Shown piece after piece: positions 1-64,000 of a DNA stretch of 64,000 bases (its first letter is position 1; the number at the start of each line of letters is the position of its first letter). This DNA is from an uncultured Planctomycetaceae bacterium (lineage in GTDB: Bacteria; Planctomycetota; Planctomycetia; Planctomycetales; Planctomycetaceae), in assembly GCA_903858815.1 (NCBI GenBank), contig CAIOKE010000331.1:1-64000 (forward strand), given 5' to 3'. The notes under the pieces are model-generated. The model had not been told where the DNA came from. It saw only the letters and a program-made list of their open reading frames with translations, and did no database searches. The translations under genes and the position numbers were made by a program.

Positions 1-96
1 CTGCCGAGCCGAAGGAAGTGGTCAGTTCTGAGTCGTCAGTGCTCAGCCAAAATGTGGACCGGGCATTCCTGCCCGGCCGCCCTTTGTTCACACAAA
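1..96 (+). repeat. Left arm of a ~95-bp inverted repeat
   Basis: The reverse complement of 1085-1181 aligns along this stretch with only scattered mismatches. Shared landmarks are the AGCCGAA block, the AAGTGGTCAGTTCT block, the GACCGGGCATTCCTGCCC palindromic core and a distal CACACAAA. The arm may begin before the window. Together the arms bracket about 990 bp without a credible gene. The GGTCAG/CAGTGGTCAG wording also occurs near 24414, so part of the arm belongs to a dispersed family. Confidence 0.8.
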
Positions 97-181
97 GCCG
101 CGACGCGACGCATGTTGGCTCGTCACGCAGCCATCCCGCGGGCTGATGCCCACTCAGCAAATTTGAGCCTCACCCACGTCC

Positions 182-209
182 CCGAGCTGGTGCTCGGTGG
201 TCCCGGGGT
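182..209 (+). repeat. 28-bp dispersed repeat, copy 1
   Basis: This stretch is identical to 24480-24507. It starts with CCGAGCTGGTGCTCGG, a small hairpin, followed by TGGTCCCGGGGT. Both copies lie in gene-free DNA. Confidence 0.85.
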
Positions 210-313
210 GGTCGGTGTTCAGTGCCAGCGAATTTCGCTTTGGGGGGCGTGGTGGAACACGGTCTGCATTCGTCGCCTCGTGGCGGTGCGTTTGTGGGCA
301 GCCTGGGATCGGC

Positions 314-360
314 GCAAAGAAAAACCTTCGGAGCTTTGTACTCCGAAGGTTCATCTTTGC
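314..360. other. 47-nt near-perfect hairpin
   Basis: The outer stem GCAAAGA (314-320) pairs with TCTTTGC (354-360). The inner stem AACCTTCGGAG (323-333) pairs with CTCCGAAGGTT (341-351), leaving a 7-nt loop and a 2x2 internal bulge, 18 paired positions in all. No T-run follows on either strand, so it does not look like a simple terminator. Role unknown. Confidence 0.75.
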
Positions 361-662
361 AGCAAGGTCTCTCAGGCACTTGCTGTACGCCGGCTCGGTT
401 CTCAGTCGAGCCGCCTGTCTCTCTGCACTGGTCGTTGCTTTCTCAGGGCAACAACCGGGTTTCGGGTTCTCAGGCCGAAACCTCTGTTTCTCTCGCATCG
501 ACCAATATGCAAGCAGTATGCCAAACCGGAAAATCGAGGCCGATTTTTTGGGATGGATTGGTGTGGTTTCCCTAAGTCGTTGTGTGAAATGCGTTTGCGT
601 TCTTTTGCGGGCGCGGGATTCGCTGCCGCGTGTTCCTGAGCTCGGTCTGCAACGGCCAGAGT

Positions 663-728
663 TTGTAATTCTTACAATGAGCGGGCGTTGTAAGAATTAC
701 AATTGGGCTGAAATTGTAACTTTTACAA
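663..728. promoter_or_regulatory. Three tandem TTGTAA-N3-TTACAA palindromes
   Basis: The copies are TTGTAATTCTTACAA (663-677), TTGTAAGAATTACAA (688-702) and TTGTAACTTTTACAA (714-728), starting 25 and 26 bp apart. Each is a dyad with 6-bp half-sites, and copies 1 and 2 are also exact reverse complements of each other. Repeated dyads at regular spacing look like an operator array for a dimeric repressor. No full copy was noticed elsewhere in the window and no convincing gene starts just beside it, so the regulated transcript is unknown. Confidence 0.5.
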
Positions 729-1084
729 TGGCAACCCATGTCGCGCCGTTTTCCCAGGTTGCCATGGCTGCGGTCGGGGTAGGCTCTGTGACCAGTTGTC
801 GCGAGCTGGCAGACGCTTGTGCTGTGTGAGCGTGGTCGCCATTTGTCACAGGGGCTTGATCCCGTGCTTGAAACCGCCATCGGTCCGCCCGTAGATCGTG
901 CTGGTGGCTCGTGTCTTACTCGAAGTCGCGAAGATGGTGGCGATCCATTACGATTTCAGCATGCCCAGTCGTCCTGCTGCTTCCGTGCCGGAGAGAACAT
1001 AACGGCTCAGACGCAAACGACAACACACGTCAGCTTCCGCTAACGGCTCGCCAAGGGGTAGGGGGGGGGGCCGCAGCTACCTCG

Positions 1085-1181
1085 TTTGTGTGGGCAACAG
1101 GCGGCCGGGCAGGAATGCCCGGTCTACGGTTTGGCTGACCACTGACTACTGAGAACTGACCACTTCTTTCGGCTTGGCGGG
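1085..1181 (-). repeat. Right arm of the inverted repeat
   Basis: This is the partner of 1-96, seen by reverse-complement comparison. G-runs lie just inside the arm (ten G at 1061-1070) and just outside it (eleven G at 1196-1206). No transposase and no evident target-site duplication is visible, so this is a repeat pair and not a demonstrated mobile element. Confidence 0.8.
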
Positions 1182-1222
1182 AGTCGCGCCCTCGTGGGGG
1201 GGGGGGCATTTTACGTTGAACC

Positions 1223-1262
1223 AAAAACAAAAAGGGCTGCAGCGGTTGGCCGCGCAGCCCTT
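1223..1262 (-). terminator. Rho-independent terminator of the GATase-like gene
   Basis: Read on the minus strand, AAGGGCTGC (1262-1254) pairs with GCAGCCCTT (1240-1232) and is followed by TTTTGTTTTT. It lies 40 bp downstream of the stop codon at 1303. Confidence 0.8.
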
Positions 1263-1302
1263 CGGCGTGTGGTCAGGAATTCATCGCCTGCCCTGCCCTG
1301 TT

Positions 1303-2082
1303 TCAGGCAACTTTCCTGATGGATTCGTTGATTGGCAGGATGACTGGGGCTGAGCTTTCCTTTGCTGCAGCATCAATGAAGGCTTCGAAGATCTGCAGAT
1401 CGAGTGCTGATGCGGTGGAGCTTTCCGGATGCCATTGGACTCCAAGGCAGAACCAGTCTTCCTCGATGGACTCGTAAGCTTCAATCACGCCGTCGGGGCA
1501 GGTGGCACTGACGCGGAAGCGGTGCGACAGGTTATTGACTGCCATGTGATGCGCACTGTTGACTCGCACTTCACCCGGGCCGTAGATGGCGTCGAGCCGA
1601 GTGCCGGGGACGATTTCGAGGACGTGTCGCAGATTCTGTTCGACCGGGTCGCGGTGATGCAGTGCGCGAGGGACATCTTCGGGAATGTGCTGGTACAGCG
1701 AGCCACCGCAGAGGACGTTGACCAGCTGCATGCCCGAGCCGATTGCCAGGATGGGCAGCTTGCGTTGAATTGCAATTTCAGCGATGCGACGATCGAAGTC
1801 TTCGCGACGGCGCGGCATGACTCGAACTGCCGGATGCGGATGTTGTTTCTGACGTGTGGGGTCAAGGTCCAGCGTGCACCCGGACAGGACGACTCCGCTG
1901 ACGGTGTCCATCATTCGCAGGATGTCTTCTTCCTGCTGTACGGGCGGCATCAGGAACGGCAGACCACCGGCTGCAGAGACGCAGTCGTAATAGCCTGTGT
2001 TGAACCAGCTGAGTGCCACGCCATTGTAACGTTCCGGACGAAAATCCCCGGTAATACCCACCATGGGCCTGACAGTGCTCAT
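1303..2082 (-). CDS. Class I glutamine amidotransferase-like protein, PuuD (peptidase C26) family, nucleophile lost
   Basis: This is a 259-aa protein with the GATase class I fold of the gamma-glutamyl-GABA hydrolase (PuuD) family. Visible family features are the GITGDFRPE start, a SGCTLDLDP segment where the family has GG.D..P, the elbow LAIGSGMQLVNV and the C-terminal GVQWHPES that supplies catalytic His218 and Glu220. In active members the elbow reads G-I-C-R-G. Here the nucleophile position is Gly115, and the DNA reads GGC unambiguously. Gamma-glutamyl hydrolysis by the normal thioester route should therefore be impossible, so a binding or otherwise adapted role is more likely. The start is the ATG after AGGAAGGAAT. 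It is a single gene with its own terminator. Confidence 0.85.
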   Translation of the reverse strand: MSTVRPMVGITGDFRPERYNGVALSWFNTGYYDCVSAAGGLPFLMPPVQQEEDILRMMDTVSGVVLSGCTLDLDPTRQKQHPHPAVRVMPRRREDFDRRIAEIAIQRKLPILAIGSGMQLVNVLCGGSLYQHIPEDVPRALHHRDPVEQNLRHVLEIVPGTRLDAIYGPGEVRVNSAHHMAVNNLSHRFRVSATCPDGVIEAYESIEEDWFCLGVQWHPESSTASALDLQIFEAFIDAAAKESSAPVILPINESIRKVA

Positions 2083-2432
2083 GAATCAGATTCCTTCCTG
2101 CAGTTGAGCGTTCAGCAGCCACTTCCATGGGCTGCGTTTTCTGCGCGGGAATCAGCGATTCAGTCGGTGATCAAGCGGCATTGGGGGGGGGCTGTCGCGC
2201 TGCGACAGTCTGCAAGCTTCCAGCGTCGGCAGGGTCGTGCACGTGTCTGTCGGCAGATCGTGTGACCACGAAGTCCCTGACACTGACGACAACCGTCGAC
2301 GACGGACAGCAGCAGAATCCTTTCTGCATGTCTGACCGAGACTTTCCGCGACCGATTCCTGCGGTCGGTCAGCAGCCGTGACCCGCACGGCAGCCGACAA
2401 ATCGTCCCAAAGACCCCCTTCAGGACTGCCCG

Positions 2433-2458
2433 CAGCGAAATCAACCATGATTTCGCTG
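2433..2458. other. Perfect 11-bp stem-loop
   Basis: CAGCGAAATCA pairs with TGATTTCGCTG around the loop ACCA. No T-run follows. It could act in RNA or as a protein-binding dyad upstream of either flanking gene. Confidence 0.6.
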
Positions 2459-2580
2459 AAAGCGGGCGGAAGCCTATACCGGCAGAAACTGCCTGTAAAC
2501 AAGATCCGCCATTTTGTGCCATTTATCTTTTGGGGCACAACATCCAGGGCTCAGTCAGTTTTCGGGTGGGGCGGTAGCAG

Positions 2581-2616
2581 GTGGTTCGGCAGGTGGTTCG
2601 GTGGGTGGTTCGGCGG
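2581..2616 (+). repeat. Three 12-bp tandem repeats
   Basis: The units GTGGTTCGGCAG, GTGGTTCGGTGG and GTGGTTCGGCGG lie in gene-free DNA. On the minus strand they would read PPAEPPTEPP-like in one frame, but that frame has no plausible protein around it. Confidence 0.7.
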
Positions 2617-2905
2617 GCTGGGCTGGTATTGATCTGAGTGAGCGAGGCTGAGCGGTGTGTGGCTGCGTGTGTCGTTTTTTTTCGGTGTGCCGGGGCGGTC
2701 TTCGCAGTGCAGAGCACTTGGAAAATCTCTGGTTTCCGCACGATTCGCCGCATTTGTGGGCTCTGCGACCTGCCCCACCTGAACTCACTGTGTTTCGTAA
2801 CTTCCTGGCAACTGCAAGGATGCATCTGTCGGGGTTTTGCTGTAGAGTGTGGATTCTGGATTGCAGACGAACGCATGGGTGACATGGGTAGCAGCGAGAC
2901 TCGCG

Positions 2906-4765
2906 ATGCCGATCAAAGTGCAGTGTACAGAATGCCAGACAGTTCTGAGTGTATCGGATCAGGCGTCTGGTAAAGCGGTCAAATGTCGGCAGTGTGGTGG
3001 CAGGGTGAAGGTGCCGGGCGTTGCTGCGGGAACAGCGGCAGAAGCTTCGGCGAAGGCGCGTCCGGCCCGCAAGGCTCAGGATCCGGATGATCTGTTCGGG
3101 GACATCAATCTGAATCAGGTCGAGGACACGAAGAAGAGGGTGTGTCCTGGCTGTGCCAATCCGGTGCGTGACGAGGACATTGAGTGTCCGAAGTGTGGTG
3201 TGACTGTTGCGACGGGAGTTTTAAGTCACCGTCAGCGGATCCGGCGTGAACGCAAGGGGCCACCGCCAGAGGAGTTCTATCGTGACGTCTGGGGCAACGC
3301 GTGGAAGTTCTTCAAGAAGCACTGGACGTACGCAATTCGCACGACGTTGATCTGGTCCATGTGTGTCAGCATGGCATTGACGTGTGCGTACGCATTGAAC
3401 TTTTATGTGACTCGGCGTCAGGCTTCCTTAGAAGAGATGGTGCAGAAGGAGAGAGCGAACGTCACGGTGATAGGCGACCGGATGTACATCAAGATTCCGG
3501 AGGGCAAGGGGAACAAGGTTGAGTTTGACGGGAAGTTTTACCAGCAGGACGCGTCCTTATGGGCGCCGCATATTCTGCCCTGGCAGGAACCGCCGGCGGT
3601 GTTCTGGATAGCGATGACGGTTGCGTTTTCGCTGGGATTTGGTGGTTGGTTCTGGACGATGGCGACGACGATCACGAATACGACGATGGCGGGTGAGAAG
3701 CGAGTGAAGCGATTCACCTTTGACTTCTTTGCGAATCTGACACTGGGGGTGCGTTTTTATGCGTGGCCGACGGTGTTGATGCTGCCATTTCTGGCTGTGG
3801 CTGGTGGGGTTGCGGCTTTGAATCCGCTGGCTGGCGGAATTGTGGCAGCGGTGTTCATGATCTTCCCGATTCTGGTCCTGCCGGCGGCGGTTGTGCACAT
3901 GGCGCAGAAGTATTCGTATCGTGCGTGGCTGTTGTATTGGATGGCGCGGGACTTTGGTCGATCGATTGGGGCATCGTTGTATGTCTTCATGATGATGTTG
4001 TTTCTGGTGTTATTGATTCCGGGTGGGGTAGCGGGTGCTGTGGCTGCGACATCTCAGCGGTTGGTTCCCTGGTTACAGGCTCAGGAGCTGGCCGCCACAG
4101 ACTGGTTAAGTTCGAATGTGATGGCATTGGAGGCGGGTGGGAATCTGCGATTTCTGTTGTTTCAGATGCCGTTGATCTTTTCAGCATCGTTTGCATTTTT
4201 CTGTGTGTTGTTCGGGCTGATTTCCTGTCAGGTGATTTTCATGATGCGGGTGATTGGTTTGTACGGCGTCTATTTCCGGACGGACCTTTCGATTGTGAAC
4301 GAGTTTCCGGACTTTGAGCGAGCGACCTTTGGTCCGCGATATCTGGCGTTTCTTGTGGACCTGATCATTATGGTGCTGTTGACTGGTGTGGGGATGTTCA
4401 TCGGGCAGATGTTTGGCTTTCTGTTCAGCATGTATGGTTGGTCATTTGCGGGACAGGCGGCGTTGGGTGTGGGCGGTCTGGCGTCATTGATTCTGTGGGG
4501 GATGTACTTTTCCTTCGGAGAGTCCGGGTCTGCTCGAGCGACGCTGGGCAAGTGGAGTATTGGTATTGTGGTGATGAAGGACGACGGGCTGCCGATCCCG
4601 ATGCCGGTATCACGTGACCTTGCGTTCAAGCGTGCGGCCAGTGCGTTTTTGAGTGTTTTGACGTTATTTATTGGGTTTTTGTCGTGTCTTTGGCGTGAAG
4701 ACCGCAAGGCGATGCACGATGCGATGACGAAGACCAAGGTGGTTTGGCAGCCGGAAACGACCTGA
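2906..4765 (+). CDS. Zinc-ribbon and RDD-family membrane protein
   Basis: This 619-aa integral membrane protein starts with a zinc ribbon (Cys7, 10, 27, 30: CTEC...CRQC) and a second ribbon (Cys80, 83, 94, 97: CPGC...CPKC). A cytoplasmic linker and several hydrophobic segments follow. The C-terminal ~165 residues look like an RDD domain (PRYLAFLVDLIIM, then LGKWSIGIVVM and a final KAMHDAMTKTKVV). RDD domains are of largely unknown function, sometimes linked to ion or solute transport. I prefer the ATG at 2906 (MPIKVQC), because the zinc ribbon begins there; an upstream in-frame ATG at 2849 would add 19 residues without domain character. The ribosome binding site is weak at both. The protein's substrate or partner is not visible. 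Confidence 0.8.
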   Translation: MPIKVQCTECQTVLSVSDQASGKAVKCRQCGGRVKVPGVAAGTAAEASAKARPARKAQDPDDLFGDINLNQVEDTKKRVCPGCANPVRDEDIECPKCGVTVATGVLSHRQRIRRERKGPPPEEFYRDVWGNAWKFFKKHWTYAIRTTLIWSMCVSMALTCAYALNFYVTRRQASLEEMVQKERANVTVIGDRMYIKIPEGKGNKVEFDGKFYQQDASLWAPHILPWQEPPAVFWIAMTVAFSLGFGGWFWTMATTITNTTMAGEKRVKRFTFDFFANLTLGVRFYAWPTVLMLPFLAVAGGVAALNPLAGGIVAAVFMIFPILVLPAAVVHMAQKYSYRAWLLYWMARDFGRSIGASLYVFMMMLFLVLLIPGGVAGAVAATSQRLVPWLQAQELAATDWLSSNVMALEAGGNLRFLLFQMPLIFSASFAFFCVLFGLISCQVIFMMRVIGLYGVYFRTDLSIVNEFPDFERATFGPRYLAFLVDLIIMVLLTGVGMFIGQMFGFLFSMYGWSFAGQAALGVGGLASLILWGMYFSFGESGSARATLGKWSIGIVVMKDDGLPIPMPVSRDLAFKRAASAFLSVLTLFIGFLSCLWREDRKAMHDAMTKTKVVWQPETT

Positions 4766-4954
4766 TCCGTTCAAAGCTGAGAAATCCCCGAAAAAACTTG
4801 GTTTTACCTGGGAAACGACAGATTTCGTCCAGCAGAAGCGGGAAATTGCCGATCACGCTGGAAATTTGCCCAATCCCTGCATATGCTGCGCGGTCCCGTT
4901 GCGCGGGAATTCGCGTTTCCTTCAGTTTGACTATTTCGAAACTTTTCCACCGCT

Positions 4955-5227
4955 ATGCCCAATTCAGCGTCCGCCGAGAAATCTCTTCGCAAAGCCAACG
5001 TTCGTCGCGAGCGTAACCGTCAGCAGCGCAGCACCCTGCGTACCACGGTGAAGCGTTTTCGTGCTCTGATCGGTACCAAGCCATCGCAGCAGGAAGCTGA
5101 TACTCAGTTTTCGCTGGTCGTGAAGGCGTTGGATCAGGCTGCAGCTCGCAAGTTGATTCACAAGAACACAGCATCTCGCGTGAAGTCACGTCTGGCTGCT
5201 TTGAAGAAGAAGACCTACGTCGGCTGA
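4955..5227 (+). CDS. rpsT: 30S ribosomal protein S20
   Basis: This 90-aa basic protein has the S20 layout: an N-terminal SASAEKSLRKANVRRERNRQ segment, TLRTTVKRFR, and a C-terminal AAARKLIHKNTASRVKSRL helix that is highly characteristic. S20 binds 16S rRNA in the body of the small subunit and acts early in assembly. The length matches the family. It stands alone with its own terminator and a 190-bp leader, in which TCCCG/CGGGA forms a small hairpin near 4893. S20 is commonly autoregulated through its leader, but I see no proof of that here. Confidence 0.97.
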   Translation: MPNSASAEKSLRKANVRRERNRQQRSTLRTTVKRFRALIGTKPSQQEADTQFSLVVKALDQAAARKLIHKNTASRVKSRLAALKKKTYVG

Positions 5228-5302
5228 TCGTCCTGCGATCACTTTGCGGCACTTGTTCGTCCTGCTGACGGGCAGTTTGGCTGTGCCATGAATCGATTCT
5301 GA

Positions 5303-5330
5303 CCCGGCTGCGTTTACGCAGTCGGGTTTT
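5303..5330 (+). terminator. Rho-independent terminator after rpsT
   Basis: CCCGGCTGCG (5303-5312) pairs with CGCAGTCGGG (5317-5326) with one mismatch around a TTTA loop, followed by TTTT. It sits about 75 bp past the stop. Confidence 0.8.
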
Positions 5331-5476
5331 CGTCGTTTGTGTGCTGGATTTGTGTGCGGTCGTGCCGTCGTGTTGCGTGCTGTCGTGTTGCGTACCGGGT
5401 CACCGCGAAATCGTGTGGGCGATTGGGGTCGTTTTGAGCCGCTGTGTTGTTCGGCTCGGCGAGCGTATTGCGATCT

Positions 5477-5555
5477 GGGAGGGCGAAGCTCCTGCTGAGC
5501 CGTTGAGCGTTGTGGGGTGTTGTTGCTTTCGGCTCGGCAGGAGCCTCGCCCTCCC
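5477..5555. repeat. Inverted pair of a 26-bp intergenic element
   Basis: The arm at 5477-5502 (GGGAGGGCGAAGCTCC and onward) and the reverse complement of 5530-5555 differ at two positions, with a 27-nt spacer. A further copy in the second orientation lies at 5724-5752. The core GCTCGGC...GCCCTCCC recurs only in gene-free DNA here. Confidence 0.75.
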
Positions 5556-5568
5556 GGGCTTGTAATTT

Positions 5569-5634
5569 CCCACAAATTCACCTGTTTGCGCGCTCGGCTT
5601 TCAGAAACCGGCCCTTCAGGCCTGAATCGCAAAC
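5569..5634 (+). repeat. 65-bp dispersed repeat, copy A
   Basis: It matches the reverse complement of 18272-18336 across its length with few mismatches, including CCCACAAATTCA, a GAAACCG(G/C)CCCTTCAGG block and CCTGAATCGCAAAC. A GTGGGTAATG motif that accompanies copy B appears just downstream at 5681. Confidence 0.8.
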
Positions 5635-5723
5635 GCGGGCAGAGCAAAACGAAACAGTTGCTCCGGGGGACCGCTTGGTTTCGTGGGTAATGACAAGCCT
5701 TCCCGAGTGGTATTTGGGTTGTT

Positions 5724-5752
5724 CGGCTCGGCGGAAGCCTTGCCCTCCCGGG
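5724..5752 (+). repeat. Third copy of the 26-bp intergenic element
   Basis: Same wording as 5530-5555 with small changes (CGGCTCGGCGGAAGCC then TTGCCCTCCCGGG). Confidence 0.75.
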
Positions 5753-5929
5753 CAATTTTTTCTTGTCACATCATTCGACGTTGAAATACTTCTTCACTCA
5801 GACGCCTTTGATTGATTCTCAGTGCATTTGTCGGTACCATCATTGAGGAAGCCTGCCGCCTGATTGGCAGGCTGAATTCTGCGACAGCAGTCGTGTTTTT
5901 TTTCACAGCACAAACAGGGCCGATGTTCC

Positions 5930-7132
5930 ATGACCGACACCACCAACGGAAAACTGAATCGCAAGCTGCGAATGGCCCTGGTGGGTGGTGGTCAGGGTGC
6001 ATTTATTGGCCGGGTGCATGCGACGGCGGCTGTGCTTGACAATCGGGCATCGCTGGTGGCGGGTGCTTTGTCATCGGATCCGGTGAAGGCCAAAGCCAGT
6101 GCTCCGGCTTACGACATTGCGGAATCCCGCGCCTACGGATCGGTTGACGACCTGATTGCTGGCGAGCTGGCATTACCGGCTGATCAGCGGATTGATTTCG
6201 TCAGTGTTGCGACACCAAATCACACTCATTTCCAGATAGCGAAGGCAGCGGCGGCAGCTGGTTTTAACGTGATCTGCGACAAGCCGATGACCTTCGATTT
6301 TGCTCAGGCTGAAGAGCTGGTACGTGTTGTGGAATCCAGTGGTGTGGTGTTTGCTGTCAGTCATAACTACACGGGCTATCCGCTGGTCCGACAGGCTCGC
6401 GAGATGATCCTGAACGGTGAGTTGGGCGAGATCAACGCGATTCGTTCCAACTACATACAGGGCTGGCTCAGGACTCGACTGGAATCCTCTGATCAGAAGC
6501 AGGCGGCGTGGCGTACGGACCCGAAGCGATCGGGTGCGGCCGGTTGTTTCGGCGACATCGGGACTCATGCGTACAACCTTGGTCGCTACATGACTGGTCT
6601 GCTGCCGGCGGAGATTTCCTGCAACCTCAGGATTTTCGCTGAGGGTCGTGCGCTGGACGATTACGGTCATGCGGTGGTGCGTTATGAGAATGGGGCGATC
6701 GGGACGGTGACTGCCAGTCAGATTTCGCATGGCCGTGAGAATGATCTGTTTATTGAGGTGGACGGCACGAAGGGGGCGTTGCAGTGGCGGCAGGAAGAGC
6801 CGAACGTGATGATTGTTCGTCGCAATGGTTCGCCGCACCAGATGTATACTCGTGATCCGAATGCTCCTTTTATGAACGGCATGGGTCGAGAGGCGTGTCG
6901 TCTGCCTTCGGGTCATCCGGAAGCATTTTTCGAAGCCTTTGCGAACGTCTATCGGTTTGCCTATGACGCGATGGTTGTTCGCGCGACCGGCGGCAGTTTT
7001 GAGCAGCGTGACACGATTTACCCGAACGTGTATGACGGTGCTGAGGGGATGTATTTCATTCAGCAGTGTGTCAGCAGCAGTCAGCAGAACGGCGCCTGGT
7101 TGCCGGCTCGCTATGCGGGGGCTCGTCGCTGA
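5930..7132 (+). CDS. Gfo/Idh/MocA family NAD(P)-dependent oxidoreductase
   Basis: This 400-aa cytoplasmic oxidoreductase has an N-terminal Rossmann fold (ALVGGGQGAFIGRVH), the FVSVATPNHTHF strand, and the signature CDKPMT where the family usually has EKP. The C-terminal substrate domain includes GDIGTHAYNLGRYM, which carries the usual G.D...H residues near the active site. Members oxidise or epimerise polyols and sugars, for example inositol 2-dehydrogenase. It heads a tight operon with an acyl-CoA dehydrogenase-like gene, inositol monophosphatase and PhoD. That makes inositol or polyol phosphate use an attractive but unproven role. The substrate cannot be read from the sequence. Confidence 0.9.
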   Translation: MTDTTNGKLNRKLRMALVGGGQGAFIGRVHATAAVLDNRASLVAGALSSDPVKAKASAPAYDIAESRAYGSVDDLIAGELALPADQRIDFVSVATPNHTHFQIAKAAAAAGFNVICDKPMTFDFAQAEELVRVVESSGVVFAVSHNYTGYPLVRQAREMILNGELGEINAIRSNYIQGWLRTRLESSDQKQAAWRTDPKRSGAAGCFGDIGTHAYNLGRYMTGLLPAEISCNLRIFAEGRALDDYGHAVVRYENGAIGTVTASQISHGRENDLFIEVDGTKGALQWRQEEPNVMIVRRNGSPHQMYTRDPNAPFMNGMGREACRLPSGHPEAFFEAFANVYRFAYDAMVVRATGGSFEQRDTIYPNVYDGAEGMYFIQQCVSSSQQNGAWLPARYAGARR

Positions 7133-7171
7133 TCGGTTATCCGTCTGTGCAATGCGGACAGGAAACATGGA

Positions 7172-8308
7172 ATGTCGCGAATCGTTCTGAGCGAGGAGTT
7201 TCGCGAGCTGTGTCATCGTCTGCGTTGTCAGCCTGCGACTGAGGGCTTGCAGTGCTGGCCAGTGCAGCAGTTGCAGTGGTTGGGGCAGGCTGGTGGCTGG
7301 CGCTGGAATATGCCGATTGAGTGTGGTGGTCTGGGGTGTTCGGCCATTGAGTTGCTGGAGATTTATCGAGATCTTTCGGCGGCTTGTCTGACGACGGCTT
7401 TTGTACTGACTCAGCGTAATGCGGCTTGTCAGCGACTGGTGCAGGCGGAACGGCCTCTGGTTTCGCGGTCGCTGTTGCGTGATCTGGCGTCTGGTCAGTT
7501 GCAGGCGACGGTTGGGATTTCGCATCTGACCACTTCCCGGCAGTATCTGTCTCGACCGGCGGTTGTGGCGGAGCCTGCGGCGGGTGGCTGGTGTCTGACG
7601 GGTGTGGTGCCGTGGGCGACGGGTGCAGCGTCCAGTCAGTTGCTGGTGACGGGAGCCGTGACAGCGGACGGATTGCAGTTGCTGGTGCAGTTACCGTTGC
7701 AGCAGGCGGGGGTCACGGTGGGCTTACCGGTGGAGTTACTGGGTTTGAGTGCTGCGTGGACTTCGGAAGTGCATTTCGAGGGGGTTTTTGTACCGCAGTC
7801 AGCAGTTCTGGCGGGCCCATGTGAGCGTGTGTTGTCGGGCGGCTCTGCTGCGGTTCCTGCCGCCGGTTCTTTGTCGACATCCGCGGTGGCGATTGGTTTT
7901 GGGTTGGGTGCCCTCGCTGGATTTCGGGAAGAGGCGGAACTGCGTGCGGAGCTGCGTCCTTTTGTGCAGCGGTTTGAGGTTGAGTCTGAGCAGTTGTGGC
8001 AGCAGTTGCGGGTGAGTGCCGGGGTGGTGGGACCGGGTGCAGTGGTGTCGTGCTGCGAGGGCGTTCCGCTGACAGCCGAGCAGGTTCGGACTCGCAGCAA
8101 TTCCTTTGCTCTGCGAACGGCTCAGGCGTGGCTGGCTGCAACTCGTGGTGCCGGCTATCGGAGTGCACATCGGGCATCGCGAGCGGTGCGGGAGAGTCTG
8201 TTCTTTCTGGTCTGGTCGTGTCCTCAGGCTGTGCTGGAAAGTCAGCTGCAGGAGCTGACGGTGGACTGGTCTGATGAAGAAAGGCGTTGGCGTGAACGTG
8301 GAATTTGA
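7172..8308 (+). CDS. Acyl-CoA dehydrogenase-like flavoprotein
   Basis: This 378-aa protein shows the acyl-CoA dehydrogenase layout. It has an N-terminal helical part with MPIECGGLGCSAIELLEIYRDLSA (the P.E.GG.G region) and a middle beta domain (TVGISHLT, WCLTGVVPWATGA). The C-terminal helical part (WLAATRGAGYRSAHRASRAVRES) resembles the end of the family. The middle is shorter and divergent and I cannot place the catalytic Glu, so the reaction is uncertain. The start is the ATG after AGGAAAC, 39 bp past the oxidoreductase. The 3' end overlaps the next gene by about 35 bp. Confidence 0.75.
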   Translation: MSRIVLSEEFRELCHRLRCQPATEGLQCWPVQQLQWLGQAGGWRWNMPIECGGLGCSAIELLEIYRDLSAACLTTAFVLTQRNAACQRLVQAERPLVSRSLLRDLASGQLQATVGISHLTTSRQYLSRPAVVAEPAAGGWCLTGVVPWATGAASSQLLVTGAVTADGLQLLVQLPLQQAGVTVGLPVELLGLSAAWTSEVHFEGVFVPQSAVLAGPCERVLSGGSAAVPAAGSLSTSAVAIGFGLGALAGFREEAELRAELRPFVQRFEVESEQLWQQLRVSAGVVGPGAVVSCCEGVPLTAEQVRTRSNSFALRTAQAWLAATRGAGYRSAHRASRAVRESLFFLVWSCPQAVLESQLQELTVDWSDEERRWRERGI

Positions 8309-9080
8309 AACGGCGGTGCAGGCAGCTCAGGAGGCCGGGCAGATACTGCTCAGTTACTTCCGGATGGAAGCGAACGTGCGAACCAAGGGGATCGCGGATC
8401 TGGTGACGGATGCTGACGTCGCTGCTGAGCGTTGTATTGCGGCGCGGATCTCGGCGGTCTTCCCAGGGCATGCGATTCTGGGTGAGGAGGAGCAGTCGGG
8501 CGACACGACGGCGGAGTATTTGTGGGTTGTGGATCCGCTGGACGGTACGACCAATTTCGCGCATGGGTTGCCGCATTTTGCGGTATCGATTGCATTGCTG
8601 CATCATGGTCAGCCGCAGCTGGGAGTGGTCTGGAATCCGGCGCGGGGTGATTTGTATACGGCGCGGCTGGGTGGCGGTGCATTTCACAATGGTCGGCGGT
8701 TGCGGGTCAGCAGTGAAGCGACGATGGATCAGTCTTTGATTGGCACGGGGTTCTACTACGACCGTGGTGCGATGATGGAAGCGACTCTGGGTGCGATTGG
8801 TGATTGTTTCCGGCAGAACATTCACGGCATCCGTCGATTTGGTACAGCGGCTCTGGATCTGGCGCATGTGGCGGACGGGTTGTATGGTGCTTTTTTTGAA
8901 TTTCAGTTGTCGCCGTGGGATTTTGCGGCCGGTCAGTTGCTGGTGACGGAAGCGGGTGGGCGAGTGACGGACTGTACGGGAGGCGAACTTCCGCTGCGGA
9001 AAAGCACGATACTTGCGTCCAACGGTCTGCTGCATGATCAGATGTTGTCGATTGTCAGTCGTCGTGTGGGGACATGGTGA
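8274..9080 (+). CDS. Inositol monophosphatase family protein
   Basis: This is a Mg2+-dependent phosphatase of 268 aa. The metal motifs are complete: GEEEQ (residues 70-74), WVVDPLDGTTNF (84-95) and the C-terminal WDFAAGQLLVTEAGG. Family members release phosphate from inositol-1-phosphate, and some use fructose bisphosphate, histidinol phosphate or PAP. The start is uncertain: ATG 8274 overlaps the upstream gene, while GTG 8292 has a better-placed AAAGG site and would give MNVEFETAVQ. The stop TGA shares a base with the next ATG, indicating translational coupling to the phosphatase gene. Confidence 0.92.
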   Translation: MKKGVGVNVEFETAVQAAQEAGQILLSYFRMEANVRTKGIADLVTDADVAAERCIAARISAVFPGHAILGEEEQSGDTTAEYLWVVDPLDGTTNFAHGLPHFAVSIALLHHGQPQLGVVWNPARGDLYTARLGGGAFHNGRRLRVSSEATMDQSLIGTGFYYDRGAMMEATLGAIGDCFRQNIHGIRRFGTAALDLAHVADGLYGAFFEFQLSPWDFAAGQLLVTEAGGRVTDCTGGELPLRKSTILASNGLLHDQMLSIVSRRVGTW

Positions 9081-11011
9081 TGCAAACCGTTTCCGTGTGG
9101 CTACGTCTGTTGTGTTCTGGGCTGGTGTGGCTGGTGACTGCTCGGCTGTACGGACAGGATGGTGCGTGGGCTCAGCCATTTGGGGCTGAGTGGCCGCGTC
9201 TGGATTCTGATGCTGTGGGTGAATGGTGGCGGCCGTCGCCGATTCCGCGTGGTCCGAAGAAGGGTCAGTTGCAGGAGCCGTTGCTGATGGTACCGCGTGG
9301 CGAGGTGCTGGCATTTGCTTTGTACACGCATGATCACGGGGTGCTGAAACTGACGGCTCAATTGTATCCTCTGCTGCCGCACGAGCCTCGTGAGGTGCAG
9401 CTGGAGCTGGAGCGGAACGGTCAGTGGCAGCAGGTATCAGTAGCGCGGGTGGTGTATCCGGGCTGGAGTGCTCATTTTCGGATTGTGGGCTGGGACAATA
9501 CTCAGGACGTGCGTTATCGGGTGCTGCTGGGTCAGCAGAGTCGTTTTGAGGGGTTGATTCGGCGGGACCCGCGCGATCGGGAAGAGATTCGTGTGGCGGT
9601 TTTGTCCTGCAATTCCAGTCGGACTCCGGGTTCACGAGAAACCATCGTGGAGAACCTGCGTAAGCAGGATCCTGACCTGTTGTTTTTCGCGGGGGACCAG
9701 TCGTATCACCATACTCAGCATACTTTTGGCTGGCTGGAGTGGGGTCAGCAGTTTCGGGAAGTGCTGCGTGATCGCCCGGTGGTCACGATTCCGGACGATC
9801 ATGACGTGGGGCATCCGAATCTGTGGGGTGCGGGAGGTGTGAAATCCCGGAAGCCCACGGGTTCTGACGGAGGTTATTTCTATCCGGCGAGCTATGTGCA
9901 GATGGTGGAGCGTTGTCAGACGTGGCATCTGCCTGATCCGGTTGATCCGGCTCCTGTTGAGCAGGGGATTGGTGTGTATTTCACTCGACTGCGCGTGGGT
10001 GGAATTGACTTTGCGATTCTGGAGGATCGGAAGTTCAAGACGGGACCTGAGGGTGCGATTCCGCCGCTGGGTCCGCGACCGGATCATATCACGGATGACA
10101 GTTATGACCGCAGGGCGGTGGATCTGCCGGGGCTGCAGCTGCTGGGTGATCGTCAGATGGCGTTTCTGCGTCGCTGGACGGAGGACTGGGAGGGTGCAGA
10201 TCTGAAGTGTGTGCTGTCGCAGACGGCCTTCTGTGGAGCGGTGCATCTGCATGGGCAGCGGGACAATCGACTGCTGGCCGATCTGGACTGCAATGGCTGG
10301 CCGCAGACGGGCCGTCGTGAGGCACTGCGATTACTGCGACAGGCGCGAGCAGTGCATTTGTGTGGCGACCAGCATCTGGCCGTGGTGGTGCGTCATGGGA
10401 TTGAGCAGCATGGGGACGGTCCGTATGCGTTTACGGCGCCGGCGATCGTGAATACGATTTATGGTCGCTGGTGGCATCCGCTGGACGAGCGTGCGGGGGC
10501 CAACTCGGTCGCTGGCAGTCCGCTGCCGTGGACGGGGGACTATGAAGATGGTCTGGGCAATCCGCTGACGATGCTGGCGTATGCGAATCCTGGGAACGTG
10601 CAGGATGAAAAGCAGCGTGGTGATGGTTATGGTCTGGCGGTCTTCCGGCGTGCGGATCGTTCGGTGCGATTTGAGTGCTGGCCGCGATTCAGTGATGTGT
10701 CAGCGGGTGATGTCGGGCAGTATCCGGGCTGGCCGCTGACGGTGCGGATGGATGACAACGATGGTCGCAGCGTCACGGGCTGGCTGCCGGAGCTGCGTTT
10801 GCGCAACGCGACGAGTGCGGTGGTGCAGGTCAGTTCGGAAGCAACCGAGGAGATTTTGTATACGGTGCGTCTGCCGGGGCCTGTGCTGCGTCTGCCGGTT
10901 TATGGTGCTGGACCGTGGCGAGTGCGAGTGGGTCGCAGTGTTCCGGGGCAGCTGATGTATTCCGGACTGACGACGGACCCGCAGAGCCCGGCACTGGAGT
11001 TGGAATTCTGA
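9080..11011 (+). CDS. PhoD-like metallophosphatase, secreted
   Basis: This ~643-aa exported phosphatase/phosphodiesterase has a signal peptide (VWLRLLCSGLVWLVTARLYG), a beta domain, then the PhoD metallophosphatase domain. Visible motifs are VLSCNSS, LLFFAGDQSYHH, VVTIPDDHDVGH, FAILEDRKFKTGP and HLCGDQHLAV. PhoD enzymes cleave phosphate mono- and diesters outside the cytoplasm. I chose ATG 9080, which overlaps the preceding stop (TGATG) with GGGG about 8 nt upstream; ATG 9074 would put that site too close. As last gene of the operon it could feed phosphorylated polyols to the upstream enzymes. That link is inference. Confidence 0.85.
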   Translation: MQTVSVWLRLLCSGLVWLVTARLYGQDGAWAQPFGAEWPRLDSDAVGEWWRPSPIPRGPKKGQLQEPLLMVPRGEVLAFALYTHDHGVLKLTAQLYPLLPHEPREVQLELERNGQWQQVSVARVVYPGWSAHFRIVGWDNTQDVRYRVLLGQQSRFEGLIRRDPRDREEIRVAVLSCNSSRTPGSRETIVENLRKQDPDLLFFAGDQSYHHTQHTFGWLEWGQQFREVLRDRPVVTIPDDHDVGHPNLWGAGGVKSRKPTGSDGGYFYPASYVQMVERCQTWHLPDPVDPAPVEQGIGVYFTRLRVGGIDFAILEDRKFKTGPEGAIPPLGPRPDHITDDSYDRRAVDLPGLQLLGDRQMAFLRRWTEDWEGADLKCVLSQTAFCGAVHLHGQRDNRLLADLDCNGWPQTGRREALRLLRQARAVHLCGDQHLAVVVRHGIEQHGDGPYAFTAPAIVNTIYGRWWHPLDERAGANSVAGSPLPWTGDYEDGLGNPLTMLAYANPGNVQDEKQRGDGYGLAVFRRADRSVRFECWPRFSDVSAGDVGQYPGWPLTVRMDDNDGRSVTGWLPELRLRNATSAVVQVSSEATEEILYTVRLPGPVLRLPVYGAGPWRVRVGRSVPGQLMYSGLTTDPQSPALELEF

Positions 11012-11275
11012 CAGTTGCAGGGGGAGTGCACCTGACAATTTTACGAACTTCAGAACTTTCAAAAGTTCCTCGGCACATCAGTCAGTTTTGTGGTATCTTC
11101 AGGCAAACGTGGGTTGGGGGCCACTTCCAGCAAATGGTAAGTCGTGAAATTTGCAGGTGGTGCCTGAAACCGAAGGGTTGACAAAGGAAACCGGTGCTGG
11201 GTATTAAACGCCGAAATTGCCGGTTCTCGGCCGTTTGAACTGTCAGCGGGACAACATCATCAGAAGGTACAAGTC

Positions 11276-11593
11276 ATGTTACTGACACTGAATCCAGGGC
11301 GCATCGCAGCGGAAGAAGCGTGGTTGTCCGTCGGCTCTGTTGGCCTGGACGGCATCGACACAGTGGTCAGTCCGCAGCTGCGGGGCGATGATGACGACGA
11401 AGACTTTGGTGACTCGTTTGGCGACGAGGAGCCGGACGACGACGACGATGATGATTTCGACGACGAAGAAGAGACGGATGAAGACTTCGATGATGAAGAC
11501 GACTTCGACGACGACGATTTCGACGACGATGATGACGATGACTTCGACGATGACGACGAGGAAGAGTTCGAGGGCGAAGAAGACGAATTCTGA
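11276..11593 (+). CDS. Extremely acidic Asp/Glu/Phe-rich small protein
   Basis: This is a 105-aa protein. The first ~36 residues are ordinary (MLLTLNPGRIAAEEAWLSVG); the rest is almost only Asp and Glu with Phe at regular places (DDDDFDD, DEDFDDED, DDFDDDD). It has a good start site (AGAAGG, 8 nt) and its own terminator, which argues that it is expressed. The tail is expected to be disordered and strongly negative, as in DNA-mimic, histone-chaperone-like or Ca2+-binding tails. No family is recognised, and the periodic Phe distinguishes it from simple GAC slippage. The N-terminus could be a short conserved docking segment. Confidence 0.75.
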   Translation: MLLTLNPGRIAAEEAWLSVGSVGLDGIDTVVSPQLRGDDDDEDFGDSFGDEEPDDDDDDDFDDEEETDEDFDDEDDFDDDDFDDDDDDDFDDDDEEEFEGEEDEF

Positions 11594-11637
11594 ATGAATC
11601 GCTGTCGGCTTGCAGCGTTTTTCGCGGATGTTCAGGG

Positions 11638-11665
11638 GGCACTTCAGTGATGAAGTGCCTTTTTT
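11638..11665 (+). terminator. Rho-independent terminator of the acidic-protein gene
   Basis: GGCACTTCA (11638-11646) pairs perfectly with TGAAGTGCC (11651-11659) around GTGA, followed by six T. Confidence 0.9.
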
Positions 11666-11703
11666 CTTGAACTCGCAGCAGCAGTTTCATCGGAGGCATT
11701 GGT

Positions 11704-12537
11704 ATGCAGGGCTTGTGGGAGGAGATTCAGGACGCGCGGCAGTGGCTCAGTGAACGCTGGGACGGAGCGCCGCGTGTTGGTCTGATCCTGGGCACCGGGC
11801 TGGGTGGACTGGCCCGGCGGATTCAGGTGCAGGCGGATTTCGCGTATGCGGACATTCCGCATTTCCCCCGTTCCACTGCTCCATCGCATGCCGGACGACT
11901 GCTGTGCGGAACACTGGAAGGTGTGCCGCTGATGGCGATGGAAGGCAGATTTCATTATTACGAGGGCTATTCGCTGCGGCAGGTGACGTTTCCAGTGCGA
12001 GTGATGCGGGCGATGGGTGCCAGTACGCTGCTGTTGACCAGTGCTGTCGGAGGGATGAATCCGCAGTATCGTCTGGCGGACATTGCCATTCTGGAAGACC
12101 ACATCAATCTGCTGCCTGACAATCCTCTGCGGGGCATCAATGACGATCGGCTGGGCCCTCGGTTTCCCGATATGAGTCAGCCTTACCGCAGAACTCTGGT
12201 GGATGCCGCCAGCCAGACGGCGCTGCAGCTGGGGATCGCCGCTCATCGTTCGGTGCTGGTGGCAGTTCCCGGACCCAACCTGGAAACTCGCGCCGAATAT
12301 CGCATGTTGCGACTGGTGGGGGCGGATATTGTGGGCATGTCGACCGTTCCGGAATGTCTTGCAGCACTGCATGGTGGCATGCAGGTCGCGGCGTTTTCCG
12401 TCGTGACGGATATGTGCCTGCCGGATGCTCTTGAGCCGGCAGAAATCGAGCGGATTATTGCTGTTGCCAATGAAGGTGGCCAGAAACTGGAGCAGTTGCT
12501 GGCCGCTCTGTTCCGCAATCATTCACACCTGTTCTGA
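11704..12537 (+). CDS. punA: Purine nucleoside phosphorylase (trimeric, class II type)
   Basis: This 277-aa cytoplasmic enzyme cleaves purine (deoxy)nucleosides with phosphate to base and (deoxy)ribose-1-phosphate for salvage. The family motifs are clear: [10 protein letters not shown] near residue 30, [28 protein letters not shown] with the phosphate-binding His and the Arg/His pair, TSAVGGMNP, and [15 protein letters not shown] followed by [12 protein letters not shown]. The length matches human-type PNP. The start is the ATG with GGAGG 7 nt upstream. ChdC follows 33 bp after the stop, so they may be co-transcribed, though the two pathways are unrelated. Confidence 0.95.
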
Positions 12538-12570
12538 CAACATCAGTCTCAATTCTCAGGGAACACAATT

Positions 12571-13413
12571 ATGCAGCGACCTCACGGACATTCTGCTCCG
12601 CTTCCGGATCCTACTGTGCGTATGTCAGAGGGCTGGCATTGCCTGCATATGTATTATCAGATCGATCAGCAGGCTCTGCAGAGACTGCAGCCTGAGGACA
12701 TAGCGTTTGGTCGTGCGGAAGTGATTGCGATTCTGGATCCGGCAGCCGCGGATTCCCCGGCTCGCCTGCAGACCTCAGTCATCTCGGGACATAAAGCGGA
12801 TCTGGGACTGATGATGATGGACCCGGATCCGCTGAAGATCGACGCTGTGACTCAGAAGCTGCGTGCCAGCCGACTTGGGACAGTGCTGCGTCCGGCGTGG
12901 TCTTTTGTTTCCATCACGGAGGTCAGCGAGTACGTGCCGACAGTGGAACAGTATGCCGACCGACTGCGGCGCGAAGGCACTGCTCCGGATGATCCCGCAT
13001 TTCAGGCCAAACTGAATGCCTATTCGCAGCGACTGCCAGCCATGAATCAGCAGCGGCTGTATCCGGATATCCCACCGTTCCCGTGTGTCACGTTCTACCC
13101 GATGAACAAGATTCGACACCCGCAGGCCAACTGGTATACGGAACCATTCAGTGTTCGCAGTGAACTGATGGCGGAACACGCGACGTCGGGCATTCGCTTT
13201 GCCGGAAAAGTGTCACAGCTGATTACGGCATCGACTGGCTATGATGACTGGGAATGGGGCGTGACGCTGTGGAGTCGTTCGCCGGAACACATCAAGGACA
13301 TCGTGTATTCGATGCGGTTTGATCGCGCATCGGCGAAGTATGCGGAGTTCGGACCGTTCTATATTGGTTATGTCATGACGGCTGAAGACGCACTGACACA
13401 CCTGAAGGTCTGA
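12571..13413 (+). CDS. chdC: Coproheme decarboxylase (ChdC/HemQ), chlorite-dismutase family
   Basis: This 280-aa enzyme converts coproheme to haem b by two oxidative decarboxylations in the coproporphyrin-dependent pathway. The C-terminal half carries the family block: VTFYPMNKIR (residues 174-182, with the YPM.K segment), NWYTEPFSVRSELMAEH with proximal haem ligand His203, RFAGKVSQLITASTGYDDWEWGVTL, and VYSMRFDRASAKYAEFGPF. The N-terminal half is the usual ferredoxin-like repeat. Chlorite dismutase itself is unlikely given the YPMNK motif. A further haem gene, hemC, lies at 58079-59005. ChdC predicts that this organism makes haem through coproporphyrin. Confidence 0.92.
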   Translation: MQRPHGHSAPLPDPTVRMSEGWHCLHMYYQIDQQALQRLQPEDIAFGRAEVIAILDPAAADSPARLQTSVISGHKADLGLMMMDPDPLKIDAVTQKLRASRLGTVLRPAWSFVSITEVSEYVPTVEQYADRLRREGTAPDDPAFQAKLNAYSQRLPAMNQQRLYPDIPPFPCVTFYPMNKIRHPQANWYTEPFSVRSELMAEHATSGIRFAGKVSQLITASTGYDDWEWGVTLWSRSPEHIKDIVYSMRFDRASAKYAEFGPFYIGYVMTAEDALTHLKV

Positions 13414-13431
13414 GCTGATCTGACAACCGGT

Positions 13432-13460
13432 GTCGCAGCGGCAGAAACTGCCGCTGCGAC
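13432..13460 (+). terminator. Perfect 13-bp stem-loop after chdC
   Basis: GTCGCAGCGGCAG pairs with CTGCCGCTGCGAC around AAA. It lies 18 bp past the stop. No T-run follows, so termination strength is uncertain; it may protect the mRNA end. Confidence 0.6.
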
Positions 13461-13609
13461 TGCACTGAGCGTTCGATCAGTCACCAACAGCCATTTTCTG
13501 CAAACTTCAGTAAACTTTCTCGATTTTCTCCTGAATGCAGCCGATAGGACCGATGTGCCGTCAAAGTCGGCACAGACGTCAAGGATGAACGGCGTTCAGG
13601 AGCATCAGA

Positions 13610-15592
13610 GTGATCAGTCCCGCAAAGTCTTCAGGCGTAATTCGAATTCTGTCCATCGCTGGTCTTGCGGTCGCTCTGACAGCGGCGGTGGGTTGTGCGG
13701 CAGAGGGACTGAAGGGGATGCTGCCGTGGGGCGGAAAGAAAGACTATCAGCCTCTGGAAGCGCGGGAAGCGGCTGAGCAGGCGAAGGAATCGCAATCGAA
13801 GCCGGGGGCAGCGACATCAGCCGCTCAAACTCCTGCTCGCAAAGCATCGTGGTCGCCTTTCGGGCGCGGTGCAACGACTCCCGAGGCGTCCAGTGCAACG
13901 GAGACAGCGGACGGTACGAAGAAGACCGGATTCTTCCGCAATCCGTTCCGTCGTGCTGCTGCCCCAGCGGCTGACCCATTTGTTGAAAAAACGTCAGAGC
14001 CTGAGGCTGACGAAGAAGCAGACGAAGCAGACGAAGCAGAGGAAGCCGATGTGGCAGCGGGCGAGTTGTCTGCGGAGCCGAAGTCGGCTGCTGGAAGTCG
14101 CAATCCTGGAAGTGGCAGCACGGTCAGTCGCAGCAATCCGGCCCCGGTAAAGCGAGTGCAGCCGAGTGTTTCTCGCCGGCCTGTCACTAAGAGGGTGGCG
14201 GAACTGGAGGAGGAGACTGCGGCTGTTGAGGCTGGTGATGAGATGTCCGGCGACGCTGTTGCTGAAGCCGATATGGAAGCTGAGGGTGTGGAGGTTGCTG
14301 AGAGGGTTGCGGAGCCATTGATTCGTCGCGGTCGAACTGCCCCTGCAGTGACTCGCACTGCCGCCACTTTTGAAGAACAGAAGCTGCAGGAGATGGACGC
14401 ACTGATTTCCGGTGGTTCGAGTCGTGCGGCGAAATCGGCGTCCCGTGTGACATCGGCTGCATTGCAGAAGACGGAAACAGCAGCTGCCGGAGTGCAGGCT
14501 GGCAGGAAGGCAGTCCAGCGTGCTGCACAGCAGCGAGAAGATCGAGTCCTGCGGGAATTTGATGAGTTGAGTGGACGAGCGGCTGAGACAGAGGGCCGTG
14601 TTCGGGAGACGGTTCGGCGTCGCGCTGAACAACATTCGCAGTTGCTTGAGGAGTTTGAGGCTGCGGCGCAGATGCCGGAACTGGCGATCGAAGAAGACGA
14701 GGAGCTGAGGGAGTCTGAGTTGTCTCAGGACGAACCTGAGATGGAGGCAGCGAGCGAGGACGAGGCGATTGAGGAAGCCGCCGAGGACGAGTTCGTGATG
14801 GAGGAAGAGGAGGCAGCGTCAGAGGAGGCAGCGGCAGCAGCGGCTTTTGCTGAGGAACTGGCGATTGAAGAACGAGTTTCGAGCGCTAAGAAGCCGGCCG
14901 TTACCGGTGCAGCTGCAGGCCGAACAGCCCGAGGGGGTTCGGCTTTTCAGTGGCAGTCGGGTTCGGGGGCTGTGAGGAATGCGGGAGTGCGGCGTTCGAC
15001 GGAGCCGGCAGCGACTGCCGAGCGGGGGGCATCAGAACGCAGGGGTGTGACGCGTTCAGCCACTCTGACTCGTGATCTGTCGGACGAGATGGAAGATCTT
15101 GAGGAGGTGGACGAATGGCTGACCAGTCCGGTCGCTGCCCCGGCACCGGTGGCGGCCCCCGCTGGAACTCGCCAGCGTCGGATTCGGCAGGCTTCGATGG
15201 CTGATCCGTTTGGTGAGGCGGAAGCGGGCGAGGCAGAGATGGGGGACGATTCTGCTGCGGACAATGATGCAGAAATGCAACAGGACGAATCGACAGCAAC
15301 ACCAGTGGAAGCGATGGAGTTACCGGAGCCACCGGATGCCGGGGAATCGCGGGGTGCTGCTGTGTCCCCTGCTCCGCTGAAATCTGCTGTGTCCCCGGCT
15401 GGGGGGCAGGCGGTTGAGGTGGCAGCGGCCGAGGCGGAATCGGAGCCGACTCGTGACGCGTCGATTTTTTCCCGTCTGTCGGGAACGAGCTGGGTGATCC
15501 TGAGTGTGGGCACGGCTGTGATTCTGCTGTTGCTGCTGGCTCCAGCACGTCGCAAAGCTGTTACGGATGGAACAGCCGTCATTCCTGTCTGA
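13610..15592 (+). CDS. Large disordered envelope protein with N-terminal lipobox and C-terminal membrane anchor
   Basis: This 660-aa protein has no recognised family. It begins with a lipoprotein-type signal (VALTAAVGCAAE, lipobox Cys29). A long, low-complexity region of Ala, Glu, Arg and Ser follows, with acidic stretches (EADEEADEADEAEEADVA, EEDEELRESELSQDE) and possible coiled coil around residues 300-370. It ends with one hydrophobic segment (WVILSVGTAVILLLLLAP) and a basic tail. A lipid anchor at one end and a membrane helix at the other could tether two membranes, or one membrane and the wall, across the periplasm. The start GTG has AGGAG 7 nt upstream. Confidence 0.75.
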   Translation: MISPAKSSGVIRILSIAGLAVALTAAVGCAAEGLKGMLPWGGKKDYQPLEAREAAEQAKESQSKPGAATSAAQTPARKASWSPFGRGATTPEASSATETADGTKKTGFFRNPFRRAAAPAADPFVEKTSEPEADEEADEADEAEEADVAAGELSAEPKSAAGSRNPGSGSTVSRSNPAPVKRVQPSVSRRPVTKRVAELEEETAAVEAGDEMSGDAVAEADMEAEGVEVAERVAEPLIRRGRTAPAVTRTAATFEEQKLQEMDALISGGSSRAAKSASRVTSAALQKTETAAAGVQAGRKAVQRAAQQREDRVLREFDELSGRAAETEGRVRETVRRRAEQHSQLLEEFEAAAQMPELAIEEDEELRESELSQDEPEMEAASEDEAIEEAAEDEFVMEEEEAASEEAAAAAAFAEELAIEERVSSAKKPAVTGAAAGRTARGGSAFQWQSGSGAVRNAGVRRSTEPAATAERGASERRGVTRSATLTRDLSDEMEDLEEVDEWLTSPVAAPAPVAAPAGTRQRRIRQASMADPFGEAEAGEAEMGDDSAADNDAEMQQDESTATPVEAMELPEPPDAGESRGAAVSPAPLKSAVSPAGGQAVEVAAAEAESEPTRDASIFSRLSGTSWVILSVGTAVILLLLLAPARRKAVTDGTAVIPV

Positions 15593-15762
15593 GGATCATC
15601 TCGCTTTTCAGAAAAACTCTGCCCAGTCGTTTTTTTCAAGCTAGTTTGCAGTGTGGAATTCAATCCACCGATGCGGCGGGCTTGTGTGTGGGGTGACTCA
15701 CCCGCGTCCGCAGACACCTCCGGGCAGTGTCCGGTTGCATGAAAACGACAGCGGAGAAACTC

Positions 15763-16119
15763 ATGAGTACGGACCCCTGGGGTCGACCATCGTCTGACGA
15801 TCTTCGCAGGATTCAGGAAACATTCGACAGGGATGTTGGGCCGAACGTGCGTGCGGCGGAGCGGCTGGATCTGGCTGTTCCGGCGGAAATCCGGACTCAG
15901 CGTGGCAACACGATCGAGGCGATTACTCGGGAAATCAGCCGCACGGGAATTGGTCTGCTGCACCGTGGCGCCATCAACATGGAAGAAGTCTATGTGAAGA
16001 TGGCCAGTGAAACTCGGGAATTCTACTACCGTGTTCAGATTGAGTGGTGCATGCCCTGTGATAACGGCATGTTTCTCAGTGGCGGTCGATTCCTGCCGGT
16101 GCAGGACCAGAAATCCTGA
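15763..16119 (+). CDS. PilZ-domain protein
   Basis: This 118-aa protein is mostly one PilZ domain: RAAERLDLAVPAEIRT, REISRTGIGLLHRG, then a beta strand region (YYRVQIEWCMP) and SGGRFLP. PilZ domains often bind cyclic di-GMP through RxxxR and (D/N)xSxxG. Here the second motif reads SRTGIG, so binding is doubtful. I selected the ATG at 15763 because GGAGAAA lies just upstream; GTG 15727 and ATG 15739 are in-frame alternatives with weaker sites. It is alone, with its own terminator. Confidence 0.8.
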   Translation: MSTDPWGRPSSDDLRRIQETFDRDVGPNVRAAERLDLAVPAEIRTQRGNTIEAITREISRTGIGLLHRGAINMEEVYVKMASETREFYYRVQIEWCMPCDNGMFLSGGRFLPVQDQKS

Positions 16120-16143
16120 ATTCGGTCTCAGAAAAGTCGCCTG

Positions 16144-16180
16144 AAAATTCCTGCCACTGCGGCAGGAATTTTGGCGTTTT
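16144..16180 (+). terminator. Rho-independent terminator after the PilZ gene
   Basis: AAAATTCCTGCC (16144-16155) pairs perfectly with GGCAGGAATTTT (16161-16172), and GGCGTTTT follows. It rules out a start for the next gene at 16171. Confidence 0.85.
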
Positions 16181-16239
16181 GCGGTTACACTACAGGGCCA
16201 GTTTCCGCCCACCGCGACTTTTCACGGATCTCTGCAGAT

Positions 16240-18177
16240 ATGACCGCCCGGCAGGACTTTCGCCAGATTGAGCGTATCCCCTGTTTGATTCTCGCCAATT
16301 CCCGTGAGGCATCGCGGAAGGTTGCGGCTGAGATTGCTGGCCTGATTCGCATTCGCCAGGCGGAGGGTCGTTCGTGTGTGCTGGGCCTGGCCACTGGTTC
16401 GACGCCAACCGGCATCTACGCCGAGCTGGTGCGACTGCATCGTGAAGAGGGTCTGTCATTCCGCAACGTGATCACGTTCAATCTGGATGAGTATTACCCG
16501 ATGCAGCCTGAGGACGTGCAGAGTTACGTCCGCTTTATGCGTGAGCATCTGTTCAATCACGTCGATATTCCGGCGGGTGGCTGGAATGTTCCGGACGGCA
16601 CGGTGCCAGTCGAGCAGGTGGGCGATTACTGTCGCGACTACGAGGCTCGGATTGCAGCGGCTGGTGGGATTGACATTCAGATTCTGGGGATTGGCCGTAC
16701 GGGTCACATTGGATTCAACGAGCCGGGTTCCGATCAGACGACTCGCACCCGCATGATTACTCTGGACACAGTGACTCGAGTTGACGCGGCGGCCGATTTT
16801 TTTGGCACAGAGAATGTTCCGCGGCGTGCGATCACGATGGGTGTGGGTACGATTCTGGAAGCGCGGCGAATTTTTATTCTGGCGTTTGGTGAAAACAAGG
16901 CGACGATTGTTGCTCGCACAGTCGAAGGTGAAACGACTCCGGCGATTCCCGCCACGTGGCTGCAGAAGCATTCCCAGGTTCAGTTTCTGATGGATGCGGC
17001 GGCGGCCGCCAATCTGACTCGCGTTAAGCTGCCGTGGCTGGTTGGTGATGTCAGTTGGGACCCGCAGCTGATTCGGCGGGCGGTGATCTGGCTGTCGGAA
17101 AAATCGGGCAAGGCTTTGCTGAAGCTGACGGATTCGGACTACAACGAGGGTGGTCTGCAGGATTTACTGGCTGACCATGGATCGGCGTATGAGATCAACC
17201 TGAAGGTCTTTCGGCATTTGCAGAGTACGATTGTGGGCTGGCCTGGCGGGAAGCCGGCCGAGAAGAAAACGGTTGGTGACAGGCCGCAGCCGTTTGATCA
17301 TATTTTCCCCAAGCGAGTGTTGTGTTTTTCGCCGCATCCTGATGACGACGTGATTTCCATGGGGGGCACATTGATCAGGCTGGCTGCTCAGCAGCACGAA
17401 GTGCATGTGGCCTATCAGACATCCGGCAACATTGCGGTGTTTGATGATGACGCGTTGCGGTTTTCTGAGTTTGTGACGGACTACTGTGCGGCCTTTGGTC
17501 TGATATCGCCTCAGATCCGTGAGCTGGAAGACCATGTGGAAGAGTTTCTGCGGCGTAAACAGGCGGGTCAGGTTGACAGTGCTCAGGTGCAGATGATCAA
17601 GGGATTGATTCGTCAGGGCGAAGCTGTTGCCGGAGCTCGCTGCTGCGGCATTCCGAGGGACCAGCTGCATTTCCTGAACATGCCGTTCTACGAAACGGGT
17701 GGAGTGAAAAAGAAACCGCTGGGTGACGACGACATCCGGATCATTGTTGACTTATTGCGTAAGCTGAAGCCGCATCAGATTTATGCGGCCGGGGATCTGA
17801 CGGATCCGCATGGGACTCACCGAGTCTGCCTGAAGGCAATCTTCAGGGCGTGTGAGGTCTGTCAGAATGACGACTGGTATCAGGAGTGTGAAGTCTGGCT
17901 GTATCGTGGGGCGTGGCAGGAGTGGCCAGTCCATCAGATTGAAATGGCGGTCCCACTCAGTCCTCAGGAAGTCCGTCAGAAGCGAGATGCGATCTTCAAG
18001 CATCAGTCGCAGAAGGACCGGGCGTTGTTCCCGGGTTCAGATGCGCGGGAATTCTGGCAGCGAGCGGAAGAGCGTAACGCGGCCACAGCGAATCGTTACG
18101 ACAAACTGGGGCTGGCCGAGTATCAGGCGATCGAGGGCTTTGTGCGTTGGGATCGATCGTGGGGTCTGAACGACTGA
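16240..18177 (+). CDS. NagB-like glucosamine-6-phosphate deaminase fused to PIG-L/LmbE-type deacetylase
   Basis: This is a 645-aa two-domain protein. Residues ~10-270 are NagB-like: LGLATGSTPTGIYAEL (phosphate loop), FNLDEYYPM (Asp/Glu pair) and GIGRTGHIGFNEPGS with His156 and Glu161. Residues ~355-600 are a PIG-L/LmbE zinc deacetylase: FSPHPDDDVISMGGT (residues 363-377) and TDPHGTHRVC. NagB isomerises and deaminates glucosamine-6-P to fructose-6-P; PIG-L enzymes remove N-acetyl groups. In E. coli NagB the loop is NDGH with catalytic Asp141; here the matching residue is Thr154. The fusion type is known in other bacteria, so the change may be a subfamily trait. I chose ATG 16240 because the open frame upstream overlaps a terminator. 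Confidence 0.88.
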   Translation: MTARQDFRQIERIPCLILANSREASRKVAAEIAGLIRIRQAEGRSCVLGLATGSTPTGIYAELVRLHREEGLSFRNVITFNLDEYYPMQPEDVQSYVRFMREHLFNHVDIPAGGWNVPDGTVPVEQVGDYCRDYEARIAAAGGIDIQILGIGRTGHIGFNEPGSDQTTRTRMITLDTVTRVDAAADFFGTENVPRRAITMGVGTILEARRIFILAFGENKATIVARTVEGETTPAIPATWLQKHSQVQFLMDAAAAANLTRVKLPWLVGDVSWDPQLIRRAVIWLSEKSGKALLKLTDSDYNEGGLQDLLADHGSAYEINLKVFRHLQSTIVGWPGGKPAEKKTVGDRPQPFDHIFPKRVLCFSPHPDDDVISMGGTLIRLAAQQHEVHVAYQTSGNIAVFDDDALRFSEFVTDYCAAFGLISPQIRELEDHVEEFLRRKQAGQVDSAQVQMIKGLIRQGEAVAGARCCGIPRDQLHFLNMPFYETGGVKKKPLGDDDIRIIVDLLRKLKPHQIYAAGDLTDPHGTHRVCLKAIFRACEVCQNDDWYQECEVWLYRGAWQEWPVHQIEMAVPLSPQEVRQKRDAIFKHQSQKDRALFPGSDAREFWQRAEERNAATANRYDKLGLAEYQAIEGFVRWDRSWGLND

Positions 18178-18378
18178 CCTGAAGTGTTTTCCGTGGGCGA
18201 GGCCGTTACCCTGCGAAACCAGTCGGGCGAGGAGGCCGTTGGAGCGTGTATTTGGTTAGTGCCGTGGTTCTGTTTGCGATTCAGGCCTGAAGGGGCGGTT
18301 TCCGAAAGCGAGGTCACAAACAATTGAATTTGTGGGTAATGCCCCGGGCTGGCGCCCGGGCTATGGCTTCGCAGCAGT
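18178..18378. other. Intergenic region between convergent genes, with dispersed repeats
   Basis: It contains copy B of the 65-bp repeat (18272-18336, minus orientation) and a CCCGGGCTGGCGCCCGGGCTA palindromic block at about 18343-18363. No T-rich terminator is clear. Confidence 0.65.
18272..18336 (-). repeat. 65-bp dispersed repeat, copy B
   Basis: The reverse complement matches 5569-5634. It is followed by GTGGGTAATG and a CCCGGGC palindrome, the same order as downstream of copy A (GTGGGTAATG at 5681). Confidence 0.8.
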
Positions 18379-20733
18379 TTACTGAGCTTTGGGGTCGGCT
18401 TCCATGCTGCCGGCGGTCACACCGACTCGACGCACGGGCAGAAATATACGCACGATGGTCTTTGGTGGCAGATCAGATTTGACTGTGGCGTCATTCAGCT
18501 TCACGGTGCAGAGTTCGGTTTCGGCCCAGCCGATCAGCAGTGCTCCATTGAGGTCGACCATGTCACTGACCTCATCACGTCGCAGGGTGTGGTTGTTCAG
18601 TTTCACAAACACCTGTCCTCCGGCTGACTGGTACAGCGAAGTCATCAGCAGGATATCCAGCGGATTACGAATTGAGATGTCCCACGGTCGAGAGACCTGA
18701 GTGCTTTGTGATTTGTTGATGTCGCGTTTTGCATCGGGGTTACGGACAAGGCGGACACCGCGCAGGAAATCCCGGACTTCCGAAATCCTGACGTTGCCAC
18801 GATGTCGTGTCCACGCGGACTGGGGCTGCAGGATTCGTTCTTCATCGCTGGCTCGATCTGCCGGTGCGTAAGCCCGATTGCCGCAGAACACGACCCAGTC
18901 ACGAACGGCAAATGGCAGGGCATGCTGAAACTCGCCTTCCAGCAGATCGCTGGACGGCAGGGTCAGGCGGGATTCAACAAGTGCAGCGGCGGGCGCTGAG
19001 GTGCGGACATCAGCGATCAGGCTGGTGGAGCCACCGGCCAGCAGCGGCACGGCACGGAATCCGGCAGGCTGCAGGTCACTGCGGCGACTGACCATCTGCC
19101 CCAGTCCTGCTCCACCCGGTCGATACATCCCACCAAAGATATCTTCTGCCCGCCCGCTCCAGCTGACCACTGACTCGGCCGTCTCGGGCAGCATGTTCTG
19201 CAGTGTTTCCGACGATTCCAGGTTGACGCTGGCGTACTGTGAGTCCTGTGTCGACAGGCTGGCCCACGTACGCACTCGGAGGTCCTGTCCCTGGTGATCC
19301 ACGGTGAGATCCAGCAGGCTGACAGCGCGGGACACGTCCGGAACTGTCGCTGGTGCTGCAGCTACGGCCAGCAGCAGGCAGGTGCTGCCGATGATCACAG
19401 GAAAGGTGGCCCACGTCAGTCGCGGTGATCGGAGTGTGCGGACGACCAGAAACCAGTCGAGCGGGCCGATCAAAGCCAGCAGGATGACCATCATCAGCAT
19501 CGCGTCCCATGTTGACCATCGCTGTTCTGCCGGAACTGCATCGACCGCTGCGGCCAGTTGAGTCGAGAGATCGCTGACACCGATGGACGAGATGCGTGTC
19601 CCGCGCTGGGATTGTTCGGCCGTGCCTGCCTCGGGACCAAACAGCAGTGTTTCCAGGAACTGTGACAGCGACAGCCATGTGTCGAGTGGGCGAGCATTGA
19701 CATCGACGGCCAGTATGGTGACGACGCCGGCCCCCACGACGGCTCGTGAAATCACCGGTTCATTCAAAGCCTGTGCCACAACTCGCGGCTGCCGCGAGGG
19801 AATCCGCAGACAGCGGACCGGGTTGCGATTGGTCTGCAGTGCGGTCGCTCCGAGGACAAAGTTCTGCACGGCGGTGAGATCCAGCGTTTCGTAGACTGTG
19901 TTCTCTGAGGGAATCTCAAAGATGGGCTGCAGCCACTGGCCGAGGGGAGACTGCAGCAGAGCCGGCCCACGTTCACCGCAGCTGATGACCAGATGACCGC
20001 CGCTGAGTACCCAGCTGCGGACTGCTGCCGTCTGTTGTTCCGTCAGGGCAAAATCCGACGCCAGCACCAGCAGTTCAAGGCTGTCCAGTCCGCGAGTTGT
20101 CGCTGGCAGTAATGCGGACTGCGCGGACTGCAGCAGCAGCAGAGGGTTCCGCCCACCCGGATCGGCGACGCGTTCACTGGCCAGCTCCTGCAGCCCAGCG
20201 ACGGGGCCGATGGCCAGCACTGGTACCGCCTGATGTCGATACAGCAGCAGTTGTTGAGCGACTGCTGGTGGCGATTCGTGCGGTGACCCGATGGTACCTT
20301 CACGACACTCGACACTGTGATTCCACAGGACTGTTCCGCCACCATCCGTCAGCTGCAGCTGCACTCGACCGTCGAGGCGTCCGGTGTTGAAGACAGCATT
20401 CACGATGAGGCCGCCGGCTGCATCGGACTGCCCAGCCGCCACCACGCTTTCGCAGACATCGCCGCGAGCATCGGGGGCCAGCACTGTCAGCTGCACTGGG
20501 GTGAGTGGTGTCAAACCCTGCAGTTGCAGGTGCAGGGGCAGCCACGCACCGACTCGACCATGCCCACCGAACCCGAGTTGCAGCTGGTCAACCGCCGGCT
20601 GTGCGGCGCGGGCTGCGACGGGTGTGGATGCCAGAGTCAGTATCAGAGCGAGGCAGCAGGCGATGCCGGACGGCAGCGAACGCAGTCGCTGAAGCTGAAC
20701 TTTTAAACAGTCAGAAGGGTGCCATGGAGCCAT
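18379..20733 (-). CDS. Large membrane protein with GATase-like domain, planctomycete-type hypothetical
   Basis: This 784-aa protein has an N-terminal export signal (ACCLALILTLASTPVAARA) and a beta-rich extracytoplasmic part. A segment that looks like a glutamine-amidotransferase-like Rossmann domain follows (LELLVLASDFALTEQQTAAVRSWVLSGGHLVISCG), with no visible catalytic triad. Two close hydrophobic helices lie in the middle (AMLMMVILLALIGPLDWFLVV and WATFPVIIGSTCLLLAVAAAP). A second soluble domain ends the protein. Such proteins often sit beside MoxR ATPase and DUF58 genes in planctomycetes; none are here. Function unknown. The ATG at 20733 has no clear ribosome binding site. Confidence 0.8.
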   Translation of the reverse strand: MAPWHPSDCLKVQLQRLRSLPSGIACCLALILTLASTPVAARAAQPAVDQLQLGFGGHGRVGAWLPLHLQLQGLTPLTPVQLTVLAPDARGDVCESVVAAGQSDAAGGLIVNAVFNTGRLDGRVQLQLTDGGGTVLWNHSVECREGTIGSPHESPPAVAQQLLLYRHQAVPVLAIGPVAGLQELASERVADPGGRNPLLLLQSAQSALLPATTRGLDSLELLVLASDFALTEQQTAAVRSWVLSGGHLVISCGERGPALLQSPLGQWLQPIFEIPSENTVYETLDLTAVQNFVLGATALQTNRNPVRCLRIPSRQPRVVAQALNEPVISRAVVGAGVVTILAVDVNARPLDTWLSLSQFLETLLFGPEAGTAEQSQRGTRISSIGVSDLSTQLAAAVDAVPAEQRWSTWDAMLMMVILLALIGPLDWFLVVRTLRSPRLTWATFPVIIGSTCLLLAVAAAPATVPDVSRAVSLLDLTVDHQGQDLRVRTWASLSTQDSQYASVNLESSETLQNMLPETAESVVSWSGRAEDIFGGMYRPGGAGLGQMVSRRSDLQPAGFRAVPLLAGGSTSLIADVRTSAPAAALVESRLTLPSSDLLEGEFQHALPFAVRDWVVFCGNRAYAPADRASDEERILQPQSAWTRHRGNVRISEVRDFLRGVRLVRNPDAKRDINKSQSTQVSRPWDISIRNPLDILLMTSLYQSAGGQVFVKLNNHTLRRDEVSDMVDLNGALLIGWAETELCTVKLNDATVKSDLPPKTIVRIFLPVRRVGVTAGSMEADPKAQ

Positions 20734-21107
20734 TGGAACGCCGAACGAAAGAGGTCGGACACGGGAATGTGGCGGTGTTTGGATGCGTCCTGCGGGTACG
20801 GAACACCGGCGTCATTTGCTGTTTTCGGCAGGAATCCTGTGGAAATCAGGACCTGTACAGTGAAATACGCTGAACCGCTGGAAATTGCGGGACAAAAACC
20901 CGGTGGAATCCTGAGCACTGTTTTTGTGATTTCCGGTGAATCCGCAAACAAAACTCGCCAGCCGCTCGAAAAGGTTTGTAATTTGGCGTGGATTCTGGCA
21001 AATTTCGGCGTTGATCGGCGTAGAAAGGTCGATTTGCATAGATTTCTTTGCTCAGTCCCGCTGACCGCGTGGTCAGGTGAATTTTCAGTCCCCGATGGAG
21101 GCCACCC
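20734..21107. other. Leader region of infC
   Basis: No gene is seen in these 374 bp between the divergent membrane-protein gene and infC. An inverted repeat CTGACC/GGTCAG (21061-21076) precedes the infC start by about 30 nt and could fold over the translation start region. Confidence 0.5.
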
Positions 21108-21110
21108 ATT
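21095..21110 (+). promoter_or_regulatory. infC: Ribosome binding site and AUU start of infC
   Basis: ATGGAGG (21095-21101) is followed after CCACCC by ATT at 21108-21110, in frame with the whole IF-3 gene with no stop between. An AUU start on infC is the classic basis of IF-3 autoregulation: the factor rejects non-canonical starts. The nearest in-frame ATG (21156) has no Shine-Dalgarno site. Confidence 0.75.
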
Positions 21111-21647
21111 AAACGAACTCGTCCGACACCGGCTCCTCAGTCCAACCTGCCCCGCATGAATGAACGCATCCGGATTTCTCCGATCCGTGTTGTGAGTGCG
21201 ACTGGGGAGATGCTGGGGGAAATGGAAACCGCGATTGCTCTGCGAATGGCCCAGGATGAGGGCCTGGATCTCGTGGAAGTCAGCCCGGATGCACGGCCTC
21301 CGGTTTGCCGTATCATGAATTACGGCAAGGTGCTTTATGAACGCACAAAGAAGTCTGGGGGTCCGAAGCAGCACAAGACTCAGCTGAAGCAGCTGCGTTT
21401 GCGTGCCAAGACGGGTCAGCACGACATTGACACGAAGGTGCGACAGGCTCGTGATTTTCTGTCCCGCAAGGACAAGGTGAAGATCAATGTGATGTTCAAG
21501 GGTCGTGAGAATGCGCATCACGAGCGTGGCATGGAGATGCTGATAGAGATTGTGAAGATGCTGGAGGACGTTGCCGCGGTGGAACAGCAGCCTAAGATGG
21601 AGAACGGCAAGACGGCGTCCGTCCTGCTGACTCCGCTGAAGCACTGA
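21108..21647 (+). CDS. infC: Translation initiation factor IF-3
   Basis: IF-3 binds the 30S subunit, prevents premature joining of 50S and checks start-codon pairing. The protein (179 aa from AUU) has the N-terminal domain ([49 protein letters not shown]) and linker plus C-terminal domain ([43 protein letters not shown]). It ends a few residues after VLLTPLKH. The start is placed at ATT 21108 because of a strong GGAGG and perfect frame; it adds a basic 16-residue extension ([10 protein letters not shown]) that many IF-3 proteins have. The usual partners rpmI and rplT do not follow. Confidence 0.95.
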
Positions 21648-21771
21648 GTCTGCTCTGCCGGGTAGAACACGAAATTCGGAGGGACAGTCGGCAGTTGGTT
21701 GCATGCGAGTGCACCTGTCTGCCGGCGGTCTTTGTGTCAGATCAGATTTCGCCGTTCCGGGAGAAACCCAC

Positions 21772-22464
21772 ATGGCTCAAACTGTAATGACCCGTTCTTC
21801 CTGGCTGGCCACAGTGTGTGGCTTTGCTGCTGCCGGTTGCGTGGATGCGGCAAATTCCGTGCTGCCTCAGGCTCAGGCGGCCGACGAGCCGGCGGATGAG
21901 AACAAGTCCAGTGCATCGGCAGCAAAGAAGTCAAAGGGCAAATCTGTGACTGAAGAAGGTCCGGAAGTTCCCGCGGAGTACAACAAGCTCAGCGAATTTG
22001 AATCGTGGGTGATTCTGCGGAAGGGGACTGAGCGAGCGTTCACGGGCGAGTACACGGATCTGAAGGATCCGGGCACCTACATCTGCCGTCGTTGCAACGC
22101 ACCGCTGTACGAGGCGAAGTCCAAGTTTGAAAGTCATTGTGGCTGGCCCAGTTTTGATGACGAGATCAAGGGGGCTGTTCGCAAGTCGCGGGACGCCGAC
22201 GGCTATCGTGTCGAGATTACCTGCGAGAACTGTGGTGGGCATCTGGGCCATGTGTTTTATGGCGAGGGGATGACCGCTAAGAATACTCGCCACTGTGTCA
22301 ATTCGGTGTCGATGAAGTTTGTTGCCGAGGGTGAAAAGCTGCCGGCTGTGGTGAAGAAGAAATCCCGTTCTCGTTCGTCGGCTCGAAAAGAAGCAGATGC
22401 TCCGGCTGACAAATCAGCGGACAAGCCAACCGACAAATCGGCGGACAAATCAGCCGACAAATAG
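21772..22464 (+). CDS. msrB: Exported peptide-methionine (R)-S-oxide reductase
   Basis: This 230-aa protein reduces methionine-R-sulfoxide in proteins. The N-terminus is a signal sequence ([21 protein letters not shown], a possible lipobox). The MsrB core has both zinc Cys pairs (CRRCNAPLY and [12 protein letters not shown]), HCGWPSFDD and the catalytic Cys in [12 protein letters not shown] Lys-rich linker and a repeated tail of DKSADKP/DKSADKS units follow the domain and may bind the envelope. I chose ATG 21772, which has GGGAG upstream; an in-frame ATG at 21703 would put 23 extra residues before the signal. Confidence 0.92.
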
Positions 22465-22535
22465 AATCACCGTGGTGAGGGTTTTCGGCGCTGCGGTGTT
22501 GTGTTCTCTGCTATTGTTCTTCATCGCTGTGGCCC

Positions 22536-23054
22536 ATGCGTGAAACTCCGGAAGAACTGACAGCGTGGCATGAAGCGGGGCATGCGTGGGCAGCCCTGCT
22601 GGCGGGTGCAAAAGTGCACTCCGTTTCGATTGCTCCGGACAACGATGATGGACCGCAGCGTTTTGGTGACACGGAGATTCATTGGAGCAAGCGTCGATTT
22701 TCCGGCCGGAAGCTGGCGGCAGGTCTGTGCCGCGTGGCCCTTGCCGGCCCGGTATCAGAGATGCTGTATACGGGGCGTCCATTTCATCCGGCTGGTGTTG
22801 CCGAGTGGGCTCAGGACTGGCGGACAGCATTGCAGGCGCTGGACTTTGTGCCTGATCGGCAGCGGCGTCTGGCGATGCTGGAACAGACGACGATTCAGCT
22901 GTACGAGAAGTTTTCGGACGATTTTCACTGGCAGGCGGTGAGTGCGATTGCTGAGCAGTTGCTGGCGCATGAGATTCTTGATGCGGAGCTGCTGGGGGAG
23001 GCCGTTGAGCCGTGGGTTGACAGTCTGGACTCGGAATCATCGTTTGACGATTAA
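22536..23054 (+). CDS. Stand-alone M41 (FtsH protease-domain-like) metallopeptidase
   Basis: This 172-aa protein carries the zinc protease motif in TAWHEAGHAWAALLAGAKVHSVSI, closely resembling the start of the FtsH peptidase domain. RKLAAGLCRVALAGPVSEML follows, which matches the FtsH region after the active site. The AAA ATPase and transmembrane parts of FtsH are absent, so it cannot unfold substrates by itself. The third zinc ligand may be the Asp in AQDWRTAL, but this is not certain. It lies between msrB and argG, each separated by more than 70 bp. Confidence 0.75.
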   Translation: MRETPEELTAWHEAGHAWAALLAGAKVHSVSIAPDNDDGPQRFGDTEIHWSKRRFSGRKLAAGLCRVALAGPVSEMLYTGRPFHPAGVAEWAQDWRTALQALDFVPDRQRRLAMLEQTTIQLYEKFSDDFHWQAVSAIAEQLLAHEILDAELLGEAVEPWVDSLDSESSFDD

Positions 23055-23195
23055 GTCTGTCGGTGGCGGGGACTGTCCGGTTGTCTGCTTGTTGGAACCG
23101 CAGTGTGTCGGTCCCTTTTGCGTTGGATTGCCGGGAATCCTGCTGTAGTATTCCGCCTTCCCTGTTTCAGTGTTTTGTTTTCTGGAGAAGTCGCG

Positions 23196-24413
23196 GTGGG
23201 CAAATCGGTGTTGCTGGCGTACAGCGGTGGTCTGGATACTTCGGTGCTGGTGGGCTGGTTGCAGGACGAGGGATATGATGTCCACTGCCTGTATGTGGAT
23301 CTTGGTCAGCCCTGTGAAGATCGCCCAGCTATTCTCCAGAAGGCTCGTGACATCGGCGCGAAGTCCTCAGAACTGGTCGATGTGCGTGAAGAGCTGTGTC
23401 GTGACTTTGCCTTTCCGGTACTGCAGTGGCAGGCGCGCTACGAGAACATCTATCTGATGGGTACCAGCATTGCTCGCCCGTTGATCGCGAAGGCCTGTGT
23501 GCAGCGTGCTCGTGAAGTGGGTGCCGTTGCGTTTGCTCATGGGGCGACCGGCAAGGGCAATGACCAGTGCCGTTTTCAGCTGGCGGCCGAGGCATTGGAG
23601 CCATCCGTAAAGATTATTGCTCCATGGCGCATGCAAAGCTTCCGCGACCGGTTCCCCGGCCGTGCTGAAATGCTGGAATACTGTGAGGCGAAGAATATTC
23701 CGGTGAAGGCGACGGCAAAGAAGCCTTATTCCAGCGACGAAAACTGTCTGCACATCAGCTACGAAGCGGGTGATCTGGAAGATCCGACCGTGGACGGTCA
23801 GGCGATTATTGAGTTCGGGATGACTGTCAGTCCTCAGCAGGCCCCGGACCGTGAAGAGTTGGTGACGATTGGGTTTGAATCGGGTGTCCCGGTCTCTGTC
23901 AACGGGACTCGATTCAGTCCTGGTGCACTGGTGGCTGAGCTGAACACCATTGGCGGTCGCAATGGCTGTGGCCGCATTGACATTGTTGAGAACCGTTTTG
24001 TCGGTATGAAAAGCCGGGGCGTGTATGAGTCACCGGGAATGACACTGCTGTATGCGGCTCATCAGGGTCTTGAACAGATGACTCTGGATCGGGATCTGCT
24101 GCATCTGCGAGATTCGCTCAGCCCGCAGGTTGCCGAGATGGTGTATTACGGGTTCTGGTACTGCGCGAAGATGGATGCGTTGATGGCCTTTATCCGTGAG
24201 GCTCAGAAACCGGTCACTGGCGAAGTGACATTGACCCTGTACAAGGGCAACGTGCGGGTCAGCAGTCGTCGTTCGCCCTGCAGTCTGTACAAGGCGGATA
24301 TCGCCAGTATGGAAAAGGGTGGTTCGTACGACCAGACCGATGCGGAAGGTTTCCTGCGGATCATGGGACTTCCGTTGCGAGTTCAGGGTTCTGTTCGTCC
24401 GCGGGCCTATTGA
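23196..24413 (+). CDS. argG: Argininosuccinate synthase
   Basis: This 405-aa enzyme joins citrulline and aspartate with ATP to argininosuccinate in arginine synthesis. The ATP pyrophosphatase loop LLAYSGGLDTS is at the N-terminus, and GATGKGNDQCRFQ, EKKPYSSDENCLHISYEAG-like (here AKKPYSSDENCLH) and NTIGGRNGCGRIDIVENRFVGMKSRGVYE are diagnostic. I place the start at GTG 23196 (VGKSVLLAYSGG), because TGGAGAAG lies 5 nt upstream and the usual protein starts there; an in-frame ATG at 23103 adds unrelated residues. No argH is nearby. Confidence 0.97.
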   Translation: MGKSVLLAYSGGLDTSVLVGWLQDEGYDVHCLYVDLGQPCEDRPAILQKARDIGAKSSELVDVREELCRDFAFPVLQWQARYENIYLMGTSIARPLIAKACVQRAREVGAVAFAHGATGKGNDQCRFQLAAEALEPSVKIIAPWRMQSFRDRFPGRAEMLEYCEAKNIPVKATAKKPYSSDENCLHISYEAGDLEDPTVDGQAIIEFGMTVSPQQAPDREELVTIGFESGVPVSVNGTRFSPGALVAELNTIGGRNGCGRIDIVENRFVGMKSRGVYESPGMTLLYAAHQGLEQMTLDRDLLHLRDSLSPQVAEMVYYGFWYCAKMDALMAFIREAQKPVTGEVTLTLYKGNVRVSSRRSPCSLYKADIASMEKGGSYDQTDAEGFLRIMGLPLRVQGSVRPRAY

Positions 24414-24671
24414 TGGTGGTCAGTGGTCAGTTGGAAGGGTGAGGTTGCGGCTGAACCGCAGGTTGCTGGAATGGGGTCACCGAGCTGGTGCTCGGTGGTC
24501 CCGGGGTTGATGCACCGCAACCGCGCGTGGCAGGCTAAGGCTCCTCACGGGTCATCGGCGCTTTGTTTGATGCGGGCATTGTGGTGTCGAGTTCGTGCCC
24601 GGGCTAACGCCGAGGCTGCGGTTTTTGTCCCTGGCGTCAGGAATTCGCTGGCGACTTGTTTGTGACCGATG
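24414..24671. other. Convergent intergenic region with palindromic repeats
   Basis: It contains GGTCAGTGGTCAG wording shared with the repeat arms at 1-96 and the second copy of the 28-bp repeat (24480-24507). It also has a GCCCGGGCTAACGCC block similar to the palindrome near 18343. I see no gene. Confidence 0.6.
24480..24507 (+). repeat. 28-bp dispersed repeat, copy 2
   Basis: Identical to 182-209; it contains the hairpin ACCGAGC-TGGT-GCTCGGT together with its preceding base. Confidence 0.85.
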
Positions 24672-26114
24672 TCAGGGTGCAGTGGCGATAATGCAGCCGG
24701 CGGTGGTTCGAGTGATTGCCGGCAGAGTGCCCTGCTGGTGATGATTGACCAGTTCTGCAACGTCCAGTGCCACCAGTGGACTGAGTTCGTAGCGGGTTTG
24801 AGGATCGACCGGCAGTCCGGTGGCGTGGAGCCATTCGGCAGCGATACGGCTGAGCGCTGCGCGGCAGGTGTCTGCAGAGTCGCTGCCCGATTTGTTCTTG
24901 ACCGGATTGAATTCTCGCTGACGATCTCCTTCAACGATCAATGTGTTTGTCGCGGCGGGCAGTGCATCGAAGATGAAGCGTTCCAGTTTGATGGCATTCG
25001 GCTGCCCGTCGGTGGCAGTGGGCAGAGGCTGGCCGGTTTCATCGACACACGGTACGTTTTTGCGAGCGATGTGCAGTGGCAGTTCCCGGCCTGCTTCGCA
25101 GAAGCTGGCGAGGAATTGCCGATCGAACACGTGTATCGCGGTGTTGCCGGCCCAGAAGATCCACTGTCCGTTCGAATCCTGCCCAGCTGCCTGTTCAGCG
25201 GTCAGTTCGCTGTATTCAATGATTTCAGTGCGACCCTGCAGATCGACAAGGACCCCCATCCGCTCGGTCGGCGAGGATTTACAGACCACGCAGGTCGTGG
25301 CCTGCGACTGCTGCTGGATATGAAATCCCAATAGCGCCGGATCCGCGACAATTGCGGTCGGGTTGTCTACCTGATGATAGTACAGATGCTGCACTCCCTG
25401 TGCCTGCAGCAGTTCCAGCAGACCGGCGCGGGCCAGTGCCGTGACCAGTCCCCCATGTCCATCGGGTGACAGTGCCAGTTGTCCTGGGGCTGAAAGCAGC
25501 AGCTCTCCGGTTGCGGCATCCAGTGCCGGCAGGCTGCCCTGTCGGAAGAAATGCAGGCTGTCGGGTGTCAGTCCGAAGTATCGGTGCTGCTGGAAGAATG
25601 CCACTGTTTCCTCATGCGTGGCATCACTGGTCATGATGCACCAGGGCAGATCAGCACGATGTCGGCGTCGCCGTGCGAGGACCTGTTCGGCGAAGATCTG
25701 AAACAGGGTTCGGTCGGTCACTGGGCCGATGGGGAACAGTCCTTTGGGATGTTCGAATCCGAGGCGAGTCCCCTGCCCTCCGGCAACGGTGATGACGGCC
25801 ACGGTACCCGCAGAAATCGCCTGCTCGCCAATACTGCGTGCCAGTGCCCATGCCTGATGATCGGTGGCAGAGACTGGTTGGCGGACAACGCGTGAGGGGG
25901 CCTGGGCCAGTGCGGCGCGGTCGACTGAGGTGTGATTGTCAGCAGGTTGGCTGGCTGACAGCCACGTTGCCTGCAGCAGGTCAAAGTCGACGTCGGCCAG
26001 TGTGGCTGACAGGGCCATCTGCTGTGCGGGCGGCAGCAGTTGCAGGCAGGCCAGCAGTCGGTGCTGGTGGTGTTGTTGCAGGGTTTGAAGCAGTTTGGCA
26101 GGCACAGATGACAT
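24672..26114 (-). CDS. UDPGP-type UDP-N-acetylglucosamine (or UDP-sugar) pyrophosphorylase
   Basis: This 480-aa nucleotidyltransferase resembles eukaryotic UAP1 and plant UDP-sugar pyrophosphorylases instead of bacterial GlmU. The signature TVAGGQGTRLGFEHPKGLFPIGP (from residue 110) binds UTP. Family segments LPWCIMTSDATHEETVAFF, APDGHGG-like (LSPDGHGGLVTAL), YYHQVDNPTAIVADP and TERMGVLV follow, then GNTAIHVFD and the late NPVKNKSGSDS. It would make UDP-GlcNAc or another UDP-sugar from the sugar phosphate and UTP. The exact sugar is uncertain. The gene is alone on this strand. Confidence 0.88.
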   Translation of the reverse strand: MSSVPAKLLQTLQQHHQHRLLACLQLLPPAQQMALSATLADVDFDLLQATWLSASQPADNHTSVDRAALAQAPSRVVRQPVSATDHQAWALARSIGEQAISAGTVAVITVAGGQGTRLGFEHPKGLFPIGPVTDRTLFQIFAEQVLARRRRHRADLPWCIMTSDATHEETVAFFQQHRYFGLTPDSLHFFRQGSLPALDAATGELLLSAPGQLALSPDGHGGLVTALARAGLLELLQAQGVQHLYYHQVDNPTAIVADPALLGFHIQQQSQATTCVVCKSSPTERMGVLVDLQGRTEIIEYSELTAEQAAGQDSNGQWIFWAGNTAIHVFDRQFLASFCEAGRELPLHIARKNVPCVDETGQPLPTATDGQPNAIKLERFIFDALPAATNTLIVEGDRQREFNPVKNKSGSDSADTCRAALSRIAAEWLHATGLPVDPQTRYELSPLVALDVAELVNHHQQGTLPAITRTTAGCIIATAP

Positions 26115-26468
26115 AACGATGAGCCCTGAAATTGCTGGCAGCAGTTGATCGGCTTCCGGTTTGCTTTCCGTGGGCGGTGTTTTTAGTGAACGCGTGAACA
26201 GTTTTTGTGTGGTATCAAGTGAAACCGGGTTTCGACAGAATACGAAAAACCGTGCGGGATTTGCCAGTGGATCTGTGTTTGGAGTAGTTTTCGGGGGGGA
26301 TGAGTGGGCGATTATGCCGGAGTGTCCCGATGAAGGGGCAATGAAAGCGGAGTTTGGGAGTCTGGATTTTCCAACATTCTCCCCTGTTTTTTTCGTAGGG
26401 AGTGCTGGATCCGCGCGGTGGTTTGCCGTGAGCGGGCTGGTGCATGGTTTTCTGCCGGGAAGTAATTT
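26115..26468. other. Intergenic region between divergent genes
   Basis: About 350 bp without a convincing gene or strong repeat. It should hold promoters for the pyrophosphorylase (minus) and the large membrane protein (plus). A run of seven G lies near 26292. Confidence 0.5.
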
Positions 26469-29400
26469 GTGTCAGACGAAGAGCAGAATCTGGGCGGGGT
26501 CAGCAATTCGGGTGTGCCTGAGTCTCGCGCGGGCGGTCGAAAGTCGGTGTTTTCCGATGACTTTGACGATCCGGATCGTCGTGACGAGCTGGACGAGTTG
26601 CCGGAAGACGAGCCATTGACGGCGGAGCTGGTGGAGGAGGAGGCGATCCGTGGCGATTTTATGCTGCGGTGGGCGGTGGTATTGCTGTCGGTTCTGATGG
26701 CATTTACTCAGATGAGTGATACTCGCCCGTTGGTTCTGATTAAGTCGGGCGAGTACATGCGGTCGCACGGATTTCTGCCGCCTCGCACGACGGATCCGTT
26801 GTCTTTTACGATGGACGGTCGTTCGATCACGAATACGGGCTGGCTGTTTGATCACGTGGTCAGTCTGGCATGGAGTCTGGGTGGTTATTATGGGTTGACG
26901 GCGTTGAAGGTTCTGGGATCGGGATTGTTTGCTTTTCTGTTGACTCGCATATCGATCCCGGGATTGCCGACGTGGTGGAGTTCGGTGTGTGCGGCATTTG
27001 CGGTGGTCGCCTGTTCTCAGGATTTTGTACCGACGCACGAGCTGGCTGGTCTGGTTCTGCTGGCGTATCTGTTGAATCTGCTGACGGGTCATCGTCTGGG
27101 TCGAGTGGCCGGTTTGTACTGGAAGTTGCCGGCCTTGCTGGCTCTGTGGTCGAATCTGGATCCGCGTGCATGGATTGGTGCACTGTTGGTGCTGTTGTAT
27201 GCGTGGGGTTCAGCTCGTCATCGTCGGGTGCTGCTGCGTCAGGGGGCTGGTCTGGACCGAATACCGATGCCATTGGGAGCGACGGCGGGTCTGTGTTTTG
27301 CGGCCCTGCTGGTGAATCCCTTTCCGGTGGCTTCACTGGCTGCACCGCTGACTCAGTATACTCGTGAGTATCCGGCGATGCAGTTGCAGAAGAGTCTGGT
27401 ACCTGAGCTGGCGGCATCCAGTTTTGACAATCGTGTGGACTATTATTCGGCCATTCTTCCGGGTGCGGTTCGGTTGTTTGATCACACGCATGTAGCGGCG
27501 ATTGTGGTGTTGATGTTTGCTGGTGCTGCGTTGTCATTATCGGTGGGTTCAGAGCAGGCGGATTCGGCTGGTCGGGGGACGACAGCGACCGCGATTGGTG
27601 GTTTTCTGCGTCTGGTGTTGCTGCCATTTTTCGGCACAGGTCCTCGTGGAGCCCGCGATGCGGGCTTTGTGCTGATGTTCTGGGGGGTTGTGTTTCTGAT
27701 TGTTCTGAAGGCGCATGAGTTACCGGCGGCGGCGCTGGTGGCGGCAGCGGTCGCAGGCATCAGTGCTCAGGACTGGTACCGTCGTAGTTTTTCGATGACT
27801 TACACGGTGGATTCGTCTGAGCTGTTGTTTTCGCGTGGTGGTCGTGCGGCGACAGTTCTGGCGATGACTGCGATGGGATTTGCGGTGGCCACATCGCGAC
27901 TGCCTGGATCAGCACCGCTGGGTTTTGGTTTTGATCCGGAGACTCGCATCACGATTGAGACGGTTTCGCAGCAGCTGCAGAAACTGGATTCACAGGCCCG
28001 CGTGCTGCATACGCGAGTGGACCAGGGTGACCTGCTGATCTGGAATGGTCGGCGTAGTTTTCTTGACAGTCGAGTATTGCCCTTCAGTTCTGCTCAGTAT
28101 CCGGTGTTTGAGCAGCATGACAATGTCCGCCGGTCTCTGCTGCGTCCTCCGCAGTCGACGGAGTCTGCGGATCCGAAGGAGAAGGAGCGATTGCAGCAGG
28201 ATCAGCAGAAGAGTATTGCTGCGGCGAAAGAGACTCTGACGCAGTACGGGGTGACTCACTTCATGATCCGACTGGCTCCACCGGGCACTCCGGATTACGA
28301 GTCGATGCTGACATTGACATCGAGTGGTGAGTTTGTGCCTGTGAGTATTGAGGCATCGGCGGCGTTGATGGAGAAGGTTTCGGGTCAGGCTGCTCCGGAG
28401 ACCGTAGCGGCGAAGATGCCGAATTTTGTGCAGATGGCCTTTGTGGATGCGAAGCAGGACCTGAAGGAGGTGCGAATTTTCGCGAGACCGCAGGGCTTTT
28501 ATGAGCGGTATATTTATCGGAATCGTCCGGTGATGTCGGCCGAGCGTCGGCAGGCGCAGCATTACATGGCGCTGGCCAATCCGAACCCGGGTGGTCTGCA
28601 GGAAGCGGCCAACGGAATTGCGTTGCTGACGCTGGCGATTCGTGGTTTGAATCAGTCGTTGCAGGGGAATCCCAACGAGACGGCGGCCTGGATCATGCTG
28701 GGGCAGGCCTATGTGCGACTGGGCAATCTGGAGGTGCTGGTCAGTGGTACGGATCCCAGTCCGCGGCTGCGACAGACTCGATATTTTCAGGCGGTGGCGG
28801 CATTTCGTCAGGCGGTCAAAACCAATCCTGGTTCCATTCAGGCGTGGGAAGGTCTGATGAACAGTTACCAGCTGATGCAGCGGCAGGACCTGCTGCTGGA
28901 ATCGCTGGACAAGTGGCTGGAGCTGGCTGAGACCAGTACGGTACTGCCGTCGCAGCAGGAGCGATTTGAGGAATTCCGGACGCAGTGTTATGCGCAGCGG
29001 CGTGAGCTGGAGGATTTGATTACGGAATCTGATGCTCAGCTGGACAAGGAGATTGAGCAGCAGATTGCGTCGAACGCAGAGGCGATGAAGCAGCAGGCAG
29101 CGGCTGCCGGGGGCAAGGATCAGGCGCTGGATCCGACGCTGGCAGATGCCGAGGAAGCTCGGGAATTTATCATGTCGGCGGCGGCGGCCAATCGTGCTGG
29201 CAGACCTCGGCGGGCGCTGAATGTGCTGCAGGAGAACGCGGCCATGATTCGCAAGCTGCCGATGGGTGTGGTGTTGCTGGGGCAGCTGCTGCTGGAAACG
29301 GGCGAGATGGAGGAGGCTTACCTGCTGCTGCTGGGTATCAGTGAACAGGCATCGAAACAGCCTGAGATCTTCTTTGGAACGGAGTGGCAGTTACCACTGG

Positions 29401-29981
29401 CAATCAGTCAGCTGGGAGTCTGTGATTACCGCACGGCGGCTGAAACGTGGTCGGTGCAGATGGCCGACATTGAGCGTGAGATTTCCAAATCGGCGGTGTA
29501 TTCGCTGCCAATTTATTCGTTGCCTCTGGTGGCGGACAGCAATTACCAGATCAATGGTGCCCTGCCCGTCTGGCCATTTCGGCACGCCACGCTGCTGGCT
29601 CAGCAGATCAGTGGTTCGAATGAGCCTTTGTCGGATCTGGCGCTGATGCAGGCGATTGTGAAACTGGAGGCCGCGGATCTTGAGGGCGCGCGATCGATCC
29701 TGAAGCGAATCGTCACGGAATTCGGTGAAACTCGAGCTCGTGGTCTGGCGCTTGTGTATTACTCCATGGTGGATCGTGAATCTCAGCAGGTGCTTGAGCC
29801 GATGGCTTTGAATCCGTGGGAGGAGTTTGAGTTTCCGGGTGAGCCGCGACCACCTGCTCAGCCGGCTGCCGGGGCACCGGGGGCACCGGGGGAAGTCCCA
29901 GGGGGGATCCCGGGTTTACCGGTGGGAAGTAATCCTGCGGGGATCCCTTCTCAGCCGGGGCCGGTTGGAGTGCGTCCCTGA
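26469..29981 (+). CDS. 1170-aa multi-pass membrane protein with TPR-like C-terminal half
   Basis: The N-terminus is acidic and cytoplasmic. From about residue 65 to 460 it has many hydrophobic helices (LRWAVVLLSVLMAFTQM; LVLLAYLLNLL; VLMFWGVVFLIVLKAHEL), reminiscent of dolichol-phosphate-mannose-type glycosyltransferase or polymer-processing membrane proteins. A soluble segment and TPR-like helices follow (AWIMLGQAYVRLGNLEVL; ALNVLQENAAMIRKLPMGVVLLGQLLLETGEMEEAYLLL). The tail is Pro/Gly-rich (PGAPGEVPGGIPGLP). Start: GTG with GGGAAG about 8 nt upstream. No enzyme motif is recognised, so the function is unknown. Confidence 0.8.
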   Translation: MSDEEQNLGGVSNSGVPESRAGGRKSVFSDDFDDPDRRDELDELPEDEPLTAELVEEEAIRGDFMLRWAVVLLSVLMAFTQMSDTRPLVLIKSGEYMRSHGFLPPRTTDPLSFTMDGRSITNTGWLFDHVVSLAWSLGGYYGLTALKVLGSGLFAFLLTRISIPGLPTWWSSVCAAFAVVACSQDFVPTHELAGLVLLAYLLNLLTGHRLGRVAGLYWKLPALLALWSNLDPRAWIGALLVLLYAWGSARHRRVLLRQGAGLDRIPMPLGATAGLCFAALLVNPFPVASLAAPLTQYTREYPAMQLQKSLVPELAASSFDNRVDYYSAILPGAVRLFDHTHVAAIVVLMFAGAALSLSVGSEQADSAGRGTTATAIGGFLRLVLLPFFGTGPRGARDAGFVLMFWGVVFLIVLKAHELPAAALVAAAVAGISAQDWYRRSFSMTYTVDSSELLFSRGGRAATVLAMTAMGFAVATSRLPGSAPLGFGFDPETRITIETVSQQLQKLDSQARVLHTRVDQGDLLIWNGRRSFLDSRVLPFSSAQYPVFEQHDNVRRSLLRPPQSTESADPKEKERLQQDQQKSIAAAKETLTQYGVTHFMIRLAPPGTPDYESMLTLTSSGEFVPVSIEASAALMEKVSGQAAPETVAAKMPNFVQMAFVDAKQDLKEVRIFARPQGFYERYIYRNRPVMSAERRQAQHYMALANPNPGGLQEAANGIALLTLAIRGLNQSLQGNPNETAAWIMLGQAYVRLGNLEVLVSGTDPSPRLRQTRYFQAVAAFRQAVKTNPGSIQAWEGLMNSYQLMQRQDLLLESLDKWLELAETSTVLPSQQERFEEFRTQCYAQRRELEDLITESDAQLDKEIEQQIASNAEAMKQQAAAAGGKDQALDPTLADAEEAREFIMSAAAANRAGRPRRALNVLQENAAMIRKLPMGVVLLGQLLLETGEMEEAYLLLLGISEQASKQPEIFFGTEWQLPLAISQLGVCDYRTAAETWSVQMADIEREISKSAVYSLPIYSLPLVADSNYQINGALPVWPFRHATLLAQQISGSNEPLSDLALMQAIVKLEAADLEGARSILKRIVTEFGETRARGLALVYYSMVDRESQQVLEPMALNPWEEFEFPGEPRPPAQPAAGAPGAPGEVPGGIPGLPVGSNPAGIPSQPGPVGVRP

Positions 29982-30042
29982 GGCTGTTGATTTTGTCCCT
30001 GCCGTGAGCGTCATGTGTGACTCTGGTGTGAGGGGGGGGGCG

Positions 30043-30635
30043 ATGTCATCTGGCTGGCAATCGGCGGAAGACGAGTTGCGTGGTGAGCTGGAATCGGGGG
30101 AGCGTTTATTGTGGGCCGGGCAGCCTCGTCAGGGCATTCGGCTGCAGATTTTTGATCTGTTTGCGATTCCGTTCAGTTTGTTGTGGGGTGGCTTTGCGAT
30201 TGGCTGGGAGGTCATGGCCTTCGTGATGGAGGTTCCGTGGTTTTTCAAGCTGTGGGGGATTCCGTTTGTGCTGGTGGGGCTGTACATGATGGTGGGGCGT
30301 TTCTATGTGGATGCTCGTCGTCGTGCGGCTGCGTTTCAGGGAATCACCACGACCAGTCTGCTGTTTATCTCGGGCAGGGCGCGGCGAGTTGTGCAGCGAA
30401 TACCGTTGCGCAATCTGGGGCCTTTGTCGTTGCAGGAGCGTGGCGACGGATCCGGTGTGATTGGCTTTTCAGTGGTGACGATGGGCAATCCTGCGATGGG
30501 TAGGTGTTCACACAGATCCAGCAGTTTGCGCCGCAGGGGCTGGGCGACGTGCATGTGAGTCTGGAAGTGCAGGAAGACGTGCGGGGCGTGTATCGTCGGC
30601 TGCGTGATGCGATTGAAGAGGCCTCGAGGAGCTGA
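30043..30635 (+). pseudogene. Frameshifted small membrane protein gene, bPH-like
   Basis: The gene starts MSSGWQSAEDELRGELESGERLLWAGQP and has two hydrophobic helices (IFDLFAIPFSLLWGGFAIGWEVMAF; LWGIPFVLVGLYMMVG), then a beta-rich part (SLLFISGRARRVVQRIPLRN) like membrane-linked bacterial PH-domain proteins. The first frame turns to nonsense after MGNPAMG at 30499 and ends at 30558. Another frame, open from 30504, reads VFTQIQQFAPQGLGDVHVSL and continues to a sensible end (RRLRDAIEEASRS, TGA 30633-30635). Restoring one base near 30502 joins them into a 197-aa protein. Nine G at 30032-30040 stand where the ribosome binding site would be. It could be a true mutation or an assembly error. Confidence 0.7.
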
Positions 30636-30641
30636 CGTGCG

Positions 30642-31196
30642 ATGCTGCGAGTGTGTGTGTTCTGTGGTTCGAAGAGCGGGGATCGCGCGGAGTATGCGGA
30701 GTCTGCGGAGCAGCTGGGGCAATGGCTGGCGCGTGGTGGCCACACACTGATTTATGGTGGTGGCAGCACGGGGATGATGGGGCTGCTGGCGGAAGCCGTG
30801 CTGGCCGAGCGGGGGGCGGTGATTGGTGTGATTACAGAGCATCTGGCGCGGCCTGAGCTGATGCATGCGGGGGTTTGTGACATGCGGATCACTCGTGATA
30901 TGCACGCTCGCAAGGCGCTGATGCATGAGCTGTCGGACGTGTATGTGGGGTTGCCGGGTGGTTTTGGCACGTTGGAAGAGCTGTTTGAAGCTGTGACGTG
31001 GGCGCAGCTGGAGTTGCATGCTCGTCCGGTCCTGCTGCTGAATGTGGCAGGTTTGTATGACGGTCTGATTCGTCTGCTGGACGACATGACCGTGCACGGT
31101 TTTCTTTCTCTGCGCTGTCGCCGGCTGATGACAATCTGCAGTACTGATGAGGAACTGCGGATGGCTTTGCAGGCGATTCCTCAGCAAAGCTGCTGA
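30642..31196 (+). CDS. LOG family protein (cytokinin riboside 5'-monophosphate phosphoribohydrolase-like)
   Basis: This 184-aa Rossmann-fold protein carries both LOG motifs: LIYGGGSTGMMG (residues 37-48) and YVGLPGGFGTLEEL (101-114), with the catalytic Glu and Arg positions (RKALMHE) present. LOG enzymes release ribose-5-phosphate from nucleoside monophosphates; in bacteria they probably act in nucleotide salvage or repair, and cytokinin production is not implied. The ATG lies 7 bp after the end of the frameshifted gene, which suggests shared transcription. Confidence 0.92.
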   Translation: MLRVCVFCGSKSGDRAEYAESAEQLGQWLARGGHTLIYGGGSTGMMGLLAEAVLAERGAVIGVITEHLARPELMHAGVCDMRITRDMHARKALMHELSDVYVGLPGGFGTLEELFEAVTWAQLELHARPVLLLNVAGLYDGLIRLLDDMTVHGFLSLRCRRLMTICSTDEELRMALQAIPQQSC

Positions 31197-31236
31197 CTTT
31201 ACAGAACAGCCGGGGCTGTTGCACAATACGGTCCGC

Positions 31237-31264
31237 GTGACCATCTGCGTGACCATCTGCGTCA
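31237..31264 (+). repeat. Two 12-bp tandem repeats
   Basis: GCGTGACCATCT is present twice in direct tandem followed by a partial third unit (GCGT), between the LOG gene and xylB. Confidence 0.6.
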
Positions 31265-31301
31265 CAAACTCGCTGCCTGACCCAACACTGGAGCATTGTC
31301 C

Positions 31302-32834
31302 ATGCCGGTTTATCTTGGAGTTGACATCGGAACAAGTGGAACGAAGACGCTGGCGATGCAGGAGGACGGCAGGATCCTTGCTTCAGCGACGGTTGAGTAT
31401 CCACTGAGCAATCCGAAGCCGGGCTGGTCAGAGCAGAGTCCGGCCGACTGGTGGCAGGCGGTGATTGATTCGGTGCGAAAGGTGATGCGTGCGGGCAAGC
31501 TGAAGCCCGTTGATATCGGCGGGATTGGGCTCAGTGGTCAGATGCATGGCAGTGTATTTCTGGACAAGTCGCACAACGTGATCCGTCCGGCGCTGCTGTG
31601 GAATGATCAGCGTACGGTGGCTGAGTGCAGTGAGATTGAGTCGCTGGCGGGGGGGCGTGCGGAGTTGATTCGGATGGTTGCGAATCCGGCGTTGACCGGC
31701 TTTACAGCTCCGAAGATTGTCTGGTTGCGAAATCGTGAAAAACGCAACTTCGATCGCACTGTGCAGGTGCTGTTGCCCAAGGATTATGTGCGGTTTTGTC
31801 TGACGGGTGAATTTGCGACGGAGGTCAGCGATGCTTCAGGAACGCTGCTGCTGGACGTTGTGCATCGTTGCTGGTCTGCCGAGTTGCTGCAGAAGCTGGA
31901 TCTGAGTGGCAGTCTGCTGCCGAAGGTGTATGAGAGTGAGGACGTGACCGGTGTGCTGACTGAGTCAGCAGCGAAGCTGTTGGGTCTGCGAGCGGGGATT
32001 CCGGTTGTGGGTGGTGGTGGTGATCAGGCTGCCAGTGCGATTGGTAACGGGATTGTGGGTCGCGGCGTGGTATCAGCGACGATGGGCACCAGTGGTGTGG
32101 TGTTTGCTCATAGTGACGAGGTGCAGGTGGATCCGCACGGTCGTCTGCACACCTTCTGTCATGCGGTGCGTGGCAAGTGGCATGTGATGGGTTGTGTGTT
32201 GTCAGCGGGAGGCAGTCTGCAGTGGTTCCGCAATCAGTTGTGTCAGGACGAGGTTGCTCGAGCGAAGAAGCTGAAGATTGATCCGTATGAGCTGATTACT
32301 CAGGAGGCCGCAGCAGCTCCGGCGGGCAGTGAAGGCTTATTCTTCCTGCCGTATCTGACGGGCGAGCGGACTCCGCATGCCGATCCGCATGCTCGTGGCA
32401 GCTGGATTGGGCTGAGTCTGCGGCATGGCAAGGGTCATCTGGCTCGGTCTGTGATGGAGGGTGCGACTTACGCGATGCGGGATTCGCTGGAGATTGCGCG
32501 GTCGATGAATATTCCGGTGCAGGAAATTCGTTTGTCGGGCGGGGGGGCTCGCAGTGAATTCTGGCGTCAGATGCAGGCGGACATTTATGGTCAGCAGGTC
32601 GTGACGATCAATGCCTCTGAGGGGCCGGCGTATGGAGTGGCATTGCTGGCGGCTGCGGGAACGGGGGCTTACAGGTCGGTTGAGGAGGCCTGTCGAGCGA
32701 CAATTTCCGTGGTGACAAGGACCAAGCCCAAAGCGGCGGCAAATCGCATCTATAATGGGGCATTTCCGGTGTATCAGCGGCTGTATCAGTCATTGAAGTC
32801 GGATTTTGCGGCGATTCAGGGGTTATTGAAGTAG
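31302..32834 (+). CDS. xylB: Xylulokinase
   Basis: This 510-aa FGGY-family kinase phosphorylates D-xylulose at position 5. Its N-terminal ATPase fold is [13 protein letters not shown], with [17 protein letters not shown] (substrate region) and LWNDQRT. The C-terminal domain has [34 protein letters not shown] (characteristic of XylB) and [19 protein letters not shown]. Start: ATG 31302 with GGAG 8 nt upstream; an in-frame TTG at 31296 is less likely. No xylose isomerase or transporter gene is beside it. Runs of G occur in the coding part (31651) and just after the stop (32839-32846). Confidence 0.93.
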
Positions 32835-33054
32835 AGCAGGGGGGGGCAGTTTTGGGGACTTTGTGGGGGAATCCTGGTGGGTTGTGGCCCGGATTCGTCA
32901 CACTGTTCCGTCTGCCTGCCGGAATTTCTTCGCGGCGGCACCAAAAAACGGTGACCGATTTTGAATTCCCCCCGGAAATGACTACTCTGGGGTGTTCCGA
33001 GCGATTTCCTTCCAGGAATGCTCATAGCTGAATGCCCGCACAGCAATCACGTTC

Positions 33055-34473
33055 ATGGCTGATCTCAAGCAAGACACGGCAGATCTTTCAACCATCCCGA
33101 TTCGCGTCCTGATCGTGGACGACGACGAGGGTCATGCGCAGGCCGTGGCTGAGGCTCTGGAGCGTATTAACTGTGACTGTCGGGTGGCGGGTTCTGGTGA
33201 GCGGGGTGCTCAGCTGGTTCATGCCGAATCGTGGGACGTGATCGTCACGGATCTCCGCATGGAGGACGTTGATGGTCTGGAGATTCTGCGGATAGCCAAG
33301 GAAGAGCTGCCTGAAGCGGAAGTGATCGTGCTGACTGGTCATGGTTCGATTCATTCGGCTGTGACGGCGATGCAGCATGGTGCCTATACCTATCTGACCA
33401 AACCTCTGGACATTACAGAGCTTCGTTCGGCGGTTGAGAAGGCATCGGCAAGGCTGCGTCTGATTCGTCGCAACGCCGAGCTGCGTCGTTCTCTGGACGA
33501 GCGGTTTGGTTTTGAGGGAGTGATCGGTACCAGTCCGCAGATGCACGCGATCGTAGAGATTCTGAAGAACGTATCGCCGACGGACATTACGGTTCTGATT
33601 CAGGGCGAGAACGGCACGGGCAAGGAGCTGGTTGCTCGTGCACTGCATCAGAACAGTCCGCAGAAGAACAAGCCATTTGTGCCATTGAACATTTCGGCGC
33701 TGCCTGACAGTATTCTGGAGAGTGAATTATTTGGTCATGAGGCGGGAGCCTTTACGGGTGCTCAGGGGCGGCGGATCGGCAAGTTTGAGCATGCCAACGG
33801 AGGCACCTTGTTTCTGGATGAAGTGGGCGAGATGCCTCTGGATACGCAGGTGAAGCTGCTGCGAGTCCTTGAGGAGCGTCGGATTACTCGTCTGGGTGCC
33901 AACGACGAGTTACCGATCAACGTTCGGCTGGTGGCTGCGACGAACGCGGATCTGCAGAAGAATGTGGCGGACGGAAAATTCCGTGAGGACCTGTATTATC
34001 GACTGAATGTGGTGACGATTTATCTGCCTCCGCTGCGTGAGCGCACGGGTGATATTCCGTTACTGATGGAGCATTTCCTGCGTGAGATGTCTCGTCGGAT
34101 GGGTCGTGAGGTGCAGGGATTTTCGCGCGCGGCCCGAAAGGCGTTGCTGGCTTATCACTGGCCGGGCAACATTCGTCAGCTGCGAAATGTGATTGAGCGG
34201 ATGCTGGTGCTGGATTCTGACGGCATTCTGGACATTGATGGGTTGCCGCCGGAGATTGCGACACTGGTGCGGGATCAGGTTCCGGAGCCCGACGTGGATG
34301 CTCCTGCGGGTGCAGATGCGTTGATTGGCAAGCCGATGACGGAAGTGGAAAAGTATTACATCATGCGGGCGCTGGATCTGGCGGACGGGAATCGCGAAGA
34401 AGCGGCGCGGATGCTGGATATTGGTGAGCGGACATTGTACCGGAAGATCAAGGAATACGACCTGACCAGGTAA
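33055..34473 (+). CDS. Sigma-54-dependent response regulator, NtrC family
   Basis: This 472-aa regulator has a receiver domain (VDDDEGHAQ, phospho-acceptor Asp66 in VIVTDLRME, Lys116 in YLTKPLD). The AAA+ sigma-54 activator domain has Walker A GENGTGKE at 184-191, [16 protein letters not shown] with the sigma-54 contact loop GAFTGA at 231-236, FLDEVGEMP and [10 protein letters not shown]. The C-terminal Fis-type helix-turn-helix is [23 protein letters not shown]. Phosphorylation should drive assembly and sigma-54 promoter opening. No histidine kinase is adjacent, so it is an orphan. The glycosyltransferase starts 16 bp later. Confidence 0.95.
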
Positions 34474-34489
34474 TGTGAGTGGCAGGGGC

Positions 34490-35584
34490 ATGAGGATTCT
34501 GTTTCTGTCATCCGGCCCGTTGGTGCCTTCATCGCGATTTCGTATTCAGCCATGGGTACAGCGTCTGCGTCAGGACGGTCATCGTGCAGTGGTGCTGCAC
34601 AGCTTTCCGGCGAAGTACGACTATTTCCCGTGGATGGGTTTTCGTCCCAGTCAGCTGTTGAAACGCAGTGTGCGGTGGTGGCACTGGCTGCGCAGTTGTT
34701 TGCAGCGGTTTGATCTGGTGTTTATTGATCGCGAGATCTTTGACAGTGAGTCGTTGGAGCTGGAGCTGCGATTTCGGGAGTCGTGTGGTCGTCTGGTGCT
34801 GGATCTGGATGATGCGGTCTTTCTGCGTTATCCGGACAAGTTTGCTCGGCTGGTACCGCAGGCAGATCTGGTGGTGTGTGGCAACAGTTTTCTGGAGGAC
34901 TGGGCGCGGCCTTTGAATTCCCGTTTGCTGCGTATTCCCACCTGTGTGGAACTGGCTCGCTATACGCTGCGTGACTGGTCTGTTGCGGGCATCGGGCCGG
35001 GCGGGCCGGGCGGGCAGGGGGCTCAGTTGCCGGTGATTGGCTGGATGGGTACGACGGCCAATCTGCAGTATCTGCGTGAGGCAGCGCAGGCGTTGCGGCA
35101 GCTGGCGGAGGAGCGTCGATTTGAGCTGCGGTTGATAGTGCCGGACGCGAGTGCCGTGCGTGAGATGGATCTGGGGCGGGTGTCTGTGACCAGTCGGCCG
35201 TGGCAGGCGGCAACTGAGATTGCGGATCTGCAGCAGTTTGATGTGGGGTTGATGCCATTGTCGGACCGTGAGCAGTGGACGATTTACAAGTGTGGATTGA
35301 AGTTGATTCAGTATCTGGCGGTGGGTGTTCCGGGGGTGGCATCGGCGGTCGGCGTGAATACGGAGATTCTGGCGGGTGACCAGGGTGGTTATGCGGTGCG
35401 GAGTAGTGACGAGTGGTTGGGGGCGTTGCGACAGTTGCTGGATTCCGTGGAGCTGCGTCGGCAGCAGGGTCTGGCGGGGCGTCGTACTGTGGAAGAGCGG
35501 TATGCTGTGGAAGCGTGTTATCCGCGACTGCGTGACGCGTTGTTGCAGCTGGTATCAACAGGGCAGCGGGTGAGGGGCAGGTGA
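34490..35584 (+). CDS. Glycosyltransferase, GT4/GT-B-like
   Basis: This 364-aa cytoplasmic protein begins MRILFLSSGPLVPSSRFRIQPWVQRLRQDGH, the typical N-terminal half of GT-B transferases. The nucleotide-sugar half includes VIGWMGTTANLQYL, LIVPDAS, FDVGLMPLSDREQWTIYKCGLKLIQYLAVGVPGVAS and the terminal AVEACYPRLRDALL. Donor and acceptor cannot be read. A Gly/Pro insert (GPGGPGGQG, from GGGCCGGGC repeats) interrupts the middle. I chose ATG 34490 after GGCAGGGGC; GTG 34475 is an alternative. Its stop overlaps the priA start, so the two are translationally coupled. Confidence 0.85.
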   Translation: MRILFLSSGPLVPSSRFRIQPWVQRLRQDGHRAVVLHSFPAKYDYFPWMGFRPSQLLKRSVRWWHWLRSCLQRFDLVFIDREIFDSESLELELRFRESCGRLVLDLDDAVFLRYPDKFARLVPQADLVVCGNSFLEDWARPLNSRLLRIPTCVELARYTLRDWSVAGIGPGGPGGQGAQLPVIGWMGTTANLQYLREAAQALRQLAEERRFELRLIVPDASAVREMDLGRVSVTSRPWQAATEIADLQQFDVGLMPLSDREQWTIYKCGLKLIQYLAVGVPGVASAVGVNTEILAGDQGGYAVRSSDEWLGALRQLLDSVELRRQQGLAGRRTVEERYAVEACYPRLRDALLQLVSTGQRVRGR

Positions 35585-37869
35585 GTCAGGGCCAGTTCGG
35601 ATTTGCTGATGTTCCCGAGTGGGAGCGTGCGGCGCGGGATGCGGTGCTGTTGGCGGAGGTGGTATTCAACCTGCCGCTGGAGCGGCCGTACACCTATGCG
35701 GTACCGGACGGCCTGCGTGATCTGTTGCGACCGGGGCAGCGTGTGCGGGCTCCGCTGGGACGTTCCAACCGTCTGGTGACGGGGTATTGCGTTGGTGTGA
35801 TTGCCGGGGAGCGTGGGCAGCGGCCGTTGAAGGAGCTGGAGAGTCTGCTGGATCGGGAGCCACTGGTGGATCCGTCCATGCTGGAACTGACTCGCTGGAT
35901 TGGCGAGCGATATCTGTGTGGCTGGGGGCAGGTGCTGGACAGTGTGATTCCGGCGGGCGTGCGCAACAAAAGCGGGACTCGTGAACTGCAGTATTTTCAG
36001 TTATCTGAGCAGGCGATTGAATTGCTATCGGGCGCGGGGTCCGGGCTGCGTTTGAGTGCTCAGCAGCGAGTGATTCTTGAATCGCTGCAGCGGGCAGGTC
36101 AGCCGCAGACGGCCGCGGAATTGTGTGCGCTGGCGGGAACGGGACCGGCTCCCCTTGCGGCGCTGCGTCGGAAGGGCCTTGTGGTGCCCTTTCGGGTACG
36201 TTCAGAGCTGGATCAGGAGTCGGGTCCTGTGGGTCACACGGAGCAGGATCTGCTGATGAATGCTCAGCAGCAGCGGGCACTGGAAGCGATACTGAAACCG
36301 ATTCGCGAAAGTCGTCATGAAACGCTGCTGCTGCATGGGGTGACGGGCAGTGGCAAGACGGAGGTTTACATTCAGGCGATTCGTGAAGTGGTCAGTTATG
36401 GTCGGCAGGCGATTGTGCTGGTGCCGGAAATCAGTCTGACGCCGCAGACGATCCGTCGATTTCGCAGTCGTTTTGGTTCGGTGGCGGTGCTGCACAGTCA
36501 CATGACTGACACGGAGCGGCATCGGCAGTGGCAGACGATTGCAGCGGGTGGTGTGCACGTCGTTGTGGGGGCGCGCAGTGCCGTCTTTGCTCCGGTGCCG
36601 CATCCGGGACTGATTGTGATTGATGAAGAGCACGAGCCCTCGTTCAAGCAGGACAGTACTCCGCGTTATCACGCCCGTGAAGTGGCTCGTCGTCGCTGTG
36701 AGGAGGCGCGAGTGCCCCTGGTACTTGGTTCAGCAACTCCAACACTGGAATCGTGGCTGCGTGCCAATCGTCGCGAGGACCGTCTGGTTTCGATGCCACA
36801 GCGTGTGGCTGATCGTCCGCTGCCTCCGGTGCTGATTGTGGATGTGCGGACTGACCCGCGAGTGGCTCGTGGTTCTTCGATCGGGCGTGCACTGCATCAG
36901 GCCATCACTCGGACCCTGCAGGAGCGTGGTCAGACGATTCTGTTTCTGAATCTGCGAGGTTATTCGCCGGTGGTCTGGTGTCGCACCTGCGGGACGGGGG
37001 TCAAGTGTCCGGCCTGCGACATTACTCTGACATGGCATCGGGATCGGCAGGCGGTGGTTTGTCACAGCTGTGGCTGGACGACAGATCCGCCGCAGGTCTG
37101 TCCGGCGTGTCAGAGTCCGGCGGTCCGTTATCTGGGTGCCGGGACACAGAAGCTGGACGAGGAGGTGAGTGGTTTGTTTCCTCAGGCGCGAGTGCTGCGG
37201 ATGGACAGCGACTCGATGAGCAAACCGGGCAGCCATGACGAGGCGCTTGAGCGTTTCCGGCGTGGAGAGGTGGACATTCTGCTGGGCACTCAGATGATTG
37301 CCAAGGGGCTGGATTTCCCCAATGTAACGCTTGTGGGTGTCGTGGATGCGGATACGATGCTGCGGCAGCCGGATATGCGTGCCGCGGAGCGAACATTTCA
37401 GCTGATTGCTCAGGTGGCTGGGCGGACGGGTCGTGGGGAACGCAGTGGGCGAGTGCTGGTGCAGACGACCAGTCCGGATGATCCGGCGGTGCGTTTTGCG
37501 TCGAAGCATGATTACGTGGGTTTTGCCGGTCACGAGCTGTCGGAGCGTCGGGATACTCAGGCACCGCCATTTTCCTGTGTGGCACGGGTGATTTTCCGCG
37601 GTCTGGATGAGCGGCGGACTCGCGAAGCGGCCATCGCGGTGGCTGATCGATTGCGGGCGGCCTGTACGGGTGAGCTGCAGTCGCTGCGAGTGCTGGGGGC
37701 AGCGCCAGCACCGATAGTGCGACTGCGAAACTACTGGCGGTTTCATCTGCAGATCTGCGGGCGGACGGTCGAGCTGGTGCGGCAGCTGTGGCAGGCTGTG
37801 GAACGCTCACTGGAAATGCCGGAGGATGTCGAGTTTGCAGTGGATGTGGATCCGATCAACAGTCGTTAG
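35581..37869 (+). CDS. priA: Primosomal protein N' (replication restart helicase PriA)
   Basis: This 762-aa helicase reloads the replisome at stalled forks. In order: the N-terminal 3'-DNA-end binding domain (VLLAEVVFNLPLERPYTYAVP), Walker A LLHGVTGSGKTEVY, VLVPEISLTP, VGARSAVFAP, the IDEEHEPSFKQD box, GSATPTLESW, and a zinc-binding domain with eight Cys (CRTCG, CPAC, CHSC, CPAC). GTQMIAKGLDFPNVTLV and QVAGRTGRGERSG complete the second motor lobe. Start GTG at 35581 overlaps the glycosyltransferase stop (GTGA). Length is in the family range. Confidence 0.96.
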   Translation: MSQGQFGFADVPEWERAARDAVLLAEVVFNLPLERPYTYAVPDGLRDLLRPGQRVRAPLGRSNRLVTGYCVGVIAGERGQRPLKELESLLDREPLVDPSMLELTRWIGERYLCGWGQVLDSVIPAGVRNKSGTRELQYFQLSEQAIELLSGAGSGLRLSAQQRVILESLQRAGQPQTAAELCALAGTGPAPLAALRRKGLVVPFRVRSELDQESGPVGHTEQDLLMNAQQQRALEAILKPIRESRHETLLLHGVTGSGKTEVYIQAIREVVSYGRQAIVLVPEISLTPQTIRRFRSRFGSVAVLHSHMTDTERHRQWQTIAAGGVHVVVGARSAVFAPVPHPGLIVIDEEHEPSFKQDSTPRYHAREVARRRCEEARVPLVLGSATPTLESWLRANRREDRLVSMPQRVADRPLPPVLIVDVRTDPRVARGSSIGRALHQAITRTLQERGQTILFLNLRGYSPVVWCRTCGTGVKCPACDITLTWHRDRQAVVCHSCGWTTDPPQVCPACQSPAVRYLGAGTQKLDEEVSGLFPQARVLRMDSDSMSKPGSHDEALERFRRGEVDILLGTQMIAKGLDFPNVTLVGVVDADTMLRQPDMRAAERTFQLIAQVAGRTGRGERSGRVLVQTTSPDDPAVRFASKHDYVGFAGHELSERRDTQAPPFSCVARVIFRGLDERRTREAAIAVADRLRAACTGELQSLRVLGAAPAPIVRLRNYWRFHLQICGRTVELVRQLWQAVERSLEMPEDVEFAVDVDPINSR

Positions 37870-37938
37870 GTTGGGGCAAAGAGGTGTCGTCAGAATTCGG
37901 ACCTGTGCTGAACTGGACCGTGAGCGGGAGCGCGAGGG

Positions 37939-39420
37939 ATGGAAGGGCAGAGTGCTGCAATTGCGAGGGCGTGGTCGCCTCGGGAATTTTCTGCAGCGGC
38001 GACCGAGTGGCAGCGGCTGCTGACAGCTCATCTTGAGCAGGTGATGTCGGGCAGTACGAGGGTTCTGAACTGGGCGGAGCCGGATCAGACGGCGGCGGCT
38101 GCGGACGAGTGGCTGAATCGGCCGCTGGCGGACGGGCCTGGGGGAGTGGCTGGAGGGATGCGGAGTCTGCTGCAGCAGATGCTGTCTGCCGGGCAGAATC
38201 TGCATCATCCGCATTACATAGGTCATCAGGTACCGGCGGCCTCTCCGCTGGCCGGACTGCTGGATGCAGCGGCTGCCGTTACCAACCAGGTGATGGCAAT
38301 TTATGAGATGGGTCCGTGGGCAACTGCAGTGGAGCGTGCATTGGTTGGACGTCTGTGCGGCCTGGCTGGCTGGCAGCCGGCCACCAGTTCGGGGGTTCTG
38401 ACGCATGGTGGATCGCTGGCGAATCTGACGGCACTTCTGACAGCACGCAATGTGGTCCTGAAGGACTCATGGAAAGACGGTGTGCCGGCGGGAACGGCGC
38501 TGGTTGCGAATGCGGACGTGCATTACTGCATCACGCGAGCAGCCGGAATACTTGGTCTGGGTGCGGCGGCGGTTTGCCGAGTCCCTCCTGACGCCCGGCG
38601 ACGAATGGACGTGCAGCGTCTGGACGAGTTGCTGACTGAGCTGCGTCGGCAGAACCGTCCGATTGTTGCAGTGTCTGCGTGTGCCGGGGCGACTCCGACC
38701 GGGGCGATTGATGATCTGGTGGCGGTATCGGACGTCTGTCGTCGGCACGATGTCTGGATGCACGTGGATGCGGCGCATGGTGGTTCGCTGCTGTTCAGCC
38801 GGCGTTGGCGCTCACGACTGGCGGGGATTGAGCAGGCAGACAGTATCGTCTGGGACGCTCATAAAATGCTGTTTGTTCCGGCATTGTGTACAGCGGTGCT
38901 GTATCGTCGTCGGGAGCTGAGATTTGAGACTTTTCAGCAGGACGCTCCTTATCTGTTTGATCCGGCGGCACCGGGGATGGCGGATGTCGATGTGGGGATG
39001 CGAACAGTGGAATGTACGAAGCGTGCCACGGGGTTTGGACTGTGGGGGCTTTGGGCACTGTTTGGTGCCGAGTTGTTTGAGCAACTGGTGGACCGGATGC
39101 TGCAGTTGACGCAGGGATTTTGGGACCTGCTGCATGGGGAAGCGGATTTCGAGACACTGCATGAACCGGACTGCAACATCCTGGCGTTCCGGCATTTGCC
39201 GGCCGCCGTGCGTCTGTTGCCGCTGTCCGAGCAGAACCGATTCCAGCGGGAATTGCGGTCAACATTGATTCGTGAGGGGCATTTCTACATTGTTCAGACG
39301 ACTCTGGACGGAATGGTGGCCCTGCGGACCACGATTATCAATCCTCTGACGACGGAGCAGGACCTGCGGGAACTGCTGACGGCGGTGCGTGACGTGGGGC
39401 GGCGTGTGTGGAATTTGTGA
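37939..39420 (+). CDS. Group II pyridoxal-phosphate decarboxylase
   Basis: This 493-aa PLP enzyme belongs to the aromatic-L-amino-acid / glutamate / diaminobutyrate decarboxylase family. GVLTHGGSLANLTALLTAR binds the phosphate, HVDAAHGG (Asp277) holds the pyridine ring, and WDAHKM has Schiff-base Lys309. The conserved HPHYIGHQ segment near residue 90 belongs to the substrate loop. The amino acid used is not clear; L-2,4-diaminobutyrate, aspartate or an aromatic substrate are possible. It starts 69 bp after priA. Confidence 0.88.
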   Translation: MEGQSAAIARAWSPREFSAAATEWQRLLTAHLEQVMSGSTRVLNWAEPDQTAAAADEWLNRPLADGPGGVAGGMRSLLQQMLSAGQNLHHPHYIGHQVPAASPLAGLLDAAAAVTNQVMAIYEMGPWATAVERALVGRLCGLAGWQPATSSGVLTHGGSLANLTALLTARNVVLKDSWKDGVPAGTALVANADVHYCITRAAGILGLGAAAVCRVPPDARRRMDVQRLDELLTELRRQNRPIVAVSACAGATPTGAIDDLVAVSDVCRRHDVWMHVDAAHGGSLLFSRRWRSRLAGIEQADSIVWDAHKMLFVPALCTAVLYRRRELRFETFQQDAPYLFDPAAPGMADVDVGMRTVECTKRATGFGLWGLWALFGAELFEQLVDRMLQLTQGFWDLLHGEADFETLHEPDCNILAFRHLPAAVRLLPLSEQNRFQRELRSTLIREGHFYIVQTTLDGMVALRTTIINPLTTEQDLRELLTAVRDVGRRVWNL

Positions 39421-39585
39421 ACAGGCCGGAAAAGTCTGCCGATTTCTGCATTCTCAGATCCAGATTCGGTCGCAATCGGGTGTTCCTGGACTGGAAACCT
39501 TCTTGCCAGTCTGAAAAAGGCAGCGCAGAATTCGCAGATAGAGAATTTTTTCTGCCGGAACACAGCAGGTTTGGGGAATGGCGAC

Positions 39586-41262
39586 ATGACCGGCCCACGC
39601 AAACGCATGTTGGTATTTGGACGCGGATCCGAGTCGTTGCCGCACTTTTCTCTGTCAGATGACACTGTGGATGTGGTGCGAGCCGGCGAGGTGCATGTTC
39701 CGGACGCCGTGGTTGACTATGTGCTGGTGGCGGGCAGTGAACCTCAGCAGCTGTCGGATGTGCAGGTTGGCGCCCTCGGTGTCTTCCATGCGCTGCCCGA
39801 CGCTGTGGTACTGCTTGACGACGCCCTGACGGTGCTCTGGCATAACCAGACATTCCAGACGATTCTGCAGACGGATCCGTCCGTCCGGCTTGTGGGCAGT
39901 GCGTTGCAGGATGTTCTGGCACCGATGGATGGCACGGATCTGACTCGAGTGGCCATGCCGGTGAATGGTGGTGCGGTGGAGTTGCAGGTACGGCGTGAAA
40001 ACCGGACGGTGCTTTCGCTGCGTCTTTCGCGACGTCCCATCAATCTGGGTGACGGCAAGCAGTGTGCTGTGATACTGACGGCCCGTGATGTGACGGCTCT
40101 GATCCACGAAAAGCAGAAGCAGGATGCGATCTACCGCGCGGGGCTGGAACTGGGAAATCTGTCTCCTGATGAAGTCACCGGGATGACACCGGAAGAGCGA
40201 GTTGCAATTCTGAAGGAACAGATTCTGCAGCTGACTCAGGAGGTGCTGGGTTACGATCGTTTTGAGATTCGGCTGTTGAATACAGAGACGAACGAGTTGC
40301 AGCCGTTGCTGGAATTCGGAATGTCTCCGGAGGCTGCCAATCGGCGGCTGTATGCGGAAGCTGCGGGCAACGGTGTTACTGGATTTGTGGCGTGGAGCAA
40401 GCGCAGTTATCTGTGTGTGGACACGAAATCCGACAAGCTGTATCTGTGTGGTGCTGCTGATGCTCGCAGTTCTCTGACTGTGCCGCTGATGATCCGGGAT
40501 GTCCTGCTGGGGACATTCAATGTGGAGGGTCCGGGGACCAAGTCATTCAGTGAGAAGGACCTTGAGTTTCTGGTGTTGTTTGGTCGAGTTGTGGCCAGTT
40601 CGCTCAATCAGCTGCAGTTGCTGGAGGCTGAGAAGGCCACTGTGACGACAGAGAATGCCGATCGTCTGCGGCGTGAAGTGGCTGAGCCATCGGATGAAAT
40701 TCTGAAAGCCGCAACATGGATTCTGGATCGGTATGTCGGTCATGACCCGGACCTTGCCGATCGACTGAACGTGATTACGCGTAAGGTGCGCAGGATCCGT
40801 CAGGACGTGGGTGCCGTCGTTGGTCTGGACAGCAGTCCGGGGCTCAGCAGTCCGGCAGTGCCACGGCCGCCACGATCGGCGCTGCAGAATCGTCGCGTGC
40901 TGGTGGCTGATGAAGATGCCAGGACTCGCGAAGAAGCGCACACGCTGCTGGAGCAGATGGGCTGTGAAGTGGATGCGGTCACAACCGCCGGTGAAGCCTG
41001 TTCGATGCTGCGAAATCATGCTTACGATGTGGTGCTGATCGATATACGGCTCAGCGATGCCAACGGCTACGAGTGTTTTCGTCGGCTGCGGGAAATTCAC
41101 ACGGCTGTGCCGATCATTATGATGACCAGCTTCGGGTATGACTCGACGCATTCCATCGTTAAGGCCCGTCAGGAGGGACTGCGGGCGGTGCTTTACAAGC
41201 CGTTCCGTCGAGCACAGATGCTGGACGAAGTGGAAAAGGCCGTGATTGCTCTGACACGCTGA
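39586..41262 (+). CDS. PAS-GAF-receiver signalling protein
   Basis: This 558-aa cytoplasmic protein has a PAS domain (ALPDAVVLLDDALTVLWHNQTFQTI), a GAF domain (LGYDRFEIRLLN ... GVTGFVAWSKRSYLCVDTKSDKLY ... LTVPLMIRDVLLGTFNVEG) and a C-terminal receiver (RRVLVADEDARTREEAHTLLEQMG, Asp in VVLIDIRLSDANG, Lys in AVLYKPFRR). Between GAF and receiver lies a helical part (EILKAATWILDRYVGHDPDLADRLNVITRK) that resembles a histidine-kinase dimerisation helix pair but has no ATPase domain. It could pass signals by dimer change or accept phosphate from another kinase. ATG 39586 is chosen, with GGGGAA upstream. Confidence 0.82.
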   Translation: MTGPRKRMLVFGRGSESLPHFSLSDDTVDVVRAGEVHVPDAVVDYVLVAGSEPQQLSDVQVGALGVFHALPDAVVLLDDALTVLWHNQTFQTILQTDPSVRLVGSALQDVLAPMDGTDLTRVAMPVNGGAVELQVRRENRTVLSLRLSRRPINLGDGKQCAVILTARDVTALIHEKQKQDAIYRAGLELGNLSPDEVTGMTPEERVAILKEQILQLTQEVLGYDRFEIRLLNTETNELQPLLEFGMSPEAANRRLYAEAAGNGVTGFVAWSKRSYLCVDTKSDKLYLCGAADARSSLTVPLMIRDVLLGTFNVEGPGTKSFSEKDLEFLVLFGRVVASSLNQLQLLEAEKATVTTENADRLRREVAEPSDEILKAATWILDRYVGHDPDLADRLNVITRKVRRIRQDVGAVVGLDSSPGLSSPAVPRPPRSALQNRRVLVADEDARTREEAHTLLEQMGCEVDAVTTAGEACSMLRNHAYDVVLIDIRLSDANGYECFRRLREIHTAVPIIMMTSFGYDSTHSIVKARQEGLRAVLYKPFRRAQMLDEVEKAVIALTR

Positions 41263-41555
41263 CGCCAGCGTTCTGCAAGAGCGACATTTGCTGCGGTTGT
41301 GCATCAATCCGGACCGCGGGTGTCTGCGAGTACGTCCCGCGAGCAACTCGGTAGTCTCCCTCAAACGCCCGAATTGTCACTGCTTTCTCAGGCAGACCCG
41401 GCCTCGCCACGCTAAACACTGCGAGTGTGCCACTGTTGGCTTAGTACAGCCCCTCGGCAGCCGAGTCGGCGGTGGCACACTTTGTGAATGGTCTCTGTGA
41501 GCACGATCGGCTGCGGATCAGCGGACGTGCGGGGTTTCTACCGACGGTTTACCTT
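41263..41555. other. Intergenic region with a complex stem-loop
   Basis: No gene is seen. At 41424-41481, AGTGTGCCAC pairs perfectly with GTGGCACACT, and the interior contains a second hairpin CTCGG-CAG-CCGAG. It ends about 75 bp before the next gene. Confidence 0.6.
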
Positions 41556-42002
41556 ATGACTGATGACAGTCTGCCCGCCAGCCAATCGCAGCCTGAATGG
41601 TTGCTGCGACTGACTGAAAATGTCTGTGCGGCGATCGTGGAGCAGCCGGAGGCGGCCGCAATCGGCTGTCATCATTTTTTTGATGAACAGCGGGTTGTCT
41701 GGGAGCTGACGGTGTTCTTTGGGCGTCTGGAGATCGTCGGCGGGGCTCATGACGGCGAAACTTTCAACGCGGGTTTCAGCCTCGATGTCACATCACTTGC
41801 CGCCGATTTTGATTACCCACCCGAGATCCGCTGGTGTGGTGCCGCTCAGGGGCGGACAGATGACCTTGGTGCACATCTGTCGCTTGAAGGCCTGTGGCAT
41901 GGGCGTCGCGTCTGGCTTCGCTTCCTGTCACAGGCTCCGGCGCACCTTGGTCCGGGTAGTCAGTTGCTGGCGACGACAGGAGAGTTTCGCCCCCTGTGGT
42001 AG
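41556..42002 (+). CDS. Hypothetical protein, 148 aa
   Basis: No family is recognised. The protein begins MTDDSLPASQSQPEWLLRLTENVC and has features of a compact alpha/beta domain (VVWELTVFFGRLEIVGGAHDGE, AGFSLDVTSLAADFDYPPEIRWC, then HLSLEGLWHGRRVWLRFLSQAP). No signal peptide or membrane segment is seen. I start it at ATG 41556, where protein-like composition begins; no good ribosome binding site is visible. It converges with the FixJ-like gene. Confidence 0.65.
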   Translation: MTDDSLPASQSQPEWLLRLTENVCAAIVEQPEAAAIGCHHFFDEQRVVWELTVFFGRLEIVGGAHDGETFNAGFSLDVTSLAADFDYPPEIRWCGAAQGRTDDLGAHLSLEGLWHGRRVWLRFLSQAPAHLGPGSQLLATTGEFRPLW

Positions 42003-42023
42003 CAGCGGATCACGGTCAGGTCA

Positions 42024-42776
42024 TCATTGCGGTTTGGGTCGTTCGCGTTCGAGCAGACGAATGAGACGTGCGATGGAATTAACTTCCAGCTTTCGCATCG
42101 CATTTGCCCTGTGACGTTCAACGGTTTTGATACTGATACCGAGGCGGATGCCAATGCACTTGTTGGTGGCCCCTTCATAGACGAGATTGATGACTTGCGT
42201 CTCGCGGCTGGACAGTCGATCCGTGTAACGTTGGCCATTGGGAAGTTCCGGTGGCAGTTCCCTGTCGTCATCCTGCACGCTGTCCAGAATCCTGAAGGCC
42301 TCCTCAACCGCGTCGAGCAGGTCTTCGCGTTGAAACGGCTTGTCCAGTACCGTGACGGCTCCGAGTTTCATGGCCTTCACGGCAATGTCGATGCGTGGAT
42401 ATCCGGTGATCATGATGACTCGGAAATCCGTTCGGCGTGACAGCAGTCGCGACTGGACTTCAAGGCCGCTGATGGGGATCATGAACTGATCCGTAATCAC
42501 GACACCTTGTTCAAGTTCAGGTATCCGGTCGACAAATTCCTGCGAGGACAGATAGCAGCCTGCGACGTAGCCCTGTTCAGCGAGAGTCAGTCGCAGCATT
42601 TCCAGCAGTGCGGGATCGTCATCGATGACATAGACCGCTCGAGGCGCATTGGGGACATCAGGTTGAGTGGCCTGCAGGTGGGCGGATGCACCCACGGGAT
42701 TGAGGCCATTGTCACTGGGACATGACTGTTCGCGTGGGATCTCCGGGTGTGGGCAGTCCTGTGATTCTGAATTCAT
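42024..42776 (-). CDS. FixJ/LuxR-type response regulator
   Basis: This 250-aa regulator has a ~45-residue N-terminal extension without known domain, a receiver (AVYVIDDDPALLEML, phospho-acceptor Asp96 in VVITDQFM, Lys146 in VLDKPF) and a LuxR-type DNA-binding domain (LSSRETQVINLVYEGATNKCIGIRLGISIKTVERHRANAMRKLEV). It should bind DNA as a dimer after phosphorylation. I chose the second ATG (42776, MNSESQ), with AAAGGATG upstream. No kinase is adjacent; the PAS-GAF-REC protein on the other strand is the only signalling neighbour. Confidence 0.92.
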   Translation of the reverse strand: MNSESQDCPHPEIPREQSCPSDNGLNPVGASAHLQATQPDVPNAPRAVYVIDDDPALLEMLRLTLAEQGYVAGCYLSSQEFVDRIPELEQGVVITDQFMIPISGLEVQSRLLSRRTDFRVIMITGYPRIDIAVKAMKLGAVTVLDKPFQREDLLDAVEEAFRILDSVQDDDRELPPELPNGQRYTDRLSSRETQVINLVYEGATNKCIGIRLGISIKTVERHRANAMRKLEVNSIARLIRLLERERPKPQ

Positions 42777-43472
42777 GATGGCATCCTTTTGAGACAGGAG
42801 AAGCGTTGCAGTCACTGTATCGAAAACGAATCGCTGAAAAGCAGGTTTCAGCGGGCGATCGGTTGATTGATGATCAGAGATTCAGATGTCAAATCAATGG
42901 GTACCTGCAGTCATGAAAGGGTTTACCGCTGGATGATTGCTTCGACATGTTGTTCGGCCAGGTAGATGCACGATCAGACGATAGTACAAATCACGGGCAA
43001 ACGTGCACGGGGACTTACCCGCAGTGTTGGGGGAAAAAGAGCAAAAAAGAAGCATGTGCTGCGTGGCGTGTGGTGTTACCCCCCCCCCCCCCCTATATTG
43101 CCTCGCTTGTTGAGTGATAAATGCTCACCCTTTTGGGCTGCCCTGAGCGTTGGGCAGAGTGATTAACGCACTGGCACAAGGTCAGGGACACAAGTCGTAG
43201 TCTGGGCTTCAGCCGGGGCACGATCGTTTACTCACCCCGGAAATCCGCCGTGTTTTTTGCGGGATGGGGCCGAGCAGGAATGCTCGGGCTACATTTTTGT
43301 CCTCGTCGTCAGGAATGCTCGGGCTACCTTTTGCCTTCGTCGTCAGGATTCAGTTGGCTGTAACGGCGCTACCATGCTGCTGTCAGGTGCATGCGGGCGG
43401 GCTCAACGTGGGCATCACTGCAGCGGATGCGGAGGCATGGGCAGCCGGCAGTGCGACTGCCCCTCACGGGCC
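42777..43472. other. Gene-free region with poly-C tract and tandem repeats
   Basis: It holds 15 C in a row (43079-43093), a CTGCCC/GGGCAG hairpin near 43138-43157, and a 35-bp element repeated in tandem from 43275 and 43310. No credible gene is seen. Confidence 0.65.
43275..43345 (+). repeat. 35-bp direct tandem repeat with GAATGCTCGGGC core
   Basis: Both units start CAGGAATGCTCGGGCTAC and end with CGTCGT; the second has a few changes. With the upstream GAG, the core GAGCAGGAATGCTC is palindromic and resembles the palindrome in the arms at 1-96. Confidence 0.75.
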
Positions 43473-45233
43473 TCAGCGGGGCTGCTTCAACCGATCACGC
43501 ACCAGTTCGGGCAGATACTTCATGGGCACTGACCCATGATCCAGAACGGCTTCGTGATAACGTCCGAGGCTGAATGCGGGGCCCTGTTCCCGCTGGATTT
43601 CCTGACGCAGGCGGTAGTGGGCCATTCGTCCGGTGAAGTAGGTGCTCAACTGTGTCGAGCTCTGTTTGGCTCGAATGACTTTCAGCCGCGCTTCGCCTTC
43701 CGACTGATAAGCCTGTACGGTCAGCAATTCCATCGCCTGCTCGTCTGTCATCTCGGTGCAGTGCATGCGGTGGTCAAGGATGGCGTTCACTACTGCTCGC
43801 AGATAGAACTTCAGCTGATTGAGCCTCAGCTGCAGGCTGCCGTTTCCGTAACCCTGATCCAGCATCATCTGTTCCGTGTAGACTGCCCAGCCCTCAATGA
43901 AGACTCCGGACTGCAGGACCCGTCGAATCAGCGATGGGCAGCGATTGGAGTATTCGAGCTGCACGTAATGTCCGGGATAGGCTTCGTGAATTGTGAGGAT
44001 CTGCAGCATGTGCTGATTGTATTCCTCGAGAAAGCTGCGGACTCGTTCTGACCCCCAATCTGCCGGTGGTGGGCTGACGGCGTATGAGCTGATCCCGCCG
44101 GGGTCGAGGGGCAGGGCGGGGTCGAGGTAGGCGAGTGAATTCCCGCGACGGAATTCGGGCATTTCAATGATCTGACAGCGATCAGGATCTGGCAGCCGCA
44201 GCAGATCTCGCTGGCGAATGAAGTCCTGGATCTGTCCCACGGACGAGCGGGCATCGGCGACGAGGGTTTCGGGGGTCCCGTGTTCCTGACTGACTGCAGC
44301 GATGACTTTTGTAACGGTTTCGCGGCGACCGGCAGGATCATCCGGTGGCAGTACGGTCTGTGGAAAATACTGGCTCCAGAGCTGCCGGGAGACGACATAC
44401 AGCTCGTCCTGAACTCGCAGGAATTCTGCTTCAGCGTCAGCCAGTACCTGGCGGGCCGAGACACCGGCATTCAGTACCAGTTGCAGTTTTTCGGCGAACA
44501 GTTCGGGCCCGAGGCGCCAGTTTCCGTTGGCGCGCAGGCGACGGCTGTCTTCCAGAAATGTCTGATGCTCGCGTAAGGCCACCAGTGCGGGGGCGGTGGC
44601 TGTGCGCAATGCCTCAAGCTGCGGCGATGCCCCGATCAGTTCATAGATTCCTTTTTCATAAAACCCGATGGCCCCGCGATTCTGCAGGATGGCAGTTTCC
44701 AGAATTGTGGGTGGCGAGTCCCGCAGTGTCTGACGAGCCGTCTGGACGATGCGGGGAATCTGACCGATACGAGCGATCGCATTTTTAATGTTCGTTTCTT
44801 TTGGCAGTGTGGACTGCACCAGCAGTGAGTAGACGCTGTCGGTGATATAACTGCCGTAGGTGCGTGGATCCTCTTCAAAGGGGCGAGTGTTTTCGGCCAG
44901 CCAGATGCTGCGTACCAGTTCATCCCGCAGAATCTCGTAATCCACCTGCCCACTGCGAGACAGCTGCTGTCGTGGAATTTCCCGTTCCAGTCGCTGCAGC
45001 TGACTGCGATAGTGCTGCAGCCACTGCTGCCGAGCGGCGGCAGAGATGTCATCCAGCTGATCGTCAAAGCGATGATCGCCCAGCATTGTGGCTTCCAGCG
45101 GGCGCAGCTGAAAACACTGTTCCAGATGGGCTTTGAAGAAGGTTTCAAGCTGCTGATCGGCCGTCTGAGCGGGCAGGGAAGTGGCTGCGAATTGCAGTAG
45201 TATGACGGTGCAACAGGTCAGTAAGAATTTCAT
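43473..45233 (-). CDS. DUF885 family secreted hydrolase
   Basis: This ~586-aa protein has a signal peptide (MKFLLTCCTVILLQFAATSLPAQ). The DUF885 body ends with the putative zinc site HEAYPGHYVQLEY and EGWAVYTEQMMLD, plus a late QAYQSEGEARLKVIRAKQ helix. The HExxxGH pattern suggests a metallopeptidase. I place the start at ATG 45233, because GGAG lies 7 nt upstream; in-frame ATGs at 45239 and 45269 also exist, the latter directly after the upstream TGA. It follows the CPBP protease gene and is probably co-transcribed. Confidence 0.85.
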   Translation of the reverse strand: MKFLLTCCTVILLQFAATSLPAQTADQQLETFFKAHLEQCFQLRPLEATMLGDHRFDDQLDDISAAARQQWLQHYRSQLQRLEREIPRQQLSRSGQVDYEILRDELVRSIWLAENTRPFEEDPRTYGSYITDSVYSLLVQSTLPKETNIKNAIARIGQIPRIVQTARQTLRDSPPTILETAILQNRGAIGFYEKGIYELIGASPQLEALRTATAPALVALREHQTFLEDSRRLRANGNWRLGPELFAEKLQLVLNAGVSARQVLADAEAEFLRVQDELYVVSRQLWSQYFPQTVLPPDDPAGRRETVTKVIAAVSQEHGTPETLVADARSSVGQIQDFIRQRDLLRLPDPDRCQIIEMPEFRRGNSLAYLDPALPLDPGGISSYAVSPPPADWGSERVRSFLEEYNQHMLQILTIHEAYPGHYVQLEYSNRCPSLIRRVLQSGVFIEGWAVYTEQMMLDQGYGNGSLQLRLNQLKFYLRAVVNAILDHRMHCTEMTDEQAMELLTVQAYQSEGEARLKVIRAKQSSTQLSTYFTGRMAHYRLRQEIQREQGPAFSLGRYHEAVLDHGSVPMKYLPELVRDRLKQPR

Positions 45234-45269
45234 CAGCATGCTCCGGGAATTCAATGGCAGCGAGGTCAT

Positions 45270-46355
45270 TCAGAACAGAACCAGCACGGCCAGCAGAATA
45301 TTGAACAGATTGAACAGACAATGGACCAGCACACACGTCAGGTAACTGCGACGTCTGTGCCATGTATAGCAGAGTGCGGCTGTCAAAGGCACGAGGGCAA
45401 TGCAGTCCGGGAATCCGTGAGCCAGTGTGAACAGGGTGGACGACAGCAGCATGCCGGTCCATGGCCAGCCGCGCTGCTGCAGGCCTCCCAGCAGCACCAC
45501 TCGAAACTGCAGCTCTTCGGCAATGGGCGCCACCACGACTGCGGCGAACGCAATCAGCAGCATCAGTTGCGGCCCGGCATCACTGTTCAGGATTTCCAGC
45601 AGGGGATTGCTGTCGGGGGCACTTCCGGTCAGCTGCGTCACGACCACCACCAGCAGCAGTCTCAGCAGCATGGACGGCAGGACAGAAATCAGAAAGACGC
45701 TGCAGGCATAATGCAGCTCGGTGGGCACATGCAGGGGCTCATCGGGTAATTGCTGATCCGGCTGCTGCTCTGAAGCGGTTTCGATCAGTGACTGTGCTGT
45801 CTGTCGCTGAGCCTGAGTGTGGCTGCGGATGACCAGTCCGAGAATGAGTACGAGGACAACGTTCATCAGGATGCTGGCCAGAATTCCGCGATAGGAGGCG
45901 TTTTGATCGGGTTGTGGTTCGGGTTCCGCTGCTGCGTCTGCACTGGTGCTGGCGTCGTTGGCAGCGTTGGCCGCAGCGTCGCTGGCAGTTGCTGCTCCGG
46001 GATTGTTGGGTTGTTCGATCGCGTTGGCAGCCGGCTGTGTTGTATTGGCTGGTGTTTTGGCTGTCAGGGCGTCCAGACTGCTGCTGACGGCCAGTGCAGA
46101 CAGTGGGATGGTCAGCAGGGTGGTCCAGAGCACAGCCATGGGCGGGGTGCGCAGGGTTGAGCGGCGGGCCTGTGGCAGCGGGTGCTGACCGCGGGTGATC
46201 TGCATCAGCCACGAAAGACTCATCCCCAGCCCGGCCATTACGACAGTCAGAAGCAGGAGTCCGGCCAGAGTCTTTGCGGGCGTCATCTCAACCTGCGGTG
46301 CTGCCTGGACAGCCAGCATCCACTGGAGTGCACTACCTGTCACTGCTGCGTACAT
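45270..46355 (-). CDS. CPBP family intramembrane metalloprotease
   Basis: This ~361-aa membrane protein has the CPBP/Rce1 (Abi) domain in its C-terminal half: APIAEELQFRVVLLGGLQQRG (EExxxR), TLFTLAHGFPDC (FxxxH) and LTCVLVHCLFNLFN (HxxxN/D). An Ala/Pro-rich loop (residues ~100-145) separates early helices from the protease. These enzymes cleave prenylated or other peptides in the membrane, or act in bacteriocin immunity. The start at ATG 46355 is preferred because the in-frame ATG at 46454 would leave only 34 bp to divergent trpC. Stop and next start region touch (TGAATG). Confidence 0.85.
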   Translation of the reverse strand: MYAAVTGSALQWMLAVQAAPQVEMTPAKTLAGLLLLTVVMAGLGMSLSWLMQITRGQHPLPQARRSTLRTPPMAVLWTTLLTIPLSALAVSSSLDALTAKTPANTTQPAANAIEQPNNPGAATASDAAANAANDASTSADAAAEPEPQPDQNASYRGILASILMNVVLVLILGLVIRSHTQAQRQTAQSLIETASEQQPDQQLPDEPLHVPTELHYACSVFLISVLPSMLLRLLLVVVVTQLTGSAPDSNPLLEILNSDAGPQLMLLIAFAAVVVAPIAEELQFRVVLLGGLQQRGWPWTGMLLSSTLFTLAHGFPDCIALVPLTAALCYTWHRRRSYLTCVLVHCLFNLFNILLAVLVLF

Positions 46356-46488
46356 GAACTTCGGTCCGGGAGAGAACACTTCGCGGGAAGTTCGGGCGAG
46401 CGTCCGGGAATTTCCCGGGATTGCTCGACCTGTGACCCATGAATTGACTAGCATCTGAATTCACGTATCAAACAGTGGAGCAGCGCAC

Positions 46489-47277
46489 TTGTCGACCATT
46501 CTGGACGAAATCATCGCTCGAAAGTTTCAGGAAGTTGCGGCTGCGCGGCAGCGTGTGTCGCTGAGCCGGCTGGAGGCACTCTGTGAGGCTGCTCCTGCGC
46601 CGCGTGGATTCCTGAAGGCACTGCAGCAGGCTGCTGCACCGGCTCTGATTGCGGAAGTCAAAAAGGCGTCTCCTTCCGCTGGTCTGATTCGGGCGGATTT
46701 TGATCCTGTCAGTATCGCCCGGCAGTATCAGTCGGCAGGAGCGGCCTGTCTGAGCGTGCTGACTGATGAGCACTACTTTCAGGGGCATCTGGATTATCTG
46801 GCTGCGATTCGCAGGGAAGTACAGATTCCGGTGATGCGCAAGGAATTCATCATCGATCGTTATCAGATCGCAGAGGCTCGTGCTGTGGGTGCTGACTGTG
46901 TGCTGCTGATCGCCGAGTGTCTGGACGATATGCAGCTGCGGGATCTGTATGATTACGCGCGCGGTCTGGGAATGGATGTGCTGATTGAATTGTATGATCT
47001 GCCGAATGTCAGTCGGGTGCTGGCCACGGGAACACACTTGCTGGGGATCAATAATCGTGATCTGCGGACCTTTGTGACGTCCCTTGAGCACACATTCACG
47101 CTGCAGCGGCAGATTCCTGCCGATGTTCTGCTGGTCAGCGAAAGTGGAATTTCCACACAGGCTGACATGCAGCGACTGCGCAGTGCCGGGGTTGGTGCCG
47201 TGCTTGTCGGTGAATCACTGATGCGGCAACCGGATATCGGGGTGGCCGTCCGGACTCTGCTGACGCCGGTGGCCTGA
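46489..47277 (+). CDS. trpC: Indole-3-glycerol-phosphate synthase
   Basis: This 262-aa TIM-barrel enzyme closes the indole ring in tryptophan synthesis. Motifs: ALIAEVKKASPSAGLIRADFDP, VLTDEHYFQGHLDYL, VMRKEFIIDRYQI, LGINNRDLRTF and VSESGISTQADM, with the catalytic Lys residues and Glu in place. The start is TTG 46489 after GGAG. No other trp gene is near, so the pathway genes are scattered. It meets the transporter gene end-to-end with 5 bp between. Confidence 0.96.
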   Translation: MSTILDEIIARKFQEVAAARQRVSLSRLEALCEAAPAPRGFLKALQQAAAPALIAEVKKASPSAGLIRADFDPVSIARQYQSAGAACLSVLTDEHYFQGHLDYLAAIRREVQIPVMRKEFIIDRYQIAEARAVGADCVLLIAECLDDMQLRDLYDYARGLGMDVLIELYDLPNVSRVLATGTHLLGINNRDLRTFVTSLEHTFTLQRQIPADVLLVSESGISTQADMQRLRSAGVGAVLVGESLMRQPDIGVAVRTLLTPVA

Positions 47278-47282
47278 TCCAG

Positions 47283-48902
47283 TCAGCTGCGAAACAGTGG
47301 CAGGATTTTTGTCCAGAAGATCAGAAAGCTGAGGCCTGCGTAGAACAGTCCGCAGCAGCTGATTCCGATTCGCGAGTACCAGCGAGGGCGCAGTTCGACG
47401 GGCAGCAGGCGACAATTGATCCACAGAATATGAAAGGCGGTGACAGCAAGGGCCACATTATTGAAGTTGGCGATCACTGTGACCATGGTTTTCGGGGCGT
47501 CCGGGAAACGCAGAAAAATGACGGCCACAATGAAGGTCCACAGCACATAGATCAGCAGGATCGAATAATACACCTGCCGTGCCTGATTGCCTTTCAGGCG
47601 TGTGCGAATTCGGCGACTGCCGCTCCACAGAATATCCGTCCAGCGTCGTGCGAAATCATCAACGATCGCCATCTGGCTGGGCAGAAACACCATCAGACCG
47701 GTGAACAGGCACAGTCCCCACACCAGTGGGGCCCAGCTGCCGAATGCCGGAGTATGCAGAATGCCATCGGCGGCCAGCAGTGGCTGAGAATACAGGATAT
47801 CCCTGCCGAACATCGGCGAGTTCATGGCGAATCCGATTGACAGCAGTGCCGGCAGTGCCATGCCCATAAAGCATCCGGGGACCCAGACCATCAGCTGATC
47901 GGCCAGAATATATCGCCACCAGCCGCGCCAGCGCTGCAGGTTCCGGTCGTTGATCGGAAACACGGCTCCAATGTGACTGAGCGTGATGTTGTGGCCTCCG
48001 ACAGCACTGGGGATGGCACCCACCTGACTGCCCATGCCCCAGCCTTTGTCACGGACGAAGTTTCCGTAGGCCGAATTACTGAGACCTCCGCCACCGGCAT
48101 AACCGGCGAAGGCCCCCAGCGTTGCGATGTGTGTCAGTGAGATTGCCGGCCAGACCCCGTGCTCCCACCGCCAGCTGAACACATTGACGATTGTTTCGCT
48201 GCCGGATTCCCCGACGACCGGTACGTTGCCAAACCGAAGGAATCCGCTGAAGACATTCCACCAGCCTTCGGCGCTGACAAAAAACAGTCCCATCGTCAGG
48301 CAGAAGCCCAGGACCACGAAGACTTTTGCTGTCATGATCCACTGCAGCATATTGTAGACCTTCCCTCCCACCAGCACCGGCAGTACAACGGCACCGAGTG
48401 TGATCAGGGCGAGGGTATTGACCAGCGTCCCGTCAGCTGCTGTGGGGATGCGATCGAGCCAGATTGTTGCCAGCAGCACGGCGGCGTTCGTGGACAGCCC
48501 GGGAATCAGGAATGTGAGGCACAGGACGGCTGTGACCGCCATCCAGAATCGTGGTCCGGGAAACGTGCGCATGAAGCCGGTAAAGACAGGTTCGCCGCAG
48601 TACAGGGCGTAGCGCCCGCATTCCACGTTGTAGAACGCCTGAGTCAGAATGGCAATGGTGGCGACCCACATCAGATTTCCACCGTAGCGAGCTGTGACGT
48701 CCGGCCCCATCAGCCATTCGCCACCACCGATCTGAATGCCGCACATCACAATGCCGGGGCCGATCAGTCCGGCCAGGTTTCGCATTCCCAGTGGCTTTGG
48801 TTCCGGCAGCTCGGCCGTGGTCCAGGGAGGAATGGCACTTTGATCGAGCCCTGCGGCCGGAGCAGCGGAGGATTCGGCTGAGGAAGAATGCTGAGTCTGC
48901 AT
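47283..48902 (-). CDS. Nramp-like membrane transporter, lacking the usual metal motif
   Basis: This ~539-aa protein has about 11-12 membrane helices in the Nramp order: the first helix GLIGPGIVMCGIQIGGGEWLMGPDVTARYG aligns with Nramp TM1, and NFNNVALAVTAFHILWI lies near the end. In metal-transporting Nramps TM1 carries D-P-G-N and TM6 M-P-H; here TM1 reads G-G-G-E and the TM6 region is GLSNSAYGNFVRDKG. The substrate is therefore probably not a classical divalent metal. It starts at ATG 48902, after AAAGG. It is divergent from the dehydratase gene. Confidence 0.82.
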   Translation of the reverse strand: MQTQHSSSAESSAAPAAGLDQSAIPPWTTAELPEPKPLGMRNLAGLIGPGIVMCGIQIGGGEWLMGPDVTARYGGNLMWVATIAILTQAFYNVECGRYALYCGEPVFTGFMRTFPGPRFWMAVTAVLCLTFLIPGLSTNAAVLLATIWLDRIPTAADGTLVNTLALITLGAVVLPVLVGGKVYNMLQWIMTAKVFVVLGFCLTMGLFFVSAEGWWNVFSGFLRFGNVPVVGESGSETIVNVFSWRWEHGVWPAISLTHIATLGAFAGYAGGGGLSNSAYGNFVRDKGWGMGSQVGAIPSAVGGHNITLSHIGAVFPINDRNLQRWRGWWRYILADQLMVWVPGCFMGMALPALLSIGFAMNSPMFGRDILYSQPLLAADGILHTPAFGSWAPLVWGLCLFTGLMVFLPSQMAIVDDFARRWTDILWSGSRRIRTRLKGNQARQVYYSILLIYVLWTFIVAVIFLRFPDAPKTMVTVIANFNNVALAVTAFHILWINCRLLPVELRPRWYSRIGISCCGLFYAGLSFLIFWTKILPLFRS

Positions 48903-49169
48903 GGGACGCAACCTTTGGCGATCGTGAGGCAGCCTGTCTGGTGGAAGCAGGTCCTGCCGGTGGGGAATCGTTCACTACCATAACCGAAGCGAGTCTTTGA
49001 AAACAGCCGACAGCTGCGGGGAACGTCTGAGAATCCGGGGCGTCCCTTTCGGCACACTCGACCCCAGCCCCCGCGTAGCCTACTCTGCTGCACAGTCTGC
49101 TGCTGATGGGCTTGCCGTTTGGGGCGGTGGCAGCCGGGATGGTTTCTTTTTTCTCAGGTCGCGACGCAC
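48903..49169. other. Divergent intergenic region
   Basis: About 265 bp between the transporter and the dehydratase. No gene, repeat or clear operator is seen; it should hold both promoters. Confidence 0.45.
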
Positions 49170-50855
49170 ATGCTGAACTGGAACAGTAATCAACTGACTC
49201 ATGGGTGGCAGAAGGGCATAACTGCCTTTTATTACGCACTGGGCATGTCGGCAGACGATTTTCAGAAGCCGCAGATCGGGATAGGTGTGCCGTTGCTGGA
49301 CGGGAACACGTGTAATGTTCATGCCTACCAGCTGGCCCAGGAGATTGCTGCCGGGTGTCGAGAGGCCGGACTGCTGGGCTTTCCGTTTGGCACGCCTGGT
49401 GTCAGCGACAACATTTCGCAGGGGCATGAAGGTGGCAACGCCAGTCTGCCGTCGCGCAATCTGATTGCCAACAGTGCGGAATGTGTTGTCACGGCGCACT
49501 GTTACGACGGTCTGATTGGACTGCACAACTGCGACAAGAACGGTCCGGGCTTTGCCATGGCTCTGGCCCGTACGAATTTTCCGGGTTTGATCGTCAGTGG
49601 TGGCAGCATCCTGCCGGGCTGTCACAACGGCCGGGACATCACGATCCTCGACGTCTATGATTCTCAGGCGAAGGCTGCTGTGGGGGCGATGACGCAGGAG
49701 GAGTCTCAGGAGATTATTCGGAAGGCCTGTCCGGGTCCGGGCGGTTGTGGGATTGCCGCGTCGTTTAATACGTGGGGTCTGGCCATGGAGGCGATCGGCC
49801 TGATGCTGCCGGCCAGCAGCTCGATTCCGGCGGTTGATCCGGAAAAGCGTGCGGAATGTCGACGTGTTGGTGTGGCGATGGTGAATCTGCTGCAGCGCAA
49901 CATTCGACCGCGTGACATTCTGACGGTGGCGGCCTTCCGGAATGCCGCGGTGACGATCGCGGCCGCTGGTGGATCGACCAACGGTGTTCTGCATATTCTG
50001 GCACTGGCCCGTGAGGCCGGCGTGGACTTTACACTGCGGGATCTGCAGCAGATCTTCCGCAGTACTCCGGTGCTGGCATCATTTGCACCTCGTGGTCCGC
50101 GCACGATGGTGGATCTGCATCACATCGGGGGGACTCCGGTATTGATGAAGCATCTGCTGGACAGCGGGTTGCTGGATGGCTCGTGCCTGACGGTCACCGG
50201 GCAGACGCTGGCAGAGAATCTGCGGGACGTTCCTCCACCGCCGGCAGGTCAGGATCTGCTGGTCAGTCGCGAAAACTGTTACAAGCCGTTTGCCGACATG
50301 CAGGTGTGTTTTGGAAACCTGGCTCCTGAAGGCATCGTGTTTAAGGTTTCCAGCATGAAGGATCCGCGATTCACGGGCCGGGCCGTCTGTTTCGATGATC
50401 CGCGGGACATTGTTCGTGCGGTCGAGCAGCGTCGGATTACTCCGGGCAGCGTTATCATTCTGCGTTATCTTGGTCCGGTGGCCAGCGGGATGCCGGAAGT
50501 TCTGATAGCGACGGCGGCGCTTGCGGTTCCGGAGCTGGATGGGAAGATAGCTTTCCTGTCTGATGCTCGAGTTTCCGGAGTTTCCCATGGTGCCATCGGG
50601 GTGCATTGTGCTCCTGAAGCCGCTGTGGGCGGGCCGATCGCCTGTGTGGAGGACGGTGACGAGATTTCGTTTGATCTGCTGGAGGGCGTGATTCACGTGG
50701 CTGTTTCGGCAGAGACTCTGGCGGCGCGGAAGGCAAAGCTGCCAGCGTGGAATGGTCTGCGGACAATGCGCGGTTATCTGGCGGACTGGTCGGCCACGGT
50801 GGCGCAGGCCAGCCATGGCTGTGTCTCACTGGCTCTGCATCCGCAGTGTCGCTGA
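49170..50855 (+). CDS. ilvD: IlvD/Edd family dehydratase (dihydroxy-acid dehydratase-like)
   Basis: This ~561-aa Fe-S dehydratase shows TCNVHAYQLAQEI, SLPSRNLIANSAECVVTAHCYDGLIGLHNCDKNGPG, CPGPGGCGIAASFNTWGLAMEAIG and LSDARVSGVSHGAIGVHCAPEA. These align with DHAD motifs (CN.H, NCDK..PG, G.CG..., the late Ser-Gly loop), and all three cluster Cys are kept. The usual product is 2-oxo acid from dihydroxy acid in branched-chain amino acid synthesis. The sequence is divergent enough (for example CGIAASFN for CGGMFTAN) that a sugar-acid substrate is possible, so the symbol is tentative. I prefer ATG 49170 (MLNWNSNQLTHG) to ATG 49119. Confidence 0.85.
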   Translation: MLNWNSNQLTHGWQKGITAFYYALGMSADDFQKPQIGIGVPLLDGNTCNVHAYQLAQEIAAGCREAGLLGFPFGTPGVSDNISQGHEGGNASLPSRNLIANSAECVVTAHCYDGLIGLHNCDKNGPGFAMALARTNFPGLIVSGGSILPGCHNGRDITILDVYDSQAKAAVGAMTQEESQEIIRKACPGPGGCGIAASFNTWGLAMEAIGLMLPASSSIPAVDPEKRAECRRVGVAMVNLLQRNIRPRDILTVAAFRNAAVTIAAAGGSTNGVLHILALAREAGVDFTLRDLQQIFRSTPVLASFAPRGPRTMVDLHHIGGTPVLMKHLLDSGLLDGSCLTVTGQTLAENLRDVPPPPAGQDLLVSRENCYKPFADMQVCFGNLAPEGIVFKVSSMKDPRFTGRAVCFDDPRDIVRAVEQRRITPGSVIILRYLGPVASGMPEVLIATAALAVPELDGKIAFLSDARVSGVSHGAIGVHCAPEAAVGGPIACVEDGDEISFDLLEGVIHVAVSAETLAARKAKLPAWNGLRTMRGYLADWSATVAQASHGCVSLALHPQCR

Positions 50856-50914
50856 TCGACAGTGTGGTCTGCGGTTACTGCGTGCCCCTTCCTGCATTCA
50901 GGGAGTGCTGAACT

Positions 50915-51601
50915 GTGCCTCGTCAAACTCGGGAGTCTGCTGTTCAGAAAAAACAGCGAACGCTGCAGATTGTGCAGCGGTTGCAGCTGTTGTTTCCTGT
51001 GGCTGAATGCGCTTTGTATCACACCAATGCATTCCAGCTGCTGGTCGCAACCATTCTGTCAGCGCAATGCACGGATGAGCGAGTCAATAAATCGACTCCG
51101 GAACTGTTCCGCCGATTTCCTGATGCGGCCGCGCTGGCAGCAGCCAGTCAGGAGGAGGTGGAGGAGATCGTTCGTCCGCTGGGGTTCTTTCGCAGCAAAG
51201 CGGCCAACATTCGGGCGATGGCTGCACAGCTGCAGGAGCAGTATGGGGGAGAAGTGCCGCAGGACCTGGAGGCATTGGTTGTTCTGCCGGGTGTTGGACG
51301 CAAGACGGCCAGTGTGGTGCTGGGAACGTGGTACGGGATTCCTTCGGGAGTCGTGGTGGATACTCATGTGAAACGCCTGACGAATCTGCTGGGTCTTGTC
51401 AGGTCAGATAACCCGGAGATTATCGAGCGTGAGCTGATGGAGCTGGTGCCGCAGGACGAGTGGATCAATTTTTCGCATCGGCTGATTCATCATGGTCGTC
51501 GCACGTGTATTGCTCGTCGGCCGCAGTGTGCCGGCTGTGGCCTGCTGCCGTTGTGTCGCCGTGTCAGTCTGGCGCCGCTGGATGATTCGGCCGACAGCTG
51601 A
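50915..51601 (+). CDS. nth: Endonuclease III
   Basis: This 228-aa DNA glycosylase/AP lyase removes oxidised pyrimidines. The helix-hairpin-helix LPGVGRKTASVVL holds catalytic Lys130; Asp149 is in VVVDTHVKR. The C-terminal [4Fe-4S] loop CIARRPQCAGCGLLPLC has the C-x6-C-x2-C-x5-C spacing. The start is GTG 50915, with GGGAGTG upstream. It follows ilvD by 59 bp. Confidence 0.97.
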   Translation: MPRQTRESAVQKKQRTLQIVQRLQLLFPVAECALYHTNAFQLLVATILSAQCTDERVNKSTPELFRRFPDAAALAAASQEEVEEIVRPLGFFRSKAANIRAMAAQLQEQYGGEVPQDLEALVVLPGVGRKTASVVLGTWYGIPSGVVVDTHVKRLTNLLGLVRSDNPEIIERELMELVPQDEWINFSHRLIHHGRRTCIARRPQCAGCGLLPLCRRVSLAPLDDSADS

Positions 51602-51723
51602 GCGGTCGCCTGCACAAATGACAGCCGGCTGCTGGTCTGTTATTGTCTGTTTGCTCAGTTCTGTTCTGTTGTTGCGACGGCAGTGCCTGACGTCTGCTGT
51701 CATGGGATCCCGGAGTATCACTG

Positions 51724-52908
51724 ATGCTGACCAGATTCATTTGTGATCTGTCTGATCGAAGTTGTCGTTCAGGCATGCTGCTGCTGTTGTCCGGCATGAT
51801 TCTGCTGGCTGGCAGCCACGTGGCGGGGGCTCAACAGCCTGAAGCTGTACCTGACGCGCCGGGTCGGTGGGAGCGTGAGCGTGCGGTGGCGTGGCACAGT
51901 ACGATTCCGTGGCTGGCTGGTTTCAATTATCTGCCCAGTAATGCCATCAATCAGCTGGAGATGTTTCAGGCTGAGACATTCAGTCCTGACGTGATTGATC
52001 GGGAATTCGGTTATGCTCGAAAACTGGGTTTCAACACGGCGAGAATCTTTCTGCATGACCTGCTGTGGGTGCAGGACAGCGACGGATTTCTGAAGCGATG
52101 TGACGAGGTACTGGGGATTGCTGAGCGGAACGGGATGCGGGTGATGTTTGTGCTGTTTGACAGCTGCTGGCATCCGGTACCACGACTGGGCCCGCAGCCA
52201 GCGCCGCTGCCTTTTACTCATAACAGTGGCTGGGTGCAGAGTCCTGGAATTGAAATTCTGAAGGACCCGGCGAAGGGGCCGCATCTGCAGGCGTATGTGC
52301 AGGGGGTCGTGCGGCGTTTTGCGAATGACAAACGTGTTGTGACGTGGGATATCTGGAACGAGCCTGACAATTTTGATGGGGGTGCTGCGAAGCGTCCGGA
52401 TCTGGAACCGCGCAACAAGCCTGAGCTGGTGAATCGTCTGCTGCCTCAGGCCTTTGCGTGGGCGCGAGCTGCCGGGCCTTCACAGCCGCTGACTTCGGGG
52501 GTCTGGCGTGACAGTGAAAACACGGCCGAGCTGGACGACTGCAAACGGATCCAGCTGTCGAACAGTGACGTCATCAGTTTTCATACGTATGGTGATGTGG
52601 CCTCTTTGCAGCGGTGTATTGATCGCCTTGGAGCGTACGGTCGTCCGCTGCAGTGCACGGAATTCATGGCTCGCCCGAACGGCAGTGAATTTGAGCCGCA
52701 TCTGGGTGTGATGAAGCAGCGTGGGGTGTCTGCGTGGTGCTGGGGTTTTATCAACGGCAGGTCGCAGACGATTTATCCGTGGGATTCGTGGCGTAAGACC
52801 TATGATGGGCCACCGCCGGTCTGGTTTCACGATGTGCTTGAAGCGGACGGTCGACCTTTTCGGCAGACTGAAGTGGATTACATTCGAAGGATCACCGGGG
52901 CACGATAG
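51724..52908 (+). CDS. Secreted glycoside hydrolase, clan-A (GH5-like) fold
   Basis: This 394-aa protein has an N-terminal signal (SGMLLLLSGMILLAGSHVAGA). Its TIM-barrel has the acid/base Glu213 in VTWDIWNEPDN and a likely nucleophile Glu313 in LQCTEFMARP, both after beta strands as clan A requires. Other core pieces are WLAGFNYLPSNAINQLEMF and FNTARIFLHDLLWV. Probable substrates are plant or algal beta-glycans, but the family number and sugar are not fixed. It starts a row of three secreted proteins, with an esterase-like hydrolase 44 bp later. Confidence 0.85.
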   Translation: MLTRFICDLSDRSCRSGMLLLLSGMILLAGSHVAGAQQPEAVPDAPGRWERERAVAWHSTIPWLAGFNYLPSNAINQLEMFQAETFSPDVIDREFGYARKLGFNTARIFLHDLLWVQDSDGFLKRCDEVLGIAERNGMRVMFVLFDSCWHPVPRLGPQPAPLPFTHNSGWVQSPGIEILKDPAKGPHLQAYVQGVVRRFANDKRVVTWDIWNEPDNFDGGAAKRPDLEPRNKPELVNRLLPQAFAWARAAGPSQPLTSGVWRDSENTAELDDCKRIQLSNSDVISFHTYGDVASLQRCIDRLGAYGRPLQCTEFMARPNGSEFEPHLGVMKQRGVSAWCWGFINGRSQTIYPWDSWRKTYDGPPPVWFHDVLEADGRPFRQTEVDYIRRITGAR

Positions 52909-52952
52909 TTGGTGATGGCGGTGATAGTCTCTGGTCTTTGAAAGCAAGCGGG

Positions 52953-53831
52953 ATGGCAGCAAAATTTCGCGTGTTCTGGGCTCTGCTGTGGTTGGTGTCC
53001 TGCTGTGTTCCGGCTGGCGCCCAGTCGACGTCTGCGGCAGCAGCGACCGCGGTCGGTTTGCAGGCGGCTGAGGTGCTGCATGCCGGTTTGCCGTATCGGG
53101 ATGCGGGGGGGCTTGACGAGGAGGGTCGGCAGCGTTGTCAGATCGACCTTGTGGTTCCAGAGGGGCAGCGGGATTTTGCGACGGTGATCTGGTTTCATGG
53201 AGGTGGCTTGACGAAGGGGCAGCGGTCAATTCCTGCGCCGCTGCGTGGAAAAGGATTCGCGGTGGCAGCTGCCGGTTATCGACTCAGCCCGGCCGTCAAA
53301 GCGCCCGTCTGCATTCAGGATGCGGCAGCTGCTGTGGCGTGGGTGCTGAAGAATATCGGAAGTTATGGGGGTGATCCGAAGCGAGTGGTGGTTGCCGGCC
53401 ATTCCGCGGGCGGCTATTTGACGCTGATGGTGGGACTGGATCGCAGCTGGCTGCAGGCGGAGGGGGTTTCGGCCGATCAACTGGCTGGACTGGCACCGTT
53501 GAGCGGGCAGGCGATCACGCATTTTACGATTCGCGGCGAGCAGGGCATCAGCGATCGGCAGCCGATCATTGACCGCTATGCTCCGCTGTTTCACGTGCGT
53601 GCGGATTGTGCTCCGATTCTGCTGATCACGGGTGATCGGAACCGTGAGCTGCTGGGCCGTTACGAGGAAAATGCGTATCTGTGGCGGATGTTTCAGGAGG
53701 TGCAGCATCGGGCGGTGGAACTGCATGAGTTACAGGGATTTGATCATGGTCAGATGGCGGAACCGGCATTTCCGCTGCTGACACGATTTGTCAGAGCATT
53801 GACGGGTCCGGCGGCGGAGAAAAAGCCATGA
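52953..53831 (+). CDS. Secreted alpha/beta hydrolase, esterase-like
   Basis: This ~292-aa protein has a signal peptide (FRVFWALLWLVSCCVPAGAQ) and an alpha/beta-hydrolase fold: oxyanion HGGG in VIWFHGGGLTKG, nucleophile Ser in VVVAGHSAGGYLT, and a likely catalytic His in LQGFDHGQM. It resembles BD-FAE/Est-type carbohydrate esterases, which remove acyl or feruloyl groups, and the glycoside hydrolase beside it fits this. I favour ATG 52953; the TTG at 52938 is an alternative. Its stop overlaps the next ATG (ATGA), so translation is coupled. Confidence 0.85.
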   Translation: MAAKFRVFWALLWLVSCCVPAGAQSTSAAAATAVGLQAAEVLHAGLPYRDAGGLDEEGRQRCQIDLVVPEGQRDFATVIWFHGGGLTKGQRSIPAPLRGKGFAVAAAGYRLSPAVKAPVCIQDAAAAVAWVLKNIGSYGGDPKRVVVAGHSAGGYLTLMVGLDRSWLQAEGVSADQLAGLAPLSGQAITHFTIRGEQGISDRQPIIDRYAPLFHVRADCAPILLITGDRNRELLGRYEENAYLWRMFQEVQHRAVELHELQGFDHGQMAEPAFPLLTRFVRALTGPAAEKKP

Positions 53832-55267
53832 GGAATTCCGGGAAGCGGGTGTGGGGCAGCATTTCAACCGTGCTGTGCTGGCTGTTGCCGGTGCTGGGCT
53901 GCTCTGGATTGCAGGCCGAGGACTGGCCGCAGTTTCGAGGTCCGGGATCCGGGGGTGTCAGTCATTCGACGCAGTCGTTACCGGGGCAACCGGCACGTGA
54001 TCAGCAGCTGCAGTGGCAGGTGCAGTTGCCTTGCGGGCACTCGTCACCGGTGATTGCCGGTTCGCGTCTGTTTCTGACCGGAGTGGATGGTGAAGATCTG
54101 GTGATGCTGTCGCTGGATCGAGCGACCGGGAGGCAGCTGTGGAAACAGAAGGTGCCATGGGAGACCAAAGAGAAGTTTCACACGACCGGCAGTCTGGCTC
54201 AGTCCACACCTGTAACGGACGGCGAGGTGGTGGTGGGTTTTTTTGGCAGCAGCGGACTGCATGCGTGGACTGTGGACGGGCAGCCGTTGTGGAGTCTGCG
54301 GATGGGGCCGTTTGCCAATGATTTTGGCGCAGGCAGTTCCCCGGTGATCGATGGTGAGCGGGTGGTGCTGGTGCAGGATCATGACGTGGATTCCTTCATA
54401 GCCGTTTATGATCGACGTACGGGGCGTCAGTTGTGGCGTCAGGATCGTTCCGAGTTTCTGCGGAACTATGCAACGCCGCTGATCTGGAACGTCGGCGGTC
54501 GACGTCAGATTGTGGTGCTGGCCACGTTGCGGATTGTCTCGTATGACCTTGAGACGGGTGCGGAGGTCTGGAGTGTGAGTGGGGTGTCGCGGATCATCAA
54601 TATGACTCCTGTGATCGGCGACGACAATATCCTTTACGCTGCGTGTTTCTCACCGGGCAATGATGCTGAAGACCGAGTGAGTCCGCTGACACTGGACGAG
54701 CTGTTTGCTGCGGACAAGGATGGGAATGGGACGATAGAGGAGTCCGAGTTTCCGGATCATCCCTTCAAAGGGCGATTTTCGCAGCTGGATCGCAACAAGG
54801 ATCAGCATCTGACGAAGGCTGAGTATGAAGTGGCCAGTCGGCCGCATGTGGCCGGGCGCAATGTGGTACTGGCGATTCGACCGGGTGGTACGGGTGATAT
54901 CACGAAGACGCATGTGATGTGGGAGCATCAGAAGCAGATTCCGTATTGTCCTTCGCCGCTGTTTTACCGTGGGCGGTTATTTATGGTGAAGAATGGGGGC
55001 ATTCTGACGGTGCTGCAGGCGGACACGGGAGCTGTTCTGAAGCAGAAGCGACTGCAGATGACGAATGACTATTACGCATCTCCGGTGGCCGGCGACGGCA
55101 AGGTGTATCTGGTGAACGTCAATGGCGGGCTGACTGTGCTGGATGCGGAATCTTTTGAGGAGCGTCACACAGCGGATCTGGGCGGTGACGTGCATGCAAC
55201 GCCGGCAATTGCGGACGGTCGTTTGTTTGTGCGTGTGGGCGATCAACTGTATTGTTTTGGCGAATAG
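53828..55267 (+). CDS. PQQ-like beta-propeller protein with two inserted EF-hands
   Basis: This 479-aa exported protein has an N-terminal signal with a possible lipobox (LLPVLGCSGLQAEDW). PQQ-type repeats follow (ATGRQLWKQKVPW, RTGRQLWRQDRSEF, ETGAEVWSVSG, DAESFEERHTADLG). Between the blades lie two EF-hand loops: DKDGNGTIEESE, with all Ca2+ positions, and DRNKDQHLTKAE, with Gly6 changed to Gln. Calcium may brace the propeller or link it to a partner. No PQQ-enzyme active site is clear, so a binding or scaffolding role is likely. It is the last gene of the secreted trio. Confidence 0.87.
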   Translation: MRNSGKRVWGSISTVLCWLLPVLGCSGLQAEDWPQFRGPGSGGVSHSTQSLPGQPARDQQLQWQVQLPCGHSSPVIAGSRLFLTGVDGEDLVMLSLDRATGRQLWKQKVPWETKEKFHTTGSLAQSTPVTDGEVVVGFFGSSGLHAWTVDGQPLWSLRMGPFANDFGAGSSPVIDGERVVLVQDHDVDSFIAVYDRRTGRQLWRQDRSEFLRNYATPLIWNVGGRRQIVVLATLRIVSYDLETGAEVWSVSGVSRIINMTPVIGDDNILYAACFSPGNDAEDRVSPLTLDELFAADKDGNGTIEESEFPDHPFKGRFSQLDRNKDQHLTKAEYEVASRPHVAGRNVVLAIRPGGTGDITKTHVMWEHQKQIPYCPSPLFYRGRLFMVKNGGILTVLQADTGAVLKQKRLQMTNDYYASPVAGDGKVYLVNVNGGLTVLDAESFEERHTADLGGDVHATPAIADGRLFVRVGDQLYCFGE

Positions 55268-55391
55268 TGGGTGTGCTGGCTGATTTGTGTGAGGGTGTTG
55301 GCTGCATTACAGCAGGGGTTCGGAGTGACGGGCTGTGGCCGTCGGTCGCCCCTGGATTTCTCAACCTGAAGTGTTCAGAAAGGCGATTGCC

Positions 55392-55853
55392 GTGTCTGTG
55401 GAAGCTCGACTTGTGGAACTTGGAATTACTCTGCCTCAGCCTCCGCCGCCGGGTGGCGTTTATACTCCGGTGGTGGTGGTGGACCGGATGGCGTATGTCA
55501 GCGGTCAGGTTCCGTACGGTCCGGATGGAAAGCTGGTGACGGGGCGCGTGGGTTCCGAGCTGACGGAGGAGCAGGGTGCTGCTGCGGCTCGGGTGGTTGC
55601 GTTGACGATGCTGGCGACGATCAAGGCCAGTCTGGGCAGTCTGGATCGGGTGCGTCGGATTGTGAAAGTTCTGGGAATGGTGAATTCGACGGCGGATTTC
55701 CAGCGTCATCCGGCGGTGATGAATGGATTCAGCAATACGATGGTTGAGATTTTCGGTGATGCCGGCAAGGCTGCTCGCAGTGCCGTGGGCATGGGTTCAC
55801 TACCATATAATGTGCCGGTGGAAGTGGAAGCCATTCTTGAGCTGAACGACTGA
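55392..55853 (+). CDS. RidA (YjgF/YER057c) family protein
   Basis: This 153-aa protein has the RidA shape. It begins SVEARLVELGITLPQPPPPGGVYTP, continues RMAYVSGQVPYGPDGKLVTGRVG, and ends with VEVEAILELN (instead of the usual Ala-rich E..A). RidA hydrolyses reactive enamines/imines formed by PLP enzymes. The Arg105-type catalytic residue is not obvious, so it may belong to a divergent group. The start is GTG 55392 after AGAAAGG; the frame opens further upstream without RBS. The ACT protein follows about 120 bp later. Confidence 0.87.
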   Translation: MSVEARLVELGITLPQPPPPGGVYTPVVVVDRMAYVSGQVPYGPDGKLVTGRVGSELTEEQGAAAARVVALTMLATIKASLGSLDRVRRIVKVLGMVNSTADFQRHPAVMNGFSNTMVEIFGDAGKAARSAVGMGSLPYNVPVEVEAILELND

Positions 55854-55973
55854 TTCCGGGGTTCGCACTGGTTCAGGCGATTGATTCGCGGGTTCTGGAC
55901 GGTATGCTGTCGTCTGGTGCGTAACTGTTTCCGGGCTTGGGACGGTGTCCAGTGTCAGCGGGGAAGGGGATCG

Positions 55974-56504
55974 ATGAAGGAGTGGATCATCATTATGGCG
56001 GCAGCCAACCGTGCCGGAATTCTGGCCGCGGTGACTCGCGCGATCACAGAGCTCAGGGGTGATCTGCGTGAGGCCAGCCAGACGGTGGTGCGGGGCCATT
56101 TCACGATGATTTTTTCGGCTGAGTTTCCGGGAACACTTGAGCAATCGATCATTCGGGATCATCTGCAGGACGCGTGTCGTCCTTTTGGCATCGAGCTGGT
56201 GCTGCGTGAGCAGGATGCAGCCGCTGCGGCTCCGGCCCAGTATGCTCCGGGGACCACGCATTTCCGTCTGCGGCTGGGTGGTCGGAACGAACCGGGCGTG
56301 CTTCGTCGGCTCAGCCAGATTATGGCTCGCCACAGTGTTGACATTACGGGGATGCATGCAGAGCGGTCTGAGGACGGTCAATCCTTTGAGATGATCCAGA
56401 GGCTGGCGTTACCGGCGGGTGTTGATCCGCTGCTGTTGCAGCAGGAAGTGGAAGCGGCCGGACAGGACTTCGGGGTGACGGCTGATCTGCGAGCGGCGGA
56501 CTAG
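55974..56504 (+). CDS. Two-ACT-domain protein, GcvR-like
   Basis: This 176-aa protein starts MKEWIIIMAAANRAGILAAVTRAITELRGDLREA, an ACT domain like that of the glycine-cleavage regulator GcvR. A second ACT domain is HFRLRLGGRNEPGVLRRLSQIMARHSVDITGMHAER. ACT pairs bind small ligands, usually amino acids; GcvR acts by protein-protein contact. The ATG has AAGGGGATCG before it. Only 3 bp separate its stop from the H-protein gene, and the ferredoxin follows, so the three form an operon. No GcvA-type DNA-binding regulator is nearby, and a sensor role in this operon is my inference. Confidence 0.85.
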   Translation: MKEWIIIMAAANRAGILAAVTRAITELRGDLREASQTVVRGHFTMIFSAEFPGTLEQSIIRDHLQDACRPFGIELVLREQDAAAAAPAQYAPGTTHFRLRLGGRNEPGVLRRLSQIMARHSVDITGMHAERSEDGQSFEMIQRLALPAGVDPLLLQQEVEAAGQDFGVTADLRAAD

Positions 56505-56507
56505 GCG

Positions 56508-56966
56508 ATGCAGCAGCCATTTGTATTCATGATGGGCCAGTACGAGGCTCAGATGCCGGCTGACCGGCTGTATTCCAGAAGGCATTTGTGGCTGCAGCCC
56601 TGTGGTCCGGACGTTTACCGGGTGGGTTTCACGGCCTATTCGGTGCGACTGCTGCAGGACGTGTATTTCCTTGAGTGGTCAATTGACGAGGGTGCGGTCG
56701 TTCGTGACCGTCAGGAGATTGGTGAAATCGAAAGTGCCAAAGCGGTCTCATCGATGTTTCCGCCGTCGGCCGGAACGGTGCTGCGTTTCAATCCGCAGTT
56801 GCTGCGGGATCCTGCGGGGATCAACGCGGACAATTATGGTGCGGGTTGGCTGTATGAGTTTCTGCCGGAGGGCGAGCTGTTAACAGCCGAGCAGTATCTG
56901 CAGTATCTGCAGACAGCGTGGGAAGAGGCGCAGCGGACAATCAAGGGTCAGATCAACGAGGGCTGA
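56508..56966 (+). CDS. GcvH-like lipoyl carrier protein
   Basis: This 152-aa protein has the H-protein fold: HLWLQPCGPDVYRVGFTAYSVRLLQDVYFLEW, then the lipoylation loop GEIESAKAVSSMFPPSAGTV with Lys78, and the late NADNYGAGWLYEF. The classical protein has ESVKA(A/S), so it should carry a lipoyl arm. H-proteins shuttle aminomethyl groups in glycine cleavage, but no T, P or L protein gene is here. Classic H-proteins have ASD(V/L)YAP, where this one has VSSMFPP. It may work with the adjacent ferredoxin instead. Confidence 0.88.
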   Translation: MQQPFVFMMGQYEAQMPADRLYSRRHLWLQPCGPDVYRVGFTAYSVRLLQDVYFLEWSIDEGAVVRDRQEIGEIESAKAVSSMFPPSAGTVLRFNPQLLRDPAGINADNYGAGWLYEFLPEGELLTAEQYLQYLQTAWEEAQRTIKGQINEG

Positions 56967-56991
56967 TCTCAGAACGGGGTGCAGATCGGGC

Positions 56992-58065
<1,074 letters not shown>

Positions 58066-58078
58066 ACGGCTGAACGGC

Positions 58079-59005
<927 letters not shown>

Positions 59006-59055
59006 GACGGACCAAAGACAGCAGGACGAAAGAACACCAGACTGATGGACACAGC

Positions 59056-59526
59056 TCAGGGCTGCAGGATGTGCTTGCCGTCTTCAAACTGCTTATGGCA
59101 GGCGTTGCAGCTTTCCAGCATGGATTTCCACGCTGTTGAGGCGGCTGTGAAATCCTTCGCCTTGCCGGCCGCGTACAGTGCGCCACCTTTTTCCCGGGCG
59201 GCTTTGGCGTGACTGATCCAGTCAGCCGCACCACCATCCGGCGCGCGTCCGAACAGCAGATTGCAGCTTTCAGCCAGAACCAGAGAATCAGCTTTGATGG
59301 CTTTCCAGCCTTTATTGTCGGTCGGAGCCGTGGCCATGGCGGTCTTTAATCGCAGATAGGCCGGCTGAAAGACGTATTCCATGAATTCGTGCATGCTCTT
59401 TTCCACTGGCTGCACGTCGTCCACGGGGGCTGCAGGGACGGACCACGCAGTTCGGGAATCATCAGGTGCCAGTGTGGCCAGCAGGCAGCCGGCTGCCGCC
59501 GCTGCACCGATCAACAGACTTCGCAT
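59056..59526 (-). CDS. Exported cytochrome c'-like protein
   Basis: This ~156-aa protein has an N-terminal signal (MRSLLIGAAAAAGCLLATLAP) and a four-helix bundle region, ending with a single haem-c site CNACHK. The C-terminal haem site and helical make-up resemble cytochrome c'/c556 proteins, which bind NO or pass electrons. I start it at ATG 59526; an in-frame ATG at 59562 adds 12 residues before the signal. It overlaps no neighbour and lies about 40 bp after the stop of the hypothetical protein gene, so both may be in one transcript. Confidence 0.85.
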   Translation of the reverse strand: MRSLLIGAAAAAGCLLATLAPDDSRTAWSVPAAPVDDVQPVEKSMHEFMEYVFQPAYLRLKTAMATAPTDNKGWKAIKADSLVLAESCNLLFGRAPDGGAADWISHAKAAREKGGALYAAGKAKDFTAASTAWKSMLESCNACHKQFEDGKHILQP

Positions 59527-59567
59527 GAGATGGTCTTTCGCTTGAAGATTGGTGTCCGCCATGGTGT

Positions 59568-61133
59568 TCAGCGGACATTGAGTTTCAGTTGAGCTTCAGT
59601 TGTCTGCATACTCAACTGATCCCGCACACGTACCCGTACGATCCATGAGCCTTCCAGCAGTGGTGCTGTCAGCTCAATACTCTGATAAAAATCCGTCCGC
59701 TGTTCATCGCATTCGTCCGGAATGGAAGGCAGCCGCACCGGTTCAAGTGCCTGCCCGTCCTCTTCCCGAATGTACTCAATCACCGCAGCAGATTCCGTCC
59801 TGTATCGTCCTTCCGACGTCAGATCGGAGCGGAAGTTTCGCAGGCCAACATACAGCAGCAGACGTTGTCCGGGTTCAAAATCTGACGTCGGGAATGCCAC
59901 GACATTGCCGAATCCGTTAATGCGGCTGCACAACTGCAGGCGACTGATCTCCAGTCGAGCCAGCGGCTGCAGTCGGCGTTCGGCCGTCCGCAGCTGTCGC
60001 AGTGTTTCGCCCAGCAGGTCACTGCGAGGAATCGATTCATCAGTCATGCGATACTGATTCATGGCCATCATCAGAGATTGCCAGAATTCCTGCTCCTCGC
60101 GAGGCAGGGCTTCCACGGTGCGTACCGACTCAGCACCGCGGCCAGCGACCATCAGCAGCAGCCGCAGATCGGTCTGACGTCGTCGCCATGCAGGCAGATT
60201 CTCCGGACGACCGGCAGAGTTTCGAGGCCAGTTTTTCAGTTCATCCTCCAGCAGCAGGATCGCTGCGGTCAGCGCTGCACTGCTGTCGGCAGGCGGTGCT
60301 GTTTCAATTCCGGCTGGCAGGTCGCCAGCAGGCTCAGGAAGTGGGGCATCTGCCTCGACAGCCGCAGGTTCGGTTGGTGCCTCTTCGCGTTCGTGAATCA
60401 ATCCGAACGGATCGCTCAGTCGCAGCATCTGTCGACGCAGGCGCTCGGTGTTCTCATCGATTCGTGGAGAGTACAGGCCTCGCAGTCGACTGAGCATGGA
60501 GTTGTCGTTGTCGGGCTCTGCGGCAGTTTCTGCATCGTCGGTTGTGGCGGGTTGCTGACTTTGAGTCCGATCGGGTTCAGGGGCGGTGCTGGTGCCGCGA
60601 TCCGCCGTGCCTGCGGTATCGCGATTGGCTGTGCGCAGTCGCTCGGTCAGAGATCGCCCTGATTCGGGTATGGCACGTCGGGGGGTGATCCGTGGTGTGG
60701 TCTGCGGGGCAGTTTCGGTTTCCGGGGTCTCAAGGAACGGATCTGATTCGCTGGCAGCGCGGGGCCGGCGAGTTGTTGTTGGATTCGGGAGCGGTGCGGC
60801 GAGGTTTTCATCATCGAGCTGTTCTGTACTGCGAGCCGACCGTGCAGCGTCTGCCACCGGTTTGGCGGGTACCGATCTGGTGGTGCGAGATCTGAGCAGA
60901 CTGTGGCCCGGCAGAGTTTTCTTTGCTGGCTTCGCGGTTGTTGTCGACGGAACCGCGTCCAGTGTCGCCCGACCGCTGCTGCCTGTCGGTGCCGTTTTGT
61001 CGGCAGGTTTCCCGGTTGGCTCATCAGCTGCGGCCCGCTCCGGGCAGACCGTCCCTGTGACCGTCAGCAGGCTGCAGAGCAGAGCTGGCAGTGCACAGTG
61101 CAGGGAGCGTGAAAGTGACGGGCTGAAGGGCAT
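59568..61133 (-). CDS. Exported hypothetical protein, 521 aa, low-complexity first half
   Basis: It starts with a signal peptide (MPFSPSLSRSLHCALPALLCSLLTVTG). About 240 residues rich in Thr, Pro, Ala and Arg follow, likely disordered and surface-exposed. The C-terminal half is ordered, with helices and a final beta-sheet domain (FEPGQRLLLYVGLRNFRSDLTSEGRYRTESAAVIEYIRE ... LLEGSWIVRVRVRDQLSMQTTEAQLKLNV). No family is recognised, but this layout is common among planctomycete secreted proteins. Confidence 0.75.
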   Translation of the reverse strand: MPFSPSLSRSLHCALPALLCSLLTVTGTVCPERAAADEPTGKPADKTAPTGSSGRATLDAVPSTTTAKPAKKTLPGHSLLRSRTTRSVPAKPVADAARSARSTEQLDDENLAAPLPNPTTTRRPRAASESDPFLETPETETAPQTTPRITPRRAIPESGRSLTERLRTANRDTAGTADRGTSTAPEPDRTQSQQPATTDDAETAAEPDNDNSMLSRLRGLYSPRIDENTERLRRQMLRLSDPFGLIHEREEAPTEPAAVEADAPLPEPAGDLPAGIETAPPADSSAALTAAILLLEDELKNWPRNSAGRPENLPAWRRRQTDLRLLLMVAGRGAESVRTVEALPREEQEFWQSLMMAMNQYRMTDESIPRSDLLGETLRQLRTAERRLQPLARLEISRLQLCSRINGFGNVVAFPTSDFEPGQRLLLYVGLRNFRSDLTSEGRYRTESAAVIEYIREEDGQALEPVRLPSIPDECDEQRTDFYQSIELTAPLLEGSWIVRVRVRDQLSMQTTEAQLKLNVR

Positions 61134-61508
61134 GCAGCGAATTCGGAGGCCAGGGACAGCAGCGTACCGGGATTCGGACGTTGCTGCAGAGTGGGACTGC
61201 GGGACACTGATCGGCGGAATCTATGGCTCGAGGGAAGGGGATCACAAGGGGGATTCGCGCGGGTGTGCTTTTCGCGGCGACCTCAGGATCCGACAGCGGT
61301 AAACTGCGGCAAAAACCGCCGATCGGACTTGAAGCAGCTGGAGGATGGCGTGGTTTTGGGGATTGGGGTAAACATTGCGGGCACTCGATTTCCCAGGGTT
61401 TCGGGGCTGTGCATCGAGGCCCCGGGAACGTAAGATGACGGTTTCCTGTCATTCGGTGGTAAGGGTGACAGGCACTGACTCTGATCAGGCAACCAGCGGA
61501 GCTTTGTT
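61134..61508. other. Divergent intergenic region
   Basis: No gene is seen in these 375 bp between two divergent genes. CCTGTCA (61445-61451) and TGACAGG (61466-61472) form an inverted repeat about 40 bp upstream of the next start. Confidence 0.5.
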
Positions 61509-64000
61509 GTGCGGGAACACGGTAAGGTTCGAACGTGGACACTGCTGCTGTGGAGTGTTGCCTGCGTACCGATGTTTGCTGCTCAGCCCCCGGACGAACT
61601 GCCCGAGACAGAAGAGGCTCCGGCGTGGCAGCAGCGTCTGCTGACGGAACGTCGCGTGCCGGGTGAGTTGGCGGAGCTCAGTGCCGCCATTGACCGCATG
61701 GATACCCAGGGGTTTGAACAGCAGCTGGAACTGCTGCGTGGTCTTGACGGGTCACTGATGGTCTCTGTGCTGAACGAAGGTTATCAGCCACTCTCAGCAG
61801 CGCTGTTCAGTCGGTTGCAGAATCTGGATGCCGCACTGCGGCGGATCGTCAATACTGCGGACGCAGTGGCAGCCAGTGAGCTGCAGCGGGTACTGCAGAG
61901 TGGCAGTACAACGGAGCTGCCGACTTTGCTGCATCGGTATTCCGGGACTACGACATCGCAGCGCATTCATCTGTTGCTGGCGGTACTGCATGCGGATCGT
62001 GGTCAGCAGCTGGCAGCTCAGCACTGGTTGCGGCCGCTGCAATCTCCGGCGACTGCTCCGGAAATCCGCAAGCTGGCCGATCAGCTTCTGCAGAGACTAT
62101 CTGAGTCACCGTCTGCTGCTGCTGCTGCCCCGCAGACTCAGCCTGTGCCAGCGGCTGCAGCCCCTGCGGTTGAAGCGGCTGTTGTGCCCCGGTTTTTGCG
62201 CTGGCTTGAACTGCTGCCCGTGTCTGTCAGTGTGCGTCGCGTTCATCAGGACACTCTGCAGCGATTCACGGATGCTCGCAGTGGGGGTGAACGTGGTATT
62301 CCATGGATGGCTGCAGATCCGACGCTGGATGCGGAACGAGTTTTTGTGAGGCAGCAGGATCGAGTGACTGCGTGGGATCGTAATACCGGCGAGTATCTCT
62401 GGAGTCGCAGTCTGAATCCACGGAAAGCCGGGGCAGCGGATGGTGCCACGCAGCGTTCGATTCAGCGTCCCGGAAGTGGGGGCATGGTTGAGCGGCACGA
62501 GTTTCTGGGGCGTGTGACCAGCGACCGCGATCGTCTGTATGTCGTCTACGGCGTGAATGATGCTGCCAGTCTGCGCAGTGCTGAAGAATCCCTGCAGCTG
62601 CGGATGCTGATGAATCGTGGCAATACCACCAGTTCCACGGAACTCTGGGAACTGATTGGAGTGGAGAAGAGTACGGGGCGTCGCTTGTGGACGGCGGGTG
62701 GCGAGCGAGTGGAGGATCGATTTCGCAACGAGTTATCGCAGGCGTGGTTTTTCGGACCACCGATCGTTGCTGAGGGGCGCCTGTATCAGGTGTTTGAGCG
62801 TGATGGTCTGATCAGCGTGGGTTGTCTGGAAGCATCCAGTGGCCAGTTGCTGTGGTCGACCCCACTTCTGACTCCGGAATTCAGCATTCAGCAGGATGCC
62901 CGGCGGCAGCTTCTATCGGCTCGCGGACTGGTGCACAAGGGTGTATTGATTGCGTCCACGACCGCTGGCTGGGTGTTTGCGATTGATCTGCTGACGCACA
63001 GTATTCTGTGGGCACAGCAGTTACCTGTCGTGCAGGAGGGGCAGATGCGAATTCCCGGGCAGGGGCGGCGTTTTGCCGGGATGTCGGCTCAGCCTCTGGT
63101 TGGGCCCCGCGTGCTGCGCTCACAGGATCCGCTCTTATCCGGACAGTCTCTGTTCTGGGTGCTGGCCGAAGCACCGGCACCAGTTCAGCTGGACGCGCTC
63201 AGTGGCCGTATTGAAACACTGTCGTCGATGGACGGCACGGTGTGTCTGCATCATGGTGATGGTTTGATTGTGATGGCCTCTGCTTTGAAAACGTCGGCCT
63301 ATCGCTGGCCTCAGCTGCAGTTGTTGTGGCAGCAGAACCGTGCGGCTGACGCTCCGCTGCCGGTGGGGCCTGGGGCCCTTGTCTCGGGGCAGTTGCTGGT
63401 ACCGCTGTCAGACGGCAGTATATCTGTGCTGAATCTGCAGGATGGCCGTGAGACGGAGCGTTTGCAGGGGTTGCGTGCCGGGCGTACGGCCGGTGGGTTA
63501 TATGGTGATTCGGCTGGTATCGTCAGTTTTGGTCTGGATCATGTTTCCCGACTGGGAACGGAGCGTGGTGAATTCGGCGGACCTGAGGACTGGTTCCAGC
63601 GTGCGAAGTTCCTGCTGGAAACGGGTCAACCGGCGGCGGCACTTCAGGTGCTGCAGACTGCAGCCGTGGGTGCGGTTCCTGACGAGCGCGTGCAGCGGCT
63701 GCGTTTTCGTGCGTCGCTGGCGATTTATGCCGCCAATCCTCAGCAGCAGCAGCCACTGCTGGAACAGCTTCACGGTCTGGCGGCACCGGGGTCTGAGCAG
63801 GCGATTGCTCACTATCTGTCACTGCAGTCGATCACTGTGGGGCAGGTGGATGCCGTGGATCGACTGACAGCGGCGCTGCAGCTGAGTGAGAGTCTGCTGC
63901 AGCAGGAGTTGCCAGTGCTGCAGACCTTGCTGACCACGGCACAAAGCAGTGAAGACAATCTGCTCAACGGGCGCACGGCCGGGGGGCTGTCCAGCTGGCG
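61509..64000 (+). CDS. Exported PQQ-like beta-propeller protein, 3' end missing
   Basis: The open frame runs from GTG 61509 (GGAG 7 nt upstream) to the window end, about 830 codons without a stop. It begins with a signal peptide (VRTWTLLLWSVACVPMFAAQ), then a helical region (residues 30-190) and an Ala/Pro linker. PQQ-type propeller blades follow, such as RVTAWDRNTGEYLWSRSL, RLYVVYGVND, GVEKSTGRRLWTAGG and CLEASSGQLLWSTPL. The last part turns helical (RAKFLLETGQPAAALQVLQTAAVG), like TPR repeats. It is probably an extracytoplasmic binding protein; the C-terminus is not in view. Confidence 0.85.
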   Translation, partial: MREHGKVRTWTLLLWSVACVPMFAAQPPDELPETEEAPAWQQRLLTERRVPGELAELSAAIDRMDTQGFEQQLELLRGLDGSLMVSVLNEGYQPLSAALFSRLQNLDAALRRIVNTADAVAASELQRVLQSGSTTELPTLLHRYSGTTTSQRIHLLLAVLHADRGQQLAAQHWLRPLQSPATAPEIRKLADQLLQRLSESPSAAAAAPQTQPVPAAAAPAVEAAVVPRFLRWLELLPVSVSVRRVHQDTLQRFTDARSGGERGIPWMAADPTLDAERVFVRQQDRVTAWDRNTGEYLWSRSLNPRKAGAADGATQRSIQRPGSGGMVERHEFLGRVTSDRDRLYVVYGVNDAASLRSAEESLQLRMLMNRGNTTSSTELWELIGVEKSTGRRLWTAGGERVEDRFRNELSQAWFFGPPIVAEGRLYQVFERDGLISVGCLEASSGQLLWSTPLLTPEFSIQQDARRQLLSARGLVHKGVLIASTTAGWVFAIDLLTHSILWAQQLPVVQEGQMRIPGQGRRFAGMSAQPLVGPRVLRSQDPLLSGQSLFWVLAEAPAPVQLDALSGRIETLSSMDGTVCLHHGDGLIVMASALKTSAYRWPQLQLLWQQNRAADAPLPVGPGALVSGQLLVPLSDGSISVLNLQDGRETERLQGLRAGRTAGGLYGDSAGIVSFGLDHVSRLGTERGEFGGPEDWFQRAKFLLETGQPAAALQVLQTAAVGAVPDERVQRLRFRASLAIYAANPQQQQPLLEQLHGLAAPGSEQAIAHYLSLQSITVGQVDAVDRLTAALQLSESLLQQELPVLQTLLTTAQSSEDNLLNGRTAGGLSSW

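Follow-up and report, generated by a model that had tools for sequence, protein, structure and literature searches.

Translation initiation factor IF-3 represses initiation at non-canonical start codons, and its own gene, infC, begins with ATT in E. coli and with ATC in Streptomyces, which gives rise to a feedback loop (PMC5472188). Repression by IF-3 is described there for AUU and AUC in E. coli and, with the Streptomyces factor, for a GTC start, and the AUU start of E. coli infC together with IF-3 autocontrol goes back to Butler et al. 1986 and 1987 (cited in PMC5472188 and PMC1780047). The infC start is ATT in B. subtilis as well (PMC1805508, PMC6097659), and in S. aureus an initiation peak of the gene was measured at AUA (PMC13009471). 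The factor demands Watson-Crick pairing for the first and second bases of the codon and accepts wobble for the third (PMC10158994). The E. coli operon infC-rpmI-rplT is named in PMC2837039. An earlier note on the DNA studied here had called AUU starts the known means of IF-3 autocontrol, which PMC5472188 bears out for E. coli. The infC of our window (the whole stretch of 64,000 nt that was analysed) resembles that of E. coli in having AUU behind a strong Shine-Dalgarno (SD) sequence and an N-terminal extension before the xNxxIR motif; it differs in that the E. coli gene heads the infC-rpmI-rplT operon whereas ours stands apart, and in that feedback has been demonstrated in E. coli whereas here it would follow from sequence likeness. 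The ATT start is also shared with B. subtilis, where, as the sources above describe it, L20 attenuates the gene along with rpmI-rplT through a leader RNA, whereas the window infC is separate and carries no Rfam L20 leader. Streptomyces (ATC) and S. aureus (AUA) share a non-canonical ATH start but differ in the third base. Our main reading, to which we give a probability of about 0.88, is that the window holds an ordinary infC with an AUU start behind a strong GGAGG, which was split from rpmI-rplT in an ancestor of its clade and is controlled by the start codon. The AUU start of infC being a textbook phenomenon and mostly ordinary here, the picture of IF-3 control is unchanged; what is gained is the extension of a well-known start-codon control to a phylum for which we found no account of the infC start in the literature searched (by titles, with most subscription papers outside the search).

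Contig C331, one of 373 in a genome of 6.39 Mb (99.4% complete), carries the window, and infC occupies positions 21108-21647 of the forward strand (179 aa plus the stop, TGA at 21645-21647). Its product matches the equivalog profile TIGR00168 with 172.1 bits against a cut-off of 60, as an orthologue of IF-3 should; both Pfam IF3 domains (PF05198 and PF00707) are present, and in a profile search of the genome it was the one IF3_C match. The sequence from 21095 reads ATGGAGGCCACCCATTAAACG. In it, ATGGAGG (21095-21101) contains the GGAGG of the SD (21097-21101), followed after a spacing of 6 nt by the ATT at 21108-21110, from which the frame is open into IF-3, as the earlier note had it. An in-frame TGA (21078-21080) leaves only 27 nt of open frame 5′ of the ATT, in which no ATG, GTG or TTG occurs. 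The next canonical start codon in the 3′ direction is the ATG at 21156-21158 (the Met of MNERIR), the canonical choice of a gene finder, which we read as an internal Met. With that ATG annotated, 16 residues would be lost from the corrected N-terminus (the initiator Met and the 15-codon extension at 21111-21155). It may be noted that the pattern GGAGG-N4-8-ATH by itself is not above chance: the window contains 28 instances, shuffled sequences 22.8 +/- 4.9, and 14 of 100 shuffles reach 28; the motif alone being at chance level, it is comparison with relatives that secures the start.

For this comparison an IF3 match was found in 141 of 150 genomes of the family and 142 infC loci were placed. 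Seven IF3 matches without a placeable N motif (L138, L064, L149, L118, L134, L129 and a second L060 frame) were dropped, and the family counts omit L297, a repeat of L165; L261, a divergent second infC of genome G319, was counted outside the window's clade. The best start was taken as the SD-backed codon at a spacing of 4-10 nt among seven known start codons (ATT, ATC, ATA, ATG, GTG, TTG and CTG). By this rule all 46 loci of the clade that includes the window start with ATT (29) or ATC (17) and none with the other five codons, so that an ATH codon in frame behind an SD is kept in 46 of 46. The aligned ATT/ATC is preceded at 5-8 nt by GGAGG or a longer anti-SD match in nearly all of them, a few having a shorter SD (AAGGA, GAGG). 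Between the upstream in-frame stop and the ATH codon, 28 of the 46 loci, the window included, contain no ATG, GTG or TTG (one with an open frame of 3 nt). The best start in the other 96 family loci was ATC in 77, ATT in 3, ATA in 1, TTG in 5, ATG in 2, GTG in 1 and CTG in 1, with no SD in 6, the rule being mechanical and single short-SD assignments liable to err (for example TTG in L251 and L252, with the family ATC further on). The trait is therefore not universal, ATT, ATC or ATA failing to be the best start in 15 of the 96. Four cases (g4, g8, g221 and g241) appear by eye to be true ATG starts. Also, ATG or TTG has apparently replaced the ATH start in some genera of the family (L201, L206, L207, L211, L213, L243, L260, L274, L105 and L110), and these offer a natural contrast for IF-3 autocontrol.

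Among named loci, 28 of 28 (L003-L030) have ATT or ATC as the first codon of the alignment, closely preceded by an SD, and ATT, ATC or ATA is best in 42 of 44 drawn mostly from other groups (L038-L082, of which L040 belongs to the own family). Outside the family the same three codons are best in 27 of 42 phylum loci; unplaceable IF3 matches, the duplicate genomes L123, L126, L130 and L297 and 11 own-family rplT loci were left out of this phylum and named census. The proposal of the earlier note that infC starts at AUU and not at the ATG of MNERIR is upheld by this survey of other planctomycetes and by the coding signal given below, and we consider the ATT at 21108 very probably the start. A scan allowing any codon behind an SD was also made and set aside as its spacing rule is too loose: the best codon in the window was then a TTC, 8 codons 5′ of the ATT and behind AGGTGA, while codon 2 (AAA) was best in 8 of 11 loci of the genus and 17 of 142 of the family, ATC or ATT being best in 78 of the 142. 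The ATT result thus depends on admitting near-cognate start codons only, at 4-10 nt from the SD.

If the window gene behaves as in E. coli, IF-3 would disfavour initiation at AUU or AUC and so slow its own production as its level rises, while the basal rate of infC translation would be set by the strong SD. Such autocontrol is the simplest reading of the locus and we hold it to be a sound one, with start-codon discrimination by the window IF-3 being assumed. All 46 clade loci retain the residues Y75, R99, K110 and R133 (numbered as in E. coli), while R116 and R147 of E. coli are D and E in the window protein and mostly E or D in the clade; some of these six residues presumably matter for discrimination or 30S binding. 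Across the family, acidic or other residues were seen at the R116 and R147 positions. It could be argued from the divergence of these two IF3_C residues in the family, and from the several genera that have ATG or TTG starts with no evident harm, that the AUU start is used without feedback and merely keeps expression low and constant. We consider this unlikely: ATG is one base away and yet the clade of 46 shows only ATT or ATC, the four residues named first are invariant, and the repression by IF-3 of AUU and AUC in E. coli and of GTC in Streptomyces (PMC5472188) speaks for feedback.

A start at the ATG of MNERIR (21156), with the codons upstream belonging to the 5′ UTR, has in its favour that the codon is canonical and conserved, as a canonical codon occupies this site in 45 of the 46 clade loci. 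Yet the window has no ribosome-binding site before this ATG, as the earlier note had remarked, and at 4-10 nt before the corresponding codon an SD-like 4-mer is missing in 39 of the 45 loci and present in 6 (AAAG in 3 and AGGA in 3). The five nearest genera provide 27 loci; omitting 4 with longer extensions, we also calculated codon constraint for the other 23 over the 17-codon stretch to the conserved N. The mean pairwise differences at positions 1, 2 and 3 of codons 2-17 are 0.238, 0.142 and 0.446, which is coding-like, against 0.646, 0.648 and 0.586 in the 51 nt before the ATT, which is noncoding-like, so that in these 23 loci codon periodicity and coding constraint set in at the ATT/ATC codon. 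Column shuffles gave a third-position share as high as the 0.540 of codons 2-17 in 10 of 20000 cases, a figure to be taken as a guide only since related sequences are not independent. The 15 codons upstream of the ATG keep KR-RP..PQ..PR and vary mostly at third positions, and E. coli IF-3, with its longer N-terminus, aligns through the MNERIR position. That the ATT/ATC site is conserved in the clade and that the protein-coding signal begins there is strongly supported by these alignments, and a start at 21156 is correspondingly very improbable. Hardly credible is a 5-codon upstream frame (ATG GAG GCC ACC CAT TAA, 21095-21112) that would couple termination to AUU initiation through the overlap of its stop with the ATT, because this arrangement of the window recurs in the genus only in L298 and L299 and is absent from the other 8 of the 10 further loci, and because its ATG lies across the infC SD and has no SD of its own.

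Returning to the main reading of an ordinary AUU-started infC split from rpmI-rplT, the position of the gene outside the infC-rpmI-rplT cluster was confirmed, since rplT of the same genome lies on another contig (C311:64838-65158, reverse strand). The order of open reading frames there is rpmI-rplT-pheS on one strand (rpmI and pheS recognised by eye), while infC is followed by msrB and not by rpmI or rplT. An L35 signature was found 5′ of rplT in 40 of the 40 stretches around rplT that were retrieved for the clade, which indicates that infC left and rpmI-rplT stayed together. On dividing the 142 family loci by linkage of infC to rplT, 67 were linked, 66 apart and 9 in neither class; 19 of the 66 were set apart from coordinates, and the evidence is weaker for those with the two genes on different contigs. 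In two genomes of one contig each, infC and rplT lie 5.8 Mb (G326, 8.9 Mb, in coordinates) and 5.2 Mb (G024, 6.4 Mb) apart. A quickly built tree of 145 IF-3 rows recovered the window's clade (46 rows, SH-aLRT 98) with 42 loci apart, none linked and 4 in neither class, and required a minimum of 10 linkage changes over all its branches, 55 of the 126 inner branches being poorly supported. Two infC copies per assembly were observed in G319 (L261 and L281) and G409 (L288 and L296); in the tree L261 falls among the outgroup rows, which makes foreign contigs in the bin likely.

The phylum at large was compared through the best 149 of 280 and best 149 of 275 matching genomes, ranked by E-value. Among these matches, 65 of the 73 genomes from outside the class have rplT within 3.5 kb downstream of infC, while inside the class the two genes are linked in 1 of 9 genomes from the own family and in 0 of 3 from other families. 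The separation had been called unusual in the earlier note, and this holds outside the class, where 8 of 73 of the best matches by E-value are not linked, but not within the family, where 66 of 142 loci are apart. As no locus of the clade is linked against 65 of 73 genomes linked outside the class, the separation is a genuine and old trait derived in the lineage, shared across the clade and not specific to this genome. We would thus place the departure of infC from infC-rpmI-rplT in an ancestor of this clade within the family, with rpmI-rplT staying together elsewhere. The AUU/AUC start has persisted in the split clade and in several further apparent splits, and this provides sequence evidence that the start codon was retained when the operon broke. 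By start class, loci that are apart comprise 61 with ATH and 5 with other starts, and linked loci 59 and 8, the supported branches offering only 2 independent pairs; L251 and L252 (as ATC) and L105 (as other) were assigned by hand. We lean, by a modest degree, towards taking the AUU/AUC start in Planctomycetaceae as a self-contained IF-3 control that has outlived the break-up of infC-rpmI-rplT, from which a few genera, linked or not, have switched to ATG or TTG. If true, the family would be a natural experiment in which the autocontrol of IF-3 is parted from control by L20, rpmI-rplT having a promoter of its own.

The leader and presumed promoter region of infC (20734-21107, forward strand) lies between a divergent gene of 784 aa and infC itself. 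Since the 784-aa gene runs the opposite way, infC must have its promoter within this region and would be transcribed from it; with a promoter of its own, control would rest on the start codon alone and not on transcription shared with L35 and L20. A sigma-70-like site was not found upstream of infC. A block at 20970-21008, some 100 nt upstream of the start codon (GTTTGTAATTTG...TGGCAAA), is partly conserved in the genus and is without an assigned promoter type. There was no Rfam match near threshold at 20600-21800, the L20 leader included, and the fold around the infC start (z-score 0.96) is no more stable than shuffles. No L20 leader was found at the gathering threshold in seven rplT or linked loci either (L308-L312, L243 and L199), and an RNAalifold consensus of the rpmI leaders was empty. 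Upstream of rpmI, by comparison, 21 of the 24 loci from the five nearest genera carry a promoter-like pair, a TTTACA- or TGGACT-like element followed after about 18 nt by TATACT or TATAGT, as against 0 of the 15 loci beyond them, the pattern having been written after seeing the alignment and 1 of 40 loci (L333) left out. A TATA(C/G)T-type hexamer occurs there in 32 of 39 loci against 1153 of 3900 shuffles. The loci concerned are L318-L338, L351-L353 and L350, the last being the own genome (C311), where the pair begins about 270 nt before rpmI.

As for the genes downstream, which lie outside the proposed mechanism, the earlier note had named msrB and a protease. The first is well identified as an msrB-like methionine-R-sulfoxide reductase (21772-22464, forward strand; NF004036, 204 bits against 179), but the second is a putative zinc metalloprotease-like protein with HEAGH (22536-23054, forward strand) whose match to PF13398 (M50B) is only marginal (26.5 bits against 26). 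Within the stretches examined, all 10 other loci of the genus have msrB after infC, against 0 of 131 other family loci. The protease-like gene was found in 3 genus loci, argG in 2 and the divergent 784-aa gene in 4, these counts being limited by stretch length; none of the three was found near infC in the 131 other family loci over the stretches examined. As the msrB/protease neighbourhood is confined to the own genus, it is recent and gives no hint about IF-3 function. Elsewhere in the window, an open reading frame of 668 aa (16171-18177) shows a glucosamine-6-phosphate isomerase domain fused to a PIG-L deacetylase domain.
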